A stretch of DNA of 64,000 nucleotides from positions 1,272,501-1,336,500 of the forward strand of contig NZ_CP038255.1 of the NCBI RefSeq assembly GCF_004564135.1. Reading direction: 5' to 3'. Positions 1 to 64,000 of this stretch are shown in pieces. Positions within the stretch are counted from its first letter, which is position 1. Every line of letters begins with the position of its first letter. A program made the translations under genes and the position numbers. The DNA comes from Terasakiella sp. SH-1 (GTDB taxonomy: Bacteria > Pseudomonadota > Alphaproteobacteria > Rhodospirillales > Terasakiellaceae). Below the pieces are notes generated by a model, which did no database searches, was not told where the DNA came from, and saw only the letters and a program-made list of their open reading frames with translations.

Positions 1-1
1 T

Positions 2-133
2 GCTAAGTTTGAACGCCGCTTCAAGTCGATGGAAGCAGGGGTGCGGGCGACTGGAAAAGAGGTGTCAGAGGCCGCCCTAGAGGAGATGGAGAGCTTCTGG
101 CAACTGGCTAAAGCAGATGAGAAAAAACTTTAA
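2..133 (+). CDS. mazG: MazG nucleoside triphosphate pyrophosphohydrolase, C-terminal end (partial)
   Basis: Only the last 43 codons are inside the window; the reading frame enters from the left edge and stops at TAA. The segment begins KFERRF and ends with LEEMESFWQLAKADEKKL, which matches the well-conserved C-terminal helix pair of MazG (KFERRF followed by a conserved L-E-x-M-E-x-x-W pattern). MazG hydrolyses NTPs and dNTPs to monophosphates and is thought to clear aberrant nucleotides and affect (p)ppGpp signalling. The catalytic EExxE motifs lie outside the window, so activity cannot be judged. The family call rests on a short tail that I recognise from memory. Confidence 0.8.
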   Translation, partial: AKFERRFKSMEAGVRATGKEVSEAALEEMESFWQLAKADEKKL

Positions 134-193
134 TAATGAACTCTATCTATTTGTTTTAATTTGATTTGTTTGTTTAGTTGAAGTGATTTCTTG

Positions 194-224
194 CCGTCAT
201 CCCGCACTTGATACGGGATGACGG
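194..224. repeat. Intergenic palindromic repeat (CCGTCATCCCG type)
   Basis: An 11-bp perfect inverted repeat, CCGTCATCCCG and CGGGATGACGG, is separated by a 9-nt loop. It lies between the convergent ends of mazG and the next gene. A related core (CCGTCATCC / GGATGACGG) recurs at 24973-25058. It is probably a member of a dispersed palindromic repeat family and may also act as a weak terminator, although no T tract follows. Confidence 0.7.
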
Positions 225-236
225 ATAAAGCAAGAA

Positions 237-1100
237 CTAATCTCTTAAAAGTTTGATCAAAGAGGATGTATCCCAACGCCCTCCCCCCATGCGCTGAACC
301 TCTTTATAGTACTGGTCAATGATCCCGGTGATGGGTAAGGCGCTACCATTTTTACGTGCTTCATCCAAGGCGAAACCAAGGTCCTTTCGCACCCAGTCAA
401 CGGCGAAACCAAAGTCAAATTGGTCGTCAATCATGGTGTGCCCTCGGTTTGAAAGTTGCCACGATCCAGCAGCTCCTTTTGAGATTACATCGACAACTTG
501 TTTGGGGTCCAGTCCGGCTTTTTCGGCAAAGGCTAATCCTTCTGAAATAGCCTGAACAGCCCCAACGAACGTGATCTGATTAACCATCTTGGTCAATTGC
601 CCTGCCCCAATCTCTCCCATAAGGGTGACAGCTTGGGCATAACATTCTTGCACGGGCTTGGTTTTATCAAAGTCGCTTTGTCGTCCACCGCACATGATGG
701 TGAGGATGCCGTTTTCAGCCCCTGCTTGCCCACCAGAGACGGGTGCGTCCATGAAAGATAATTCTGCCTCTTGAGCAGCCCCAAGCATCTCGCGAGCAAC
801 TTCGGCAGAGGTTGTGGTGTGGTCCACAAAGATGGTGCCTTTATCCATAGCTTGAAATGCGCCATTTTCACCGATACAGATGGCACGCAAATCATCATCA
901 TTGCCAACACAGGCAAAAACGATCTCAGCCCCTTTGGCAGCTTCGGCTGGTGTCTTACCAAATGTGCCACCATATTCGGCCACCCATTTTTCAGCTTTGG
1001 CTGTTGTGCGATTGTAAACGCAGACCTCATGGCTACCTTTTTGCAAGTGGCCTGCCATGGGATAGCCCATCACGCCGAGACCAAGAAATGCGACTTTCAT
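237..1100 (-). CDS. NAD(P)-dependent 3-hydroxyisobutyrate dehydrogenase-family reductase
   Basis: The 287-residue product opens with the Rossmann motif FLGLGVMGYPMAGHL (residues 5-19), followed by YNRT. This is the NAD(P) site of the beta-hydroxyacid dehydrogenase family (3-hydroxyisobutyrate dehydrogenase, tartronate semialdehyde reductase). The substrate motif DAPVSGGQAGAENG lies near residue 118 and the catalytic lysine sits in GAGQLTKMVNQ near residue 171. The C-terminus DTSSLIKLL is usual for the family. Length is normal. The enzyme would be cytosolic and reversibly oxidise a short beta-hydroxyacid; the exact substrate cannot be read from sequence. It is the only gene between mazG and recQ and appears to be transcribed alone. 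Confidence 0.88.
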   Translation of the reverse strand: MKVAFLGLGVMGYPMAGHLQKGSHEVCVYNRTTAKAEKWVAEYGGTFGKTPAEAAKGAEIVFACVGNDDDLRAICIGENGAFQAMDKGTIFVDHTTTSAEVAREMLGAAQEAELSFMDAPVSGGQAGAENGILTIMCGGRQSDFDKTKPVQECYAQAVTLMGEIGAGQLTKMVNQITFVGAVQAISEGLAFAEKAGLDPKQVVDVISKGAAGSWQLSNRGHTMIDDQFDFGFAVDWVRKDLGFALDEARKNGSALPITGIIDQYYKEVQRMGGGRWDTSSLIKLLRD

Positions 1101-1176
1101 CTCTAACCCTTTCTATATTTGAATTGTGAAAAGTATAGGCAGACGTCAGGTTAACGCAATGCGCGTTACTGGGTAG

Positions 1177-2988
1177 TCAGGTGAAATCTGCAATAAGGTC
1201 CATAAAAACGGCGCTGTAGCGTTCCAGCTTGGTTTGCCCTACCCCTGAGAGGTCTAAGAAGTCAGAGGCACTCTGTGGGCGTTTTTTTGCCATTTCAATC
1301 AGGGTTGCATCGGCGAAGATGACATAAGGCGGCACTTCTTGTTCTTCGGCCAGGTTTTTGCGCAGGGCGCGTAAGGCTTCAAACAGCGCTTTATCATCTT
1401 CGCGTTCCAGAATGATACTGGATTTAGTTTCGCGTTTTGTTTTGCTGCGTGAGCCCCGCCCATCGGGGTCTTTGCGCATCAGAACCGTCTGTTCACCACG
1501 CAGGACAGCGCGGACATCCGGGCCAAGTTTAAGCCCGCCGTATCCTTCGATGTCCATCCGGACAAGCCCAAGGGCAATGAGCTGGCGAACGATGGAGCGC
1601 CAGCTATCACGTTTAAGCTCTTTCCCAATGCCGTAGGTGCTAACCTGATCATGGCGAAAGCGCGTGATCTTGTCGTTTTCTTCACCTAACAGCACATCAA
1701 TGATATGGCCTGCGCCAAAACTTTCCCCCGTGCGATAAATACAGGACAGGATTTTTTGGGCGGCTACAGTACCGTCAAATGTGTCTACCGGTGTCTGGCA
1801 GGTATCGCAATTGCCACAAGGGTCTGCCATTTGGTCGCCAAAATATTCAAGCAAGACCTGACGGCGACAACGATGGGTCTCACAATAAGCCAAAAGCGCA
1901 TCAAGTTTTTGACGTTCAATATGTTTTTGGCGTTCTGGGAGTTCTGAACTTTCGGTAAACTGGCGCAGCTTTGTCACATCTTGCAGGCCATAAGCCATCC
2001 AGACATGAGAGGGAAGGCCATCACGCCCTGCCCGCCCTGTTTCCTGATAATAAGCTTCCAGACTTTTAGGCGGGTCCATATGGGCAACAAAACGCACATC
2101 GGGTTTATCAATCCCCATGCCGAAAGCCACAGTGGCGACCATGACCATGCCTTCTTCACGCACAAACTTTTCCTGATTAATCGCACGGATATTTTTATCC
2201 ATGCCTGCGTGATAAGACAGCGCGTCATAGCCTTTTTCACGCAACCAGCTTGCCATTTCTTCGACTTTTTTCCGGCTCATGCAGTAAATGATGCCGCTGT
2301 CACTTTCGTCAAAATCTTCAAGAAATTTCAGCAACTGAGTTTTGGCATTTTTCTTCGGAACGATACTGTAACGAATATTGGGGCGATCAAAGCCTGTGAT
2401 GAAAGTTTCACCTGCTCCAAGATTAAGGCGCTCAATAATATCGTTTCGGGTTGGACCGTCGGCTGTGGCGGTCAACGCAATGCGCGGCACCGTGGGAAAA
2501 TGATCATGGAGCGAAACGAGCTGGCGATATTCGGGCCGGAAATCGTGTCCCCATTGGGAGACGCAATGGGCCTCATCAATAGCAAACAGGGAAATGGGGG
2601 AATTTTTCAGCAGGTTAAAGAAACGGTCCGTTAATAATCGTTCCGGGGCAACATAAACCAGATCCAGCTCCCCTGCCCGCATGGCCCGTTCGATCTCGAT
2701 TGTTTCATCCATGCTGATGGTGGAATTGAGGGTGGCTGCCTTGATCCCAACTTGGCATAAGGCTGTAACTTGATCTTGCATCAGGGCGATCAGGGGGGAA
2801 ATCACAATGGCACAGCCGTCACGGCAAACGGCCGGAATTTGATAACACAGGGACTTCCCGCCGCCTGTCGGCATCAGGACAAGAGAGTCACCGCCCTGAA
2901 TTGTGCGTTCAATGACCTGTTCCTGAACACCGCGAAAAGCCTCATAGCCAAAAGTATGTTGGAGAACCTCAAGTGCGGATTTAGGCAT
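1177..2988 (-). CDS. recQ: ATP-dependent DNA helicase RecQ
   Basis: RecQ is a 3'-5' DNA helicase acting in recombination and repair of stalled forks. The 603-residue form starts at [20 protein letters not shown]; an upstream in-frame start 34 codons earlier would lie deep in the preceding gene and is not family-like. Visible motifs: Walker A PTGGGKS near residue 42, DEAH box in [19 protein letters not shown] near 140, motif [12 protein letters not shown] near 325, zinc cysteines in [12 protein letters not shown] and CGNCDTC, and a C-terminal HRDC domain (roughly 520-600) with [11 protein letters not shown]. The start codon overlaps the end of the upstream phosphatase gene by 8 bp, which suggests translational coupling. 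Confidence 0.96.
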
Positions 2989-3805
2989 GATAACTGTCAG
3001 AACCGGGGTTAAGGAAACGTCGCGCTTCCTCCCAAACTTCTTCATTCGGGGTGAGAAGCAGGCAGTCTTCGTTGTAGACCTTGGGCGCATAAGGGGTTTG
3101 GGAACCGATCATTTTATCAAACCCACCAGCTTCGCGGTGAAGTAAGACACCTGCAGCGTGATCCCACGGCATCAGGCGGCGATATTGTGCGCAATGAAAT
3201 TCACCTGCGGCCAGTGATATATAATCGTGAGCAACTGCCCCATAGCGGATGGCCATGCGGGGGATCGGGCCAAGCCCGTCAATTGCACGTTCTTCCAACC
3301 AGCGGCGATGGTTTTCATTTAGCGAGACGGTCATATGCTGCAATTGAGATGCTTTTGGGACGTAAAGAGGTTTGCCTGCGAGTTCAGCACCAGAACCCAG
3401 TTCTGCCACGGCTGTTCGTTTGCGCGCGGGGTCATGAATCCAGCAGGCGAGGATTTCCCCTTTATGGACCAGAGCAACCATGGAGCCAAATACGCTATCA
3501 CCCTTGGCAAAATTACGTGTGCCATCAACCGGGTCCACAATCCAGACCGGGTCTTTTTCATTAAGAAGGTTCAGAACATCACTATTTTTTGCAACAGCTT
3601 CTTCCCCAACCACATGAGAGCCGGGCAGCACATCCGTTAAACGGGCCGTCAGTTTTATTTCGGCTTCGATATCGGCAACTGTGACGAGATCTCCGGGTGT
3701 TTTTTCCATCACGTCACCATCGGCCAGCTTACGCCAGCGGGGCATGATTTCTTCTTCTGCCACTTCAGCGATGATTTTGGTGATATGGTCCATGTCGATT
3801 TGCAT
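2981..3805 (-). CDS. Inositol monophosphatase family protein
   Basis: The 274-residue product has the Mg2+-dependent IMPase fold signatures: GEEA (second metal ligand) near residue 67, [12 protein letters not shown] near residue 88, and the C-terminal motif [16 protein letters not shown] near residue 218. Family members hydrolyse inositol 1-phosphate, 3'(2'),5'-bisphosphoadenosine or histidinol phosphate, and sequence alone does not separate these. The start ATG is preceded by AAGAAGGG at good spacing, which supports the first methionine over the internal ones. It precedes recQ with an 8-bp overlap, so the two are probably co-transcribed. Confidence 0.88.
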
Positions 3806-3858
3806 GGCCCTTCTTGTAGCAACTCAGACCATGAGAGTCATGGTGAATTTTGAAGAAT

Positions 3859-4530
3859 TTACGGTGGGGTAATATGAAAGGTCAGGTTTAATTTACGCCC
3901 TTTATTATCAATCCCAACCGCAGTTCCTGTCTTTTTATTTTGATATTCATAGGTACCACCTGCGGAATCTCCATTGTTACAGTTAATGGTCCAAGTGCCT
4001 TGGGGCATGGTGTCGCTGGCAAATTTTCCGCGTACATATTTACCTTCACCACTACAGGATTTATCGTCGGCGAGAAGAACCATTTGCCGTCTTCCGTTAT
4101 AATTTGGTCTGAGTGTGCCAGCAATTGTTGTGCTCACACCTTCCCATGTACCTTTGATCTGAATTTCTCCTGACTGTGATGACTTTGGTGTTGCATTTTC
4201 AAGCAGGAGTTTATTGATGTTTTCCTGCGAGAGGGAGCTGACTTTAATGTCATCAATTGCATAGGGGTTGCATTTGGCAGTGAAATTTACTTTCTCAAAA
4301 AGGCTATTGCAGTGTTTTTTTGCTCGGTTATAGGCATCAATTCTCGTCCCGCGCGCTTTTGAGTAGGCATAAACAAAACCGCCATCAATGCTTTCATACA
4401 CAAAAAATGCTTTATGGCCTGGAGCTTTTGCATATTGTGTAAAGCCTACGTGTGCACTGCCCCTGAGGTTACTTGTCTGGCACGCGTTGAGTGTTAAGAG
4501 CAGAGCCGAAAAGGCGAAAATTTTCTTCAT
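3859..4530 (-). CDS. Putative lipoprotein of unknown function
   Basis: The 223-residue product has a signal peptide MKKIFAFSALLLTLNAC whose lipobox LNAC puts the lipidated cysteine at residue 17. The N-terminal half (about 30-120) has a predicted alpha/beta look with FVYESIDGGFVYAYSKARG. The C-terminal half (about 125-223) reads like a small beta-sandwich domain, with KGTWEGVSTTIAGTL, GKYVRGKF, GTWTINC and GGTYEY. I do not recognise the family. An outer-membrane or periplasmic location is inferred from the lipobox. It lies upstream of the IMPase gene with a 53-bp gap and no clear terminator, so co-transcription is possible. Confidence 0.75.
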   Translation of the reverse strand: MKKIFAFSALLLTLNACQTSNLRGSAHVGFTQYAKAPGHKAFFVYESIDGGFVYAYSKARGTRIDAYNRAKKHCNSLFEKVNFTAKCNPYAIDDIKVSSLSQENINKLLLENATPKSSQSGEIQIKGTWEGVSTTIAGTLRPNYNGRRQMVLLADDKSCSGEGKYVRGKFASDTMPQGTWTINCNNGDSAGGTYEYQNKKTGTAVGIDNKGRKLNLTFHITPP

Positions 4531-4582
4531 GTTGTAACCTCTAAAATAGCTTGCGCGATTTTAGGTTGTTTACTTAAAAGGT

Positions 4583-4852
4583 TCAAGGTCGATAAATATC
4601 GCGATCGCGTTTATAGGCTGTTTCCAGTAAATCCAGAATACGCTTGGCTTCGGGGTTATATTCAGCCTGTTGGCGTATGGCCTTGGTGACAAAAGTGGCA
4701 AAGGTGACGGCTTCGGCTTTGCCTTTTAGGTCAAAGTCTTTTGCCATTTCTTCAAGGTCTTCATGGATGAGGCGCTTGGCCATGACATTAAGCTGTTTTT
4801 TTACCAGCTGGTTTTTGGATCGCCAGCGTGCCTGTGCTTCTTTTGTTGCCAT
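4583..4852 (-). CDS. Small conserved hypothetical protein
   Basis: This is an 89-residue basic, helical protein starting MATKEAQARWRSKNQLVKKQ. A GTG 18 bp upstream (4870) would add MKPGIS; neither start has a clear ribosome binding site, and the ATG is preferred because the sequence after it looks like a typical N-terminus. It has no signal peptide or membrane segment. The central portion LEEMAKDFDLKGKAEAVTFATFVTKAIRQQAEYN could be a helix-turn-helix-like bundle, but I cannot name a family. It is divergent from the exported small protein at 4981, with about 125 bp of AT-rich promoter region between. Confidence 0.65.
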   Translation of the reverse strand: MATKEAQARWRSKNQLVKKQLNVMAKRLIHEDLEEMAKDFDLKGKAEAVTFATFVTKAIRQQAEYNPEAKRILDLLETAYKRDRDIYRP

Positions 4853-4980
4853 GGAAATACCGGGTTTCACCTTAAAGGTTCGTCGTTTTAACTTGGAGTT
4901 AAGTAGCTTGCCCTTAGAAAGGACGCTCTACTCTCTTCATAGATATAATAGTTTTTAATAGTATAAACGGAAAAAACGTT

Positions 4981-5226
4981 ATGAAAAAATCCTTATTTGT
5001 CGCAGCCTTCCTCTGTTCCGCCCTTGCCATCACTTCTGTACAGGCTGCCGGGCCTAACAAGGATATGCGTAAAGGTCTGAAAAATGTTGAACAGGCCCTG
5101 CAAAAGCTGAAAAATGCACCTGCGCAATATCACGGCCACCGTGCGCGTGCGATTAAGTTGCTTAAACAGGCTCAGGCTGAGATTGAAGCGGGTATTGCGG
5201 TGCGCAAAGCAAAGAATAAAAAGTAA
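4981..5226 (+). CDS. Small secreted helical protein, unknown function
   Basis: The 81-residue precursor has a clear Sec signal peptide (MKKSLFVAAFLCSALAITSVQA, cleavage expected after residue 22). The mature part is about 59 residues, very basic (many K and R) and helical, with spaced leucines in LKNVEQALQKLKNAP and AIKLLKQAQAEIEAGIAVRKA. It should end up in the periplasm. The family is not recognised. It is monocistronic: its own promoter region faces the minus-strand gene at 4583 and a strong stem-loop follows 24 bp after the stop. Confidence 0.75.
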   Translation: MKKSLFVAAFLCSALAITSVQAAGPNKDMRKGLKNVEQALQKLKNAPAQYHGHRARAIKLLKQAQAEIEAGIAVRKAKNKK

Positions 5227-5248
5227 TCATTTTGGAAATGCCCCAATG

Positions 5249-5283
5249 AAGCCCCCATGCTCTTTATAGCTGGGGGCTTTTTA
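5249..5283 (+). terminator. Rho-independent terminator
   Basis: GCCCCCA (5251-5257) pairs with TGGGGGC (5271-5277) and is followed directly by TTTTTA. It ends the small secreted-protein gene and lies against the convergent 3' end of hflX. Confidence 0.85.
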
Positions 5284-6708
5284 TTATGTTGGGGACCAGC
5301 CCGTGGAGGTTTCTTCTTCCACCTCTTCTGCTGGGGCTTCAAAGAACTGGGGATACTTCTGCTTGAAGCGTGAGGCATTCATGTCGTTCATTTTGACCGT
5401 AATGGTAAAATGTTCTTCACCTTCACGTCGTTCTGTGACTTCACCATGATTATAAAGCCAGCTGAGCAGCTGCCCATCACTATAAGGCACATTGAGTTCA
5501 AAGGTCTGAAAACGTGCGCTCAATAATGTGTTGATATCGTCCAGCAGCTGTTCACAGCCCTGCCCGTCCATAGCTGAAACCATGCTGACACGGCCACCTG
5601 AACGGTTTGCCCGATTGGTAATGGTGCTTTTGGTTTCTTCATCCAGCAGGTCTGACTTGTTATAAACTTCGATCAGACAGTCTTCGAGTTTTTCTTCCAC
5701 ACCCAATGTTTTTAAGACATCTAATACGTCTGCGCGTTGGGCTTCCGTATCGGGGTGAGAGGCATCGCGTACATGTAAAATCACATCTGCTTCATGAACT
5801 TCTTCCAGTGTTGCATGGAAAGCCGCCACCAGTTCATGAGGAAGTTGGGAGATAAAGCCAACGGTATCGGACATGATCACATCACGCCCAGAAGGCAGTG
5901 TAATGGAACGCATGGTGGGGTCCAGCGTGGCAAAGAGTAAATCTTCGGCAAAGACTTTGGCCTGTGTCAGTCGGTTAAACAGGGTGGATTTACCTGCGTT
6001 GGTATAACCGACAAGGGCAACAATGGGATAAGGCGTGTTGCGTCGTGCCTTGCGGTGAAGTTCGCGTGTGCGTTTAACGTCTTCCAGTTCTCTTTTTAAG
6101 CGAACAATACGTTCATCAATCAAGCGACGGTCAATTTCGATCTGGGATTCACCGGGGCCGCCGATAAAGCCCAAGCCACCGCGCTGACGTTCCAGGTGAG
6201 TCCAGGACCGCACCAGACGGGAGCGCTGATAGGTCAAGGCGGCGAGTTCAACCTGCAAAGAGCCTTCTGCCGTGCGTGCGCGTTCCCCAAAAATTTCAAG
6301 GATCAGGCCCGTGCGGTCAATGACCTTGCAATTCCACGCTTTTTCAAGATTGCGTTGCTGAATGGGCGACAGGGCCGCATCGACAATGGCAAGGCCAATA
6401 TCATCGTCATCCCATTCGTTTTTGGTCTTACCCACCCGGCCAATGGTGGTTGCCAAGGCATCAACAACCCCTTGTCCAAATAAAGTTGCCGGTTTGGGGC
6501 GTGCAATGTTGACGACCTCGCTGTGGACAACATCTACATGAATAGCCTGTGCAAGCCCGACGCATTCTTCCAGCCGGGCTTGAGGCGAACGCAAATTACC
6601 GCGCTCGCTTTTAAGGTGCGGGTGAACCACCAGGCAAGGTGTCTGGTTCTGGTCTTCACTCCAGCCCATTTTGGGTTGGTCCTTGGGCGGGAGATTACTG
6701 TTCGACAC
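5284..6708 (-). CDS. hflX: Ribosome-associated GTPase HflX
   Basis: HflX is a GTPase that splits stalled 70S ribosomes. The 474-residue product contains the HflX N-terminal domain with LFGQGVVDALA, the glycine-rich GGLGFIGGPGESQIEIDRR, and a coiled coil. The G domain has G1 GYTNAGKST near residue 235, G3 DTVGFI near 280 and G4 NKSD near 350. Length is usual for alphaproteobacteria. It starts 2 bp after the hfq stop codon, the classical hfq-hflX arrangement, so it depends on transcription from hfq or further upstream. Its stop touches a terminator belonging to the opposite strand. Confidence 0.96.
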   Translation of the reverse strand: MSNSNLPPKDQPKMGWSEDQNQTPCLVVHPHLKSERGNLRSPQARLEECVGLAQAIHVDVVHSEVVNIARPKPATLFGQGVVDALATTIGRVGKTKNEWDDDDIGLAIVDAALSPIQQRNLEKAWNCKVIDRTGLILEIFGERARTAEGSLQVELAALTYQRSRLVRSWTHLERQRGGLGFIGGPGESQIEIDRRLIDERIVRLKRELEDVKRTRELHRKARRNTPYPIVALVGYTNAGKSTLFNRLTQAKVFAEDLLFATLDPTMRSITLPSGRDVIMSDTVGFISQLPHELVAAFHATLEEVHEADVILHVRDASHPDTEAQRADVLDVLKTLGVEEKLEDCLIEVYNKSDLLDEETKSTITNRANRSGGRVSMVSAMDGQGCEQLLDDINTLLSARFQTFELNVPYSDGQLLSWLYNHGEVTERREGEEHFTITVKMNDMNASRFKQKYPQFFEAPAEEVEEETSTGWSPT

Positions 6709-6710
6709 TC

Positions 6711-6959
6711 TTATTCTTCGTCTTCGCCAGACGGGTCAAACAGTTGAACCGGTGAAGACGGCATGATTGTAGAAATTGCATGCTTGTACACCAGTTGTGT
6801 GTGGCCGTCTCTGCGTAGAAGAACAGAGAAGTTATCGAACCACGTAACGATCCCTTGCAGTTTAACGCCATTCACCAAAAAGATGGTGACGGAATTTTTT
6901 TGTTTGCGAATGTGGTTCAGAAAGACGTCTTGCACATTCTGGGATTTTTCAGCAGCCAT
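6711..6959 (-). CDS. hfq: RNA chaperone Hfq
   Basis: Hfq forms a hexameric Sm-like ring that pairs small RNAs with mRNAs. The 82-residue product carries Sm1 ([19 protein letters not shown]) and Sm2 ([12 protein letters not shown]), including the YKHA motif with the uridine-contacting histidine. The short acidic tail DPSGEDEE is typical of alphaproteobacterial Hfq. It is followed at once by hflX. A gap of 95 bp separates it from the HAD phosphatase gene upstream, which leaves room for its own promoter. Confidence 0.98.
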
Positions 6960-7054
6960 GGGTCAATGTCCCCTATTATCTTTATCGTTGGCATTTATGG
7001 TTTGGTTTTTTACAGAGCGCCTCGGCTTGATCAGTCTCCCAAACGTCACAAGAT

Positions 7055-7702
7055 TTAAAGTGCCTCAGCTAACTCCATGCACTTATTGAAATACCAAGAA
7101 GGAGGGAACTCGTCAAACTCTCCATTTGTAGGTGGTGTCTCTCTGACCAGTACAGCGACGCATCCTGCGTTATGTGCACACTCTAAATCCACGTCCGTAT
7201 CGCCGACGAACCAAACATCCGAACCCCTAGGGATTCCGCTACCTTCAAGGGCCATATCAACGGGTGCCGGGTTGGGCTTATCGCTCTTGGCATCCCCTGC
7301 CCCCAGTATCTTATTGAAATATTTAGCCCATCCCAGATGTTCAACTTCTTCGCGAAGGTACTTCCCGGTCTTGTTTGACACCACAGCAAGGTAGTATCCC
7401 TTGCTGTGTAAGGCTTTGAGCATGTTTTCAGCCCCTTCATGGGGGTGAAGTTGTGCAATGTGGGATTCTTCGAATCGGGCGTAGAAAATTTCAGCTGCTT
7501 CTTCCCAGCGATCGCCAAACAAGCCCGGAAAGCTATCGCGCATGGATTTACGTACACGACTAAGCGTTTCTTCATAGGTCCATGGCTCATGTCCCATGGC
7601 TTTCAGCGTGTGGTTATTTGCATCATGGATGGCAGGCCATGTATTGACCAGTGTGTTGTCCCAATCAAATAAAAGGGCTTTGGGTTTTTCTGTTGGGGCC
7701 AT
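7055..7702 (-). CDS. HAD-superfamily hydrolase, phosphoglycolate phosphatase-like
   Basis: The 215-residue form starting MAPTEKPKALLFDWDNTLVNTW is chosen because it begins 4 bp after the stop of the aminotransferase gene. The longer in-frame extension lies inside that gene. HAD motif I is DWDNT (nucleophile D plus general acid D), motif II is VVSNKTGKYLREEVEHLGW, motif III is the lysine in GDAKSDKPNP, and motif IV is FVGDTDVDLECAHNAG. The helical cap lies between motifs I and II. The Gph subgroup is suggested by overall pattern, but the substrate is uncertain. Confidence 0.85.
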   Translation of the reverse strand: MAPTEKPKALLFDWDNTLVNTWPAIHDANNHTLKAMGHEPWTYEETLSRVRKSMRDSFPGLFGDRWEEAAEIFYARFEESHIAQLHPHEGAENMLKALHSKGYYLAVVSNKTGKYLREEVEHLGWAKYFNKILGAGDAKSDKPNPAPVDMALEGSGIPRGSDVWFVGDTDVDLECAHNAGCVAVLVRETPPTNGEFDEFPPSWYFNKCMELAEAL

Positions 7703-7706
7703 GTTT

Positions 7707-8555
7707 TTATCCTTTGAGGAAATTGGCATAGATGCGGGCGATTTGTTCACTGATGATCCCGACATTGCCATTCCCAATGGTATGTTCATTAATCTGTGTG
7801 ACGGGTTTTAAACAGGCACTGGCACTGGTGACAAAAGCTTCCTTGGCCTCAAGTGCCTCTTCAAGGGTGAATGCCTCTTCGATAATCTCAATTCCCTTTT
7901 CTGTCGCCAGTGTGATAATGGATTGACGCGTGATGCCATTCAGGATCTCATGACTGGGTTTACGCGTTTTCAGCTTGCCATCTTTGGTCACAATCCAGGC
8001 ATTATTAGAGGTGCCTTCGGTCACAAAACCGGCTTCATCCACCAGCCAGGCATCGTCATAGCCGTCGTCCAGAGCTGTTTGTTTGGAAAGTGCTGCGGCC
8101 AAAAGCTGTGTTGTTTTGATATCACAACGGCTCCAACGAATATCGGGCAGGCTTTTAACTTTTAGTGGTTTGAGTGCCTTATCCGGGTCAAAGGCAGGCA
8201 TGCGCCGGGTGGTCATGACCATGGTTTGATCGCAGGCGGATGGGAACGGGAAATCACGTGTTGCAGAACCACGGGTCACTTGAATATAGACAAGGCCGGT
8301 TTTGAGACGATTGCGTTTGATCAGTTCTTTCATGATCAGCCCCATAGCCTTGCGTGACATGGGCATATCCATTTGTAGCTCATCTAAAGAGCGCTCCATG
8401 CGATCAAGATGAGGCTCGGCATCAATCAGCTTGCCTTGGTAAAGGTAGACGACTTCATAAACGCTATCGCCAAATTGAAATCCACGATCTTCGATATGAA
8501 CAGAAGCATCGCTATGGCGCACGTAGGCACCATTGACATAGGCAAATCGGGACAT
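7707..8555 (-). CDS. dat: D-amino acid aminotransferase (class IV, PLP-dependent)
   Basis: The 282-residue form starts MSRFAYVNGAYVRHSDASVH, 4 bp after the trkA stop. Class IV aminotransferase features: the N-terminal EDRGFQFGDSVYEVV, the PLP lysine in CDIKTTQLLAAALSKQ, and the phosphate-binding region EGTSNNAWIV followed by LNGITRQSII. The D-amino-acid-transaminase branch is favoured over IlvE by length and by DDAWLVDEAGFVTEGTSN. It interconverts D-alanine or D-glutamate with keto acids, supplying peptidoglycan precursors. This gene commonly sits between trkA and hfq in alphaproteobacteria, which supports the call. Confidence 0.88.
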   Translation of the reverse strand: MSRFAYVNGAYVRHSDASVHIEDRGFQFGDSVYEVVYLYQGKLIDAEPHLDRMERSLDELQMDMPMSRKAMGLIMKELIKRNRLKTGLVYIQVTRGSATRDFPFPSACDQTMVMTTRRMPAFDPDKALKPLKVKSLPDIRWSRCDIKTTQLLAAALSKQTALDDGYDDAWLVDEAGFVTEGTSNNAWIVTKDGKLKTRKPSHEILNGITRQSIITLATEKGIEIIEEAFTLEEALEAKEAFVTSASACLKPVTQINEHTIGNGNVGIISEQIARIYANFLKG

Positions 8556-8559
8556 AATT

Positions 8560-9936
8560 CTAGAAAAACTCCAAGCGCACAGAGAACATTTTTTCAACCT
8601 TGCGCACAGAATCAGATGCGGCAAACAGAACCACGCGGTCTTTGGGTTCCACAACTGTGCCACCACGCGGTGAAATCACCTGTCCATCGCGCACAATGGC
8701 CCCTAACAAGACGCCTGAGGGCATTTTAACGTCACGCAAGGGGGCACCAACCAGTGGTGAGGTTTCAAGGGCCTCAGCCTCAATCAATTCACCAAAGCCC
8801 TCACGCAAAGAGTGAACGCTATGGATACGGCCACGGCGGACTTGTTGCAGGATTTGTGAAACCGTGATGTTACGCGGGTTGACCACCACATCCACGTCCA
8901 GCTGGTTGAGCAAGGGTTCGTATAAAGATTTGTTAATCAGGGTGACAGCACGTTGGGAGCCCATGCGTTTGGCAAGCAAGGCACCAAGGATGTTGGTTTC
9001 GTCATCATCGGTGACAGAAACAATCGTTTCTGCTGATGATACGTTCGCTTCCATAAGTAAATCTTGATCGCGTACGTCACCGCATAAGACGGTTGTCTTG
9101 GTCAAATGGGCGGCGATATGGCGTGCGCGCGATTCATCTTTTTCAATGATCTTGGCATTGACCCACGGATATTCACGTTCCAGCTGCTGGGCCAAAAACA
9201 GGCCGATGTTCCCGCCCCCAAAGATCAGAAGGCGGCGGGCTTCTGTTTCTTCATGACCAAAGGCGGTTAAGGCACGGGCCATATGTTCTTCATCTACAAC
9301 GAAGAAGGCTTCATCACCGGGAAGAATTTGATCGTCAGCGGTTGGGATCATGGATTTACCATCGCGCACCATACCAACCACAACGATATTCAGGTCCGGG
9401 AAAAGCTGGGCCAGCTGGCGCAGTGGTGTATGTACCAGCGGGCAGTCTTCTTCACAGCGCACCCCAACAAGGCGCACTTTGCCTCCACACAGCGGGATCA
9501 TATCTGTGGCACCGGGAACGGTCAGACGACGCATAACAGCGCGTGCGACTTCAATTTCCGGGGAAATAATCACGTCAATGGGCAGATTGTCACGGGTATA
9601 AAGGTTTTGCCATTCCGGTGCGAGATAGCTTTGGGACCGGATGCGGGCGATTTTTTTAGGGACATTAAACAGGGAATGGGCCACTTGGGCGGCGACCATG
9701 TTAATCTCATCGGTATAGGTTACAGCAATGAGCATGTCGGCATCTTCGGCGCCAGCTTCTTTTAAAACGTCCGGGTGGCAGGCATGTCCGGTGACGCCGC
9801 GACAGTCCAATGTATCGGTGAGCTTGCCAATCAAGGTGGGGGATTGGTCGACAACGGTGACATCGTTGTCTTCCATGGCAAGATAGTGTGCGATGTTGGA
9901 GCCGACTTGCCCTGCCCCGCAGATAATGACCTTCAT
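8560..9936 (-). CDS. trkA: Trk system potassium uptake protein TrkA
   Basis: TrkA is the cytosolic, NAD(H)-binding regulatory ring of the TrkH/TrkG potassium channel. The 458-residue product has two RCK units. The first starts VIICGAGQVGSNIAHYLA (residues 3-20) and carries a C-terminal RCK_C part with LRQLAQLFPDL. The second starts LLIFGGGNIGLFLAQQL (near 233) and ends with an RCK_C part containing GELIEAEALETSPLVG. It lies 18 bp after ntrX, as in most alphaproteobacterial ntrYX loci. The partner channel gene is not in the window. Confidence 0.96.
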   Translation of the reverse strand: MKVIICGAGQVGSNIAHYLAMEDNDVTVVDQSPTLIGKLTDTLDCRGVTGHACHPDVLKEAGAEDADMLIAVTYTDEINMVAAQVAHSLFNVPKKIARIRSQSYLAPEWQNLYTRDNLPIDVIISPEIEVARAVMRRLTVPGATDMIPLCGGKVRLVGVRCEEDCPLVHTPLRQLAQLFPDLNIVVVGMVRDGKSMIPTADDQILPGDEAFFVVDEEHMARALTAFGHEETEARRLLIFGGGNIGLFLAQQLEREYPWVNAKIIEKDESRARHIAAHLTKTTVLCGDVRDQDLLMEANVSSAETIVSVTDDDETNILGALLAKRMGSQRAVTLINKSLYEPLLNQLDVDVVVNPRNITVSQILQQVRRGRIHSVHSLREGFGELIEAEALETSPLVGAPLRDVKMPSGVLLGAIVRDGQVISPRGGTVVEPKDRVVLFAASDSVRKVEKMFSVRLEFF

Positions 9937-9954
9937 GTCTTATGTTTTCCTATC

Positions 9955-11340
9955 TTATGCCTTGGCTTTTTCATCGGCCGTCAGGTTCAGGGATTTCAGT
10001 TTGCGATGAAGTGCTGAACGTTCCATGCCGACAAAGCTTGCTGTTTTAGAGATATTCCCGCCAAAACGATTGATTTGGGTACTAAGATATTCCCGTTCGA
10101 AAATTTCACGGGCATCGCGTAGTGGCAGGCCCATAATTTCACTGGTTTGGTCCCATTTCAAGGTTTCAGAATCCTGTGCGGTGACTTCTCGGGGCAGCAT
10201 GTCTGATTTAATCGGCTGGCTGGCATCGCCTGGGGCCATAATCAGGACACGTTCCACCACATTGCGTAGTTCACGTACATTACCGGGCCATTCGTAGGCT
10301 TGCATGGCGGCTAAAGCATCATCGCTGAAACTGCGTGGTGCATGCCCCAATGAATCAGCTGTTTTATGCATGAAATATTCCGCCAGTGTTGAGATGTCAT
10401 CACGATGATCTGCCAGTGAAGGAATATCAATCGGCACAACACTTAAGCGATAAAATAAATCTTCGCGAAAACGCCCTTCTGCCATTTCAAGGCTGAGGTC
10501 TTTGGAACTGGAGGCAACAACACGCACATCGACTTCTACAGGGGTCGTGCCTCCTACACGTAAGAAACGTTGTTCTTGAAGAACCCGTACAATCTTGCCC
10601 TGAGTTTCTGCGGGCATGTCACTGACTTCATCAAGGAGTAGCGTCCCATTATGGGCCTGTTCAAAAAAACCGACCTTACCGGGCTGACCATTGGCTTCAA
10701 CCCCGAAGAGTTCGCTTTCAACTTTATCAGATTCCATTGTTGCGCAATTAAGAACCACAAAGGGGCCTTTGGCGCGTTTGGATTGCAAATGGAGATGGCG
10801 CGCGGCCACTTCTTTACCGCAACCGGCCGGGCCGTTAATCAATACACGACTGTTGGATACGGCCACCTTTTCAACGGCTTGGCGTAACTGGTTAATCCGG
10901 CTTGAACTGCCAACCAATTGGTTTTCAACAGCCCCACGGGTACGGAGCTCCGCATTTTCACGACGAAGGTCGGCTGTTTCCAGAGCGCGTTCTACAGCCA
11001 TAAGAAGACGGTCTGTTTTAAAGGGTTTTTCAATGAAATCATAGGCACCGTCATGCAGGGCTTTCACGGCTGTCTCAATCGTGCCGTGACCACTCATCAT
11101 CACAACGGGCAGGTCTGGATGGTCTTTTTTCAGGGCTTTTAAAATGCCAAGCCCATCCAGACGGCTGCCTTGTAACCAGATATCCAGCAAAACAAGGCTG
11201 GGCCGACGTGTCTTGACCAGCTCAAGAGCTTGAGTGTCGCCACCGGCTTCGCGGGTTTCATAGCCTTCATCTTCAAGGATGCCTGAGGTCAGCATGCGAA
11301 TGTCGGCTTCGTCATCAACGATCAGAATATCATGCGCCAT
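9955..11340 (-). CDS. ntrX: Response regulator NtrX (sigma54-AAA type, no GAFTGA motif)
   Basis: The 461-residue product has a receiver domain (DDEADIRML near residue 9, phospho-Asp in LVLLDIWLQ near 54), an AAA+ domain with Walker A NGPAGCGKE, and a Fis-type helix-turn-helix at the C-terminus (GNISKTASFVGMERSALHRK). Where sigma54 activators carry GAFTGA, this protein reads ELFGVEANGQPGKVGFFEQ, so the sigma54-contact loop is missing. That is known for many alphaproteobacterial NtrX proteins, which act as ordinary regulators of nitrogen, envelope and redox genes. The gene overlaps ntrY by 11 bp, which implies coupled expression with its kinase. Confidence 0.95.
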   Translation of the reverse strand: MAHDILIVDDEADIRMLTSGILEDEGYETREAGGDTQALELVKTRRPSLVLLDIWLQGSRLDGLGILKALKKDHPDLPVVMMSGHGTIETAVKALHDGAYDFIEKPFKTDRLLMAVERALETADLRRENAELRTRGAVENQLVGSSSRINQLRQAVEKVAVSNSRVLINGPAGCGKEVAARHLHLQSKRAKGPFVVLNCATMESDKVESELFGVEANGQPGKVGFFEQAHNGTLLLDEVSDMPAETQGKIVRVLQEQRFLRVGGTTPVEVDVRVVASSSKDLSLEMAEGRFREDLFYRLSVVPIDIPSLADHRDDISTLAEYFMHKTADSLGHAPRSFSDDALAAMQAYEWPGNVRELRNVVERVLIMAPGDASQPIKSDMLPREVTAQDSETLKWDQTSEIMGLPLRDAREIFEREYLSTQINRFGGNISKTASFVGMERSALHRKLKSLNLTADEKAKA

Positions 11341-13636
11341 CTGTTACCAACCTTACTGTCATTGCCATCGGGTCCTCTTGTTCTTCTTGTGGGTTTTTTT
11401 GCCCATGTTCTTCAAATTCGGGGAAGCGCAGTTCAACCAATGCTCCTCCCCCTTCTCGGTCTTTCAGAGTCAATTGCCCCTGATGTTCCTCCATGATTTT
11501 TTTCGCGATAGCCAAGCCCAGACCTGTTCCTTTGGTTCGGGTGGTGACATATGGGTCTGTCAGCTTTTCGCGTTCATCCTCAGGGAAGCCAATGCCATTA
11601 TCAGAAATTTTAATTATGATTTCGTTACTTTCTTCACTTAAAGATAGGGCAACGGTGCCCAATGGAGCATCCATCCCTTCTTTCACCGGATCATCCGGGT
11701 CCATGTCATATTTGCTGAAAATCCCTTCGGCAGCATTTTTCACCAGATTGGTCAGCAAACGCGAGATTTGTTTGCGATCACACAGTAATACAGCACCGTT
11801 TTCAGGCAGTTCCAGCTCATAGTCGACCAGCTCCGTTCGGTTTTTCTCAAGGAAAATAATTTCCCCACAGAGTTCCTCAATGTTCTCTTTTTTCAACACC
11901 GGACGGGGCATGCGGGCAAAAGAGGAAAATTCATCGACCATATTGCGCATGTCTTCGACTTGGCGAATGATGGTTTCTGTACACATGGAGAATGTGTCAG
12001 GGTCATTTTCAATGTCTTTGAGATATTTACGTTTTAGGCGTTCTGCTGACAGTTGAATTGGGGTCAGCGGGTTTTTAATCTCGTGTGCAATCCGCCGTGC
12101 CACATTGGCCCAGGCTGCGCGACGTTCAGCACTTTGTAGTTCGGTAATATCATCAAAGGTCAGCACATAACCGATCAGGTCATCTTCCACCCATTCTGCG
12201 GCAATACTGGCATTGATGATACGGACTTGTCCATTGCGCAAAAGCTTGATTTCTTCCTGAGCGGGTCGATTGGGTTTGAGCGAAACTTTGGACAGCAGGT
12301 CTTCCAGTTCGGGTAAGACGTCACGCAAGGGCTGGCCCATCAGATGCCCAATTTCAGTTTGCAAAAACAGGCTGGCAAAACGGTTGGGTAAGTGAATAAA
12401 GCCTTCCGGGTCAATCCCGATCACTCCGGCAGAGACACCATCCAGAACGGTTTCGGTAAAACGGTGGCGTTCAGCCATTTCTCTGTTGGCTTCAATCAGG
12501 CTGTCGCGCTGGGCTTCGAGCTGTTCGGCCATTCGGTTAAAGGCGCGGCCCAGCATGCCAATTTCATCTGCACTATGTTCCTTATCCACCCGTACAGCCA
12601 GGTCGCCTTTTCGGATGCGCTCGCTGCCTTCAATCAAGTCTGTCAACGGGCGCACCATCTGGTTGGCAAAGGTCATGCCCAGCCAGGCAGCAGCCAGTAA
12701 CAGCATGAAGGCAATGATCATAAAGATCATGACAAAGCTGATATGAATGCCTTCCCGGCGTTTTTCCAGTTCTGAATATTGGGAATAGGCATTATGAACC
12801 CGTTCAATTGACCCACTGATTTCCGGTGGAATGAAACGACCGATAAACAGGTAGGTATCAATATAACGTTCAAGTTTTACCACGGCGCGTGCGCGGTCAT
12901 TTCGTGGCTCATAAGTGATTACCACATCCCGGTTGTTGGCCTTTTCAAAGACTTCGCGATCAATGGTATCAAAGGCAAGGCTCAGGGTTAGGGCTGTATG
13001 TGCCAGAACACGTCCCTGCCCGTCTAAAATTGCAGCTTCGACTAGGTTTTTTTCCTGTGCCAGACGGATCAGTTCCCGTTTTAGGGAATAGGTCGAACGA
13101 GAAAGTTGTGGTGCGTTGCGGTTGAGGGCATTTGCCATAGACAAGGCATCAATTTGAATGGAACGGATATGTTCCTCGCGATAGGCTTCTGCGACAGTTT
13201 GTGAGGAACTGAGCGCTGTTGAAACACGTTCGTTAAACCAGGACTGCATGCCCAAATTCAGGTAAAGACCTGCAAAAATAGCAACAAGAATGGCAGGTGT
13301 AACAGCCAGTAAGCTAAAGAACAGAACCAGCCGGGTATGCAGTTTTGACCCCGCAATACCACGTGAATGCTGTATTTTCAGGTTAATCAGTCGGCGGATG
13401 ATTAATGTGCCCAGCAAAAGCATAAGAACGGCATCGACATAAAGAAGATTCAGGATGAGGGACGGGTCAGATTCCCCCGGTCCTGAGCTACTCATGGCAA
13501 TAAAAGTTGCCAGCCCAGAAAAGATGGTTGAAATAACCAGTAAAAAGGCCAGCTTGCGCCCTAGCCCGGTGCGGCGAAACCAGATCAGAAATTTTGTGAG
13601 TTGATCTGCGCTGGATTTAGGTAAAGATACCGACAT
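11330..13636 (-). CDS. ntrY: Sensor histidine kinase NtrY
   Basis: This 768-residue membrane kinase is the partner of NtrX. It has about four membrane segments: two in the first 95 residues, one near 110 and one near 310, with a periplasmic sensor part between the last two. Then come HAMP (about 325-385), PAS (about 395-500), and HisKA with phospho-acceptor [16 protein letters not shown] near 530. The ATPase part has an N box near 635, SDNGIGFPEDER and TKGTGLGLAIAKKIMEEH. Length and order are standard for NtrY. A 176-bp gap upstream carries an exact copy of a dispersed 28-bp repeat and a TGTTGC inverted repeat, so a promoter there is likely. Confidence 0.96.
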   Translation of the reverse strand: MSVSLPKSSADQLTKFLIWFRRTGLGRKLAFLLVISTIFSGLATFIAMSSSGPGESDPSLILNLLYVDAVLMLLLGTLIIRRLINLKIQHSRGIAGSKLHTRLVLFFSLLAVTPAILVAIFAGLYLNLGMQSWFNERVSTALSSSQTVAEAYREEHIRSIQIDALSMANALNRNAPQLSRSTYSLKRELIRLAQEKNLVEAAILDGQGRVLAHTALTLSLAFDTIDREVFEKANNRDVVITYEPRNDRARAVVKLERYIDTYLFIGRFIPPEISGSIERVHNAYSQYSELEKRREGIHISFVMIFMIIAFMLLLAAAWLGMTFANQMVRPLTDLIEGSERIRKGDLAVRVDKEHSADEIGMLGRAFNRMAEQLEAQRDSLIEANREMAERHRFTETVLDGVSAGVIGIDPEGFIHLPNRFASLFLQTEIGHLMGQPLRDVLPELEDLLSKVSLKPNRPAQEEIKLLRNGQVRIINASIAAEWVEDDLIGYVLTFDDITELQSAERRAAWANVARRIAHEIKNPLTPIQLSAERLKRKYLKDIENDPDTFSMCTETIIRQVEDMRNMVDEFSSFARMPRPVLKKENIEELCGEIIFLEKNRTELVDYELELPENGAVLLCDRKQISRLLTNLVKNAAEGIFSKYDMDPDDPVKEGMDAPLGTVALSLSEESNEIIIKISDNGIGFPEDEREKLTDPYVTTRTKGTGLGLAIAKKIMEEHQGQLTLKDREGGGALVELRFPEFEEHGQKNPQEEQEDPMAMTVRLVTDGA

Positions 13637-13669
13637 ACATTCCCCTTAAAACGGGTTCCCACCATAGAT

Positions 13670-13697
13670 ATAGCAAATCCCGAGTAATTTTGATTAA
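13670..13697 (-). repeat. Copy 1 of an exact 28-bp dispersed repeat
   Basis: These 28 bases are identical, in reverse complement, to 31711-31738. Here the element lies 34-61 bp upstream of the ntrY start codon. The flanks of the two copies differ. It is not palindromic. Its role is unknown. Confidence 0.75.
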
Positions 13698-13770
13698 AAA
13701 TTACGACGACGTATTTGCGTAAAATCAAAGAGTTATAACTGATGTATTTAGGTGGGAGTTTAGCCTTAGT

Positions 13771-13796
13771 TGTTGCGCAAATGCAACACCTGTTGC
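13771..13796. promoter_or_regulatory. Inverted repeat in the ntrC-ntrY gap, candidate operator
   Basis: TGTTGC (13771-13776) and GCAACA (13783-13788) form a perfect 6-bp inverted repeat, and a third TGTTGC follows at 13791. It lies about 135-160 bp upstream of ntrY in the only sizeable gap of the ntr cluster. It does not match the NtrC consensus. A regulator site is a guess. Confidence 0.3.
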
Positions 13797-13812
13797 GTTT
13801 GTGTCGGTAATT

Positions 13813-15261
13813 TTATTTCCCGGCATTTTTCGTGATTGGAATGTTGAGTTCGCGGATTTTTTTGCGAAGGGTATTCCGGTTCAGTCCCAGGACTTGAGAG
13901 GATTTGATCTGATTGCCGTTTGTCGCTTCTAAAGTCATTGAGATTAAAGGTCTTTCAATCTCTTTTAATATGCGGTCATAAAGTCCCGGTGGTGGCAAGC
14001 CATCATCATGGGCATCAAAATAAGAACGTAGGTGATATTCAACGGCAGCAGACAGGTTGTCTGGGTCGCTTTCACCACCGCCAGAGGCACTTTGGGCGCT
14101 GAGTTCAGCCAATTCCTGCTGGATGACTTCCAGTGTGATGGTTTCTTGCGAATAAAGGGCTGCAAGGCGGCGAATGATGTTTTCAAGTTCGCGCACGTTG
14201 CCCGGCCAGTTATGTTGTTTCAGGCGGTCAAGGGCTGTTCCCTCAATGGTTTTCCAAGGCAGCCCCTCTTCTGCAACAAGGCTGAGAAAGTGATTAGCCA
14301 GTTCTGGAATATCTTCTGTGCGTTCACGCAAAGGGGGTAAGCGAATGGGCACAACGTTGAGACGATAATATAAATCTTCGCGAAAGAGTCCCTGACGGAT
14401 CAGGCTGCGCAAATCGCGGTGGGTTGCAGCCACAATGCGGACATTGGCCTTAATGGGCGTGCTGCCCCCGACTGTGGTGAATTCCCCTTCTTGTAAAACG
14501 CGCAACAGACGGGTTTGGGCTTCTGCTGGCATATCGCCGATTTCATCTAAAAACAGGGTGCCGCCTTCGGCCTGTTCAAAGCGGCCGGATTTACGGTTGG
14601 TTGCCCCTGTAAAGGAGCCTTTTTCATGGCCAAACAGTTCACTTTCAATCAGTTCTTTCGGGATGGCGGCCATGTTCAGGGCGACGAAATTTCCGTTGCG
14701 GCGTTTGCCGTAATCATGAAGGGCGCGTGCAACCAGCTCTTTACCTGTACCAGACTCCCCGGTAATCATCACCGACAGGTCGGTTCCCATCAGGCGGGCC
14801 AGCGTGCGATAGATATCCTGCATAGCCGCAGAACGCCCGATTAAGGGGAGTTCTTCTTCCATATTATCATCTGAAACGGCAGCGGGTTTGCACGGCTGTG
14901 GCGTTTCAAGGGCGCGTTTGACAACGGATGTAAGTTCGTTGAGGTCAAAGGGTTTGGGGAGGTATTCAAAGGCCCCGCGTTCGGTTGCGCGCACCGCTGT
15001 CATCAGGGTGTTTTGTGCACTCATAACAATGCAGCGCAGTTCGGGGCGGATTTTTTTGATGCGTGGGATCAGGTCAAGACCATTTTCGTCAGGCATGACC
15101 ACATCGGTAATGACCAAATCCCCTTCCCCTTCACTGACCCATCGCCATAGGGTGGAGGCATTTCCGGTAACACGAACTTCATAACCTGCCCGCCCCAGGG
15201 CCTGATTGAGGACGGTACGAATGGCAGCATCGTCATCGGCAATTAGGATTGTGGCAGTCAT
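13813..15261 (-). CDS. ntrC: Nitrogen regulation response regulator NtrC
   Basis: NtrC is the sigma54-dependent activator of nitrogen assimilation genes. The 482-residue product has a receiver domain with [11 protein letters not shown] and phospho-Asp in [13 protein letters not shown]. The AAA+ domain has Walker [11 protein letters not shown] and, unlike NtrX next door, an intact sigma54 loop (GSFTGA in [12 protein letters not shown]). Walker B is [13 protein letters not shown]. The C-terminal Fis helix-turn-helix reads [19 protein letters not shown]. The start overlaps the ntrB stop by 4 bp. Confidence 0.97.
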
Positions 15262-16379
15262 GATTGTTTTTCCTTTTGGGTATCAAGGGGGCCGTGGAGT
15301 TTTTCTGAATACATGGGCAGCATAATGCGAAAGACGGTTTTCTTTGGCTCGCTTTCACATTCAATCAGCCCACCGTGATCACCGATCATTTTGGCAACCA
15401 AGGCGAGGCCAAGGCCGCTGCCTTTGGCTTTGGTGGTGACAAAGGGTTCAAATAGTTGGGAGCGCAGGTCTTCAGGGATGCCGGGGCCATTGTCCTGAAT
15501 GGAAACCATCAGGGGGAGATGCACACGGGTGTTTGATCCGGGTACGGCCAGACGCACGCCATGTTGATAGGCGGTGGTGATGGTGATTTCTGCTGTATCC
15601 TGTGTGGCGGCCTCGCTGGCATTTTTCACAAGATTAAGGATGATCTGAATGAGATTGTCCTTATTGCCAAATACCGGAGGCAAAGAAGGGTCGTATTGTT
15701 CAATGAAACGTACATGTTTACCAAAACCATTTTGGGCAAGGTGGCGTACATGTTCCAAAACCTGGTGGATGTTGACGGCTTCCCGTTTGATGGGACGTCC
15801 GTCTGAAAAATTTTCCATACGGTCAACAAGGGCGCAAATCCGGTCTGTTTCATCGGTGATCAGGCGTGTCAGGGTCTTGTCATCGTCATTGGCTGTCGTT
15901 TCCAGAAGTTGTGCAGCCCCGCGAATGCCGGAAAGCGGGTTTTTAATTTCATGGGCCAGCATGGCAGACATGGCAGTAATTGTGCGTGCCGCAGACCTGT
16001 GTTTCAGTTGTCGTGCAATTTGATCTGCCAAGGAGCGTTTGGTCAGAGTCAGGATGATCAGGGACGGATCTTCAATCAGGGGCGAGGCATTGGCATTGAC
16101 CAGCTGTTTACCCAAGCGTGGGGATTCCAGATTGACGCCATTTTCAGAGACATTGGCCTGATCAATGCGGGCTTGCTGGATCAGGGCAAGAATGGGGCTG
16201 TCATGGGGGATAAATTCATCAAGATTGCGTCCGGCTAAATAGGTTGCGCTGGCTTGAAGAAGCTGTTCACCACTTGTGTTGATGAAACGCATGATGCCTT
16301 TCTCATCAATGACAAAGACGCAGGAGGAAACAGAATTTAAAATAATTTCGCCATCAAATGAAATGGGGTCAGCAGGCAT
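15258..16379 (-). CDS. ntrB: Nitrogen regulation sensor kinase NtrB
   Basis: This cytosolic, 373-residue histidine kinase/phosphatase is controlled by PII and acts on NtrC. An N-terminal PAS domain (about 15-125) precedes HisKA, with the acceptor histidine in [17 protein letters not shown] near residue 145. The ATPase domain shows LVKNASEA (N box), [13 protein letters not shown] and [11 protein letters not shown]. No membrane segment is present, as expected. It starts 3 bp after the dusB stop and overlaps ntrC by 4 bp, the nifR3-ntrB-ntrC operon order of alphaproteobacteria. Confidence 0.97.
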
Positions 16380-16382
16380 GGT

Positions 16383-17363
16383 TCAGGCCACCTTTCTTTC
16401 AATATTGGCTGTGTAAAAATCATGAATTTTTTGCGTGACTTCTTGCGGAGTGGCAAGCTTCATGATCTCATTTCTGAAATGAGTGGCATCTTTCAGTCCC
16501 TTGCAGTACCAGCCGAGATGTTTGCGTGCATGACGTACGCCAACATGTTCCCCATAATGGGCAAGCATGGCCTGATAATGTTCCAGTACAATATCGCGCT
16601 GTTCTTCCAAAGATGGCGGTTCTGTGATGCTGCCATCGTTCAGATAGTCCATGACCTGTTTAAGAAACCAGGGACGACCATAGGCACCGCGACCAATCAT
16701 GACGCCATCAACACCGGATTGGGTGCGCATCTGATCGACATCTTCCAATGTGTTGATGTCGCCATTGCCAATGACGGGAATGGAAACAGCTTGTTTAATC
16801 GGTGCAATCGCAGCCCAGTTGGCGTGCCCGCCATACATTTGATTGCGTGTACGCCCGTGAATGGTGACGCAGGAAAGTCCTGCATCTTCAGCCATTTTTG
16901 CAAGGGTGACAGCGTTCAGGCTTTCTTCGTCCCAGCCCAGTCGCATTTTGACGGTGACAGGGACGCTGACTGCTTTTTTGACAGCTTGCATGATTTCGCC
17001 GGCGAGTTTTTCATTTCGCATCAAGGCGGAACCTGCATAGGATTTCACGACTTTTTTCACAGGGCAGCCCATGTTGATATCAATGATATCGGCCCCGCGT
17101 GCTTCGTTCATCTTGGCGGCTTCGGCCATGATTTCGGGGTCTGTTCCCGCCAATTGAACGGCAATGGGGTTTTCGTCTTCGCATGGGGTTGCCATTTTCT
17201 GTGTCTTGGTGGAGGCGCGGAGCATCTCCTGACTGGCAATCATTTCAGAGACAACGAGTCCGGTACCAAACTTTTTAACTAGTTTGCGAAAAGGCATATC
17301 GGTGACACCTGACATAGGGGCCAGGATCACCGGGCTTTCTAAGGTGATATTGCCAATCTTCAT
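16383..17363 (-). CDS. dusB: tRNA-dihydrouridine synthase DusB (NifR3)
   Basis: This FMN enzyme reduces uridine to dihydrouridine in tRNA D-loops. The 326-residue product has the family opening LESPVILAPMSGVTDMPFRK, the catalytic cysteine in DINMGCPVKKVVKSYAGSAL, VTVKMRLGW, HGRTRNQMY, PVIGNGDI and DGVMIGRGAYGRPW, ending with the helical tRNA-binding domain. It is the first gene of the ntrBC operon; the 140 bp upstream should hold the operon promoter. The historical name nifR3 reflects this linkage. Confidence 0.96.
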   Translation of the reverse strand: MKIGNITLESPVILAPMSGVTDMPFRKLVKKFGTGLVVSEMIASQEMLRASTKTQKMATPCEDENPIAVQLAGTDPEIMAEAAKMNEARGADIIDINMGCPVKKVVKSYAGSALMRNEKLAGEIMQAVKKAVSVPVTVKMRLGWDEESLNAVTLAKMAEDAGLSCVTIHGRTRNQMYGGHANWAAIAPIKQAVSIPVIGNGDINTLEDVDQMRTQSGVDGVMIGRGAYGRPWFLKQVMDYLNDGSITEPPSLEEQRDIVLEHYQAMLAHYGEHVGVRHARKHLGWYCKGLKDATHFRNEIMKLATPQEVTQKIHDFYTANIERKVA

Positions 17364-17504
17364 TGTCTAAAATTTAATCATGAATAATAACTGCACAAAC
17401 TATAGGCAATTATAGGACGCGCTGCAACATAAAACTGAGCCTCTTATACGTAAGTAGAAGAGGTTTCACGTTTCTATAAAAAAGGATTGAGTAAGGTCCT
17501 GACT

Positions 17505-18308
17505 CTACGCCATCATAATGTCTGTGACGAACTTAACGCCCAGAAAACCAAGGCTGAGCAACAGATAGGCAACCAGAACAAGGCGGGCAGCTTTACGTCC
17601 GCGCATGCCACTGTGATGATGGGCCCACAACAGGGCTGCAATGGCGATAAAGGCAGCGATGGAAAAGAGGCTTTTGTGATCGGCTGTCAGCAATGTGCCT
17701 GTTTCCATCATGGAAACCCCCATGCCGGAAAGGAGCCCAAGGGCCAGAACAATTTCACATGCGATTAAAAGACGCACCAGCAGGCTTTCACTATCGACAA
17801 CGGATGGTAAAATGCGGCTAAGCTTGGTTGGGCGTTTGGTTTTGAGTGCACGTTCAACCAAAAAGGCACTGAGCGCGGCAACGGCGGCAATGGTTGCCAT
17901 AGCATAAGTGAAGACGGAAATCGCAATGTGGAATATAATCCAGTTGCTGATGGCCCCTTCACTTTCAATGGTTTGACCGGGAAAGGCTGACCAAAGCAGC
18001 GCCCACAGGCCCATCGCGGCCAGATAGGGCATCAACAAGGGGCTGAGACGCCAGGCCAGGCGGGTGAGTGCACATGTCAGGGCAAAGCAAACGGCGCTGG
18101 CCGAAATTGTCACCCATATGGCCAATGACAAGGAGGTGCGCCATTCACCGGAGAGTTGTACCAATGTCCAGCTGAGTGATCCGGCAAGAGCAACGGCTAA
18201 CAGAGACCAGAAGGTCTTCCCCTGCTCTTTCGGTTCTTTAAAAAAATAGAGTGCAGGTACGGCCAGAGCGAGTACAGCACTGAAGCTGAAGATCATTGAT
18301 TGTAACAT
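17505..18308 (-). CDS. CcsA/YpjD-like cytochrome c assembly family membrane protein
   Basis: The 267-residue product has about eight hydrophobic segments. It carries the CcsA-family pattern in the middle: WIIFHIAISVFTYAMATIAA near residue 130, with the conserved histidine, and a second conserved histidine in TADHKSLFS near residue 210. Short eight-helix members like this are annotated YpjD or 'cytochrome c assembly family'; true haem-ligation function is unproven for them. The usual neighbour in other proteobacteria is ffh, which is not seen here. It is convergent with nothing and ends 141 bp upstream of dusB, probably forming its own unit. Confidence 0.75.
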   Translation of the reverse strand: MLQSMIFSFSAVLALAVPALYFFKEPKEQGKTFWSLLAVALAGSLSWTLVQLSGEWRTSLSLAIWVTISASAVCFALTCALTRLAWRLSPLLMPYLAAMGLWALLWSAFPGQTIESEGAISNWIIFHIAISVFTYAMATIAAVAALSAFLVERALKTKRPTKLSRILPSVVDSESLLVRLLIACEIVLALGLLSGMGVSMMETGTLLTADHKSLFSIAAFIAIAALLWAHHHSGMRGRKAARLVLVAYLLLSLGFLGVKFVTDIMMA

Positions 18309-18518
18309 AGTCTCAGTATCTAGCCTTATGTGGGCGTTGGATGCAATAGCTATTGTTTCATAGGGGGAGTCCCTTAATTTATTGAGTTTGGTTTGTGAAA
18401 AATGTCGCTAGGTAAGGAAATGACTTGCAGGAAGAGTATTTCTCTTTCAAAAGTCATTGATTATGGCCTTTGCGTCATTTTCTACAAATTCCGTAAATTA
18501 ACTAGGTCCTGACCTTAG

Positions 18519-19664
18519 ATGAAACAGATTTATGCCATTATTGTTGCGGGCGGGCGTGGAAGCCGCTTTGGCTCAGAACTGCCCAAGCAATATTGTGAGC
18601 TGGCTGGAAAGCCTGTGCTTTTCCATACGGTCCAAGCTTTTTTGTCTCATCCCCGTATATCAGGGGTGCGTGTGATTATTCATCCTGATGATTATGGGCT
18701 GTACGATTCGGCTGTGGAAGGTCTGGAACTGTTGGCTCCTGTTCATGGGGGGGCGACACGTCAGGATTCTGTTCGTCAGGGGCTTGAAAGTCTGGCTGAA
18801 CTGGAACCGGATCTGGTTTTAATCCATGATGCAGCCCGCCCATTTGTCAAGGCTGATGTCATTGACCGGGTGATTGATAAAGTTAAAGAGGGTCAAGGTG
18901 TTATACCTGCCCTGCCCGTTTCTGATACCCTTAAAAAAGAGAAGCAGGGCTTATGCGTGGGGACGGTTGATCGCTCAAACTTATGGCGGGCACAAACGCC
19001 ACAGGGCTTTTTATTTCCTGATATTTATGGGGCCCATCAAAGCCAAAAGGGATGTGAACTAACCGATGATGCTGCTGTGATGGAAGCGGTTGGCAAGCAG
19101 ATTACTTTCGTTTTGGGGCATGAAGATAACCTGAAAATTACAACCCCGGATGATATGGGGCGGGCGCAAAGGATGATGAAAATGGATCTGGAATTTCGCA
19201 ATGGCACAGGGTTTGATGTTCATCGTTTTGCCGAAGGTGATTTTGTAACCCTGTGCGGTGTTGAAGTTCCGCATACTCATGGTTTGTCGGGGCATTCAGA
19301 TGCTGATGTTGCTTTACATGCCTTAACTGATGCAATCTTAGGCGCGATTGCGCAAGGGGATATTGGAAGCCACTTCCCACCGAGTGATATGCAGTGGAAA
19401 GGTGTCTCTTCGGACCGTTTTTTGAAAAAAGCCTGTGATTTGGTTGCTGAAAAAAAGGGAACCATCTGCCACCTGGACCTGACGATTATTTGTGAACGCC
19501 CCAAGATTGGCCCGCACCGCGATGCCATGCGTCAGAAAATTGCTGAAATTGCGGGTATTTCCATTGATCGTGTCAGTGTTAAGGGGACAACGACGGAAAA
19601 ATTGGGTTTTACAGGCCGTTCTGAAGGAATAGCAGCGCAGGCCAGTGCAACCGTAAAACTTTAG
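18519..19664 (+). CDS. ispDF: Bifunctional IspD/IspF isoprenoid synthesis enzyme
   Basis: This fused enzyme does two steps of the MEP pathway: CTP-dependent cytidylylation of MEP (IspD) and cyclisation of CDP-ME-2-phosphate (IspF). Residues 1-225 hold IspD, with VAGGRGSRFGSELPKQY (CTP loop), DAARPFV and the TDDAAVME region. Residues 226-381 hold IspF, starting FRNGTGFDVHRF with metal ligands D and H, then GLSGHSDADVALHALTDA and a terminal GRSEGIAAQA. The fusion is characteristic of alpha- and epsilonproteobacteria. It has its own 210-bp upstream region and is followed by a strong stem-loop. Confidence 0.97.
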   Translation: MKQIYAIIVAGGRGSRFGSELPKQYCELAGKPVLFHTVQAFLSHPRISGVRVIIHPDDYGLYDSAVEGLELLAPVHGGATRQDSVRQGLESLAELEPDLVLIHDAARPFVKADVIDRVIDKVKEGQGVIPALPVSDTLKKEKQGLCVGTVDRSNLWRAQTPQGFLFPDIYGAHQSQKGCELTDDAAVMEAVGKQITFVLGHEDNLKITTPDDMGRAQRMMKMDLEFRNGTGFDVHRFAEGDFVTLCGVEVPHTHGLSGHSDADVALHALTDAILGAIAQGDIGSHFPPSDMQWKGVSSDRFLKKACDLVAEKKGTICHLDLTIICERPKIGPHRDAMRQKIAEIAGISIDRVSVKGTTTEKLGFTGRSEGIAAQASATVKL

Positions 19665-19690
19665 AAAAATATAACGGGTGCGAAATAGAC

Positions 19691-19725
19691 AGGACTGAAA
19701 ATATTCCCGTTTTCAGTCCTTTTTC
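19691..19725 (+). terminator. Rho-independent terminator after ispDF
   Basis: AGGACTGAAAA (19691-19701) pairs perfectly with TTTTCAGTCCT (19710-19720), followed by TTTT. The right arm contains the cutA stop codon on the other strand, so the hairpin is shared by two convergent genes. Confidence 0.85.
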
Positions 19726-20036
19726 AGGGTCTGTTCGGCAATCCATTTGAGGTAATCCGGATTGCCTTTTTCAATGGGGAGAGAGACCACGCAGGGACAG
19801 TCATAGCTATGAAGCTCCCCTATCCTTTCGATGGCTCGATCAACATGAGTTGGTGTGGTCTTGGCAAAAAAAGCCGTTTCCGAATCATCTTGGACGGCAT
19901 CATTCCACCAGTATAAGGACTGGATGGCTGGCAGGATATTAACGCAGGCGACCAGGCGTTCTTTGATCAATTGTTGGGCGATTGCGCGTGCTTCGCTCTG
20001 ATCGCTACAGGTCACATATAGGGTAACGGCTTTCAT
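19713..20036 (-). CDS. cutA: Divalent cation tolerance protein CutA
   Basis: The 107-residue product is a small trimeric cytosolic protein implicated in copper tolerance. Family signatures are LVACVNILPAIQSLYWWND (containing the metal-ligand cysteine), ETAFFAKTT and the C-terminal HSYDCPCVVSLPI plus NPDYLKWI. Length is standard. The last codons lie within the ispDF terminator stem. It appears monocistronic. Confidence 0.95.
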   Translation of the reverse strand: MKAVTLYVTCSDQSEARAIAQQLIKERLVACVNILPAIQSLYWWNDAVQDDSETAFFAKTTPTHVDRAIERIGELHSYDCPCVVSLPIEKGNPDYLKWIAEQTLKKD

Positions 20037-20159
20037 ATGAGGTCTCCTCTATCTCAGGCACGCTGCCCTCTGTTTCAAGGGCGGTATGTATAAAGCTTGG
20101 ACAAAATGCCCTTTCGCAGTACCATAAGCTATCCTTGACGTTTGCAAAATGAGATTGCC

Positions 20160-20423
20160 ATGACAAAGGACAAAATGGAAAGCACTGGACAGTATGATGG
20201 CGAAAAACCATCACAGACACAACGGAAATGGTTGTCTCGTGGACTGAAGCAGGCTGGAGGCAAGCTGCCGCTGTTTGATGAATTTGGACAACAGGTCAAT
20301 CCACAAACCGTCAAAAGCTGTATCCGAAATGGTTGGGCCGAACCATGGTTTACAAATCCGCTCAAACCTGATTGGCTGGTTTGTAAGTTAACAGACTTGG
20401 GCCGAAAAATTCTGGAGGCTTAG
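20160..20423 (+). CDS. Conserved hypothetical protein, possible winged-helix
   Basis: The 87-residue product starts MTKDKMESTGQ; a TTG six codons upstream is an alternative. After a polar leader, the body WLSRGLKQAGGKLPLFDEFG and CIRNGWAEPWFTNPLKPDW, ending VCKLTDLGRKIL, reads like a short winged-helix fold: a helix, a turn and the 'K-L-T-x-x-G-R' wing seen in many small regulators. No function is known to me. TTGACG about 20 bp upstream may be a -35 element. It stands alone between cutA and the ferredoxin gene. Confidence 0.7.
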   Translation: MTKDKMESTGQYDGEKPSQTQRKWLSRGLKQAGGKLPLFDEFGQQVNPQTVKSCIRNGWAEPWFTNPLKPDWLVCKLTDLGRKILEA

Positions 20424-20662
20424 TTCTGGTCTTTTTGTGTGAAAGAAAATAAATTCACATGGTAAATATGTTTAATTTCTGAGGTTTTCATTAATACGAC
20501 TGCGATTCATTTTTCTTCTCTAAAAATGCCTTGCAACTGCAATTGAAGTTTTTTAGATAAAATTTGTAGGATTTTGTGTGTTGAGAAATCAAAAGAGGTT
20601 GATTACTTAACTGCATGTGTAGATTTTAAGCTGGGTATCGTTTAGTCAAGGGTGCTAGTATA

Positions 20663-20932
20663 TTGAAAAAACTATATATTTGTACAAACGTGAGAGTGGG
20701 GGGCCGCCCTTCTTGCGCGTTGCGGGGAAGTAAGGAAACGTTACTTCTCCTAAGGCAAGAACTGGCCCTGCGTCATCTCGATATTGCAGTTGAAGAAATT
20801 GTATGTCTTGGTCAATGTGACCACGGCCCTGCCCTGCGCCTTGCCCCTGGCGGTGCTTTTCATTTAGGCGCAACGCCGGATAAAATACAGGAGATTGCCG
20901 ACTGGCTGGAGAATGAGTTAGCAAAAGAGTGA
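20663..20932 (+). CDS. Thioredoxin-like [2Fe-2S] ferredoxin
   Basis: The 89-residue product has four cysteines in the pattern of thioredoxin-fold [2Fe-2S] proteins: YICTNVR (Cys7), PSCALRG (Cys18), and CLGQCDHGPALRLAPGG (Cys48 and Cys52). The CLGxCDxGPA motif is typical of small ferredoxins annotated (2Fe-2S) ferredoxin domain or DUF1636-like. It may transfer electrons or act in metal handling. About 240 bp of AT-rich DNA precedes it and shows no other gene. Confidence 0.75.
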   Translation: MKKLYICTNVRVGGRPSCALRGSKETLLLLRQELALRHLDIAVEEIVCLGQCDHGPALRLAPGGAFHLGATPDKIQEIADWLENELAKE

Positions 20933-20953
20933 TAAGGTCTGGACCATGTGACG

Positions 20954-23476
20954 TCACTCTTTTTGTTTCGTTGGTATTTGGAAGTGCTTTTCAAATTCAT
21001 CTGCAGGCTTGGGTTTGGACAAGAAGTAGCCCTGAATAATAGAGCAGCCCCCTTCGCTAAGGAATTCGGCTTGCGGCTGGCTTTCAACCCCTTCTGCGAT
21101 ACTTTGCATGCCGAGGTTTTCGCTCATGGACAGGATGGTTTTAATAAGCTGGCGGTTGCCTTCGTCATTGAACATGCCATGGATGAAGCTTTGATCAATT
21201 TTGAGGTGATCCACAGGCAGGCGGCGCAGGTAGCTCAGGTTGGAATAACCTGTGCCAAAATCATCAATGGCAATGCGCACCCCAATTTGTTTCAGGGCAT
21301 GGAGATTGGATTTGACTTGCTCGGGGTTATCAATGAAGGAGCCTTCGGTGATTTCAATTTCCAGACAGCTCCCATTGAGTTCATATTGGTCCAGCAAGTC
21401 TTGCACCAGTTTGGGGAAATGATGGTTGGTAATTTGTTCTGGTGCGATATTTACCCCAATGGTCATGGCGGGATAGTCTTTGTCGCGCCATTCTTTCAGC
21501 TGTTTACACACGGTTTCCAGAACCCATGTGCCAATTTCTGAAATCAGGCCGATTTCTTCGGCAATGGGGATAAATTCTGCTGGACCGATTTTGCCAATTT
21601 CATCGTTATGCCAACGTAAGAGGGCTTCTGCGGCAATGATGTTGCCATTGGGGGCTTTGGCCTGTGGCTGGTAATAAAGTTCAAATTCATTTTTCGCAAT
21701 GGCACTGCGCAGTGCTGTTTCGATTTGTAGCTGGCGCATGCCTTGTTCCGTGAAAGACGGATTGAACAGGTTGAAGGTGCTGCGCCCTTCTGCCTTGGAA
21801 CGATACATGGCTGCATCAGCATGTTTGATAATGGTTTCCACATCTTCGCCATCTTCGGGAAAGACGCTCATGCCCAGGCTGGCGGTCACAAAAAGTGTGT
21901 GTTCCTGTACAGTAAAGGGTTTGGAGAACGCATCAATAATACGTTGGGCAACTTTGATGACTTCATCTACGCTGTCAATTTCCGGGAAAAGCAAAATAAA
22001 CTCATCCCCACCCATGCGCGCAACGGTGTCTTCACCACGGGTGCATTTTTTAAGCCGTTCAGCAGCTTCTTCCAAAATGGCATCCCCGGTATTATGGCCT
22101 AGCGTATCGTTGATCTTTTTAAAATGATCAAGGTCCACAAACATAATGGACAGCTTGCTGTCATGGCGTTTGGCGCGTTCTACAGCCATATTAAGGCGAT
22201 CTGAAAACAGGCGGCGGTTGGGCAGTTTGGTCAGTTCGTCAAAATAGGCCAGACGCTGGATTTGTTTTTCCTGATTTTTACGTTCTGTGATATCGCAGAA
22301 AATACCCGCATATTGGAAAATATCTCCAGCATCATTTTTAATGGCGGTGATGGTCAGCCATTCTGGATAGACTTCCCCATTTTTGCGACGGTTCCAGATT
22401 TCACCTTGCCAATAGCCATCTTTTTTCAGTTGTTCCCACATTTTTTGGTAGTAGCCTTTTTCATGGCGACCTGATTTTAACAAGGCTGGTGTGTGACCAA
22501 TGGCTTCTTCTGCGCTATATCCTGTGACATGGGTAAAGGTTGGGTTGACGTACGCAATTTTGCCTTCTGCATCAGCGATGATGATACCATCCAGCGATGC
22601 CTCAATAATCTTATGGGCCAGATGCAGGTTATTTTGTGAGGTGCGCAACGCCTGAGAGCGTTCTTCTAAAATGGTATTGATACGCCGGACATATTCAAAT
22701 TGCAGGCTGGAAAGAATTCCGGAAAAACTGATCAACCCGATAATATCGCCATTATGATTATGCACACCAAGATGGCGAAAGCCTGTTTTCACCAGCTGGT
22801 TGCGGGTTTCCAGCAGGTTTGCATCCTTGGAAATGGTCTTGAGAGGGCGTGAAGCCGCCTCCCCTGCGGTTTGGGGGAATTGACGTTGGGATAAAAAGCG
22901 TGTGACGTCTTTTTCCGTGATGATGCCATAACCATCTTCAAATTGTACGCAAACCGCAGCCTGTGGGGAATTGCTGATGATTTTTAAGGTATCATGCAGC
23001 GACAGGCTTTCATGCGCCATGGGGGCGGTTTGGGTGATCGTCTGTTCAACGGTTTTGACGGTCAGATAATATTCTTCGCCATGTTTCAAGATAACATCGG
23101 TCTGGGTGATGATCCCGATGGGCGTATTATCATCATTGATGACCAGAAGATGGCGAACCTTTTCTTCTTTAAAACGAACCGCAGCAGCCCCAATGGTGAC
23201 ATCTTCGCGGATGCTTTTGACCGGGAAGTTCATGAACTCACGCACAGGGCGATCAAAGATGGCCAGGTTGGAGACATCCATGCGCAGGCTGTCTTTTTCC
23301 GTCCAGATGCCAATGGGCATCCCGTTTTCTTCAACCAGAATAGAACTACAGCCATGGGCCTGCATTGTGTGGGCGCAGTGGGCAACCGTATCATCAGGGC
23401 GGCAGGTCAGCAGGTTGTGGTTTACAATCGTGCTGATAGGGTTATTGATCGGGTTCATTTCACTCTTCATTTCCAT
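20954..23476 (-). CDS. CBS-PAS-GGDEF-EAL c-di-GMP signalling protein
   Basis: The 840-residue product has no membrane segments. Up to four CBS motifs occupy residues 1-270. A PAS/PAC sensor follows (about 285-405, with DGIIIADAEGKIAYVNPTF and GYSAEEAIGHTPALLKSG). A GGDEF domain (about 420-580) has an intact GGDEF motif and an inhibitory I-site RGED five residues before it. An EAL domain (about 590-835) has EALLRW, DDFGTGYSNL and EGVES. Both catalytic halves look intact, so it could make and degrade c-di-GMP under adenylate control via CBS. An internal ATG at 23458 is an alternative start. Confidence 0.93.
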   Translation of the reverse strand: MEMKSEMNPINNPISTIVNHNLLTCRPDDTVAHCAHTMQAHGCSSILVEENGMPIGIWTEKDSLRMDVSNLAIFDRPVREFMNFPVKSIREDVTIGAAAVRFKEEKVRHLLVINDDNTPIGIITQTDVILKHGEEYYLTVKTVEQTITQTAPMAHESLSLHDTLKIISNSPQAAVCVQFEDGYGIITEKDVTRFLSQRQFPQTAGEAASRPLKTISKDANLLETRNQLVKTGFRHLGVHNHNGDIIGLISFSGILSSLQFEYVRRINTILEERSQALRTSQNNLHLAHKIIEASLDGIIIADAEGKIAYVNPTFTHVTGYSAEEAIGHTPALLKSGRHEKGYYQKMWEQLKKDGYWQGEIWNRRKNGEVYPEWLTITAIKNDAGDIFQYAGIFCDITERKNQEKQIQRLAYFDELTKLPNRRLFSDRLNMAVERAKRHDSKLSIMFVDLDHFKKINDTLGHNTGDAILEEAAERLKKCTRGEDTVARMGGDEFILLFPEIDSVDEVIKVAQRIIDAFSKPFTVQEHTLFVTASLGMSVFPEDGEDVETIIKHADAAMYRSKAEGRSTFNLFNPSFTEQGMRQLQIETALRSAIAKNEFELYYQPQAKAPNGNIIAAEALLRWHNDEIGKIGPAEFIPIAEEIGLISEIGTWVLETVCKQLKEWRDKDYPAMTIGVNIAPEQITNHHFPKLVQDLLDQYELNGSCLEIEITEGSFIDNPEQVKSNLHALKQIGVRIAIDDFGTGYSNLSYLRRLPVDHLKIDQSFIHGMFNDEGNRQLIKTILSMSENLGMQSIAEGVESQPQAEFLSEGGCSIIQGYFLSKPKPADEFEKHFQIPTKQKE

Positions 23477-23549
23477 GGCGGTTCAGGAGCCTATCATAAC
23501 CAAATGAAGAGTGAAAAGGTAGCGTTACGTATAAGTACTTATGTCTGAA

Positions 23550-24143
23550 TTACAGGACATCGCACACTTCGTCAAAGGCTGGTCGTGGTCCGCGATTGTA
23601 AAGACCTGCTTTATCCCCATACCCAATATTGCACAGGAAGTTAGACTTGAGACTGGAGTCTTTAAAAAACTCTTCATCCAGTTTCTTGTTATCAAAACCG
23701 GACATGGGGCCGCAATCTAGTCCTAAAGTGCGACATGCCATGATGAAATAGGCACCTTGCAAGGTGCTGTTTCGGGTGGCTGTTTCTTCACACAGGTCCG
23801 GTGCATTTTCAAACATGTCAGCTGCACCGGGGAAGCTTGGGAACAGGCGGGGCATGTTGGTGTAGAATGTCATGTCAGTTGCAATGATTGCCGTCGCCGG
23901 AGCAGACATTGTTTTTTCGATATTACCTTCTGACAAGCAGGCTTTCAGGCGTTCTTTGGCTTCTGGCGTTTTGATAAAAGTGATGCGCACCGGGTTGCAG
24001 TTCATACTGGTTGGTGCCCAGCGGGCCAGGTCCCAGGCTTTGTTCAGAAGGTCATCCGAGACGTCTTTGTCCTGCCACACATTATGAGTGCGGGCTTCGA
24101 GAAAGAGTTGGTTAAGGGCTGTATCATCAAGCGGTTGAGACAT
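23550..24143 (-). CDS. Nitroreductase-family protein, RutE/HadB-like
   Basis: The 197-residue FMN-dependent reductase shows FLEARTHNVW near residue 13, LARWAPTSMNCNPVRITFI (FMN contacts) near 39, GNIEKTMSAPATAIIATD and MACRTLGLDCGPMSGFD. The pattern is that of RutE, the putative malonic semialdehyde reductase of uracil degradation. No other rut gene is nearby, so a general quinone/nitro reductase role is equally possible. It is monocistronic, divergent from the methyltransferase gene. Confidence 0.85.
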   Translation of the reverse strand: MSQPLDDTALNQLFLEARTHNVWQDKDVSDDLLNKAWDLARWAPTSMNCNPVRITFIKTPEAKERLKACLSEGNIEKTMSAPATAIIATDMTFYTNMPRLFPSFPGAADMFENAPDLCEETATRNSTLQGAYFIMACRTLGLDCGPMSGFDNKKLDEEFFKDSSLKSNFLCNIGYGDKAGLYNRGPRPAFDEVCDVL

Positions 24144-24286
24144 GAGTATATTCCTGAATTAAATCTATTTTTCGAAGATAAGTCAGAGGGGGAAATTATT
24201 CAATCCCCTACCCGATTTTGTGATTGCTTTATTAGTGAAATGTAATTTTAATAAAGGTCAGATTTTATCATGTAGGATGGATCATC

Positions 24287-24967
24287 ATGCAAAAAAGAAA
24301 AAATGCCGATGTCTTGAAAGAAACCTTGGAATTGGCGGGAAAGAAAGTTCTGGATATCGGCAGTGGTGAAGGCCACCTGACTCGCATGATGGCGAAACAA
24401 GGGGCTCATGTGATCGGACTGGAATGTTCTGAGCGTCAGATGGAAAAGGCCCTGTCCTATGAGACTGTGGCAGATGAACGTTTTATGGACGGTGTGGGCC
24501 AAGACCTGCCTTTTGATGATGAAACGCAGGACATCATTGTGTTTTTCAACAGCCTGCACCATATCCCACTGGATGAACAATTTAATGCCTTGAAAGAGGC
24601 CGTGCGTGTGTTGAAAAAAGGCGGACAGATTTATATCTCAGAACCTATTGCCGAAGGCCCGCATTTTGAGCTGTTGCAGCCCATTGACGATGAAACCCAT
24701 GTGCGCGCGGTGGCTTATGACAATATCAAGCGATATGCGGAACTGGGCTTAAGCTGGGAAGCCGAAGAAATTTATAATCATCCGGTTCGTCGCAAGAGCT
24801 TCGAAGAATTGCATGATAAGTTGACAGGTCCAAACCCGGAACGTGAAAAGATTTTTGAAGACCAAGACGTGGAGCTACGCGCGGCTTTTGACCGACTTGG
24901 CGATCAAAAAGCAGACGGGCTGACTTATTTTGATCAGCCGACACGGATGAATTTATTGAAGAAGTAA
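24287..24967 (+). CDS. Class I SAM-dependent methyltransferase
   Basis: The 226-residue product has motif I KVLDIGSGEGHLTRMMA near residue 20, the acidic end of beta-2 in VIGLECSERQMEKA, QDLPFDDETQDIIVFFNSLHHI (motifs II and III) and VRVLKKGGQIYISEP. The fold is UbiE/Methyltransf_11-like and probably acts on a small molecule. The C-terminal extension after residue 140 is polar and not diagnostic. A palindromic repeat lies immediately downstream. Confidence 0.85.
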   Translation: MQKRKNADVLKETLELAGKKVLDIGSGEGHLTRMMAKQGAHVIGLECSERQMEKALSYETVADERFMDGVGQDLPFDDETQDIIVFFNSLHHIPLDEQFNALKEAVRVLKKGGQIYISEPIAEGPHFELLQPIDDETHVRAVAYDNIKRYAELGLSWEAEEIYNHPVRRKSFEELHDKLTGPNPEREKIFEDQDVELRAAFDRLGDQKADGLTYFDQPTRMNLLKK

Positions 24968-24972
24968 GAAAG

Positions 24973-25058
24973 AAACCGTCATCCCCAACTTGATTGGGGA
25001 TCCAGAAAGTCCATAAAGGTAACTGGATCCTCGTATTAAGTACGAGGATGACGGTTTT
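24973..25058. repeat. Compound palindromic repeat between convergent genes
   Basis: Outer arms AAACCGTCATCC (24973-24984) and GGATGACGGTTT (25046-25057) are inverted. Inside lie smaller palindromes: CCCCAACTTGATTGGGG, and CCTCGTATTAAGTACGAGG near 25029-25047. The core matches the repeat at 194-224. It fills the whole gap between the methyltransferase and korB ends and could fold into a cruciform or a bidirectional terminator. Confidence 0.7.
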
Positions 25059-25067
25059 ATTTGGTGA

Positions 25068-26120
25068 TCAACGGAAGCTGTTGTTGATCCCGTCCAGGGC
25101 GTGGTTGCCCGGACACAGTGTTTTTTCATCCAGGCTGTTCAACGGTGTATCCGTTGTACCAAGGAAGTCGTGCATATCACGCAAGGTTGGGTCACAATAC
25201 AGCAGACCTGTCAGGATCTCGCCTTTTGCACGGTGTTGTTCAATGGCATTGATAGCCGCAAAACGATCTTGCGGATCAAAGCCGTTGATACCCTTGTGCA
25301 GGCGCAGGATGGAACCATCATGCAGGCAGATATCCTTGCTTTCGCCTTCCGGATAAGACGTTGTGATCTCTTCTTGGGACGGCACGAAGTCTGTGATGTT
25401 GCCTTCTTCCACATGTTCACGCACGTAATCATAAGAGCGTGTAGATGTGGCGTGGTTGTTGAAGGTCACACAAGGTGACATGATGTCGATGAAAGCAAAA
25501 CCTTCGTGACAGATCGCAGCTTTCAGCAACGGCACCAGCTGTTCTTTATCACCAGAGAAAGAACGCGCAACAAATGTTGCCCCCAGTTGCAGAGCCATGG
25601 TCGGCAGGTCAATCGCCCCCCACATGATCTCTTCACCTTTTTTGGTTTTGGAACCTTTATCCGCTGTTGCCGCTGTTTGACCTTTTGTCAGGCCATAAAC
25701 ACCGTTGTTGGCAACCACATATGTCATGTTCAGGCGACGGCGCACCACATGGGCAAACTGGCCCATACCGATAGACGCTGTATCGCCATCACCGGACATG
25801 CCGATATATTTCAGGCTGCGGTTTGCCATGGACGCCCCAGTTGCCACAGACGGCATACGGCCATGAACGGTGTTAAAGCCATGAGACTTACCCAGGAAGT
25901 AAGTTGGGGCTTTGGAAGAACAGCCGATACCAGACAGTTTGGCAACTTTGTGTGGCTCGATTGACAGCTCGAAACAGGCTTGAACAAGCGCTGCACCCAC
26001 GGCATCGTGGCCACAACCCGCACATAATGTGGACAAAGACCCTTCGTAGTCACGATAGGTCAGGCCCAGTTCGTTGCGTGCCAGGTTCGGGTGATGAAAT
26101 TTGGACTTTAAGTAACTCAT
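25068..26120 (-). CDS. korB: 2-oxoglutarate (2-oxoacid):ferredoxin oxidoreductase, beta subunit
   Basis: This is the TPP-binding subunit, which decarboxylates 2-oxoglutarate to succinyl-CoA with ferredoxin as acceptor. The 350-residue product shows LCAGCGHDAVGAALVQA (Fe-S/TPP region), GIGCSSKAPTYF, GRMPSVATGA, and the TPP motif GDGDTASIGMGQFAHVVRRR with NNGVYGLTKGQ. The C-terminal part NHATSTRSYDYVREH is usual for the KorB branch. It starts 5 bp after korA and is the last gene of the operon. Confidence 0.93.
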   Translation of the reverse strand: MSYLKSKFHHPNLARNELGLTYRDYEGSLSTLCAGCGHDAVGAALVQACFELSIEPHKVAKLSGIGCSSKAPTYFLGKSHGFNTVHGRMPSVATGASMANRSLKYIGMSGDGDTASIGMGQFAHVVRRRLNMTYVVANNGVYGLTKGQTAATADKGSKTKKGEEIMWGAIDLPTMALQLGATFVARSFSGDKEQLVPLLKAAICHEGFAFIDIMSPCVTFNNHATSTRSYDYVREHVEEGNITDFVPSQEEITTSYPEGESKDICLHDGSILRLHKGINGFDPQDRFAAINAIEQHRAKGEILTGLLYCDPTLRDMHDFLGTTDTPLNSLDEKTLCPGNHALDGINNSFR

Positions 26121-26125
26121 TTTTC

Positions 26126-27967
26126 TTACCCTCTCTTCGCAGCTTTTTTCTTCGCCGGCTTGATGGCAATGTTTTTAACAATGGCTTCACTGATGAAGGA
26201 AGCTGTGATCGGCATACCGTCATAATGGGTGACTTGAACAACCTTGGCCGGATCAATTTCCAGCTCGTTGATCAAGAGCGTACGCATTTGACCGTCACGG
26301 TTTTGTTCAACAACAAAGACCTGATCATGTTTCTTGATGAAGTCATCAACAGCCTTGCCAAACGGGAAAGATTTCACACGCATACCGTCAAGGCTGTAGC
26401 CTTGATCAGCCAGCATGTCGAAAGTTTCGTCCATGGCATGGTCTGTTGTACCGTAATAGATCACTCCGACTTTAGAGCCTGCGTTGCCCGCATGCATTTC
26501 CGGCTGAGGCAGAAGTTCAGCAGCTGTTGCAAACTTCTTCTCCAGACGTTCCATGTTGCGAACGTAATCTTCGCCTTTTTCGGTGTAAACCGCATATTCA
26601 TCACGGCTTGTACCACGGGTGAAGTAGATGCCTTTTTCCGGGTGTGTGCCCGGATATGTGCGATACGGAATACCATCACCATCCACATCAAGGTAACGGC
26701 CAAACTCTTCAACTTCTTCAAGCTGTTGGGCGTTGAGAACTTTACCACGGTCATATTCGCGGCTGTCATCCCAGCTCAGTTCTTCTGTCAGGTGATCGTT
26801 CATGCCCAGATCCAGATCCGTCATCAAGATGATCGGTGTCTGTAAACGTTCAGCATAATCAAACGCATCAGCAGACATGTCGAAACATTCTTTGGGGGAT
26901 GATGGGAAAATCATCACTTGTTTCGTATCACCGTGTGAAGCATACGCGCAAGACAGGACGTCTGATTGTTGTGTACGTGTCGGCATACCTGTGGATGGGC
27001 CAGCACGTTGAACGTTCATCAGAACCACCGGAATTTCAGCGAAATAAGCCAAACCGAGGAATTCTGTCATCAACGACACACCCGGACCGGATGTGGCTGT
27101 GAAAGAACGTGCACCGTTCCAGCCGCCACCAATGGCGATACCGATCGCAGCCAGTTCGTCTTCGGCCTGCATGACGGCGAAGTTCTTTCTGCCAGATGCC
27201 GGGTCGATACGCAGGCGGTTACAGTATTTTTCGAAGTTTTCAACAACGGATGTGGACGGGGTGATCGGATACCAACCCGCAACCGTACAGCCCCCATAAA
27301 CCGCACCCAGACCACAAGCTGTGTTGCCGTCAATCAGGATGCGTGAACCAACCTGATCGGAATTTTTAACGGTGATGGACAGTGGGCATGTGAAGTTGCT
27401 TGTCGCCATCTGATAGCCGAGTTCCAAGGCATGGACGTTCGGGGCAATGAGCTTTTCCTTGCCTTTGAACTGATCTGAGATCAAGCCTTTGAGAACGTCG
27501 AAATCCATATCCAGCAGAGCTGCAAGAGCACCGATATAGATGACGTTCTTAAACAGTTGGCGCTGACGCGGGTCAGTATATTCTTTACGGCACACATCAG
27601 AAATCGGCAGGCCGAGGAAGGTAATGTCCTTGCGCAGCAGCTGCGGGTCGATTTCTTTGGTGGAATCATAAAGGAAATAACCGCCAGCCAGTACATGTTC
27701 AACATCGGCAACCATGGACTGGGCGTTCATGCCCACTACGATTTCTGCACCGCCTTCACGGCGACCAAGATAGCCTTTTTCAGAAACACGCACGTCAAAC
27801 CATGTGGGCATGCCCTGAATGTTGGACGGGAAGACGTTACGCGGACTTACCGGAACGCCCATACGGAACAAGGCTTTGGCAAACATGTTGTTGGCACTGG
27901 CAGAACCAGTTCCGTTTGTGTTGGCAAAACGAATAACAAATTCGTTTACGGAATTAATATGTTTCAT
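26126..27967 (-). CDS. korA: 2-oxoglutarate (2-oxoacid):ferredoxin oxidoreductase, alpha subunit (gamma-alpha fusion)
   Basis: The 613-residue product begins with a gamma domain (residues 1-190: VIRFANTNGTGSASANNMFA, EIVVGMNAQSM) fused to the alpha domain (about 205-600: GNTACGLGAVYGGCTVAGWY, PITPSTSVVE, ATSGPGVSLMTEF, VPVVLMNVQRAGPSTG-like segment and EQNRDGQM). This fused form is typical of KorA. It binds substrate and CoA and works with KorB in the cytosol. The lysine-rich tail KPAKKKAAKRG is unusual but short. It is sandwiched between the FAD oxidoreductase gene and korB with gaps of 2 and 5 bp. Confidence 0.93.
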   Translation of the reverse strand: MKHINSVNEFVIRFANTNGTGSASANNMFAKALFRMGVPVSPRNVFPSNIQGMPTWFDVRVSEKGYLGRREGGAEIVVGMNAQSMVADVEHVLAGGYFLYDSTKEIDPQLLRKDITFLGLPISDVCRKEYTDPRQRQLFKNVIYIGALAALLDMDFDVLKGLISDQFKGKEKLIAPNVHALELGYQMATSNFTCPLSITVKNSDQVGSRILIDGNTACGLGAVYGGCTVAGWYPITPSTSVVENFEKYCNRLRIDPASGRKNFAVMQAEDELAAIGIAIGGGWNGARSFTATSGPGVSLMTEFLGLAYFAEIPVVLMNVQRAGPSTGMPTRTQQSDVLSCAYASHGDTKQVMIFPSSPKECFDMSADAFDYAERLQTPIILMTDLDLGMNDHLTEELSWDDSREYDRGKVLNAQQLEEVEEFGRYLDVDGDGIPYRTYPGTHPEKGIYFTRGTSRDEYAVYTEKGEDYVRNMERLEKKFATAAELLPQPEMHAGNAGSKVGVIYYGTTDHAMDETFDMLADQGYSLDGMRVKSFPFGKAVDDFIKKHDQVFVVEQNRDGQMRTLLINELEIDPAKVVQVTHYDGMPITASFISEAIVKNIAIKPAKKKAAKRG

Positions 27968-27969
27968 CG

Positions 27970-29742
27970 TTAAGCCACCTCTACCTGTGTCGCTTTAAAT
28001 AGGAATTTCTGCATGTCCCATGCCCCTGTCGGGCAACGTTCCGCGCAAAGGCCACAGTGCAGACAAACATCTTCATCTTTGACCATGATTTTTTTGCTGG
28101 CAAGTGCATCAGAGACATAAATGTCTTTTTCGTTACCCACAGCCGGAACGCGCAGGCGTGAACGCAGATCATCTTCATCACCATTGTCGATGAAGTTGAT
28201 ACAATCCATCGGACAGATATCTTCACAAGATACACATTCGATACAACGATCGCCTAAGAAGACAGTCTGAACGTCGCAGCTCAAACAACGTGAGGCTTCT
28301 TTCAGGGCCAGCTTTTCATCAAAGCCCAACTCAACTTCCGCCATCATGTCTTTCATGGCTTCTTCCAAATTCATCACCGGCACTTTATTGCGCGGGTCAT
28401 TGGAAACAGCACTTTGATAAGACCACTCATGAATACCCATTTTCTGAGATTCCATGGTGTAGTTCCCTGCCGGGATCTCATCGAGTTCTTTGTCATCAGA
28501 CAGCATACGGTCAATAGAGGCCGCAGCAATGTGACCGTGGGCCACAGCTGTAATGATGTTTTCCGGACCAAAGGCCGCATCACCTGCAAAGAAAACTTTC
28601 TCGTGGCTGGATTGCAGCGTGTCTTTATTCAGAACTGCCATGCCCCAGTCATCAAAATCAATGCCGATGTTGCGCTCAATCCAGGGGAAGCTGGCATCCT
28701 GACCAACAGCAACCAGCACAAGGTCACATTCCACCAGCATTTTCTCACCGGTGGAGACCAGGTTACGTTTGCCCTTGTCCCACTGTGTTTCAACGCGTTC
28801 GAATTCAACGCCGATGAATTTGCCGTCTTCAATGACGTAACGCAGCGGTGTGTGGTTCGGGATGATTTCAACACCTTCTTCCATGGCGTCTTCACGCTCC
28901 CATGGGGAAGATTTCATTTCGTCATAGGTGGAACGAACGATGGCTTTGACTTCGCTGGCACCCAGGCGACGTGCTGTACGGGTACAGTCCATTGCCGTGT
29001 TACCACCGCCCAGAACAACAACGCGTTTCGGGGCTTCTTTAACGTGTTCGAATGTGACACCAGCCAGCCAGTTGATCCCGATTTGAACGTGATCTCCAGC
29101 TTCTTCCAGACCGTCCATTTTTAATGGGCGACCAGACGGGGCACCTGTGCCGACAACAACAGCGTCGTAGCCTTCATCCAGAACAGATTTCAGGGACGTC
29201 AATTCTTCACCAAAGCGGGTGTTCACACCAAAATCGAGAACCGTGTCTACTTCGCTGTTCAATGTATCCAGCGGCAAGCGGAAAGACGGGATTTGTGTGC
29301 GCATCATGCCGCCAGCCTGGGCGTCGCGCTCATAAAGTGTTACGTCATACCCCAGTGGCATCAAATCACGTGCAACTGTCAGGGAAGCCGGACCTGCACC
29401 AAGCAAGGCAATCTTTTTGCCATTCTTTTCTGTCGGGATTTGCGGCAGGCGGTCTTTGATATCTTCTTTATTGTCGGCAGCAACACGTTTGAGGCGACAG
29501 ATCGCCACCGGATTTTCTTCTACGCGTTGGCGGCGACAGGCCGGTTCACACGGGCGGTCACATACACGACCCAGAACACCCGGAAAGACGTTTGCTTCCC
29601 AGTTGACCATATAAGAGTCTGTGTAACGACGTGCGAGGATCAAGCGAATATATTCAGGAACCGGCGTGTGGGCCGGACAGGCATATTGGCAATCGACCAC
29701 TTTATGAAAGTGTGCCGGATCAGAAGTGTTGGTTGGTTTCAC
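27970..29742 (-). CDS. FAD-dependent pyridine nucleotide oxidoreductase with two [4Fe-4S] clusters (KorC-like)
   Basis: The 590-residue product resembles the glutamate synthase small subunit with an added ferredoxin domain. It has an N-terminal cysteine region (VCDRPCEPACRRQRVEEN), an FAD site in LLGAGPASLTVARDL, and an NAD(P) site in VVLGGGNTAMDCTRTA. A second FAD contact is VFFAGDAAFGPENIITAVAHG. Two 4Fe-4S motifs, CIECVSCEDICPMDC and CLHCGLCAERCPTGA, lie near residues 505-575. It is the first gene of the unit with korA and korB. In Azoarcus/Thauera a KorC subunit of this kind couples 2-oxoglutarate oxidation to NADP reduction via ferredoxin, and the same role is inferred here. Confidence 0.88.
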   Translation of the reverse strand: MKPTNTSDPAHFHKVVDCQYACPAHTPVPEYIRLILARRYTDSYMVNWEANVFPGVLGRVCDRPCEPACRRQRVEENPVAICRLKRVAADNKEDIKDRLPQIPTEKNGKKIALLGAGPASLTVARDLMPLGYDVTLYERDAQAGGMMRTQIPSFRLPLDTLNSEVDTVLDFGVNTRFGEELTSLKSVLDEGYDAVVVGTGAPSGRPLKMDGLEEAGDHVQIGINWLAGVTFEHVKEAPKRVVVLGGGNTAMDCTRTARRLGASEVKAIVRSTYDEMKSSPWEREDAMEEGVEIIPNHTPLRYVIEDGKFIGVEFERVETQWDKGKRNLVSTGEKMLVECDLVLVAVGQDASFPWIERNIGIDFDDWGMAVLNKDTLQSSHEKVFFAGDAAFGPENIITAVAHGHIAAASIDRMLSDDKELDEIPAGNYTMESQKMGIHEWSYQSAVSNDPRNKVPVMNLEEAMKDMMAEVELGFDEKLALKEASRCLSCDVQTVFLGDRCIECVSCEDICPMDCINFIDNGDEDDLRSRLRVPAVGNEKDIYVSDALASKKIMVKDEDVCLHCGLCAERCPTGAWDMQKFLFKATQVEVA

Positions 29743-30023
29743 GGGGCAACCCTATCTCACTAGCTGTCAAAAAAAAATCATATAGCTGGCGTTTGTATGA
29801 TTATTCCACCTTTTCTTCAAGTAAGACTTTAGTAAAAAGCGTTATTTTTCATGGTCTTACCACTTAATTGGTCATACCTCTTTTTACATTTATATAAGAT
29901 GTTTTTGTTATGCGGATCTGTATTCTCCCTAGGTTGTTTTAAATACCGTAAATAAGATATCTTTTTGTAGTAATTTTAAAGTGCAAAGTTTGTTTTTCTA
30001 ATAAACGCTTGTGGAGAAGACGA

Positions 30024-30977
30024 ATGGATAAAAAATTGAAAATCGGTGTGTCGAGCTGTTTGTTGGGACAGGAAGTACGCTACAATGGTGGGCATTGTCA
30101 TAACCGTTTTGTCACGAAATCTCTGGGGACATATGCTGAATTTGTCCCGACTTGTCCTGAAACTGCGATTGGTATGGGCATTCCGCGTGAAACTGTACGT
30201 CTGGAACGTTCTGCTGAGGGGAAAGTTGAAATGCTTGCCCCAAAGTCAGGTCATGATTTTACCCAAGACATGCGTGCTTTTTCAAAAAGCTGGTGTGAGC
30301 AGTTGGATCAAATGGATCTGGATGGGTTTGTTTTTAAGAAAAACTCCCCAAGTTGCGGTGTGTTCAGAGTCAAAATTTATCAAAACGGCCAGCCTGCCCA
30401 GCGTCGGGGCCGTGGTTTGTTTGCTCAAGAGGTTATGGACAGATGCCCCGAACTCCCTGTGGAAGAAGATGGGCGTTTAGCTGACCCGATGTTGAGAGAG
30501 CAATTTATTAACCGTGTTTTTGCCTTTCGCCGGGTGAAAGATGTGTTTAAGGGGGATTGGAAGCGTAAAGATATTATTGCGTTTCATGCTCGCGAAAAAA
30601 TGTTGTTGATGGCTCATCACCCCCAACAGGCAAAAGTGCTGGGTCGTTTGCTCGGGAATGTGAAGTCCTTTGAACGCGACGATTTCAAGATGGTCTATAT
30701 TAAGGAATTCATGGCTTGTGTGAATCATAAGGCCAGCCGGGGCAAGCAGGTTAATGCCTTGATGCATATGGCGGGCTATCTGAAGAAAAAACAGACAGCG
30801 CAGGGCCGGGCTGAGTTAAATCAATTGATCGCAGGCTATCAGCGCGGACAATATCCACTGTCTGTTCCGTTGACGTTAATGACACATATGGTGCGTCGTT
30901 TTGAACAGTCTTATTTGGCACAGCAAAGTTATCTCAAGCCTCACCCGCAGGAATTGGCTTTGCGTAACTATAGCTAA
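30024..30977 (+). CDS. DUF523 and DUF1722 (YbgA) domain protein
   Basis: The 317-residue form starts at MDKKLKIGVSSCLLGQEVRY; GGAGAAGA sits just upstream, so the TTG 15 bp earlier is rejected. Residues 1-150 are DUF523, with SSCLLGQEVRYNGG, FVPTCPETAIGMGIPRE, KKNSPSCG and NGQPAQRRGRGLFA. Residues 190-300 are DUF1722/YbgA, with HAREKMLLMAHHPQ and HMAGYLKKK. This fusion often neighbours photolyase genes and is of uncertain function, with conserved cysteines that suggest metal or thiol chemistry. An IS element begins 9 bp after its stop codon. Confidence 0.88.
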   Translation: MDKKLKIGVSSCLLGQEVRYNGGHCHNRFVTKSLGTYAEFVPTCPETAIGMGIPRETVRLERSAEGKVEMLAPKSGHDFTQDMRAFSKSWCEQLDQMDLDGFVFKKNSPSCGVFRVKIYQNGQPAQRRGRGLFAQEVMDRCPELPVEEDGRLADPMLREQFINRVFAFRRVKDVFKGDWKRKDIIAFHAREKMLLMAHHPQQAKVLGRLLGNVKSFERDDFKMVYIKEFMACVNHKASRGKQVNALMHMAGYLKKKQTAQGRAELNQLIAGYQRGQYPLSVPLTLMTHMVRRFEQSYLAQQSYLKPHPQELALRNYS

Positions 30978-30986
30978 ATTAATTAA

Positions 30987-31706
30987 GGGGCTGAAGTAGC
31001 TAAGGGTTAATGTTTAGCCTGTTTATACCATATTTTCAGCTGCTTTAGGAGGTCTGCGTGGTTGCCTCCATTGAAACGCCATTCACACTCCTTGAGAAAC
31101 CAGTAGAAATGGTCAGGTTTGATACCGTTGAATTTCCGCATATGACGCTTTGCCTGATTCCAAAAGTTCTCAATGCCATTGATGTGATTTTGTTTGTCTG
31201 CAAAGAGTTTGGAATGGTTGATGCGGCGGTGATGAAAGTCCGAAACATCCAATGCGTTGTAAGCGCCAAACGTATCGGTATAGACGATACTGTCAGGCTC
31301 GACCTTCTCCTGAATAATCGGTAACAGCGTCTCTGTCTTTGCATTGGGAATGATTGCCGTATAGACCTTGCCACCCCGCTTTAAAAGGCCAAACACAGCC
31401 ACTTTGCCGCCAGCACCACGACCTCGTTTTCCTTTACGGACACCGCCAAAATAACTTTCATCAGCTTCAATCTCGCTTTGCAAACGATAGCTCGGCAACT
31501 TGCTGGCAATCAATTGGCGAAGCCGCATGAAGAAGCGGATCGCTGTGTTCGCTTGGACACCTACAATTTCAGCAGTCGCACGAGCCGTGCTGCCTGCGAC
31601 AAAATGCTCAATCAACTTGCTTTGCTGACGTAAAGTCAGACGACTTTTTCGGATGTACATCGTAGCCATTATAGAACCTCTTTCAGTCCTTAGCTACTTC
31701 AGCCCC
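30987..31706 (-). mobile_element. Intact IS1595-family insertion sequence (IS1016-like), 720 bp
   Basis: Both ends read inwards GGGGCTGAAGTAGCTAAGG, giving 19-bp or longer terminal inverted repeats at 30987-31005 and 31688-31706. They are flanked by an 8-bp target duplication TTAATTAA (30979-30986 and 31707-31714), the duplication size expected for IS1595. Because TTAATTAA is itself a palindrome, the inverted repeat appears to extend beyond the true ends. The element has a single transposase gene and looks complete, and the perfect duplication suggests recent insertion. It landed between the convergent DUF523 and cytochrome b genes and interrupts neither. Confidence 0.9.
31007..31669 (-). CDS. 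IS1595-family transposase (ISXO2-like DDE domain)
   Basis: The 220-residue transposase has an N-terminal helix-turn-helix (LTLRQQSKLIEHFVAGSTAR, then TAEIVGVQANTAIRFF). The ISXO2-like catalytic core carries the first acidic residue in EIEADESYFGGVRKGKRGRG, the second in IVYTDTFGAYNAL and a third in HINGIENFWNQAKRHMRKFNG. Length is normal for short IS1016-type elements. The frame is intact. It fills nearly the whole element, with 20 and 37 bp left at the ends. Confidence 0.93.
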   Translation of the reverse strand: MATMYIRKSRLTLRQQSKLIEHFVAGSTARATAEIVGVQANTAIRFFMRLRQLIASKLPSYRLQSEIEADESYFGGVRKGKRGRGAGGKVAVFGLLKRGGKVYTAIIPNAKTETLLPIIQEKVEPDSIVYTDTFGAYNALDVSDFHHRRINHSKLFADKQNHINGIENFWNQAKRHMRKFNGIKPDHFYWFLKECEWRFNGGNHADLLKQLKIWYKQAKH

Positions 31707-31710
31707 TTAA

Positions 31711-31738
31711 TTAATCAAAATTACTCGGGATTTGCTAT
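31711..31738 (+). repeat. Copy 2 of the exact 28-bp dispersed repeat
   Basis: Identical, in reverse complement, to 13670-13697. It overlaps the last four bases of the right IS target duplication and ends just before the stop codon of the cytochrome b gene on the minus strand. The shared bases therefore pre-date or include part of the insertion target. Confidence 0.75.
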
Positions 31739-31739
31739 G

Positions 31740-32417
31740 TCAAAAATGCCAGATGTTGAGGGCCAGCCAAACCGTGCCAGCAGAACAGGCCAGTAAGATT
31801 AGGGCCTTGAAGGATGATTGTTGTTTCAGTTCTTGTCCTTCTGGAACGATCTCTGCATCTTTATTGCCTGTGACCATGGCGCGGATGAGATTTTCTTTTT
31901 TGAAAATCAGATAAAATAGCGCTGCACTCACATGTAGGGCCACACAGGCGAGAATAACCCAGAAGCCAAGGCGGTGGAGCGTTCCTGCCAAACTTACCAT
32001 GTCTGATGACGCAAGAAAGACCAGTGGGCCTTCAACAATGATTTCGTCGGTTGTGAATAATCCCATACTGCCCTGCCCTAATAAAAGAAGCAAAAGCGCA
32101 ATTACCATCAAGCCACCGACCGGGTTATGGCCGAGGAATTTTTGCGGCATGGGGTCTTTTAAAGACATCAGATAGGTGAAGACAGCTTTCGGGCCTTTGA
32201 TGAAATCACTAAAGCGTGCGGTATTAGACCCAAACAGCCCCCATAACAGGCGATAGAGACATAAAGTCAGGATCGCATAGCCATTCCACATATGATAGGT
32301 CATGTTAACATCACCAAACTCAAAGGTGAGATAGGCATTGATGAACAAGGCCACCAGCGTCCAGTGGAACAAGCGGGTTGGGAGGTCCCATGTGGGAATT
32401 TTTTGATTGGATTTCAT
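31740..32417 (-). CDS. Cytochrome b561-family membrane protein
   Basis: The 225-residue integral membrane protein has four to five hydrophobic helices. It opens with TWDLPTRLFHWTLVALFINAY, which has the haem-ligand histidine of the prokaryotic cytochrome b561 / Ni-Fe hydrogenase cytochrome b family. Further histidines in NMTYHMWNG, GHNPVGGLM, GTLHRLGFW and VALHVSAALFY fit two b haems. It would pass electrons between quinol and a periplasmic c-type cytochrome. The gene lies 95 bp downstream of a cytochrome c' gene, a common pairing, with a stem-loop between them. Confidence 0.88.
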   Translation of the reverse strand: MKSNQKIPTWDLPTRLFHWTLVALFINAYLTFEFGDVNMTYHMWNGYAILTLCLYRLLWGLFGSNTARFSDFIKGPKAVFTYLMSLKDPMPQKFLGHNPVGGLMVIALLLLLLGQGSMGLFTTDEIIVEGPLVFLASSDMVSLAGTLHRLGFWVILACVALHVSAALFYLIFKKENLIRAMVTGNKDAEIVPEGQELKQQSSFKALILLACSAGTVWLALNIWHF

Positions 32418-32458
32418 AAGCGCCGCCTTAGTTCAAGATCTATTAATTTAAACAGAAC

Positions 32459-32488
32459 AGGGCATCCTATCTCAGAATAAGATGCCCT
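32459..32488. terminator. Stem-loop between cytochrome c' and cytochrome b genes
   Basis: AGGGCATC (32459-32466) pairs with GATGCCCT (32481-32488) across a 14-nt loop. No strong T run follows on the minus strand (GTTCTGTTT), so it may be an attenuator or an mRNA-stabilising hairpin rather than a full terminator. Confidence 0.5.
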
Positions 32489-32512
32489 CCCCTTTATTTT
32501 TAGCAAAAAATA

Positions 32513-32956
32513 TTATTTCTTGCGGAACTCTTTGTGACAGGCTTTACACGAACCGCCCAGTGTTTTGAAGGCTTCAACCTGTGCAGCTTTATCGCCGCTT
32601 TTGGCTGCTTCAATCAAGCCAAGTGTTGCGCCATAAGCGGCTTTGCCTTTTTCCTGGAAGCCACTCATGTTGGTCCAGATTTCAGGCTTTGCTTTGGTTT
32701 CACCGACATCAGAACCTGCCGGGTAGGCTTTGCCCATATGGTCAAAAGCACCTTTGATCGCTTCGGCATGGTAAAGCGCATCGCCCTTACCGCCGAGGAA
32801 CAAGATAGCTTTCAAAGAACCCATGTGGCCGCCAGCAACTTTATAGATGCTTTGACGGTGAACGATTGCCGGGTTGCTTTCCGCAGCGATTGCAGTTGAA
32901 GCGATACCGACAAAGGCAGTCGCACAGATACATGCAGCAAGAGCGAGTTTTTTCAT
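32513..32956 (-). CDS. Cytochrome c' (class II cytochrome c)
   Basis: The 147-residue precursor has a signal peptide (MKKLALAACICATAFVGIAS, cleavage near AIAAES). The mature domain is a four-helix bundle with the haem motif CKACH four residues from the C-terminal FRKK, the diagnostic position for class II cytochromes. These periplasmic proteins bind NO and moderate nitrosative stress. The gene precedes the cytochrome b561 gene. It is divergent from the cytochrome c gene at 33166, with about 210 bp of shared upstream DNA. Confidence 0.92.
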   Translation of the reverse strand: MKKLALAACICATAFVGIASTAIAAESNPAIVHRQSIYKVAGGHMGSLKAILFLGGKGDALYHAEAIKGAFDHMGKAYPAGSDVGETKAKPEIWTNMSGFQEKGKAAYGATLGLIEAAKSGDKAAQVEAFKTLGGSCKACHKEFRKK

Positions 32957-33165
32957 TTGATCCTCTATTTGAAAGAAAGATTTATTCTAGGTTTGTTGAA
33001 TGTAACACACCTTATGCTGGTTTATTATCTATTTAAATAAGTTCTTTGTAACAGACTGTAACAACCCTATATAAATTATGGGGAAATGCCCATTTAGCCC
33101 TTATCAAAGACGATAGGGTCGTGTATGAAGAGGGCAATCTAAAAACTCAATTCGGAGAAATCATC

Positions 33166-33540
33166 ATGCGTTTTATTCTGTCTGCCGCTGCTGCCTTGAC
33201 GTTTGCAACATCTGCAATTGCCGGCAACATCCCGACTCACCCGAGTTTTTCAAAAGACGTTATGCCGATCCTGGAAAAGAACTGTAAAAAGTGTCATATG
33301 GCAGGCGGTGAAGGTTTTGTTGCATCCGGTTTCTCTATGGAAAGCCATGAGGCAATCATGAAAGGGACAAAACATGGTCCTGTGATTGTTCCCGGTGATG
33401 CGTCTCTCAGCAACTTGGTACGTATGATTGAAGGTGAAACTGATCTGGCGTTGAAAATGCCACACAACACACGCCGCCTGGAAAAATCAGATCGCAATAT
33501 CATCCGCCGCTGGATCAACGATGGTGCGAAAAAGAACTAA
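33166..33540 (+). CDS. Periplasmic c-type cytochrome (planctomycete-type C domain-like)
   Basis: The 124-residue product starts MRFILSAAAALTFATSAIAG, a signal peptide with GGAGAAA upstream of the ATG; a GTG 45 bp earlier is rejected for lack of a leader-like sequence. The mature part has one haem site CKKCH in MPILEKNCKKCHMAGGEGF. A later methionine-rich stretch (LVRMIEGE, LKMPH) could supply the sixth ligand. The layout resembles short cytochrome c domains with 'KDVMPILEKNC' openings. A strong terminator follows 25 bp after the stop. Confidence 0.85.
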   Translation: MRFILSAAAALTFATSAIAGNIPTHPSFSKDVMPILEKNCKKCHMAGGEGFVASGFSMESHEAIMKGTKHGPVIVPGDASLSNLVRMIEGETDLALKMPHNTRRLEKSDRNIIRRWINDGAKKN

Positions 33541-33564
33541 GTTCTGCTGAACATTCAGTTATGG

Positions 33565-33600
33565 AAAAACCCGCGAATTTTTTGTCGCGGGTTTTTTATT
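33565..33600. terminator. Bidirectional Rho-independent terminator
   Basis: AACCCGCGA (33568-33576) pairs with TCGCGGGTT (33585-33593), with an A run on the left and a TTTTTT run on the right, so it can work on both strands. It separates the cytochrome c gene from the convergent histidine kinase gene, whose stop codon lies in the right flank. Confidence 0.9.
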
Positions 33601-35503
33601 GCTTGGGCAAGGTGATGATAAAACAGGTTCCTTGACCTTCCTCCGTTTCAATCTCAATCGTTCCCCCATGTTTATTGACAATAATATCGTGACTGATGGA
33701 AAGCCCCTGCCCGCTGCCTTTGCCCACTTCTTTGGTGGTAAAGAAAGGATCAAAAATACGGGAAAGATGAAGTTGTGAAATACCAATGCCGCTGTCTTTG
33801 ATGCGCAGGCTGACATGCTGCTTTGTTTCATCCGTTATGATCGTGATTGTTCCCATGTCTTTGGATTTTTCTGCAATCGCATGGGCGGCATTGACAACCA
33901 TGTTAAGCAAGACTTGATTAAGGTCACTTTCATGGGCAGGAATTGTGCTGAGCCCCTCTTTGAGGTGAAGGTCAACTGTTGCCAGACTTTTCCATTCGTT
34001 TTTACAAACAATCAGCACCCGCTCGACAATTTCGTTCAGATTGATCAGAGATTTATCTTTTCGGCTGGGATGGGCAAATTCTTTCATGGCAAGGACGATT
34101 TTTGAGACTTGCTGAACCCCGTGAACAGATTGTTGCACTGCCTGTGGAATTTCATCCCGGATAAAATCCAGGTCAGCCTCTTCAGTTGCCTCAAAGCATT
34201 CTTCAAGCGCATTGAGCTTTAATTCTTTTTCCTGAATTTCTGTAATGAGCCCTTCATAGGTTTGAATTAAGTTCAAAAGGCTTTCATAAGAGCCCCCCAT
34301 GAAATGCAGATTGTCACCGATATATTGAATGGGCGTATTGATTTCATGGGCAATCCCTGCAGCCAGTGTCCCGATGGATTCCATTTTCTGGCTTTGTAGA
34401 AGGTCGCGTTCGAGTTTTCTGTTTTTTTCGTCTGTTTCAATGATTTGCGTGATGTCCGTATCTACGCGTATGCCACCACCGATGCTCAGTGGTTTGAAAC
34501 TGTGCATGACATAACGCCCGTCTTTGGTTTTTGAAACAGGAAGGTCTGAAACCAGAGAGTTTTCAGCGGATGTACCGGGAAACAGCACCGTATCCGTCTG
34601 GGTGGCGATTGTATATTGATGCAGTTCCGTACAGTTTTTCATTGTTTGAAGGATATCTTGCGGGATATCAAAAATTTTGCCAAAGGCATCGTTAATCAAA
34701 ATGATGTTTTCATCTTCATCAAATAAAAGAACACCTTGGGAAAGGTTGGAAACTGCATCTTGCAAGATGCTTTCGGCTTTGAAGCGTTTTTCATGGGCTC
34801 TGGATAAGGCATCCTGAAGGTCATCGGCATATTTTTTCAGGGCAAGGGACATTTCATTAAAGCTATGGGCCGTATCGGCAAGTTCATCCTTTCCTTTGAC
34901 CTCAATCACGTGACCAAAGTCTCCTTGAGCAACTTTTTTTGCCCCAATTTGCAAGGATTTGAGCTGGCGGGTCAGAATTCCGCCCAGCAGGAAACCAAAA
35001 ATGCCAACCAGAATAACTTCGATAAAAGCAACACTTAAGAGGTGCTCGCGTGCCTGTTGGACAAACCCTGTGAGCTGAGTGGTTGACATCCCCAGCTCAA
35101 TCACCCCCCAGATATCATCTTCAATGGTGATAGGATGTTGGACATCCAGAATATTATCCTGCTGGGCCTCAAGAATTGTACTGTCTTCTTTGAAAACTCT
35201 GTTCAGAATATCTTTTGGCCCCTGGGCTGAAAGAACTTCCCCGGCACTGTCGCGGACACGAATATAGATGATTTGCTTGTTGGTCAGGGTCTTTTCCACC
35301 AAGGCATCCAATGTGGCAAGGTCTAGTGAAATAACGGCCTCTGCCGTCATTGTTGCCAATAACTGGGCACTGATCTGCGCCCGATTAAGCATCTGTTCTT
35401 CATTGGAGCTTTTGAGATAGTTGATACTACTGACAACCAGAAGTGTGAGCAGTAAAATCTCAATAATTGCAATGCCCAGTATGGTCTTTAGACGAAACGA
35501 CAT
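33596..35503 (-). CDS. Membrane sensor histidine kinase
   Basis: The 635-residue kinase has two membrane helices (residues 7-30 and about 150-175) enclosing a periplasmic sensor of about 120 residues. HAMP (about 175-230) follows, then a coiled coil, a PAS-like domain (about 245-350), and HisKA with phospho-acceptor AAGIAHEINTPIQYIGDN near residue 385. After an insertion of about 60 residues that contains coiled coil, HATPase comes with MVVNAAHAI, IKDSGIGISQLHL and GKGSGQGLSISHDI. The HisKA form with long insert is typical of DctB/ThcB-like hybrid-less kinases. No response regulator gene is adjacent. Confidence 0.92.
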   Translation of the reverse strand: MSFRLKTILGIAIIEILLLTLLVVSSINYLKSSNEEQMLNRAQISAQLLATMTAEAVISLDLATLDALVEKTLTNKQIIYIRVRDSAGEVLSAQGPKDILNRVFKEDSTILEAQQDNILDVQHPITIEDDIWGVIELGMSTTQLTGFVQQAREHLLSVAFIEVILVGIFGFLLGGILTRQLKSLQIGAKKVAQGDFGHVIEVKGKDELADTAHSFNEMSLALKKYADDLQDALSRAHEKRFKAESILQDAVSNLSQGVLLFDEDENIILINDAFGKIFDIPQDILQTMKNCTELHQYTIATQTDTVLFPGTSAENSLVSDLPVSKTKDGRYVMHSFKPLSIGGGIRVDTDITQIIETDEKNRKLERDLLQSQKMESIGTLAAGIAHEINTPIQYIGDNLHFMGGSYESLLNLIQTYEGLITEIQEKELKLNALEECFEATEEADLDFIRDEIPQAVQQSVHGVQQVSKIVLAMKEFAHPSRKDKSLINLNEIVERVLIVCKNEWKSLATVDLHLKEGLSTIPAHESDLNQVLLNMVVNAAHAIAEKSKDMGTITIITDETKQHVSLRIKDSGIGISQLHLSRIFDPFFTTKEVGKGSGQGLSISHDIIVNKHGGTIEIETEEGQGTCFIITLPKQ

Positions 35504-35616
35504 AAAAAATGAGAGAGCCTTAGTCCGATTTATTATTCTTTATCCGTGTATAGGGAAGCAGCATAACATAAATAACGGATTGTGGCAGAGGCTATTGTAA
35601 TTTTAGCGGCAGATAC

Positions 35617-35647
35617 AAAAATGGAGGAAGCTTGACCTCCTCCATTT
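35617..35647 (-). terminator. Rho-independent terminator (minus strand)
   Basis: On the minus strand AAATGGAGGA pairs with TCCTCCATTT and is followed by TTGT. It ends the truncated gene at 35684-35941, showing that the fragment is a genuine gene 3' end. Confidence 0.8.
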
Positions 35648-35683
35648 CAACATGTTGTTTTTTGTGCCGCGAAGGTCCTGATC

Positions 35684-35941
35684 TTAGTTTTCGGTTCTTT
35701 CAGAAATAACCATCATCACTTGTTCGTTGCCATAATTAAGGACGACCTCAAGAGGAAGCCCGCCATCTGGTACGGCTTTGGCCTCAAATGATTTTGTTGC
35801 CGGGTTTATACTCAGCCAGCTGGGAAGGTTTCCACCATCAACCAATCGCGCTGTCACTTCTGTGGTCGCAATGTTCTGGCTCACCTGCTGGGGGAGGTCA
35901 AAGCTAGCGGAATCAACAATGCGTACATTAAACCTATTCAT
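35684..35941 (-). pseudogene. C-terminal remnant of a cadherin/Ig-like (Cadg-type) domain protein
   Basis: The open frame of 85 codons reads ATTEVTARLVDGGNLPSWLS then INPATKSFEAKAVPDGG and ends VVLNYGNEQVMMVISE. 'L-x-DG-x-x-LPSWL-x-x-(D/N)PAT-x-x-F' is the signature of dystroglycan-type cadherin-like (He_PIG/Cadg) domains found at the ends of large secreted adhesins. No start with a ribosome binding site is visible, and homology to hsdR begins on the opposite strand within 15 bp upstream. The rest of the gene has therefore been lost at a recombination junction near 35945. Its own terminator follows at 35617. Confidence 0.6.
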
Positions 35942-35950
35942 CAGCCATAG

Positions 35951-37215
35951 CTGGAACGTGCCTCTTACAGCGATGTCGTGCTGGTGGATCGCTTACGTGA
36001 GCAACTACAGATCATCAACCCTGATGTTTCCGAGGACGCATCACGGAAGTCATCAACCGGGTGCTTGATAGTGCCACGCCGTCTCTCGTGGAAGAGAACC
36101 GTCGCCTTCACCTGATGATGACTGATGGCGTTGATATCGAAGACCACACACCCGATGGATCATTGCAATCCAAGAAAGTTTGGCTGCTCGATTTCGAGAC
36201 AACAGATAACAATGATTGGGCTGCTGTTAATCAGTTCACTGTCATTGAAGGACGTAACAATCGTCGCCCTGACATCATTGTGTTTGTGAACGGACTTCCG
36301 CTCGGTGTAATAGAACTCAAAAATCCTGAAGACGAAAACGCTACCATCGAAGGTGCGTTCAACCAGCTTCAGACCTACAAGAAAGAAATTCACGCACTGT
36401 TCCGCACCAATCTGTTCTTGGTAACATCGGACGGCATCCTTGCTCGTGTAGGTTCTCTTACAGCGGACGAGGAACGCTTCATGCCGTGGCGGACCACAGA
36501 TGGTATGACAGTGGCCCCTAAAGGCATTCCAGAGCTTGACACTCTGCTTTCAGGTATCTTCGAACCGCAACGCCTCTTGAATTACCTCAGAGGCTTTGTT
36601 GTGTTTGATAGTGATGGCTCCAAGCTAATCAAAAAGATCGCTGGATACCATCAATTCCATGCTGTGCAAAAAGCAGTTCTCAGCAGCTTGTCTGCAACAG
36701 ATAATGAAGGAAACCGGAAGGCGGGTGTTATCTGGCACACTCAAGGCTCGGGAAAGAGCCTCCTGATGGCATTCTATGCTGGTCGCATCATTGCCCATTC
36801 TGATATGGGAAATCCGACACTGGTCATCATCACTGACCGTAATGATTTGGATGACCAACTCTATAAGACGTTTGCCGGATGTAAAGATTTGATCCGCCAA
36901 ACACCACGTCAGGCCAAAAACCGTGAAGAATTACGTGAACTATTGGCAGTACCATCAGGCGGAGTTGTCTTTACGACTATTCAAAAATTCTCCCCTGAAA
37001 AAGGCGAAGATTTCCCGGTGCTGACAGAGCGATCCAATGTGATCGTCATGGCGGACGAAGCCCATCGTTCTCAATACGGCTTCAAGGCCAAGGTAAAAGA
37101 AGATAGCGGCGAGATAGCTTATGGCTTTGCCAAACATATGCGTGATGCTTTACACTTCAATTCAGGGAATAGTTTCTCTTTTGACGGACACTTGGTGGAA
37201 CAAAATGGCTTTTAA
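35951..37215 (+). pseudogene. hsdR: Decayed type I restriction endonuclease subunit HsdR (middle part)
   Basis: The frame ERASYSDVVLVDRLREQLQI begins at the junction without a start codon. A one-base deletion near 36037 shifts it, and the long frame from 36061 continues as TEVINRVLDSATPSL. Recognisable parts are the nuclease core (RRPDIIVFVNGLPLGVIELK), Walker A in WHTQGSGKSLL, TDRNDLDDQLY and the DEAH box VIVMADEAHRSQYG. After KHMRDAL the expected FTGTP motif is degraded to SFSFDGHLVE and the frame stops. An intact HsdR is about 1000 residues, so both ends are missing. No hsdM or hsdS is present. Confidence 0.88.
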
Positions 37216-37665
37216 TCAGTCACGGTCTGAATCTGAATGCCAAATTGAATCCGTGATAGAAGACGCAACCCGCTCTGAAGAGCAATGGGTTGATTACATC
37301 ACTAAAAAAATAAACAACAAGCATTGGGACGCTCTATGTGTCCAGACGACCTGGCCCTTTGACGGAACAGTTCATTAGTCGCTGAATTTCAGCAACCACA
37401 ATAGTTTTGGGTGTTAGGAAGGCGTGGGTATCCCAGCCTTCCTCTCCATTTTCTTACATCATTTTATGTTTATGCGGGCGTGTGCGATATAGCTGCCTGT
37501 AGGTCAAGTATATCTAAAATTAAGAACTTAGATGACCAGAAAAATAATCTGACAAAACGCATCAGTAATGACAGCACCATCCGGTGCAAACCATCTGAGT
37601 AACATTATCACCCCACCCTATACTGTACAGACTAAATAACCAAACCCATAAAAATCAGAGTGGTC
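37216..37665. other. Gap after the hsdR relic, no convincing gene
   Basis: This 450-bp stretch is AT-rich and has no recognised gene. An ORF of 57 codons starting at 37205 (MAFNQSRSESEC, ending WPFDGTVH at 37378) overlaps the hsdR relic end and could be a small gene, with GGTGGA 6 bp upstream, but nothing supports it. A 28-nt near-perfect palindrome lies at 37416-37443. Confidence 0.5.
37416..37443. repeat. Near-perfect 28-nt palindrome
   Basis: AGGAAGG at 37416 and CCTTCCT ending at 37443 enclose a second inverted pair TGGG/TCCCA around a two-base centre. No T run follows, so it is not a standard terminator. It could be a protein-binding or rearrangement-prone site. Confidence 0.55.
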
Positions 37666-37864
37666 ATGCAAACATTTAATGAATTTAGACAATCAAAACA
37701 TTCAAAAAAGTCATTTTCTCAATGACTTAAACCGTAAAATATCATTGGCAAAATCAACAGAAGAAAAACTAGACCTCATGGTAAAGCTGCTTAATGCCCA
37801 GGTGCAGCTGAATGTGTTGTCCCATTCAAGCCTGTATAAAGACATGAGTGGCATCATACCGTAA
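37666..37864 (+). pseudogene. Frameshifted paralogue of the small protein at 40790
   Basis: From the ATG at 37666 the frame reads MQTFNEFRQSKHSKKS and then stops. The continuation lies in the +1 frame as FLNDLNRKISLAKSTEEKLD and LMVKLLNAQVQLNVLS up to 37864. Joined together the two parts match the 84-residue protein at 40790 (MQSFTEYRASR, then DLNKKFSRVKSIEDKIDLM and VQMQLSMLT). The break is in or next to an A6 run near 37709, so a one-base loss is likely. The alternative ATG at 37679 starts the second frame only. Confidence 0.65.
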
Positions 37865-37881
37865 CTGTTAAGCTAATCCGC

Positions 37882-39039
37882 CTACCCCAAGCCCCCGCCA
37901 CCACTGGCAATCCACTCCGCTAACGAATGTCCCCATTCTCTGAGTTTGGCCCCGACAGCAGCAGCGTCCGTTAAGAATTTAGCGTCTTTGTACAATGTTT
38001 TCTTTTCAATGTGATCAATTGCATCAGCCGTGTTGAACACCATTTTTACCACGTCAGTAGACCACTCTTCCATATCATGCAGTATCAAGGCTGCATCCAG
38101 TAGTCTCCTGATATCTCGTAGTTGTTTTTTACTGGTTTCAAGGTGTACATGCTCAACCTCTGCCAGGGCACTGTTGCTTAGTAAGGCACGATCAATTTCA
38201 TCACGCACTGTTTCAATATGTGTTTTGCTGACAGTGCGTGCGCTTCGTACGGCAACATACAGCTTTTCTTTATCCGCTCGCTCTTTCCAAGATGAAGTTT
38301 CCGTTTCTTCTGCGTTGGTTTCTATCGAGCTATCTGAGCTTAACTCTGTGTGGGGTTGTTTTGTTAATGTGGCCTCTGTACCTACATCCCCTGTTTTCTC
38401 ATCACTTTCTAGTTTGGGAGTATCTTCGTGTTCTTGTGTTTTGCCTAAGCGTTTCTCAAGTGCTTCAACAATTTGTCCTTCTCGATAAAGTGCATGAATT
38501 GCGGAGGACTCATTTTCTGCAAGAAAAGCTGCTTGTCTGGCTTTAGCTGCTTCAAGTTCTTCTTCAAGAGAACCTCCACCCAGCTCGATAGCTTCCCCAT
38601 CCTCAGTGGTAATGATCTCCCGGTCTTCTGTTGTTAGATATTTTTTATCCTCTTCAACAGGTTGCGTCTCTGGCTTTTCCCAGGCGTCTTCTGCGTTTTT
38701 ATCCCATTCTTCACGGCTTTCTGAAGCTCTTTCTTCAGCCTTTCGGCGTTCCTCGGATTCAAACTGGTAAGCAAATGAGGTCATCCCTCCATCAGTGGTG
38801 GCTGCTGGCTGGTCGCGTCCAATGGTATCAAAATCTTCAATAGAGTCGAAATCAGCAACCTCATCAATCGTTCTTGGTGCAGCGCCAGTGATCGAATTTG
38901 GACCATTGAGGGAGCCAGCGCTTACAACCGTACCACCTTCAGGTTTGTTTTCTTCTCTAGCGGTCTCTTGCGGTCCGCCATATGTTCCCATGCCAAATCT
39001 ACCTGAGCCAAAACCGCCTTTTTCCTCTTTGTCCGACAT
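37882..39039 (-). CDS. Acidic, low-complexity hypothetical protein
   Basis: The 385-residue product has no signal peptide or membrane span and I do not recognise it. The N-terminus is glycine-rich (KGGFGSGRFGMGTYGG). Residues 60-230 are strongly acidic and disordered with many E, D and T. Residues about 150-200 (EEELEAAKARQAAFLAENES) and 240-340 (ERADKEKLYVAVRSARTVSK and following) are helical, with a coiled-coil look. The C-terminus LREWGHSLAEWIASGGGGLG is amphipathic. It lies between a pseudogene and an HNH nuclease gene in the accessory region, on the same strand as the latter and 60 bp downstream of it, so the two may be co-transcribed. Confidence 0.7.
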   Translation of the reverse strand: MSDKEEKGGFGSGRFGMGTYGGPQETAREENKPEGGTVVSAGSLNGPNSITGAAPRTIDEVADFDSIEDFDTIGRDQPAATTDGGMTSFAYQFESEERRKAEERASESREEWDKNAEDAWEKPETQPVEEDKKYLTTEDREIITTEDGEAIELGGGSLEEELEAAKARQAAFLAENESSAIHALYREGQIVEALEKRLGKTQEHEDTPKLESDEKTGDVGTEATLTKQPHTELSSDSSIETNAEETETSSWKERADKEKLYVAVRSARTVSKTHIETVRDEIDRALLSNSALAEVEHVHLETSKKQLRDIRRLLDAALILHDMEEWSTDVVKMVFNTADAIDHIEKKTLYKDAKFLTDAAAVGAKLREWGHSLAEWIASGGGGLG

Positions 39040-39099
39040 AACTCCCTCTCAGAACAATTACAATGTAAGTATTGCTGTCTTTTCAAGTGTCTATCAAGC

Positions 39100-39993
39100 T
39101 TAATCAAACCTAATGCCGTGTTCGCTCAGGACGTATTTTCTGTTTTCATGGTAAAGCTTTTGGTCAAGCGCATATTTTTTGTCGGAGTTAGCCACAGCAG
39201 TCATAAAACTCATATTCATGATTTGGTTATTAGACGACACAAATTTTGGAGTTTTGGGTATGCTTAATCGTAAGGCCATAATTTCACATAGTGCCACATG
39301 ATGAACAGGGGCTTTAGGGTGTTCAATCGCTAATTTTTTAAGTGTATCCCGAAGGCTTTCAACCCCTTCATCGCCCATATAAGATTTTGTTAAAAAGCCA
39401 TCCTCCAGGCAGATAATAAAAACGAGATTTTTTATTTTAAGTAACAGTGTGTATGGGTGAAGGCGTGTCAACAGGTCAAAGTCATCGCTTTCTGTTTGAA
39501 AAACATAAAGACTTGAAGGAAGGCTAAAACCATATTCTTTTTCATAGGCATTTTGGATGATTTTGAAATTTACTGAGCTAATAACTTCGTAACAGACCTC
39601 TTTCCAGTCCTGATCATTAGTTTTCAAATAATCATTATAAAACAAGCCATAAAAAATTTTACCTAACCATGTTGATATCAAGCCGAAACTATCGTCTGTA
39701 GGTGTGAAAATGGCATGTCCAACCATATCAGTCTTATTCAGGTCATTAAACAACCCTTCGGGGTCATTCAGCAGTTTTAAGATATGGTCTTCATATCGAC
39801 TACCGAACTCATTGTTGCATTTAGTATGGGCTGGAACTTTAATCTTGCTGTATTGGCTAGAGTAAACGCCATTTAAGGTCTCTTCCTTTATCTTCATCTG
39901 TCCCAGTAAGGAATTGGGAATGATGTGCTCTAGACTCTTTTTTTCGTTTATCTCTTGATTACAGAAAAAACATGTTCTGCTTAAATCTTCCAT
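39100..39993 (-). CDS. HNH-type endonuclease-like protein
   Basis: The 297-residue form starts MEDLSRTCFFCNQEINEKK, with AGGGG upstream of the ATG; the longer frame to 40089 lacks such a site. A zinc-knuckle/HNH N-terminus is visible: CFFC, then LEHIIPNSLLG (the histidine of HNH), then HTKCNNEFGSRYED (third part, with C-N-N replacing H-x-x-C-N). The remaining 220 residues are of unknown fold and might be a specificity or effector domain. Such proteins occur in mobile and defence regions. It is AT-rich relative to the core genes, in keeping with horizontal origin. Confidence 0.75.
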   Translation of the reverse strand: MEDLSRTCFFCNQEINEKKSLEHIIPNSLLGQMKIKEETLNGVYSSQYSKIKVPAHTKCNNEFGSRYEDHILKLLNDPEGLFNDLNKTDMVGHAIFTPTDDSFGLISTWLGKIFYGLFYNDYLKTNDQDWKEVCYEVISSVNFKIIQNAYEKEYGFSLPSSLYVFQTESDDFDLLTRLHPYTLLLKIKNLVFIICLEDGFLTKSYMGDEGVESLRDTLKKLAIEHPKAPVHHVALCEIMALRLSIPKTPKFVSSNNQIMNMSFMTAVANSDKKYALDQKLYHENRKYVLSEHGIRFD

Positions 39994-40233
39994 ACGAGCC
40001 CCTGTAATTACACACTTTTTGTTCAAAATGATTGAATGAAGGGTAATCTGCATTTGGCTTGGAGCCAAGAAATATAAGTCTGTTATCAACTAGCCGTTAA
40101 ATGATTAATATTATAAAAAAATAGAAAACTAAACTGCTCATACTGATCATTTAAGCCCGATATGTATAGAGAAAATGGAAGGCAATGTTTTTATATCTCC
40201 CATTGTGTCTTAAATGAATAAATTTGATTAATA

Positions 40234-40332
40234 TCAGGTGATGAATGTGATCAGATGTTGCAGGTTATATCCTCCAATGACGGTAGCAGCCATGGACAGG
40301 ACAATAGCTATAAACAGATGTGTTTTGTTCAT
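40234..40332 (-). CDS. 32-residue single-span membrane peptide
   Basis: A short frame (MNKTHLFIAIVLSMAATVIG, ending GYNLQHLITFIT) encodes one hydrophobic helix. GGGAGGAGG lies 6 bp before the ATG, one of the strongest ribosome binding sites in the window, and this argues for real translation. It starts 15 bp after the stop codon of the truncated yccF gene, so it would be carried on the same transcript. Function is unknown; it may be a small regulatory membrane peptide. Confidence 0.55.
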   Translation of the reverse strand: MNKTHLFIAIVLSMAATVIGGYNLQHLITFIT

Positions 40333-40347
40333 TTTATCCTCCTCCCC

Positions 40348-40767
40348 TCATGATGTCGGTTTCGTGTCGGAGACTTCTTGTTTAACCGCACCAATCTCAA
40401 GCTTGGTTAGTTCAGTATTCAGATAGTTTGCCATTTCAGTTCTGACGACACGTTTGCCGATGGGGAACAAGGCGACAGGGGTCATTTTGAAATGAGCCAT
40501 AGCATTAGGGAGCGCCACCGGAATGGTGACGATTAAGGCCATCATAGTGATGTTTAACAGGCCTGATGTGGCATGAATACAGACAAGCGGTATGCCGAAC
40601 AACAAGAACCACAGGAGGTTAAACACCAGTCTGACAGCCCCTTTCGTCAAGACACCGGCATCAATGTCTTCCAACCCTTCATTATGACATGGATAAAGCA
40701 ATATTTTCCAGACCCAAAGGTGCGCTTTGTTGATGTTTGTACAGCCTGTTTCCCGCCTAAATAACAA
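40348..40767 (-). pseudogene. yccF: N-terminally truncated YccF-family membrane protein
   Basis: The frame encodes two YccF-type halves: VWKILLYPCHNEGLEDID, then VRLVFNLLWFLLFGIPLV and AMAHFKMTPVALFPIGKRVV. These match the E. coli inner-membrane protein YccF from about residue 40 onward. The first membrane helix and the usual start are missing, and the only in-frame start is a TTG without a good ribosome binding site. It is therefore probably a truncated pseudogene, though a shortened protein could still be made. YccF function is unknown. Confidence 0.6.
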
Positions 40768-40789
40768 TGGTTAAAACAGGCAGGTGAAA

Positions 40790-41044
40790 ATGCAATCATT
40801 CACAGAGTATAGGGCTTCACGTACAGGGAACTCTCCGGCAGCAAGTAAACGCCAAAATCTAAGGGCAGAAGCTCATCGCCTGCATCGTCAGGGGAGTGAC
40901 TTAAATAAAAAATTTTCAAGGGTAAAGTCTATAGAGGATAAGATTGATTTGATGGGTGAAATCCTGATTGTTCAGATGCAGTTGTCTATGTTGACGCTCG
41001 AAGCTTCTTTAAGGACTCCTCAGTCATCATTGGATCAGAAATGA
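40790..41044 (+). CDS. Small hypothetical protein, intact paralogue of 37666
   Basis: The 84-residue product starts MQSFTEYRASRTG with AGGTGA just before the ATG (a GTG six bases earlier is less likely). It is basic at the N-terminus (SKRQNLRAEAHRLHRQG) and ends with two amphipathic helices (KSIEDKIDLMGEILIVQMQL). The family is not known to me. Its C-terminal coding region belongs to an imperfect direct repeat that flanks the parDE genes. Confidence 0.6.
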   Translation: MQSFTEYRASRTGNSPAASKRQNLRAEAHRLHRQGSDLNKKFSRVKSIEDKIDLMGEILIVQMQLSMLTLEASLRTPQSSLDQK

Positions 41045-41101
41045 TGGTGGTGTTGCCCTTTCAACCAAGTGACTCTGTGGGGTCTTTAAAAGGCTTTGTT
41101 G
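40999..41101 (+). repeat. Imperfect direct repeat A, upstream of parDE
   Basis: About 100 bp that aligns, with gaps, to 41688-41791. The best block is CTTTAAGGACTCCTCAGTCA here versus GTTTAAGGATGTCTCAGTCA in copy B, and both copies contain GACTCTGT followed by a CTTTGTT-like block (GCTTTGTT / CCTTGTTT). Copy A covers the end of the small gene at 40790. Confidence 0.6.
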
Positions 41102-41157
41102 GCAACCTTTGTCATCGGTGTTATTCTTTTCAAAGTTCATTTTCAAAGGATACAGTT

Positions 41158-41391
41158 ATGGCAACAATGAATGTGTCATTGCCTGATACCATGCGTGAGT
41201 GGGTTGATGGTCAGGTTAAAAGTGGTGTTTATGCCAATGCCAGTGATTATGTCCGTGATTTAATCCGTAAGGACCAGCGCCAACGTGAGTTGATTAACCT
41301 TGCCTTGATGGAAGGTGAGCAAAGTGGTGTAAGTCAGCGTAAGGTTGGTGATATTGTCAAGGCGGCAAAGGCACAGTTAAGCGGTGCGTGA
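41158..41391 (+). CDS. parD: ParD-type antitoxin
   Basis: The 77-residue product starts MATMNVSLPDTMREWVDGQV with AAAGGA upstream. It has the ribbon-helix-helix N-terminus (MNVSLPDTMREWVDGQVKSG, then YANASDYVRDLIRKDQ) of ParD/CopG antitoxins and a C-terminal toxin-binding tail. It should bind its own promoter and neutralise ParE. It overlaps parE by 8 bp. Confidence 0.92.
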   Translation: MATMNVSLPDTMREWVDGQVKSGVYANASDYVRDLIRKDQRQRELINLALMEGEQSGVSQRKVGDIVKAAKAQLSGA

Positions 41392-41674
41392 TTATCGTCT
41401 TTCGGGTTTAGCTGACCAAGACCTCCATGACATTTACGTTTACACCTATCAGCAGTTTGGTGAAAAACAGGCTGATGTGTATTTATCAGATATGGAAACC
41501 TGTTTTGTGCAGTTGGTTGAGCACCCCAAATTAGGCCGGGATATTTCCTTCACTCGTGCTGGTTATTATCGGTTCGAGCATCAACACTATTCTATTTTTT
41601 ATCAGATTGAGCCTGATGGGATTTTTATCGTGCGGGTTTTGCATAGTACCCGTGATATTGAAGCTGTGTTGTAA
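41384..41674 (+). CDS. parE: ParE-type toxin (RelE/ParE superfamily)
   Basis: The 96-residue product starts at a GTG (GTGCGTGATTAT) overlapping parD. Family features are YRLSGLADQDLHDIYVYTYQ, QLVEHPKLGRDI, and the C-terminal core YRFEHQHYSIFYQIEPDGIF plus VRVLHSTRDIEAVL. ParE proteins inhibit DNA gyrase. The pair is intact and could act as an addiction module that stabilises the surrounding region. Confidence 0.92.
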   Translation: MRDYRLSGLADQDLHDIYVYTYQQFGEKQADVYLSDMETCFVQLVEHPKLGRDISFTRAGYYRFEHQHYSIFYQIEPDGIFIVRVLHSTRDIEAVL

Positions 41675-41687
41675 AGATGCTCGTCCT

Positions 41688-41791
41688 TGAGGCTTCGTTT
41701 AAGGATGTCTCAGTCATCGTTGGGGTGATTTCAGTGGGATGGTGCTCTGGAAAAATAGCGACTCTGTACGGCCTTAAATAGCCTTGTTTAG
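41688..41791 (+). repeat. Imperfect direct repeat B, downstream of parDE
   Basis: Homologous to 40999-41101, same orientation, about 690 bp apart. It includes degenerate codons of the small protein C-terminus (compare LEASF here with LEASL at the end of the 40790 gene). The rest of the gap to 41954 holds no gene that I can see. Confidence 0.6.
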
Positions 41792-41954
41792 TCTGCTTTT
41801 GTGGCAGTTCCAGGCATGAAAAAAATCAGAGTGATGTCCCGGTTTGACCCGAAACGGAAGGATAAATGTTTATCTAACAGTAAGTCTCTACTTAAATATT
41901 TCCCTCCAAAAAAGATGCTTACTTTTAAGGGAGGAGTTTCATTTGGGAAAACCC

Positions 41955-43862
41955 TTACGGTTCCCTGAAGCTCGTTTCAATTGTTCGGATGACCGGATAA
42001 AGCACGTAAGTGATTAAGCGTCGTTTTCCAACAATGATATCAGCATTTAACTGCATACCGGGAATAAGGTGGAAGCCTTCAGGGACTTTTCGTAAGTTAT
42101 TGTGTTTTATCTCTGCACGGGCGCGATAATACGTGCCTTCTTCTCCGTTAATTGAAGTCGTCACTGTATCGGCAGAGATAAACGTAATTTGTGCTTTTAA
42201 GTCACCGTGTTTCTGGAACGGCAGCGCATTCAGTTTGACAGAAACCTCGTTACCGATGGACAGGTTGCTTATATTTTGTGGATCAATGTCCATTTCAACA
42301 TTTAAAGGTACATCAACAGGTACCAGGGTTAAAACAGGTTGCCCTGCGGTAACGATGGAACCGACAAACAAATCCTGAAGTTCCAGAATAATGCCGCTTT
42401 TAGGGGCAATAATCTGAATATTTCCCCGCTTGTGATCCAGCTTGACCAACTCTTCACGCAATGAAGCCCTTTTTTGCGTTGCAGTTGAAAGTTCTTCGTT
42501 AATTTGCTTTTGCCAGCCACTGATGAAAGCTTGTCGGTCTGATTGGGCTGTATCCAAATCGCCTTGAGCTACCTTCAAAGCAATTTCCGAACTTCTCAAT
42601 TCAATTTTTGCCTTATCAAGCTTAAAGGCTTCTTCGACCATTTTCTTTTTAGAGAAAACCTCTTTATCAACAAGCTCCTTGTTAATGTCATAGGTGTGTT
42701 GAGCTTCTTTTAAGGCAACGCGGGCAATTTCAAGTTTGCGCCTTGCTGTGTCCAAAGCGAATTTTGATTTTTCAACACCCAGATCATAGGTAAGAACCTT
42801 GGATTTATACTCCTGCCATCGGTTCTTAAAAATATCCAACTGGATCGGATCTGAAATCTGGGGCGCTATGGAAATATCCAGATTATCCCGTTCTGCCTCC
42901 AAACGTTCGATCTGAGCTAAGACTTGCGAAAACTCCTGTTTTTGGCGTGTATAATCCGCTTCTGTTAATGTCGGGTCAAGCGTTGCTAATACCTGCCCCT
43001 CTTTTACCAATTCGCCAGCCTGAACATGAACAGAACGTACAGATGCCCCTTCACCGGATTGCACCGTTATTTTCGGAACAGTCGTTGCTAGACGACCGTT
43101 TGCCGACATGAAAATATCTATGATCGAAAAACTTGCCCACAAGACACAGGCAACAACAAGGCATGCCATTGCCCAAAATGTATATGAAATGACGGGAGGA
43201 ACACGTCGGCGAGCGATTGTGTCACTGGGCGATTGGAACTCATCAATAATAAAGGCATTATCGATATTTTCCTTTCGCAATTTATCAAAAACAGTTTCTT
43301 TGACCTGCTCTGCTTTATTTTCTTTTACAGGCTGGGCTTCAAACGCGCTGACTTCCAATGCTTTATTGGAGGTCCGAACATATGTTGACAGGCGTTTCAT
43401 AATGGAAACAGCCATATCAGGTGTTTGGGTGATATATTGGCTTAACGCATCTTCATCGACTTCACGCACGACCGTATCACCAACTGCTCTTGCCGCAGCA
43501 CTTCTGGGGGCTGGGTCGATAACCGCCATCTCACCGAATAACCCACCTTCACCAACTTCCGTCAAGGTCGTGTATTTACCATCAGTTATCTTACAAATTT
43601 CCACCGTACCGGAAATCACAACATAACCACAATCGGCTTCATCATTTTCCTGAAAGATAAATTCGCCGGGTGCAAAACGCCTTTCTCTTAGGTCTCTTCC
43701 CGCCTGAGGAGTTTCCGTTTTCTCAGGTTTCTTTGTAGGAGAAGGTGCAGGTTGTACTTTTTTCTCAGGAGCTTTCTTTTTTTCTGCAGATTGTCCCGCC
43801 GGACGTTTCAACTTTCGTTTTTTTAGAATGCTCGGCATTGCATTTTTCTTAATCTCGCTCAT
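41955..43862 (-). CDS. HlyD-family secretion adaptor with N-terminal cyclic-nucleotide-binding domain
   Basis: The 635-residue form starts MSEIKKNAMPSILKK, with the ATG overlapping the upstream ABC gene stop (ATGA). Residues 1-57 are basic and proline-rich. Residues 58-165 form a cNMP-binding domain, including RRFAPGEFIFQENDEADCGY and the phosphate-binding cassette GEMAVIDPAPRSAAARA at 110-126. One membrane helix lies at about 223-250. Then follows the HlyD periplasmic part: lipoyl halves (VRSVHVQAGELVKEGQVLA and later IIAPKSGIILELQDLFVGSI), a long coiled coil and the beta-barrel/C-terminal region. Cytosolic nucleotide binding fused to a membrane-fusion protein is unusual and suggests ligand-gated export. 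Confidence 0.9.
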   Translation of the reverse strand: MSEIKKNAMPSILKKRKLKRPAGQSAEKKKAPEKKVQPAPSPTKKPEKTETPQAGRDLRERRFAPGEFIFQENDEADCGYVVISGTVEICKITDGKYTTLTEVGEGGLFGEMAVIDPAPRSAAARAVGDTVVREVDEDALSQYITQTPDMAVSIMKRLSTYVRTSNKALEVSAFEAQPVKENKAEQVKETVFDKLRKENIDNAFIIDEFQSPSDTIARRRVPPVISYTFWAMACLVVACVLWASFSIIDIFMSANGRLATTVPKITVQSGEGASVRSVHVQAGELVKEGQVLATLDPTLTEADYTRQKQEFSQVLAQIERLEAERDNLDISIAPQISDPIQLDIFKNRWQEYKSKVLTYDLGVEKSKFALDTARRKLEIARVALKEAQHTYDINKELVDKEVFSKKKMVEEAFKLDKAKIELRSSEIALKVAQGDLDTAQSDRQAFISGWQKQINEELSTATQKRASLREELVKLDHKRGNIQIIAPKSGIILELQDLFVGSIVTAGQPVLTLVPVDVPLNVEMDIDPQNISNLSIGNEVSVKLNALPFQKHGDLKAQITFISADTVTTSINGEEGTYYRARAEIKHNNLRKVPEGFHLIPGMQLNADIIVGKRRLITYVLYPVIRTIETSFREP

Positions 43863-46000
43863 GACGTGCCACCTCTTAAAGCACATTCCTTGGACCATAA
43901 GTCGGCATATTCCCCACCCAAATTCATCAGTTCTTCATGGGTACCTTGCTCAAAAAGCTCACCGTTTTTATTAAGAACCAAAATCTGGTCACTGTCTTTG
44001 ATCTGAGAAAGCTGGTGTGTAGCAAAAATGACGGTTCGCCCACTGGAAATTTCATCCATATTCTTTCGGATACTATGTTCATCATCAAGGCTGAGCCCTG
44101 AAAGCGCATCATCAATCATAAGAATCTTAGGATTTCGTATTAATGCCCGAGCCAGTGCTAGCTTCTGGCGTTGACCTGAAGATAAGTTAGCCGCCCCTTC
44201 TTCAAGCTGTGTCTCATAACCATCTGCAAACTCTTTAATCTCATCATGCAGCCCAACCATTTTTGTCGCCCATATGACACGTTCCATTGAAGCCGTTGGC
44301 ATCGGGCGCAGAATGTTTTCACGGATGGTTTCAGCAAAGAAAGTATTTTCTTTGCCGACAAGCGTGACGTTTAACCGTAAATGGCGGGGATCAATGGTGC
44401 GAATTTCGTTTCCTTCAAAAGAAATCGTTCCATCATCGGGGCGCAAAAGCCCTTGCATTAAACGCATCAGAGATGACTTTCCGCAACCAGAAGGGCCAAC
44501 AAGTGCAATACGCTGTCGCGGTTGAATTTCAAAATTCAGGTTTGAAAGAACTTTATGGCCTTCATTATAGGTCAGGGACACATCGTTAAATTCAATACCA
44601 CCACGCAATGTCGGTGAAATGCCCTGCCCTCTGGCTTCCCCTTTTCGGTTAATAACACTGCCTAACCCTTCAATAGCGGAATTAAAGCGATCAAAGTCAA
44701 CAGACATGGTCACAAGTTGAACCAGTGGGCCTGTAACCTTGCCTGCCAACATATTAACACCGATCAAAACACCGGGGGTCAGTTGCTCATCAAAGACCAA
44801 AAGAACGCCAACAAAAATAACGGTCACAGTCATAAGCTGCTGTAACGTCGCACTTACCTGTGCTGACTTTTCCGACATTTTCCCCAGCTCAAGGTTGGCT
44901 AATGTCGAGCTTGATGAATACTCTTCCCAGCTTTTTTTTAGAATCGATTCAAGACTTAAGGTTTTTACTGTTTCAATGCCCGTAATGGAATTCATCAAGA
45001 TGGATTGTTTTTGAGTTTCATGACGTCCAACTTGCTGCATAACGCCTTTTTGCCGTTTGGTCGAAAAGACGTTATTCAGCCCGATCAACAAAGCAAAAAC
45101 GAGAACAACACCAAAGAGCTGAGGACTATAGAGCAGCAAAATCGGCACAAAAACAAATAACCCGGTTGCATCCAAGACAGTCCCAAAAAGCTTACTAACG
45201 AGAAACTGCTTGATTTTGATAACTTGCTGTACGGTTTTGATCAGTGAAGTTGGAGAGTTTTGGTGAAAATAGCCGACAGACTGCCCCATAAGGCTGGAGA
45301 AAGCCTGCACATTAAGCTTAACTTCAACTTTGCTGACGAAAAACAGAATAAGATATTTGCGCAAATAGGCAAAAACACCATTAAACAGCTGTGCAACAAC
45401 AATACCTGCCGCAATAACAATTAGTGTAGAATGTGCCTCATAATTCACAACCTTGTCTAAAACAGTCATAATATAGACAACGGGTAAAAAACCGAAAATA
45501 TGCAGCAGGAAAGAAATCCCCAAAAGTTGGAGCATAATCAGCTTATGATCCACCATTTCCCGGAAAAACCAGCTCAGGCTAAAAGGGTTATCATCATTAA
45601 GGATACCCACCTTGCGTTTAAGTAGGACCATGTCACCGGCCCAAACCTTTTCAAGGGTTTCCTGATTAATATATTCCAGCTTGGCATCAGAAGAAAGCGG
45701 GTCCAAAATCGCAACACAATCCTCGCCGTCACTTGATGGACACCATCTTGCTAAAATTACATATCGATTATTCGTAAACCTGAGAATTACAGGAAAAGCT
45801 GAATCCAGTTTTGAGATTTCATCCCATGAACTGGAAATAGACTTGGCCGTCAACCTATTGGCATTTGCAATCGTCAGCAACGTAGCAATATCTACATCAC
45901 TTTCTTCTTGTAATGCATTTTCATGTAGCAACCGTTCAACACCGAGCTCCACCCCATGTTGTCGTGCCGCCAAGACAAGGCTTCTTATCCCCGAATTCAT
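43859..46000 (-). CDS. Type I secretion ABC transporter (peptidase-like, membrane and ATPase domains)
   Basis: The 713-residue exporter has an N-terminal C39-like domain (1-130) with no catalytic cysteine, so it binds rather than cleaves substrate, as in HlyB. Membrane domain: about 155-430. ATPase domain: about 470-713, with Walker A GPSGCGKSS, signature LSSGQRQKLALARAL and H-loop ATHQLSQI. Walker B reads ILMIDDALSGLS: the catalytic glutamate usual after the aspartate is an aspartate here, and the D-loop is altered. It lies downstream of the giant repeat protein gene and overlaps the adaptor gene, so the three should form a secretion unit. An outer-membrane TolC partner is not in the window. 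Confidence 0.92.
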   Translation of the reverse strand: MNSGIRSLVLAARQHGVELGVERLLHENALQEESDVDIATLLTIANANRLTAKSISSSWDEISKLDSAFPVILRFTNNRYVILARWCPSSDGEDCVAILDPLSSDAKLEYINQETLEKVWAGDMVLLKRKVGILNDDNPFSLSWFFREMVDHKLIMLQLLGISFLLHIFGFLPVVYIMTVLDKVVNYEAHSTLIVIAAGIVVAQLFNGVFAYLRKYLILFFVSKVEVKLNVQAFSSLMGQSVGYFHQNSPTSLIKTVQQVIKIKQFLVSKLFGTVLDATGLFVFVPILLLYSPQLFGVVLVFALLIGLNNVFSTKRQKGVMQQVGRHETQKQSILMNSITGIETVKTLSLESILKKSWEEYSSSSTLANLELGKMSEKSAQVSATLQQLMTVTVIFVGVLLVFDEQLTPGVLIGVNMLAGKVTGPLVQLVTMSVDFDRFNSAIEGLGSVINRKGEARGQGISPTLRGGIEFNDVSLTYNEGHKVLSNLNFEIQPRQRIALVGPSGCGKSSLMRLMQGLLRPDDGTISFEGNEIRTIDPRHLRLNVTLVGKENTFFAETIRENILRPMPTASMERVIWATKMVGLHDEIKEFADGYETQLEEGAANLSSGQRQKLALARALIRNPKILMIDDALSGLSLDDEHSIRKNMDEISSGRTVIFATHQLSQIKDSDQILVLNKNGELFEQGTHEELMNLGGEYADLWSKECALRGGTS

Positions 46001-46029
46001 ACCACCTCACCGCCGATATAAAAATTGAA

Positions 46030-46060
46030 GCAGCATGCCCCGTTATCCAAGGCATGCTGC
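46030..46060 (-). terminator. Intra-operon stem-loop between substrate and transporter genes
   Basis: GCAGCATGCC (46030-46039) and GGCATGCTGC (46051-46060) are perfectly complementary over 10 bp. On the minus strand the hairpin is followed by TTCAATTTTTAT. It lies in the 108-bp gap between the repeat-protein gene and the ABC gene and probably attenuates transcription into the transporter genes. Confidence 0.7.
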
Positions 46061-46108
46061 AACATAACTGATGCTCTATCCTAAACAGATATTTGTTCAG
46101 GTATACGA

Positions 46109-49100
46109 CTAAATGACAGATTCCTGTTCATATTGTTTATCATCATCCTGATTTTCGTCAGTGCTGTTATGAGCAACATCTTCATGCTCCTCATATGTAG
46201 CGCCCTGATTGTCTGCCTGATTTCCAGCATCATCCAGAACATTGGCTTTGTCAGACATGTCCGTATCCATGTTCTCCTGATCGCCATTTTCTTCATTTTG
46301 GGCCAGAACATCATGATCATCCTGTTCTTGGGATGTATCCTCTTCCTGTTTAATACCCAAGTCATCAGAATTATCATTTGCGGCCCATTCTGTGGGCGCT
46401 TCATTGCCTTCTTCATCATCGAAGAAATCATTTTGGCTCAAATAAGTCGGCATTTCCAAACCGTTTTCCCAAGCAAAAGATGGTTCTTCAGGGAATGGAA
46501 TGTCAATGTCATCTTCCAAACTTGCAGGCGGTGCAGGCAATTCAAATGAATCTGGGAATTCAAATCCGGTTTTCGTTGTCAAAGCCTCATCGAATGTGAT
46601 GGACATGGAGCCATCTTCATTCATGCTAAATCCAGCTTCGTCAATATCCTGCACATTGGTTGTCGTGCCATACTCATTGTGTTCCCAAATCTCCACATGA
46701 GGTTCTTCCCCATTTGGCAGATTAGCCACACGAATATGTCCGCCGTGCTCGATATAGGTATCAACCCCATAAGAGCCATCCTGCATCTGCCAGGTAATTG
46801 TGTCACCTTCTTCTGCCGGGTAACTGCTGTAATGACTTTCACGGCCATCACCGCTTACAAAGCTTGCAGATCCATCTGCAAATTTCGTAAAGCTGGCATC
46901 ATCTGGGAAGCGTCCCTCCACATCCGGGTAATTATAGACATAGCTTGGCTCATTACCCGTAGCATTCGGATAAAATTCCTGCGTTGCCCCGTTTGGACAA
47001 TTTGCCGTTTGGTGACCATCTGTATGCCAGGTAAATTCATATCCATCCGGGCGACTCAGAGTCATGGAGCCATCTTCGTTTGTAACCGTCGTGCCGACCC
47101 CTTCTGGGTATTCACCCATGCCATATTCAGATGGGTTTGGATAAATCTCTACACCAAGGTCAACATCATCTAAGTCCCCACCGGTCATGGCAGCGGACAG
47201 AATATCACCGACCGAAGCGCCGAAAATACCTTCTTCAGGCAGATCCATGATGTTGGTTTCCAAATTCCAGCTTGTACCATCAGCCTGATAAAGATCAACT
47301 AAAGAGCCATCTAGCCTACTTATGCCGTCAAAACCAGCATCTTCGGCGACCCCAAAGGCAAAACCACCTGTTGGTACCTGAAATTCAAATGAACCGTCAT
47401 CTTTGGCAATGGCAATATCACCATTGAAGTTAGACTGCTGTGCCCCATCGATATTGTAGAAATATCCACCATCGGGTTGGACTGATGCCCAATCGCCACT
47501 GTCATCATCACTGTAACGATAAACACCATCATCAGACATGCCCATGGATGTCGCTTCAAAGCCATCTTCCATGGAAGTCGTACGATAGCCACCATCCGGG
47601 TCGGATGTGTGGGTTTCTTGGGTGTGTGGATTATAAAGACTGGTTGAGCCATCTTCATAAGTGGTCATTTCAATACCATCGGCATTCACAGCAACCGTCG
47701 TGCCTGATGGATATTGAGTTTCTTTAGAACCGTCATCGTAATTAATCACAACGGCAGTATCGGAAATTTCCATACCGTCAATCTCGGAACCTTCTGCATA
47801 ATCAAGGGAGACGTTACCATATGATGTATCAAGATTGGTTAAGTTATCTGGATCTGGGAACTCATCTTTCCAAGACAAATCAACATTAGAGGCATCCGTT
47901 TTAAAACCGCTGCCATCTTCATAGGTAATCGTAACCGTATCACCATCCTGCGTGTAACTTACAGGCAAGCCCATATCAGTACCCACTTGCTCGTCAAGTG
48001 CAACACCTGGCTGGTATTCAACAAACATAGCCCCATCAGGTGACATGGTTACGTTGGAAACATCGCTGCCCTCTTCGTAACTTGCAATCAGGTTGCCATC
48101 CCAATGAGTTTCCAAAGAAGTCACCCCTTCAGGGAACTGTTCAAGGAAGCTTGTGTCAACCGTTTCTGCGGGGGCTTTAAAGCCACTGCCGTCTGGGTAC
48201 TGCACTGTAATCATGCCGTCTTCGATGCTGAATTCAGCAGGCATGGCATCACCACCCAAGACCATATCAGGGCCAGGAACGAAGTCTTCGCTATATTCGG
48301 TAAACTGATGACCATCTGCCGTCGTGGTCATGCTGAGAACATCGCCACCTTCTTCAAAGGTGATTTTTGTCTCACCCGTATAGCTACTGGTAGAAATTTG
48401 AGAAACCTCACCTGGCAAGCCTTCCGTCCAGCCCATATCAACGTTGTCAGCAGCCGTGTTGTAGCTTGTACCATCGGCATAGGTGATGATTACATTTTCA
48501 CCGTTACCATAAGTGAGATAGCCTGTCGGTGCACCCAAGCCTTCACCAAGTGATGCCCCCAGATCGACCTGAATTTCATGTTCGATCACATGGAAGCCAC
48601 CTTCAGTGCTATATTCAATAGATGTATAAGTAGTGTAACCTTCACCATCTGCATTCACAGTATCAACACGCCCACCATCATATTCGCGCGTATAGCTGCC
48701 ATCACCGGGGCCTTGCTCCACATAGCCATCAACATGTTCGGTGACGTAAGACCCATCTGTTTGCGTGGTCGTGACGTTCCCATCCACATCTTGAGCCTCA
48801 GTGCTACCATCTGTAAATGTGGTTACATAAGAGCCATCGGCCTGTGTAAGAGACACATTGCCATCACTATCACCCGTTTCAACCACACCATCGGGGGTCT
48901 CTTGACGATAAGAACCGTCTTCTTCCGTGATCCGTATAGTCCCCTGACCATCGCCTTCTTCAATGCGACCATCGGCATATTCTGTCTTATAGCTGCCGTT
49001 CTCCTGCGTAACTGTTACGTTACCATCAGCATCACCTGTACGAACAGAACCATCATTTTGATTATGGGTAAAGGCCCCTGTTGAATCACCTCTTTCCGTT

Positions 49101-49741
49101 GAACCATCGGCATGTTCAAACGTGTAATCGCCATTTGCATCAACAGATTTCACAGCCCCATCCGGCATGGTTTGGGTATAAGAACCATCTTCCTGAGTAA
49201 CCTGAACAGTGCCGTCTGCCAATGTGGTTTGTACGGAGCCGTCTTCCAGAACAATCTCATCTGTAACTTCAGGCTCAGGCGGTTCTTGATCCATGGCTTG
49301 AATATCAACATTCTGACTGGCTTGCAGATAGTCCATGGCATCGCTATCACCGGATGCAAGTGTGAGCGGCGGTTCTGCATTGCTCCAAGAAATATTGCCT
49401 TCGCTGTCCATGCTGGTATAACCGCCCTGACCGTCATAAAGCGTCATGCTGCCATCCGCATTGCTCCAGAAACCAGAGCCATCATCATTATAAACACTCA
49501 TGGACCCATCAGCACGCATATACATGCTGGAACCATCCTCAAAACGATGGCTTTCAGAACCATCGGCACTACGAGAATGGTATTCATTGCCTTTAGATAC
49601 ACTGACATAGCCGTCATAGGTGAAGACTGTCGTGCCATCGGCGTAACTTACGTAAAAGAAATCACTATCAGCGCTGTTGTCACCAAAGCTCCAAGATGCG
49701 TTATCTAAGTTGACTGGAAAAGATGGAAAAGAGAAAGCCAT
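46109..49741 (-). CDS. Giant acidic DG-repeat protein, likely type I secretion substrate
   Basis: The 1210-residue protein has no N-terminal signal peptide. Residues about 34-120 and 166-372 are built of 9-residue units with the pattern x-(D/N)-G followed by six residues (for example EDGSYTQTM, PDGVVETGD). The second block has 23 consecutive units and a 27-residue superperiod. Residues 404-672 contain three copies of a ~91-residue unit (ITYADG, then NVD, FP and YEEGSDV landmarks). Residues 700-1060 are further DG-rich, and the last 140 residues are extremely acidic. No RTX GGxGxDxxx repeats are seen. GGGAG precedes the start. Its position before transporter genes suggests a secreted surface or matrix protein. 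Confidence 0.85.
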   Translation of the reverse strand: MAFSFPSFPVNLDNASWSFGDNSADSDFFYVSYADGTTVFTYDGYVSVSKGNEYHSRSADGSESHRFEDGSSMYMRADGSMSVYNDDGSGFWSNADGSMTLYDGQGGYTSMDSEGNISWSNAEPPLTLASGDSDAMDYLQASQNVDIQAMDQEPPEPEVTDEIVLEDGSVQTTLADGTVQVTQEDGSYTQTMPDGAVKSVDANGDYTFEHADGSTERGDSTGAFTHNQNDGSVRTGDADGNVTVTQENGSYKTEYADGRIEEGDGQGTIRITEEDGSYRQETPDGVVETGDSDGNVSLTQADGSYVTTFTDGSTEAQDVDGNVTTTQTDGSYVTEHVDGYVEQGPGDGSYTREYDGGRVDTVNADGEGYTTYTSIEYSTEGGFHVIEHEIQVDLGASLGEGLGAPTGYLTYGNGENVIITYADGTSYNTAADNVDMGWTEGLPGEVSQISTSSYTGETKITFEEGGDVLSMTTTADGHQFTEYSEDFVPGPDMVLGGDAMPAEFSIEDGMITVQYPDGSGFKAPAETVDTSFLEQFPEGVTSLETHWDGNLIASYEEGSDVSNVTMSPDGAMFVEYQPGVALDEQVGTDMGLPVSYTQDGDTVTITYEDGSGFKTDASNVDLSWKDEFPDPDNLTNLDTSYGNVSLDYAEGSEIDGMEISDTAVVINYDDGSKETQYPSGTTVAVNADGIEMTTYEDGSTSLYNPHTQETHTSDPDGGYRTTSMEDGFEATSMGMSDDGVYRYSDDDSGDWASVQPDGGYFYNIDGAQQSNFNGDIAIAKDDGSFEFQVPTGGFAFGVAEDAGFDGISRLDGSLVDLYQADGTSWNLETNIMDLPEEGIFGASVGDILSAAMTGGDLDDVDLGVEIYPNPSEYGMGEYPEGVGTTVTNEDGSMTLSRPDGYEFTWHTDGHQTANCPNGATQEFYPNATGNEPSYVYNYPDVEGRFPDDASFTKFADGSASFVSGDGRESHYSSYPAEEGDTITWQMQDGSYGVDTYIEHGGHIRVANLPNGEEPHVEIWEHNEYGTTTNVQDIDEAGFSMNEDGSMSITFDEALTTKTGFEFPDSFELPAPPASLEDDIDIPFPEEPSFAWENGLEMPTYLSQNDFFDDEEGNEAPTEWAANDNSDDLGIKQEEDTSQEQDDHDVLAQNEENGDQENMDTDMSDKANVLDDAGNQADNQGATYEEHEDVAHNSTDENQDDDKQYEQESVI
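47726..48532 (-). repeat. Three ~91-residue tandem units inside the giant protein
   Basis: Units begin near residues 404, 501 and 592. Each has a (V/I)TxxYxDGxxF/Y strand, an NVD or TVD motif, an EFP-like turn, (Y/F)(E/A)EGS(D/E), and a closing DGxxFxEY pattern. The third copy is less complete. Confidence 0.7.
48626..49246 (-). repeat. 23 tandem 9-residue DG units (27-bp period) inside the giant protein
   Basis: Residues 166-372 divide without gaps into 9-residue units starting x-D-G (or N-G). Every third unit is similar (xDGNVTxTQ, xDGSYxTEx, xDGxxExGD), giving an 81-bp higher-order period. The pattern is like the PDGT 'G-box' repeats of the TCP10/CPAP C-terminal domain, which form a free-standing beta-sheet. 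Confidence 0.8.
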
Positions 49742-49810
49742 TTATCATGCTCCCAAAAAATATTGTTGCCCTCTAAAAGGACGGAATTTGATGCTTAAAA
49801 GTGTGGATAG

Positions 49811-50200
49811 TTATGCGCTTGCTTTTTTAACCGGGATTTCATCGCCCTTAAGGGAGGCGAGCATATGTTCCGCAACAGCCATTCGCTGACTAGCGTTTGT
49901 AAGTTGGTCCTGTAACGCTAACATTGATTGCTTGGCTTCATCATATTCCTGCTGGGCTTTTAAAGTGATCTCATCCACTTCTTTTTGGCGCGCCTGGCGC
50001 TTTCTCAATTCTTCTAAAGCATGCTCCTGAACAGTAAGGTGTTCCTGCATACCTTCTTCAAAACGCGCCCGTCGGCGCTTGGCTTCCTCCGCAATTTTTT
50101 GCGGATCGGAATTGGTTGTCGAATTGCTCTTTGTATGTGCTGCTTGAACAGCCTTCTGCATTACATCGAGCTGAGATTTAATTCTTTCATTCAAAGCCAT
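49811..50200 (-). CDS. Small coiled-coil protein upstream of the secretion genes
   Basis: The 129-residue form starts MALNERIKSQLDVMQKAVQA, with AGGAG 8 bp before the ATG; the longer frame to 50290 is not supported. It is almost wholly helical, with a heptad-rich stretch from about residue 35 to 115 (EEAKRRRARFEEGMQEHLTV, then ITLKAQQEYDEAKQSML), and is highly charged. It has no signal peptide. It lies 69 bp before the giant repeat protein gene on the same strand, so it is probably the first gene of the cassette. A cytosolic chaperone or adaptor role for the substrate is a guess from position. Confidence 0.75.
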   Translation of the reverse strand: MALNERIKSQLDVMQKAVQAAHTKSNSTTNSDPQKIAEEAKRRRARFEEGMQEHLTVQEHALEELRKRQARQKEVDEITLKAQQEYDEAKQSMLALQDQLTNASQRMAVAEHMLASLKGDEIPVKKASA

Positions 50201-50313
50201 ATTTTCTACTCCTAAGTGAACTCCACATTGTATGCACGGTATCAAAAGGAACAAATGATAGCCACTATGCAAAAGAATAATGTTTCTCACGCAATACTAT
50301 CTTTATAGGCTGA

Positions 50314-50634
50314 ATGGTTACGACAGGCTATTTTATCTCGGAAAGCTCTGTTTATCGGTTACTCAAAAGCCATGACCTGATCACCAGTCCAGCTTACGTG
50401 GTCATCAAAGCAGCCAATGAGTTCAGGGATAAGACAACAGCACCAAATCAAATGTGGCAGACAGATTTTACCTACTTCAAGATCATTGGCTGGGGTTGGT
50501 ATTATCTATCGACAATCCTGGATGACTATTCGCGCTATATCATCGCCTGGAAGCTATGTACGTCAATGAAAGTAGGTGACGTGAAAGATACGCTGGATCT
50601 TGCCCTGCAAGCTTCCGGCTATGATCAGGTGTGA
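50314..50634 (+). pseudogene. Fragment of an IS3-family transposase (orfB, integrase core)
   Basis: The 106-codon frame covers the middle of an IS3-type OrfB: ISESSVYRLLKSHDLI, then PNQMWQTDFTYFKIIGWGWY (first catalytic Asp) and STILDDYSRYIIAWKL. It ends at ASGYDQV before the second catalytic Asp and Glu. A stop codon lies directly before the first methionine, so the 5' part is also lost. No inverted repeats are visible. It is debris from an old insertion. Confidence 0.85.
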
Positions 50635-50635
50635 T

Positions 50636-51258
50636 TTCCCTTAACTTATAGCGCGACCGCTGCTCTAAGTGTTTGGTCTCTTTTTTGGTTAATCGTGCAA
50701 CAGAAATAATCTCAAGATTAACGCCACTTGGATGGTTGCACACATTCAAAATGAGGCCTTGGCAGTATTTAGGTAAATCTGCGATCAATCTGCCAAATTG
50801 GATGTCGTATTTATGACGGGCAGGACCAAACAACTTTTGTCGGGCCTGTGAAATACTTTCAGCTTTTGTTTTAAGGGCAGCATATGTTTTTCGTGAAGAT
50901 GCCTGTTTTTGTTGTTGGCGTCTAGCTTCCGCTTCTTGTTTTTCTATGGCTTTAGCATGCTGTTTTTTTGCGGCCTGTTTTTTAGCCATATTGGCCTTAG
51001 CTTCGTTTAGAAGTTGTTCTAAGTTTTGGGCAGAAGTTGTTATTCCCTGCGGTTTTTTTGAATAAAGTGTATTTTCAAGGCCACTGGCTGCAAACTCAAT
51101 TCTATGCCGAAGACCTGAGGGTGTCATAGACATAAAGTCAGGGGTCTTCCAGCGTAATGTGCGATACTCCTCTAAAACCTTTTCTGCGTAGGCATTACCG
51201 TTTTGATTTAGCAGGCCTGCTGGTTTGCCATCCTTCTGTTTGGTTATCGTGTTGATGC
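50636..51258 (-). pseudogene. Truncated gene of unknown function abutting IS3 debris
   Basis: The minus frame is open from about 51258 (INTITKQKDGKPAGLLNQNG, then YAEKVLEEYRTLRWKTPDF) through MSMTPSGLRHRIEFAASGLE, a lysine- and alanine-rich coiled coil (MAKKQAAKKQHAKAIEKQEA) and ISVARLTKKETKHLEQRSRY. The downstream continuation to 50540 is just the antisense of the transposase fragment, so the true 3' end is lost. No start codon is found in the first 40 codons, so the 5' end is probably lost as well. I do not know the family. Confidence 0.55.
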
Positions 51259-51378
51259 CCTCGCATCAGAAGCATAGCAAAAATGGCCTGAAAGCCTATA
51301 AGCTAAAAGGCACACAATCTCAGTGTGATTGGTTCAAGGCAACGTTTGCTAATCAGGATGGCTAGATAAATTTCGCCA

Positions 51379-51579
51379 TTAATTCATCATCACGTATGCA
51401 AAGAGTACAAATGCCGCAATAGCAATGAGGTTGAGAAGCCGAGTCTTGTTTGGCGTTTGACTAATGTCAGCTTTACAAAACGGGCATGTGTTTGCTTGAA
51501 ACTCAGCTGGCTTCCCGCACTCAGAACAGATGAACTTTGTGTATGATTTTGTTTTTGGGACACGCTGTTTATATGCCAT
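51379..51579 (-). CDS. Small zinc-ribbon membrane protein
   Basis: The 66-residue product starts MAYKQRVPKTKSYTKFICSE. It contains a zinc ribbon (CSECGKPAEFQANTCPFC) and one C-terminal membrane helix (LLNLIAIAAFVLFAYVMMN), so it should be tail-anchored with the ribbon in the cytosol. The longer frame to 51663 has no better start. The ribosome binding site is weak. Function is unknown; the adjacent 50.3-51.3 kb DNA is transposon debris. Confidence 0.6.
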   Translation of the reverse strand: MAYKQRVPKTKSYTKFICSECGKPAEFQANTCPFCKADISQTPNKTRLLNLIAIAAFVLFAYVMMN

Positions 51580-51781
51580 GATGGTTTTGAACCTTATTTC
51601 AAGGCTTACCGGATTGCCAAGAAAATCAATTATTCCTGAGAAACGTGGTTTGCTTAACCTCAACCGGGCAGCCTACAGTTTTATACACTATTTAGATTCG
51701 TATGGAATGTATGGCTGTTTGGTTCGTTGAATTTTTCAATATAGCATTGATTTTTTGTGGTACCTATGTGGTACCTAGAAG

Positions 51782-51821
51782 AAAACAAGGGCTTAGCTAA
51801 AATTAGCTAAGCCCTTGTTTT
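51782..51821. terminator. Hairpin with 19-bp perfect arms next to the att copy
   Basis: Arms at 51782-51800 and 51803-51821 are exact inverted complements around two bases. The A and T ends make it a plausible bidirectional terminator. In position it corresponds to the stem-loop that follows tRNA-Pro at 53469-53502. Confidence 0.75.
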
Positions 51822-51822
51822 A

Positions 51823-51841
51823 TATGGTCGGGACAGCGGGA
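51823..51841. repeat. Attachment-site copy (duplicate of the tRNA-Pro 3' end)
   Basis: TATGGTCGGGACAGCGGGA is identical to 53505-53523, which covers the tRNA-Pro 3' end and CCA. Such duplications mark the distal boundary of elements that integrate into tRNA genes. Confidence 0.88.
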
Positions 51842-51977
51842 CTACAACCAAAATCCAAAAAGAAGCTTTAATTCAATAGCTTATCCACCTTCGATGTAAG
51901 TATGGAAGGGGTGTAATTCATACGTACACTTACATCGGTCAGAAAGCAAGCCCTTTCCCCTACCCTCAAAATGGTCG

Positions 51978-53249
51978 TTACTTGTTGCTGCAGATCACAT
52001 CAAGATCAATCCCAATGGTCTGCTTCAAATAAGAAGAGGCAGAGCCGAGAACTGCTGCTTGATCTCTTGTAAGCTTCTTCTTCGAGATTCCCGGCTGTAC
52101 AACAGAAATCCCAATACGGACTTCCTTGAAGCGAGAGCTTCTTTCAATCCCGATCAGCCTAGTTCCGTTTCCATGAAGGTAACTGTCTCGTCCAGTTTTA
52201 TGTCGTCCGTTTCTTGTCACCATATGGGAAATCAACTTTTTAAATTGACCAGACCACCTTGCTGACCTCACAGCTTGAGAAGAGACTTCGACAGTGTCAC
52301 CAACTCGTTCTCCACCTTCCTTGCCACCAGAGTACTTGCAATGAAGCAAACGCAATTGAATGCAATCGTCTTCTTCCTTTATGCAAATCAAATCAGCTGC
52401 TTCATTCGCACCGTCATCATCAAACACAATCTCGTACCCACCAGCAATGTACTGTTGTGCCGTATGCCATTGAACTGAGTCTTTTCGTTCAACGCCCTTT
52501 TTCCAGATAGACTCTTTCTTCACGTCAACACCTGCCCAATTCCATTCTTCTAGACGTTCCGGCTGAATGTCTTCAATCTCTGAACTTTCTGTCTTTAGAA
52601 GGATATTTCCATCTAATTCTGATAGATCAAGGAATCTCACAAGTGGTGGATAGTCTTTAAAGAACTCGTCTACCCGTCTTTCTGTGTTGCCTATAGTTAC
52701 CTTGAGTTCCTTCCCTGAGAACTGCGTCAGGGTGTAACCATCTTCCCCTTTTGCGGTTAGTCTGAACTTTCCAAGGGCGTTATCGTGTTCATCTTCATAG
52801 ATAGCGAACTCAATGGTAGCCGCACTATGATCGACAGATAAGCATCTCAGATCAACTGAGAACCAATCAAACTCATTTTCCCCAACTGATAAGATAATCC
52901 TCTCTTCTGATGTCCGAAGTAGCTCAGAAGGCCATTCAATATTCAACACGCCAATGTCAGGCAAGACATCAACATATTCTGGTATCATTACGTTCTTGAT
53001 TATTTGGCTGGTATCAATCGTATCATCGATCAGCTTCTTACCAACGTTTTCGGCCCATTTGATGAAATCAGGAAGTGTACCTGCTGCCTTTGACCACACG
53101 CGCCCCTTCCTTGAACATCCGATGGTCATTTGACTTCCTTGTTCCCAGCCATAGCCATCGATGTTGGATTTCCTAGAACCGACCTTCTCTGTTTCACTCA
53201 ACGCATCTCTGACCTGCGCCCCTGTGTACATTGCGTACCTCGCGTCCAA
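51978..53249 (-). pseudogene. Chimeric ORF: integrase scrap fused to the C-terminus of a large, possibly helicase-type protein
   Basis: The frame of 423 codons begins at a TTG inside the integrase remnant; its first ~25 codons (DARYAMYTGAQVRDALSETE) continue the integrase after a frameshift. From GYGWEQGSQMTIGCSRKGRV on, it looks like the C-terminal half of a large protein. I associate this type with long DEAD/DEAH-box helicase proteins of defence loci, but from memory and with low certainty. Domain landmarks: SGGYEIVFDDDGANEAADL-like nuclease/phospholipase-type segment with HCKYSGG, and a C-terminal helical end SASSYLKQTIGIDLDVIC. No helicase motifs remain, so an internal deletion probably joined the two genes. 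Confidence 0.55.
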
Positions 53250-53430
53250 TAGCCAGAAGGACTTTGTTCTTACGAGAATTGGCGACTTTGAAGTCTTTAG
53301 TGTTCAGGCCACGGACAATTTCTCGCTTACCCACAAGTTTACGGAATTCTTGGGGGACGTAAAAGACTACAGCCCAGCCACCGCCGGGTCGTTGTCTCAA
53401 GTTCTTTTTGGTGCTCATTGTATCGCTCAT
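53194..53430 (-). pseudogene. N-terminal remnant of a tyrosine integrase (DUF6538-type)
   Basis: The short frame MSDTMSTKKNLRQRPGGGWA, then VVFYVPQEFRKLVGKREIVR and LNTKDFKVANSRKNKVLLAI matches the N-terminal arm domain of phage-type integrases that begin 'RxxGxWxxxxxVPxxxRxxxGKxEIxxSLxT'. The frame shifts at about 53249 and the core-binding and catalytic domains are absent. It lies immediately inside the element next to tRNA-Pro, transcribed away from the tRNA, the usual location of an island integrase. Confidence 0.75.
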
Positions 53431-53431
53431 A

Positions 53432-53468
53432 GATGTAAGTATATACATACATCCCCGATACTTACAAG
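53432..53468. promoter_or_regulatory. Candidate integrase/excisionase arm sites
   Basis: GATGTAAGTAT (53432-53442) and its near inverse ATACTTACAAG (53458-53468) lie beside the proximal att. Similar GATGTAAGT sites in both orientations lie beside the distal att (51893-51901, 51928-51936). Presence at both ends suggests recombinase or accessory-factor binding. Confidence 0.45.
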
Positions 53469-53502
53469 AAGAGGAAGCCCTTGATTTTAAAGGCTTCCTC
53501 TC
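53469..53502 (-). terminator. Stem-loop downstream of tRNA-Pro
   Basis: AAGAGGAAGCC and GGCTTCCTCT are complementary around a 12-14 nt loop. On the minus strand it follows the tRNA-Pro 3' end within 5 bp and is followed by a T-rich stretch, so it should terminate the tRNA transcript. Confidence 0.75.
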
Positions 53503-53504
53503 TC

Positions 53505-53523
53505 TATGGTCGGGACAGCGGGA
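53505..53523. repeat. Attachment site in tRNA-Pro 3' end
   Basis: Same 19 bp as 51823-51841. It contains the CCA end and the acceptor stem 3' strand of tRNA-Pro, so the tRNA remains functional after integration. Confidence 0.88.
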
Positions 53524-53583
53524 TTCGAACCCACGACCCCTACACCCCCAGTGTAGTGCGCTACCAGACTGCGCTATGTCCCG
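53507..53583 (-). tRNA. tRNA-Pro (GGG)
   Basis: The 77-nt gene folds as a cloverleaf: acceptor CGGGACA pairs with TGTCCCG, followed by A and an encoded CCA. The D-arm is GCGCAGTCTGGTAGCGC, the anticodon arm is CTACA-CTGGGGG-TGTAG with anticodon GGG at 53547-53549, and the T-arm carries GGTTCGAATCC. Its 3' end is duplicated at 51823-51841, so it served as an integration site. It lies just downstream of the merR gene, a usual location in alphaproteobacteria. Confidence 0.95.
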
Positions 53584-53654
53584 TGTATGTGTGGCGGAAT
53601 ATATAGGGGGCTTTTCTTTGTTGCAATGGTTTGTTTTGAAAAAGTCCGTCTTTT

Positions 53655-54380
53655 TTAAATGATATGGTCGATTTCGCGTTTCATGTCTTTTAGCTCATCC
53701 AAAATATCGTTGAGCATATGGCGTTGTGTATCTGTCAGCATACGTTTGACGATGATTTTGGGTTCAGGCTCATCTGGTGAGCGGACGGGTTCCGGTTCCG
53801 GCATTTGGGGGAACGGGTGGTCGCTGTTAAAGGTAGGTGAGAAAATTTGTTGTGGCTCAGGCAGAACAAAGGGCCGCTCGGCTTCGGTTGTGAAATCTTC
53901 TGGTTCTGCGAGGTCTTCCCTTTTAGAAATTTCTGCATGTATAGAGCCCCTTGGCAAAGGGGAGTCCGGCTCGAGTGGCGTTGAGGTTGGTGCTATATCA
54001 AACAGGCTTGCTTGTCCTGCTGGTGCCAATGGCACGTCTTTGATTGGAGGTTCTGGGAATGGAGCCTGAGGGGAGGCTGAGGGCATTTCAGGCGTGGCTG
54101 GTTGAACCATGGCTGTGCCTTCATCAATAAATTTGCGCGCCCCGTCTTCACGTAGGAGCTTTTGTACCCCTTTGATGGTGTAGCCTTCATCATGGAGCAA
54201 GGTTTGTAGACGGCGCAGTAAAGCCACATCGTCCGGGCGGTAATAGCGCCGCCCCCCTGCCCGCTTGAGTGGTTTGATTTGCGGAAATTTACTTTCCCAA
54301 AAACGCAGGACATGCGTTGCCAGGCCAAGCTCTTTGGCCACTTCACTGATGGTGCGAAATGCGTCTTCGGATTTAGTCAT
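53655..54380 (-). CDS. MerR-family transcriptional regulator
   Basis: The 241-residue product has an N-terminal MerR helix-turn-helix: [20 protein letters not shown], then [20 protein letters not shown] and [20 protein letters not shown]. Residues 85-195 are proline-rich and disordered. The C-terminus [20 protein letters not shown] is helical and may dimerise. No metal-binding cysteines are present. This gene next to ihfA is conserved in alphaproteobacteria; its targets are unknown. It follows ihfA by 16 bp. Confidence 0.9.
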
Positions 54381-54396
54381 TTAAGAAGCTTTTGAA

Positions 54397-54690
54397 TTAG
54401 TCTTCGTTAATACGGGCTTTAAGCACCTGAGAGGGGCGGAAAACCAGAACTTTACGTGGCAGAATTGGTACTTCTTCCCCGGTTTTAGGGTTCCGACCAA
54501 TACGTTGACCTTTGGAACGAACAGAAAAACTGCCAAAGGATGAGATCTTGACGGTTTCGTCTTTGGCAAGTGTATCGGCAATCATATCCAGAACGGATTC
54601 AAGCAGGTCAGCCGATTCATTACGAGAAAGACCAACTTCCTGATATACAGCCTCGGTCAGTTGGGCGCGGGTAATGGTTTTTTCATTCAT
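54397..54690 (-). CDS. ihfA: Integration host factor subunit alpha
   Basis: The 97-residue form starts [20 protein letters not shown], with GAGGA upstream; the ten-codon extension to 54720 is not family-like. The HU/IHF fold is clear: [20 protein letters not shown] (beta-arm entry) and [23 protein letters not shown] bends DNA in the nucleoid and assists sigma54 promoters such as those driven by NtrC. It precedes the MerR gene. Confidence 0.96.
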
Positions 54691-54801
54691 AGGCGCAATC
54701 CTCGCAGAAAAGTTGAACAACGACAGACTTTAACGGTACCTGAGCAGGATTAATCCGTCAATATCAAAGGTTTGGTTGTTTTGAATTTCTAAAAGAATAG
54801 G

Positions 54802-55770
54802 CTACCAGCGAACCAGTGCAGAGCCCCATGTCAGCCCACCGCCCATGGCTTCCAAGATGATCAGGTCGCCCCGTTGGATACGCCCATCTCGCACTGCAAC
54901 GTCCAAAGCCAGGGGGATGGAGGCCGCAGAAGTATTGGCATGTTTGTCGACAGTGATGACAACTTTATTGGCATCAATTTTAAGTTTTTTTGCAGTGCCG
55001 TCCAAGATGCGTTTGTTCGCCTGATGAGGGACAATCCAGTCCACGTCATCGGCTGTCAAGTCATTGGCTTGTAAGGCTTCTTTGACGACATCGGCCAAAT
55101 TAACAACGGCATGGCGGAAGACTTCCTTGCCGGTCATGCGGACATGGCCTGTGGTTTGGGTGCTGGAGGGGCCACCGTCAACCATCAAAATATTTTGATG
55201 GCGACCATCGGAATGTAAATGTGTAGACAAAATACCGGCAGATTCGTCTGTAGCCTCTTCGGCACGCAAAATGACAGCGCCGGCACCATCACCAAATAGA
55301 ACGCACGTGGTACGGTCTTCCCAATCCAGCAGGCGAGTAAAGGTTTCTGCCCCAATGACCAGAGCCGTTTTCCCCTGCCCTGCTTTGAGGAAATTGTCTG
55401 CTGTTGCCAAGGCATACATAAAGCCGGAACAGACCGCTTGTACATCCATGGCAAAACCATGTGTCAGGCCCAGTTGAGCTTGCACTTTGGTTGCCGTGGA
55501 GGGAAAGGTATTATCCGGTGTTGTGGTGCCCAGTACAATCAGGTCAATTTCCTGGACATCAATGCCTGCATGTTCAATGGCCTTGAGTGCAGCTTTACGG
55601 GCAAGATCGGATGTCAATTCATCTGCTGCAGCCATATGGCGTTGCTTGATACCAGAGCGGCTTTGAATCCATTCGTCGCTTGTATCGACTTTTTGGGCCA
55701 GTTCATCGTTGCTGACCACATTTTCAGGAAGGTATGATCCACATCCAAGGATTTTCGAACGTAAGGCCAT
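54802..55770 (-). CDS. fabH: 3-oxoacyl-ACP synthase III (FabH)
   Basis: FabH starts fatty acid synthesis by condensing acetyl-CoA with malonyl-ACP. The 322-residue form starts [20 protein letters not shown], with GGTGGCGG just before the ATG; a GTG four codons upstream is an alternative. The catalytic triad is visible: Cys in [13 protein letters not shown], His in [10 protein letters not shown] and Asn in [14 protein letters not shown]. It follows plsX with a 5-17 bp gap, the standard lipid operon. Confidence 0.96.
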
Positions 55771-55787
55771 CAGAACCGCCACCAGAG

Positions 55788-56825
55788 TTAAGAGTCTTCG
55801 CCGTTATTGGCATCCATCAGACGTTCAAGGTCTTCTTTGATCAGGTCGTTGAAACCATGACGAACCAAGTCATGGGCAACGCTGACTGCATTGGCAAAGC
55901 CAAGAGCGTCTGTTCCGCCATGGCTTTTAACGCATATTCCGTTCAAACCCAAGAACATAGCGCCATTATATCGACGTGGGTCCATTTTTTTCTTGAAATT
56001 CATCAAGGCAGGCTTGGCAATCAAGGCACCGAGTTTGCCCAAAAAGCTGCTGGTTAACGCATCTTTTAGGAAATGAACTAAAAGCTGGGCCGTACCTTCT
56101 GCGGTTTTCAAGGCGATATTGCCTGTGAAACCATCAGTGACAATGACATCAACGGTCCCTTTGCCAATATCATCACCTTCAACAAAGCCATAGAAATCAA
56201 TATCTAGTGGCGTATTGCGTAAGATAGTATGGGCCTGTTTGACCGAATCATTGCCCTTTAGGTCTTCTTCCCCAATATTGAGGATACCAACCTTGGGTTT
56301 GGGCAGGCCCAGCACATTACGAGCATAGACTTCACCCATAACGGCAAACTGGGTCAGGTTATCGGCATCACATTCCACATTGGCACCCAGGTCAAGCATG
56401 ACCGAGCCGCCGGTGCGGTGTGGTAAATATGTGGCAATCGCTGGGCGGTCAATACCAGGCAGTGTACGCAAGGCAAATTTTGCCATTGCCATTAAGGCAC
56501 CTGTGTTGCCCGCAGAGACCACGCCGTGTGCATCGCCATTTTTGACAGCATTGATCGCCAGACGCATGGAAGAGTTCCGCCGGTTGCGCAAGGCAACGGC
56601 CGGTTTGTCATCATTGGTGACAACTTCCGTGGTGTGCTGGATCGTGCAGATATCCTTCACAGAAGGATATTTAAGCAACAAAGGCTCCAACTGGCGCTCA
56701 TCCCCAACAAGCAGGAAATGTACACCAGGGAGCTTTGTTTTGCAGATGCTTAAGCCTTCAACGACCATATCAGGGGCGTCATCACCCCCCATGGCATCAA
56801 TGGCTAGCGTCATTACGTCTGACAA
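55788..56825 (-). CDS. plsX: Phosphate acyltransferase PlsX
   Basis: PlsX makes acyl-phosphate from acyl-ACP for phospholipid synthesis. The 345-residue product starts at a TTG with AAAGGG upstream ([18 protein letters not shown]); an ATG at 56813 is a possible alternative. Conserved parts are [50 protein letters not shown] and [16 protein letters not shown]. It lies between rpmF and fabH. Confidence 0.95.
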
Positions 56826-56849
56826 GGAGATACCCTTTCGAAGCTACGA

Positions 56850-57032
56850 TTAAACAGCTTCGACGTCGGTAACCTCACGGCCATCATAGTGACCGCATTC
56901 AGAACAAACGTGGTGAGGACGCTTCAGCTCGCCGCAGTTCGGGCATTCGTTGTACACAGACGCCGTTAGGGAGTCGTGTGCGCGACGCATGTTGCGACGG
57001 GATTTGGATACTTTCTTCTTAGGAACAGCCAT
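56850..57032 (-). CDS. rpmF: 50S ribosomal protein L32
   Basis: The 60-residue product has the usual start [20 protein letters not shown] and a zinc ribbon [18 protein letters not shown]. It is the first gene of rpmF-plsX-fabH, downstream of yceD, the ancestral arrangement. Confidence 0.98.
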
Positions 57033-57122
57033 AATTCTGTACTCTTTAAAACTTTAACTCGAAAACGAGGGAGGCGGTTATTTAAACGAAAGTGTCACAT
57101 AGAGCAAGCCTTAATGACTGCT

Positions 57123-57665
57123 TTAGTCACTTTTATTTTTCATTTCAGCTAAAACAGCGAAGGGATTGTTAGATTCAATCTCTTCTTCCGTGATTTCCGG
57201 CCCTGCCCCATACTCTGTATAGGCGGTTCCATCTGCACGGGGGTAAAGATCTATTTCTAGACCTAATTCCTCTGCAACAGCGTTGCCGAGGTCTATCACA
57301 CCATCAATGATGGGATCAAGCTCATCTGTGCTTTCAATGTCGATTTCGACCTCTTTTTCATCATTTTGCCGGGCCAGTGATGAATCATAAAGGCGGGTAA
57401 ACTCCAGCTCTATCAAGGTTTCAATCGGTTTGAAGGTGACGACACATTCCTGTTCGATCTGACAAGCCCCTGTGAAACGGCATTCAATTTTTTTACCGCT
57501 GAGGCGCTGTAACACCGCTTCTACCTTAAGAAATATCATCTCTGTGAGATTGAAACGTTCGCTCAGTGCCTGGCATTCTTCTTGTGTGGCCTTGAGGTGA
57601 ATCTTCTTTGGGTTCGGGCCAAGTTTATCAACGGCAAAGGGGTGGCTGAAGTCTATATCGCTCAT
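57123..57665 (-). CDS. YceD/DUF177-family protein
   Basis: The 180-residue product has the DUF177 core: CRFTGACQIEQECVVTFKPI, then IDLGNAVAEELGLEIDLYPR. DUF177 proteins sit next to rpmF across bacteria and take part in 23S rRNA metabolism. The terminal EIESNNPFAVLAEMK is typical of alphaproteobacterial members. The start overlaps the preceding gene by 4 bp (ATGA). Confidence 0.92.
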   Translation of the reverse strand: MSDIDFSHPFAVDKLGPNPKKIHLKATQEECQALSERFNLTEMIFLKVEAVLQRLSGKKIECRFTGACQIEQECVVTFKPIETLIELEFTRLYDSSLARQNDEKEVEIDIESTDELDPIIDGVIDLGNAVAEELGLEIDLYPRADGTAYTEYGAGPEITEEEIESNNPFAVLAEMKNKSD

Positions 57666-58222
57666 GCGTCATTCTCTTTGCTTGGGGCTGTTATGAAGTC
57701 AATTTGACCCTTTAAAAGCTGCTCAATGGCGATCTGGTCCACATGTGCAATTTGATCGCGCAGATATTTTGCCAAAACGTCGAGCGATTCGTCGCTGACA
57801 GGTGTCTTTCTATAAAGGTTGCGATCAAGTGCTGACTTAAGCTTCTCATTATTGTCATCAGCTTCTAGACCTTCTTCATAGGCGATGACGCGACCATAGA
57901 ATGCCTCGGCCATTTTGGGGACACGACGTGCCAGCCCCATGTCACCAACGCCGAGTTCTCGCAAGTTCAGGTCCATATCAGCAAACATAAGATCCCACAG
58001 GGATTGGGAAAATTCTTCTGTCGGTTCCCCACCCGTCTTGAGTTTGCGCATCAAGATAAAGGCATGCATCAAGATCATGTCAAAACGCCCCTCGACCGTA
58101 TCTGCGACTTCATAGTCTGCATAAAAGGCAGGTTGGCGTGCCTGTTGCACCATGGCAGTGTAAAGGGCCTGTACCTCTTCAGAGAAAGCAGGCTTGGTTT
58201 TGAAGAATTTGGAAAAAATCAC
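57662..58222 (-). CDS. Ubiquinol-cytochrome c chaperone family protein (CBP3-like)
   Basis: The 187-residue form starts at GTG 58222 (IFSKFFKTKPAFSEEVQALY), with GGAG upstream. The frame can extend to 58336 but would run into the divergent bamE gene and its promoter. The body reads ALYTAMVQQARQPAFYADYE, DTVEGRFDMILMHAFILMRK and MFADMDLNLRELGVGDMGLA, the signature of the Ubiq_cyt_C_chap family, related to mitochondrial Cbp3 that helps assemble the bc1 complex. In alphaproteobacteria it is commonly next to yceD. Confidence 0.9.
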   Translation of the reverse strand: MIFSKFFKTKPAFSEEVQALYTAMVQQARQPAFYADYEVADTVEGRFDMILMHAFILMRKLKTGGEPTEEFSQSLWDLMFADMDLNLRELGVGDMGLARRVPKMAEAFYGRVIAYEEGLEADDNNEKLKSALDRNLYRKTPVSDESLDVLAKYLRDQIAHVDQIAIEQLLKGQIDFITAPSKENDA

Positions 58223-58323
58223 GACCGATAGAACTCCAATAAAACTTGATCCTTGGGTGTTATAAGATATTGTAGGGACTCTAATCAAAGTAAAATCCAA
58301 GTTTATACGTAACGGTGTCTCAA

Positions 58324-58767
58324 ATGGTTCGTTCAAAGTCTGTTTTTAGTGTTGGTTTTTTAATGGGGGCTGCACTGTTTGTCAGTGCCTGTACATCCCA
58401 ATATGCAACACGGGGAAATTTACCCAATGAAGAACGAATGGCCGAAGTCATTCCCGGTGAGGTTCACGCTCGTGATGTGGCTGAAATCCTTGGCACACCA
58501 TCGACCTTTTCTACATTTGGGGGCGAATCCTGGTACTATATCAGTGAACGTGTGGAATATTATGCGTTCCTGGAGCCAAAAATCCTTGATCGAAAAGTTA
58601 TACAGATCAAATTTGCCAAGGATGGCCTGGTGAAATGGGTGAATAAAGCGGACAACCAGCAAGTTCGCCGTATTCAGTTTGTTGAACGCACAACCCCGAC
58701 AGCCGGGAATGAAATCACTTTCTTTGAACAGATTTTCGGGAATCTGGGTCGCTTTAATAAGAAATAA
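58324..58767 (+). CDS. bamE: Outer membrane assembly lipoprotein BamE (SmpA)
   Basis: The 147-residue form starts MVRSKSVFSVGFLMGAALFV; a GTG nine bases earlier is possible. A lipobox VSAC puts the lipidated cysteine at about residue 23. Conserved features are the MAEVIPGEVHARDVAEILGT helix pair, GGESWYYISERVEYYAF, and RKVIQIKFAKDGLV. BamE is part of the BAM complex that inserts beta-barrel proteins. It is divergent from the chaperone gene with about 100 bp between starts. Confidence 0.94.
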   Translation: MVRSKSVFSVGFLMGAALFVSACTSQYATRGNLPNEERMAEVIPGEVHARDVAEILGTPSTFSTFGGESWYYISERVEYYAFLEPKILDRKVIQIKFAKDGLVKWVNKADNQQVRRIQFVERTTPTAGNEITFFEQIFGNLGRFNKK

Positions 58768-58784
58768 GCTTTGTACAGGCGGTT

Positions 58785-59246
58785 TTATTTATTATCGGCA
58801 ACCGATTGAATCAGTACGTCTTTAACATGGGTGGCATCTTCACCCAGTACTTTTTTTGTCACCCGTTTTAAGCGCTTTTTCAAGGCGTTGATATCCAGCG
58901 TTTCCTTATTGCGCAGAAGGCGGGGCATAAAGACGTAAAGGTCGCGCAAGTAAGCATCTTCCAGACGGATCATCTGGGCGGAAATCAGCTCTTCCTGACC
59001 CATGGCGATTTCCAGTTCAAACTGTACCTTAATGCTGCCTGCTACACGTTCGCCTTGAAACATGGGGATTGTGAAGGGTTTGATCTTGAGATTGGTTGTT
59101 GTAATTTCTTTTTCCAGTTCAAGCTCTTCATCTGTTTTGACAATTTCTTTTTCTTCAAACGGGCCAAGTTTGAGGAAAAACAAAGTGCCAACAGCAGCAC
59201 CTGCCATCACCAATAGCAAAACGACAAAAAGAAGAACTTTTTTCAT
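58785..59246 (-). CDS. FliL-like single-pass membrane protein
   Basis: The 153-residue product has an N-terminal membrane anchor (VLLFVVLLLVMAGAAVGTLF) followed by a periplasmic FliL-type domain with TNLKIKPFTIPMFQGERVAG, SIKVQFELEIAMGQEELISA and RDLYVFMPRLLRNKETLDIN. FliL supports stator function in the flagellar motor. No other flagellar gene is near, so this may be one of the distributed FliL-like paralogues of alphaproteobacteria. A small hairpin (CCTTGCA/TGCAAGG near 59290) lies upstream towards thiL. Confidence 0.75.
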   Translation of the reverse strand: MKKVLLFVVLLLVMAGAAVGTLFFLKLGPFEEKEIVKTDEELELEKEITTTNLKIKPFTIPMFQGERVAGSIKVQFELEIAMGQEELISAQMIRLEDAYLRDLYVFMPRLLRNKETLDINALKKRLKRVTKKVLGEDATHVKDVLIQSVADNK

Positions 59247-59315
59247 TACTTAACCTATACCCTCATCAATGGAGTTATTATTGACAGCCTTGCAGGTGAT
59301 TGCAAGGATCACGGC

Positions 59316-60266
59316 TTAAAAATGTCGATAGCCATGAGGGTAATCGGTATAAAGCTGGCCGTCCTCTTGGAGGATACGTATCTCTGGAGACTCTGTAATT
59401 CTGCCGATTATACTGATTTTCGTGGCCGTTTGTTCTGCGATATCAGTCAGTTGTTCAGCCTTGTCCGGGGCAATGCTAAAGAGCAGTTCATAGTCATCTC
59501 CTCCGTTTAAAACTTGCCCGAAAAACGAAGAATCCTCTGCAATGGCATGTTGGGCAGCGTCTGAAAGCGGGATGGCTTTTTGTTCAATCTCCATGCCCAC
59601 CTGCATGTGTCTCATGTCTGTAATCAGCCCATCTGAGATATCCAGACAGCTACGGGCAACACTAACAAGTGCTTGACCAAGGGCGGTGCGGGCATTTGGG
59701 ACTTGATAGCGAAAGGCCAGCCAACCGCTTTCATCCTTGATCTTATTTTGCATGGCAAGCAGGCCCAAGGCGGCGTCGCCAATGGTCCCGCTAACACAGA
59801 CCAAATCCCCTACCCGTGCACCAAGTCTTTGCAGGGCTTTGCCTTTGGTGACTGTGCCATAGGCCGTCAGGCTAAAACATAGTGGGCCGGGTGTACGGGT
59901 CGTGTCTCCACCCAACAGGCTTATGTTAAAACGTTTTTGTGTCTCGTGTAGACCGTGGGCAAAACGTTTGATCCAGTCACTGGTGATATCTGCGGGGTAA
60001 GAGGCATTCAGGGTGTAGTGAGCAGGCTTTGCCCCCATGGCGGCGAGATCAGAGAGATTGACGCCAAGTATTTTTTGGGCAAGCAGTTCAGGTTCATCTG
60101 TTTCAAAAAAATGAACACCTGCGATTAAAGTATCGGTGGTGACAACGATTTCCTCGCCTGCATCATGATGAAACACGGCGGCATCATTTTTTAACGCAAA
60201 AGCTCCTTCAGCCTTTTCAGCTAAAGGAGCCATGATTTGTGCAATTTGTTCGAACTCACCAAGCAC
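59316..60266 (-). CDS. thiL: Thiamine-monophosphate kinase
   Basis: ThiL phosphorylates thiamine monophosphate to thiamine diphosphate. The 316-residue product starts at a GTG (LGEFEQIAQIMAPLA). Conserved motifs are LKNDAAVFHHDAGEEIVVTT, VNLSDLAAMGAKPAHYTLNA, SLLGGDTTRT, CLDISDGLITDMRHMQ and LNGGDDYELLFS. It follows nusB by 6 bp, the usual alphaproteobacterial order. Confidence 0.95.
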   Translation of the reverse strand: MLGEFEQIAQIMAPLAEKAEGAFALKNDAAVFHHDAGEEIVVTTDTLIAGVHFFETDEPELLAQKILGVNLSDLAAMGAKPAHYTLNASYPADITSDWIKRFAHGLHETQKRFNISLLGGDTTRTPGPLCFSLTAYGTVTKGKALQRLGARVGDLVCVSGTIGDAALGLLAMQNKIKDESGWLAFRYQVPNARTALGQALVSVARSCLDISDGLITDMRHMQVGMEIEQKAIPLSDAAQHAIAEDSSFFGQVLNGGDDYELLFSIAPDKAEQLTDIAEQTATKISIIGRITESPEIRILQEDGQLYTDYPHGYRHF

Positions 60267-60272
60267 GGGAGT

Positions 60273-60773
60273 TTATGCCTTGGACAGTTCGTCAGCGCGA
60301 AGTGTTTTCGCAACGCGGTCCAGTACACCGTTGACAAAGCCCGGTTCCGGCCCTTCAAAGAAGGCGTGGGCAACATCAACATACTGGGTGATAACCACAC
60401 GTGCAGGCACGTCTTGACGAATATAAAGTTCGTAAATACCACTCATCAAAATGATGCGAACGATATCTTCCAGACGGTTTGTAGACCATTCCTGTGACAA
60501 GGAGCCTGACAGAATTTCTTCCAGCTCGTCACGGCGTTTGGCAACACCACGCAGCAGATCGGCAAACAGTTGCTTATCCGGTTTTGCCAGCGGGCTGCTG
60601 CCACGATCTTCATCGCCTTCTTCTTGTGGCGTATCCCAGCGGGTTTGTTGAAATTCAACAAGTACGTCATCTACGTTGCTGTCTGAAATTTCAACTTCGT
60701 ATAAGGCTTGAACCGCAGCAAGGCGTGCAGAGCTGCGTTTCACCGATTTGTTTTTTTTCACTTTATCGTTCAT
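60273..60773 (-). CDS. nusB: Transcription antitermination factor NusB
   Basis: NusB binds boxA RNA with NusE (S10) during rRNA transcription. The 166-residue product has the N-terminal basic helix SARLAAVQALYEVEISD and the core LAKPDKQLFADLLRGVAKRR, VRIILMSGIYELYIRQDVPA and ITQYVDVAHAFFEGPEPGFV. Four bp separate it from ribH. Confidence 0.95.
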   Translation of the reverse strand: MNDKVKKNKSVKRSSARLAAVQALYEVEISDSNVDDVLVEFQQTRWDTPQEEGDEDRGSSPLAKPDKQLFADLLRGVAKRRDELEEILSGSLSQEWSTNRLEDIVRIILMSGIYELYIRQDVPARVVITQYVDVAHAFFEGPEPGFVNGVLDRVAKTLRADELSKA

Positions 60774-60777
60774 GGTC

Positions 60778-61239
60778 TTATCTGGGCAGCAGGTGAAGGT
60801 CTTTTTTCAGTTCAATCATTTGCAAACAGGCACGCGCAGCTTTACCGCCGACGTCTTTTTGCTCACGATCAGCACGCACAAGGGCTTGGTCACGGTTTTC
60901 GCAAGTGATCATGCCAAAACCATGGGCGAGATTGTGTTTCACGCTCAAATCCATCAAGGCACGCGATGTTTCGTCCACAACAACATCATAGTGCGTTGTT
61001 TCACCGCGGATCACGCAGCCCAAGCTGATGAAACCGGCATAACGAGAACCTGCAGCTCCAATTTCCATGGCACGAATGGCATAAGAAAAGGCAGAAGGCA
61101 GTTCAAACACACCGGGAACCTGATAGCGTTTCAGCTCATAGCCTTTACCTTCAAATTCTTTTTCAACCGATGCATAGAGCTGATCGGCAATGTCATCGTA
61201 GAAACGGGCCTCAGCCACAAAAATACGAGGTTTATCCAT
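60778..61239 (-). CDS. ribH: 6,7-dimethyl-8-ribityllumazine synthase
   Basis: RibH condenses the pyrimidine intermediate with 3,4-dihydroxybutanone phosphate. The 153-residue product shows VFELPSAFSYAIRAM, GCVIRGETTHYDVVVDETSR (the His is catalytic) and AHGFGMITCENRDQALVRAD. It forms an icosahedral or pentameric shell in the cytosol. It lies 2 bp after ribBA and 4 bp before nusB. Confidence 0.96.
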   Translation of the reverse strand: MDKPRIFVAEARFYDDIADQLYASVEKEFEGKGYELKRYQVPGVFELPSAFSYAIRAMEIGAAGSRYAGFISLGCVIRGETTHYDVVVDETSRALMDLSVKHNLAHGFGMITCENRDQALVRADREQKDVGGKAARACLQMIELKKDLHLLPR

Positions 61240-61241
61240 TT

Positions 61242-62363
61242 TTAGTCCTCCATTGCCGGAATTGGCTTTTGGTCAACAATCGAAAGGCCATAGCCTTCCA
61301 GACCGATAATATTTTTCTTTTCAGAATTACTAAGCAGGATCATATCGCTAATGCCAAGATCCAGCAAGATTTGTGCACCCGTGCCATAATCACGTAGCTG
61401 CCCAGACGGCTTTTTACCTGTAGCATGGGCTTCTACACGTTCTGACAGGCTGGAACGTTGTGGTTCGCGCAAAAGAACAATGACACCACGCCCAACATCA
61501 GAAATATGGCGCATGGCATTATGAAGTTCCTGTGCCTTCCCTGCCCCATGATCGCCCAGAACATCATCTAGAACGTTCAGCGCATGCATGCGTACCAGAA
61601 CAGGCTCATCGGTTGTGATATCACCTTTAACCAAGGCCACATGTTCGGCATATTCCACATTGTTGGTGTAAACACACATATCAAACTCACCGCCATAGAT
61701 GCTGTTGAGTTTGGTTTCTGTTTTCTTTTCTACAATGCGATCATGCTTGCGACGGTACGCAATCAAATCAGCAATTGTTGCAATTTTCAGGTCAAGGCGT
61801 TTGGCATATTCGACCAAATCCGGCATGCGTGCCATGGTGCCGTCATCGTTCATGATCTCACAGATCACGCCGGAGGCATCAAGGCCAGCCAAGCGGGCCA
61901 CATCGACGGAAGCTTCTGTATGACCCGCACGCACCAGCACACCGCCATCACGGGCACGCAATGGGAAGACATGGCCCGGTGTGGCAATGTCAGCACGTGT
62001 TGCATTGGGTGCAATGGCTGTTTTGATGGTCAGGGCGCGATCAGCGGCAGAAATACCTGTTGTCACCCCTTCGCGTGCTTCAATCGAAATGGTAAAGGCT
62101 GTTTCGTGGCGTGACGCATTATGGGTTGTCATCAACGGCAGGCCGAGATGATCAATACGATCGCCTGTCATGGCCAAACAAATCAGGCCACGGCCATGGG
62201 TCGCCATGAAGTTAATGGCAGCGGCATCACATGTTTGTGCCGGAATGACCAGATCACCTTCATTTTCACGGTCTTCATCATCGACCAGAATGAACATTTT
62301 ACCATTTTTTGCATCTTCGATGATTTCTTCGATGCTGGAGAGATATTGGCTATATTCGCTCAC
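61242..62363 (-). CDS. ribBA: RibBA-type DHBP synthase with degenerate GTP cyclohydrolase II domain
   Basis: The 373-residue product has an N-terminal RibB domain (1-205) with intact [44 protein letters not shown] and [20 protein letters not shown]. It should make 3,4-dihydroxy-2-butanone 4-phosphate from ribulose 5-phosphate. The C-terminal RibA-like domain keeps the length and [16 protein letters not shown], but the zinc-binding triad of cysteines after [16 protein letters not shown] is absent, so GTP cyclohydrolase activity is unlikely. A separate ribA must exist elsewhere. Confidence 0.93.
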
Positions 62364-62365
62364 TT

Positions 62366-62959
62366 TTATTTTCCATCCTTTTCCAGCAGGCGGGCCACAT
62401 AGCGCGCGAGCATATCAATTTCCAGATTAACAAAATCGCCGACTTTGGATTTGCCAAAGGTGGTAACTTCCATGGTATGAGGAATGATATTGATGCCAAA
62501 GACATCATCTTCAACCTCATTGACCGTTAAAGATACGCCGTTTAGCGTAACTGAACCCTTCGGCGCAATGAAATTTTTCAATTGTGCAGGTGCTTTGAAT
62601 TTAAAACGGTGGGAATCCCCCTCTAGAGTGATGGAGATAATTTCAGCAATGCCATCGACATGACCGGAGACAATATGACCGCCTAATTCGTCACCAACGC
62701 GACAAGCTCGTTCGAAGTTAACAGATGTCTCAACTTCCCAAGAACCCATGGTGGTTTTGGACAGGGATTCCGCAGAAGCCGTAATAGCAAACCAGTTCGG
62801 GCCTTTTTCCACAACGGTCATACAAGCGCCGTTACAGGCAATAGAGGCCCCGATATCAACGGTGCTGGTATCATAAGCTGTTTCAAATTCAAAACGGGTG
62901 TCGCCTGATTTTTCAACGGCTTTGACGCGCCCAAGGTCGGTAATAATGCCAGTAAACAT
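62366..62959 (-). CDS. ribE: Riboflavin synthase, alpha chain
   Basis: The 197-residue product consists of two lumazine-binding barrels: MFTGIITDLGRVKAVEKSGD to about residue 95, then GGHIVSGHVDGIAEIISITL to the end. GVSLTVNEVEDDVFGINIIP and IACNGACMTVVEKGPNWFAI are the typical ligand sites. It dismutates two lumazines to riboflavin. It lies 2 bp before ribBA and 30 bp after ribD. Confidence 0.96.
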   Translation of the reverse strand: MFTGIITDLGRVKAVEKSGDTRFEFETAYDTSTVDIGASIACNGACMTVVEKGPNWFAITASAESLSKTTMGSWEVETSVNFERACRVGDELGGHIVSGHVDGIAEIISITLEGDSHRFKFKAPAQLKNFIAPKGSVTLNGVSLTVNEVEDDVFGINIIPHTMEVTTFGKSKVGDFVNLEIDMLARYVARLLEKDGK

Positions 62960-62989
62960 ATCAATGAATGCTTTCAGTTATCTGTAAAA

Positions 62990-64000
62990 TCAAGAAAGGT
63001 CTAAATCGCGACGGCGATAAAGCTCAACAAGGTCATCACCGGAGCCAAACAAGCCATTGCGATCAAAAAATGGGGTATCTTCAAGATGGTCAACGCCAAA
63101 GGCTTGTACTACGGGAATGCCATCATGGCCCATCAGGCGCGGGGCACGCATCCAGGCCAGGCGGTCTACCAGTTTGCGACGCATCATGGCTGCGCACAAA
63201 TGGCTACCGCCTTCGACCAAGACGCGGGTCAGGCCGCGTTTGCCCAGTTCGCTTGCCACCCAATCCAGTGTAATGCCGCCTTCATTATTGCTGTGGGGTG
63301 GCACAATCAGTTCCATCCCTGCTTCTTGGTAAGCTTCTGCGCGGATATCATCCTGATCACCCAGGGTGAACATCCATGTGGGGATGCGATGGGCTTCTGT
63401 CACCAAATGGTGGGTCAGCGGCAGGCGCATGCGACGATCAATCACAATACGCACAGGCGAATGATCTTCCAGCCCAGCCAGTCGACAAGTCAGTTTCGGG
63501 TTATCTTCTGTTGCTGTTCCAATTCCGACCATGATCGCATCATGGTTGGCGCGCAACAGATGGCCTTGTTGGCGTGTCGGGGCCTCGGTAATCCATTCGC
63601 TTTCACCGGTATGAACCGCGATTTTCCCATCCAGTGTTGTTGCCATTTTCATGGTGAACATAGGGCGTTCTTTTAACACTTTCAGAAAAAAACCTTCATT
63701 GACTTCCAAGGCTTCTTCGCGACAGACGTTCAGGATAATTTCAATGCCTGCATCTTTAAGCATCTTAATCCCCCGCCCAGAGACGCGGGGGTCCGGGTCT
63801 TCAAGGGCGATGACAACACGTGTGATGCCTGCCTCAATCAGGGCTTCGGCACAAGGTGGTGTTTTGCCATGATGCGAGCAAGGTTCCAGCGTTACGTAGG
63901 CTGTTGCACCGCGTGCGTCTTCCCCTGCCCGGCTCAAAGCAACCGTTTCGGCATGGGGGCGTCCGCCGGGCTGTGTCCAGCCACGGCCCAAAACAATGTT
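62990..64000 (-). CDS. ribD: Bifunctional RibD deaminase-reductase (partial, start outside window)
   Basis: The gene runs off the right edge; 336 codons are visible. The deaminase part keeps the zinc site: PHAETVALSRAG and LEPCSHHGKTPPCAEALIEA. The reductase part begins near KMATTLDGKIAVHTGESEWI, continues MVGIGTATEDNPKLTCRLAG, and ends with RVLVEGGSHLCAAMMRRKLV and HLEDTPFFDRNGLFGS. It catalyses the second and third steps of riboflavin synthesis. It leads the operon ribD-ribE-ribBA-ribH-nusB-thiL. Confidence 0.96.
   Translation of the reverse strand, partial: NIVLGRGWTQPGGRPHAETVALSRAGEDARGATAYVTLEPCSHHGKTPPCAEALIEAGITRVVIALEDPDPRVSGRGIKMLKDAGIEIILNVCREEALEVNEGFFLKVLKERPMFTMKMATTLDGKIAVHTGESEWITEAPTRQQGHLLRANHDAIMVGIGTATEDNPKLTCRLAGLEDHSPVRIVIDRRMRLPLTHHLVTEAHRIPTWMFTLGDQDDIRAEAYQEAGMELIVPPHSNNEGGITLDWVASELGKRGLTRVLVEGGSHLCAAMMRRKLVDRLAWMRAPRLMGHDGIPVVQAFGVDHLEDTPFFDRNGLFGSGDDLVELYRRRDLDLS

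Follow-up and report, generated by a model that had tools for sequence, protein, structure and literature searches.

A putative type I secretion cassette with a cNMP-type domain on its HlyD adaptor and an unusual candidate cargo in Terasakiella sp. SH-1

Background

Type I exporters are regarded as ATP-driven machines that are regulated mainly by transcription, and in the hly operon a terminator precedes the transporter genes. The cassette described here resembles HlyB/HlyD in the pairing of a C39-like-domain ABC protein with an HlyD adaptor and, as in hly, in the terminator-like hairpin placed before the transporter genes. It differs in the cNMP domain carried by the adaptor, in the altered ATPase motifs of the ABC protein and in the presumed cargo, which is poor in lysine and arginine (K/R) and has no RTX match.

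A cNMP-fold domain within a C39-type export machine is also found in HetC of Nostoc, which needs the domain for its function (PMC10986499). In HetC it belongs to the ABC protein itself, whose peptidase is active, and an adaptor gene is absent from the vicinity. In the present cassette the cNMP domain is placed on the adaptor and the C39-like domain is without the catalytic cysteine, so that it falls outside the HetC-type cNMP-PCAT group. The name of the NCBIfam family TIGR03896 (cyc_nuc_ocin) points to a cNMP-type protein linked to bacteriocin-type transport, but the adaptor matches it over the cNMP domain only, with 32.9 bits against a cut-off of 161. No paper on a cNMP domain with HlyD in type I secretion was found in the open-licence part of PubMed Central. 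For the repeats of the presumed cargo, the closest described structures are the CPAP/SAS-4 G-box (TCP10 domain) and MORN-repeat sheets, from which the DG array differs in being bacterial, in having more than 20 strands and in being encoded beside an exporter with no centriole context.

Results and Discussion

Organisation of the cassette

The window, that is the whole 64,000-nucleotide stretch of DNA analysed, belongs to a genome assembled as a single contig of 3.83 Mb; Terasakiella is a marine genus. An earlier note, made from the letters of the window alone, had described four minus-strand genes encoding, in order, a coiled-coil-like protein, a DG-repeat protein, an ABC exporter and an HlyD adaptor, and all four are present (Table 1).

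Table 1. Features of the cassette and its neighbourhood (positions in the window)
Feature	Position	Strand	Remarks
HlyD-type adaptor with N-terminal cNMP-binding domain	41955..43862	-	635 aa from the ATGA start
cNMP-binding domain	43428..43685	-	Residues 72-157 of the 647-aa ORF; motif FGEM...PRSAA
ABC exporter with C39-like domain, 713 aa	43859..46000	-	Pfam and NCBIfam
Terminator-like hairpin	46030..46060	-	13 pairs, T-rich tail; between the DG and ABC genes
DG-repeat protein, 1210 aa, putative cargo	46109..49741	-	Tail ...EQESVI
Nine-residue DG array, 23 units	48626..49246	-	Residues 166-372; predicted single-layer beta-sheet
Coiled-coil-like protein, 129 aa	49811..50200	-	ATG at 50200
tRNA-Pro	53507..53583		About 3 kb from the cassette

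The adaptor was listed as an ORF of 647 aa (41955-43898) and its likely start is the ATG at 43862, where the stop of the ABC gene and the start of the adaptor gene overlap as ATGA (43859-43862), just as had been noticed before. Its product matched Pfam cNMP_binding (5.8e-21) and HlyD_3 (2.7e-16), and above the cut-off the NCBIfam model type_I_hlyD (2e-87). The ABC protein matched Peptidase_C39, ABC_membrane and ABC_tran of Pfam, all above their cut-offs, the first with 6.7e-6 and 26.4 bits (cut-off 22). Its N-terminal stretch, RSLVLAARQHGVELGV, contains no cysteine, indicating a C39-like domain without the catalytic residue. The HlyB model TIGR01846 of NCBIfam matched best, with 503 bits, below the cut-off of 725. 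The window thus contains an ABC gene adjoining an HlyD-family adaptor gene, the arrangement by which type I secretion is recognised. By similarity to a few query proteins no TolC gene was found within 25 kb of the cassette; a TolC-family gene adjoins the cassette in four of the loci compared below (L021, with Pfam OEP, L025, L226 and L227).

The hairpin reported before the transporter genes could be confirmed, with its stem of 13 pairs followed by a T-rich tail. Scanning 9.1 kb gave 14 terminator-like sites, against 8.5 in shuffled sequences, and this one has the longest stem. The 108 nt between the DG and ABC genes fold with -38.8 kcal/mol (z -3.85). A hairpin between the cargo-position gene and the ABC gene was found in 13 of the 15 loci tested, matched by at most 2 of 40 shuffles; L134 and L137 encode identical ABC proteins and one of them was left out of this hairpin test. 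Moreover, the gap between these two genes is of similar length in L014, L015 and L128 (105-112 nt).

The region surrounding the cassette

The flank to the right of the cassette aligns in three relatives of the genus with 77-81% identity over 0.9-1.15 kb, and the window DNA from about 25.0 to 51.7 kb had no match in the stretches of 8.6-15.5 kb fetched from the same three. A near-copy (89%) of the 3' end of tRNA-Pro (51823-51849 against 53505-53531) bounds a separate insert of 1.7 kb, which encodes a fragment of DUF6538 (53194-53448) as well as a protein of 423 aa that has no Pfam match. In two of the relatives the DNA that follows the tRNA continues to the left of the tRNA copy at 51823-51849. 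The layout of the tRNA copy and the absence of a match between 25.0 and 51.7 kb therefore place the cassette in a variable region, outside the 1.7-kb insert, in agreement with the accessory region proposed earlier.

Some other genes lie close by. Immediately upstream of the coiled-coil gene the opposite strand carries a short ORF with a transposase-type core (50314-50634; Pfam rve, 1.2e-17, covering positions 2-64 of the 102 in the profile), and a ParD/ParE toxin-antitoxin pair (41041-41674) adjoins the adaptor gene. Further away, an ORF of 384 aa (36061-37215) with HSDR_N and a partial SWI2/SNF2 domain looks like a shortened R subunit of type I restriction.

Conservation of the transporter genes and of the quartet

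Loci (L) and genomes (G) are referred to by our own numbers. From a scan of named genomes the best 80 of 503 relatives were considered, of which 20 (L018-L037) were used as full-length fusions of the cNMP and HlyD parts and 60 were left out, the majority of them with a match to the cNMP domain alone; L038, L040, L041 and L049, with a weak match to both halves, were kept out of the fusion set. When 297 genomes from the order were searched, matches beginning in the cNMP part were taken as fusions, which gave 20 regions, six of them duplicates. Together with the other regions fetched, both sources make up a set of 38 distinct fusion loci. The named-genome matches listed include bacteria of SAR116, Magnetococcales and Rhodospirillales. 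In wider samples, fusions were found at E <=1e-120 in 9 of 385 genomes from the class and in 14 of 398 from the phylum; both counts include this genome.

As controls 40 adaptor loci were used. Five of these, namely L148, L150 and L151 with weak cNMP scores and L154 (G290) and L166 (G160), which are fusions among the control loci, were removed from the neighbour counts, leaving 35 loci whose adaptors lack the cNMP domain. The 39 control ABC proteins of the motif comparison include all five and lack L186.

In each of the 38 fusion loci an ABC gene directly precedes the adaptor gene. In addition, this genome encodes another full-length adaptor of this kind with 45% identity to the first, and one each was found in G001, G029 and G020. 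The co-occurrence of genes, suggested as a check of the four-gene unit, therefore holds for the ABC/adaptor pair; for the other two genes no counterpart was found in the genomes sampled. Of 150 genomes from the order (E <=1e-6), this one alone has the DG protein, and it is likewise the only one of 100 relatives with the coiled-coil protein, which was not found in the 99 others. The quartet as one conserved system is consequently not sustained by these samples, and the same distribution lends no support to the idea that the coiled-coil protein is a helper of export. The coiled-coil character of this 129-aa protein is a by-eye judgement of its sequence, and no Pfam family matched it above the cut-off.

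ATPase motifs of the ABC proteins

The ABC protein of the window has Lys in place of the Q-loop Gln, the signature LSSGQ, and Asp for the catalytic Glu after Walker B, and keeps the H-loop His. As it deviates in two of the four ATPase motifs, transport itself is not certain. This erosion is shared by most relatives. The Q-loop Gln is lost in 29 of 38 fusion loci against none of 38 controls (L154, a fusion, being set aside), and at least four of the five letters of LSGGQ are present in the signature of 7/38 fusion but 30/39 control proteins. Differences are smaller for the catalytic Glu (present in 30/38 against 37/39) and the H-loop His (25/38 against 34/39). Altogether at least one of the four motifs is lost in 33 of 38 fusion ABC proteins compared with 9 of 39 controls, and the Walker A Lys is kept in all aligned proteins.

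A quick tree of 74 ABC proteins united 33 of them in one group with support 100, formed by all 32 degenerate fusion proteins of sufficient length, the one of the window included, and L154, a long branch whose placement is unsure; L037 and L129 were too short and were left out. The canonical ABC proteins of fusion loci (L035, L145, L146, L147 and L166) lie outside this group.

For a new sample a prediction was fixed beforehand: strong new fusion matches should have a degenerate ABC protein and a K/R-free neighbour, and weak ones neither. The ABC/adaptor pair was present in all 19 new loci. A K/R-free ORF was found in 10 of the 12 with a degenerate ABC protein, seven times upstream on the same strand and three times on the opposite strand (L221, L222 and L223); the two without such a gene are L218 and L228, the latter with only 2 nt upstream of the ABC gene. 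None of the seven loci with a canonical ABC protein has one, L231 among them having less than 200 nt of flank. Contrary to the prediction, G407 (L230) was a strong match with a canonical ABC protein. From the 14 strong matches L217 was dropped as a duplicate of L019; of the seven loci predicted to be canonical, G833 was left out and the other six fit. The association between degenerate ABC protein and K/R-free neighbour in the new loci gives a Fisher value of 0.0007 with kinship ignored, although several loci share a genus, four coming from g478 and two from g169.

The genes at the cargo position

An acidic ORF almost devoid of K/R (length of 90 aa or more, K+R no higher than 1%, Asp+Glu 8% or higher, about 8 kb away at most) was present in 20 of the 38 fusion loci and in 1 of 35 controls. 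Seventeen of these 20 ORFs lie upstream of the ABC gene in the same orientation; the others are downstream (L016 and L018) or on the other strand (L019). In L140, L141 and L144 a divergent cNMP-type gene, Crp-like in L140, lies between the cargo gene and the ABC gene. The remaining 18 fusion loci, the window included, have no ORF with at most 1% K+R, and seven of them have less than 350 nt upstream of the ABC gene; the cargo-position gene of L034 has 1.6% K+R. The two fusions found among the control loci differ from each other, L154 having a degenerate ABC protein and a K/R-free neighbour, L166 neither.

The repeats encoded at this position are diverse. They include a PPPEGDM type with short helical repeats, a GD-V/M-T/S-G type, MGGMTADHM and, in L018, a hexapeptide left-handed beta-helix (Pfam Hexapep, 1.6e-35) that is cut by the end of the contig. 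An acidic stretch with a hydrophobic end forms the C-terminus in 18 of 20 cargo-position genes, compared with 5 of the 351 others; the rule applied was devised after the tails were known, and its requirement for no K/R holds trivially for K/R-free proteins. Through one Lys the DG protein fails the strict form of this rule.

In the window the cargo position of the relatives is occupied by the DG protein, the only candidate cargo of its kind among the loci compared. With 2.6% Lys+Arg it is not K/R-free, which counts against this role; it has 21% Asp+Glu, and its highest charge over 20 residues is 0, i.e. never positive. That it is the substrate had already been supposed, and this is favoured by its position, the hairpin, the 108-nt gap and the lack of a positive 20-residue stretch; by position, charge and analogy the DG protein is probably the cargo of the exporter. 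In work on one bacterial ABC exporter, secretion was blocked by stretches with a charge above +2, which the authors blame on the membrane potential (PMC9223453).

Another K/R-poor product is encoded by L173 (8886-16001), where an open ORF of 2372 aa with 0.5% Lys+Arg adjoins a two-ABC exporter that has no cNMP domain; K/R-free cargo may therefore reach beyond the cNMP clade.

The DG-repeat protein

The protein contains 56 DG dipeptides, against a mean of 16.7 in 500 shuffles (sd 3.5, largest 32), and shows a period of nine residues between residues 131 and 375. Gly occupies one position in all 23 units of the array and is preceded by Asp in 18 of them. The whole protein matched Tcp10_C (PF07202) with 1.1e-13 and 51 bits (cut-off 36), and in the genome search a single DG stretch reached 26.4 bits, below that cut-off; PF07202 was found in one of 385 genomes of the class, which is this genome. 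The predicted model of the array is a single-layer beta-sheet that most resembles the CPAP G-box. Neither the 150 genomes from the order nor the plasmids searched yielded a full-length homologue; the plasmid search gave local similarity to the DG repeats in 10 Streptomyces records, over at most 24% of the query, and seven of these are annotated as AAWKG family.

The cNMP-type domain and its possible messenger

All 38 fusion adaptors keep FGE and the phosphate-binding Arg (GE...R phosphate-binding cassette), a conserved motif that bears out the earlier assignment of a cNMP-type binding domain to the adaptor. Three of the 38 loci (L020, L021 and L025) and two of the 19 new ones (L226 and L227) have a cyclase gene immediately after the adaptor gene and in the same orientation, and behind these adaptor-adjacent cyclases the five loci have stand-alone cNMP proteins. 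The cyclase of L021 has Pfam CHASE2 and Guanylate_cyc, and those of the other four loci were recognised by similarity to it. In L034 and L036 a cyclase gene precedes the cargo gene. The 40 loci fetched as controls include three with a cyclase, always on the opposite strand and 1.6-2.8 kb away. Cyclases anywhere within about 8 kb are hardly different in number (7/38 fusion loci and 3/35 controls); this looser enrichment was not convincing, and only the directly adjacent cyclases on the same strand differ. By similarity to a few query proteins, no cyclase was found within 25 kb of the cassette of the window. The HetC domain is reported to have bound ppGpp best, while cAMP gave no significant thermal protection (PMC10986499), and by analogy the ligand of the adaptor may be non-cyclic.

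Other cNMP-type proteins were seen in the same genomes. Both this genome and G001 encode a stand-alone cNMP protein of 126 aa next to a two-ABC type I exporter (L169, 6291-6671, minus strand; L179, 9092-9472, plus strand), and like pairs with like spacing occur in G002-G005. Near the cassette of G001, a protein of 873 aa combines metallo-beta-lactamase, cNMP-binding and hemerythrin parts (L015, 3249-5870).

Five of the 38 fusion loci (L020, L021, L025, L028 and L036) and none of the 40 control-fetch loci have a DUF1538-type membrane protein with a P-II-like neighbour beside the cassette, as judged by similarity to the proteins of L021 and L028; L226 has the pair as well and L227 the DUF1538 type. 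The membrane protein of L021, L028 and L036 had been considered as a bicarbonate transporter, which was rejected as Pfam assigns it to DUF1538, with a P-II match adjoining in L028 and L036.

Proposed mechanism and alternative explanations

We favour, with a probability of about 0.62, the reading that the DG protein, the ABC protein and the cNMP-HlyD adaptor form a type I secretion unit in which export of the DG protein is set by a nucleotide and the protein forms sheets outside the cell. It draws on the gene order, the domains, the hairpin, which is present in relatives too, the ligand-pocket motif and the cargo-position genes of the relatives. The DG protein would be made in excess, the terminator stopping much of the transcription before the transporter genes. 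Its acidic C-terminus with a hydrophobic end would be recognised by the C39-like domain, and it would leave the cell in unfolded form by way of a TolC-type pore whose gene lies elsewhere. Whether, or how fast, export runs could be set by a nucleotide messenger, cyclic or of another kind, that binds the adaptor at its cytoplasmic N-terminus. Once outside, the DG arrays would fold into long single-layer beta-sheet ribbons, probably surface or matrix material.

The system could instead be an ordinary, constitutive type I exporter whose cNMP fold is structural, for example in contact with the ABC protein, and binds no regulator. This would suit the many fusion loci, most of the set, without a linked cyclase, as well as the weak cNMP-like N-termini seen beside canonical ABC proteins in L148, L150 and L151, but we hold it to be unlikely given the phosphate-binding motif kept in 38 of 38 loci and the five loci with an adaptor-adjacent cyclase and, beyond it, stand-alone cNMP proteins. 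Rather improbable, too, is an exporter that works alone or as a heterodimer with another ABC protein on a different substrate, the DG gene being a chance neighbour in the variable tRNA-Pro region. The DG and coiled-coil genes are indeed unique to this genome in the samples and the region is variable, but the DG gene stands at the cargo position of the relatives with a hairpin, and the low K/R content and charge profile of its product also speak for a cargo. Heterodimers are brought to mind by five inspected controls with a degenerate signature, all of which have a second ABC-like gene in tandem, as judged by sequence and position and, in this genome, also by matches. Among four relatives outside the genus, moreover, another long ABC protein is encoded in G646 (FSGGQ), where the fetched flank shows no adaptor, and in G552, where an adaptor of its own adjoins it. 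Against this, no further ABC ORF of exporter size lies within 3 kb in the same orientation in any of the 57 fusion loci, and two relatives with genomes of 1.4 Mb, 92-93% complete, have three ABC matches each, just one of them of C39-like length. In L020, L021 and L025 such an ORF, accompanied by an HlyD of its own, is found at a distance of 6.5-7 kb on the other strand.

RTX repeats follow a double-Gly pattern. The notion that the DG array is a variant of the RTX calcium-binding beta-roll, served by a standard RTX exporter, appears very remote: its period of nine and its richness in Gly and Asp would agree with it, and C39-like ABC proteins usually accompany RTX cargo (PMC8277102), but the pattern of the units is not double-Gly, Pfam HemolysinCabind gave no match up to E 1 where Tcp10_C did, and the predicted fold resembles the G-box. 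RTX was thus ruled out for these repeats by the Pfam matches and the predicted fold. A bolder extension, which we regard as doubtful, is a clade of messenger-gated exporters leaning on the membrane potential more than on ATP. Here the ABC protein, eroded in its Q-loop, signature, catalytic Glu or H-loop although its operon holds no partner ABC gene, would be a gate opened by a nucleotide on the adaptor, cargoes that have shed Lys and Arg would be pulled outward by the inside-negative potential, and the DG protein would be the G-box-like fibre cargo of a deep branch.

Conclusions

The best reading of the cassette is a variant of type I secretion with a nucleotide-sensor adaptor and an unusual cargo. 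The more surprising part is the eroded ATP engine that accompanies K/R-free neighbours, which rests on two samples with controls. With a clade whose adaptor is fused to a sensor, the question whether a second messenger can switch export at the machine itself would become directly testable. The same would be true, through the eroded ATPase and the often K/R-free neighbours, of how far the membrane potential can replace ATP. If secreted, a G-box-like sheet would also offer single-layer beta-sheet material from a new source.
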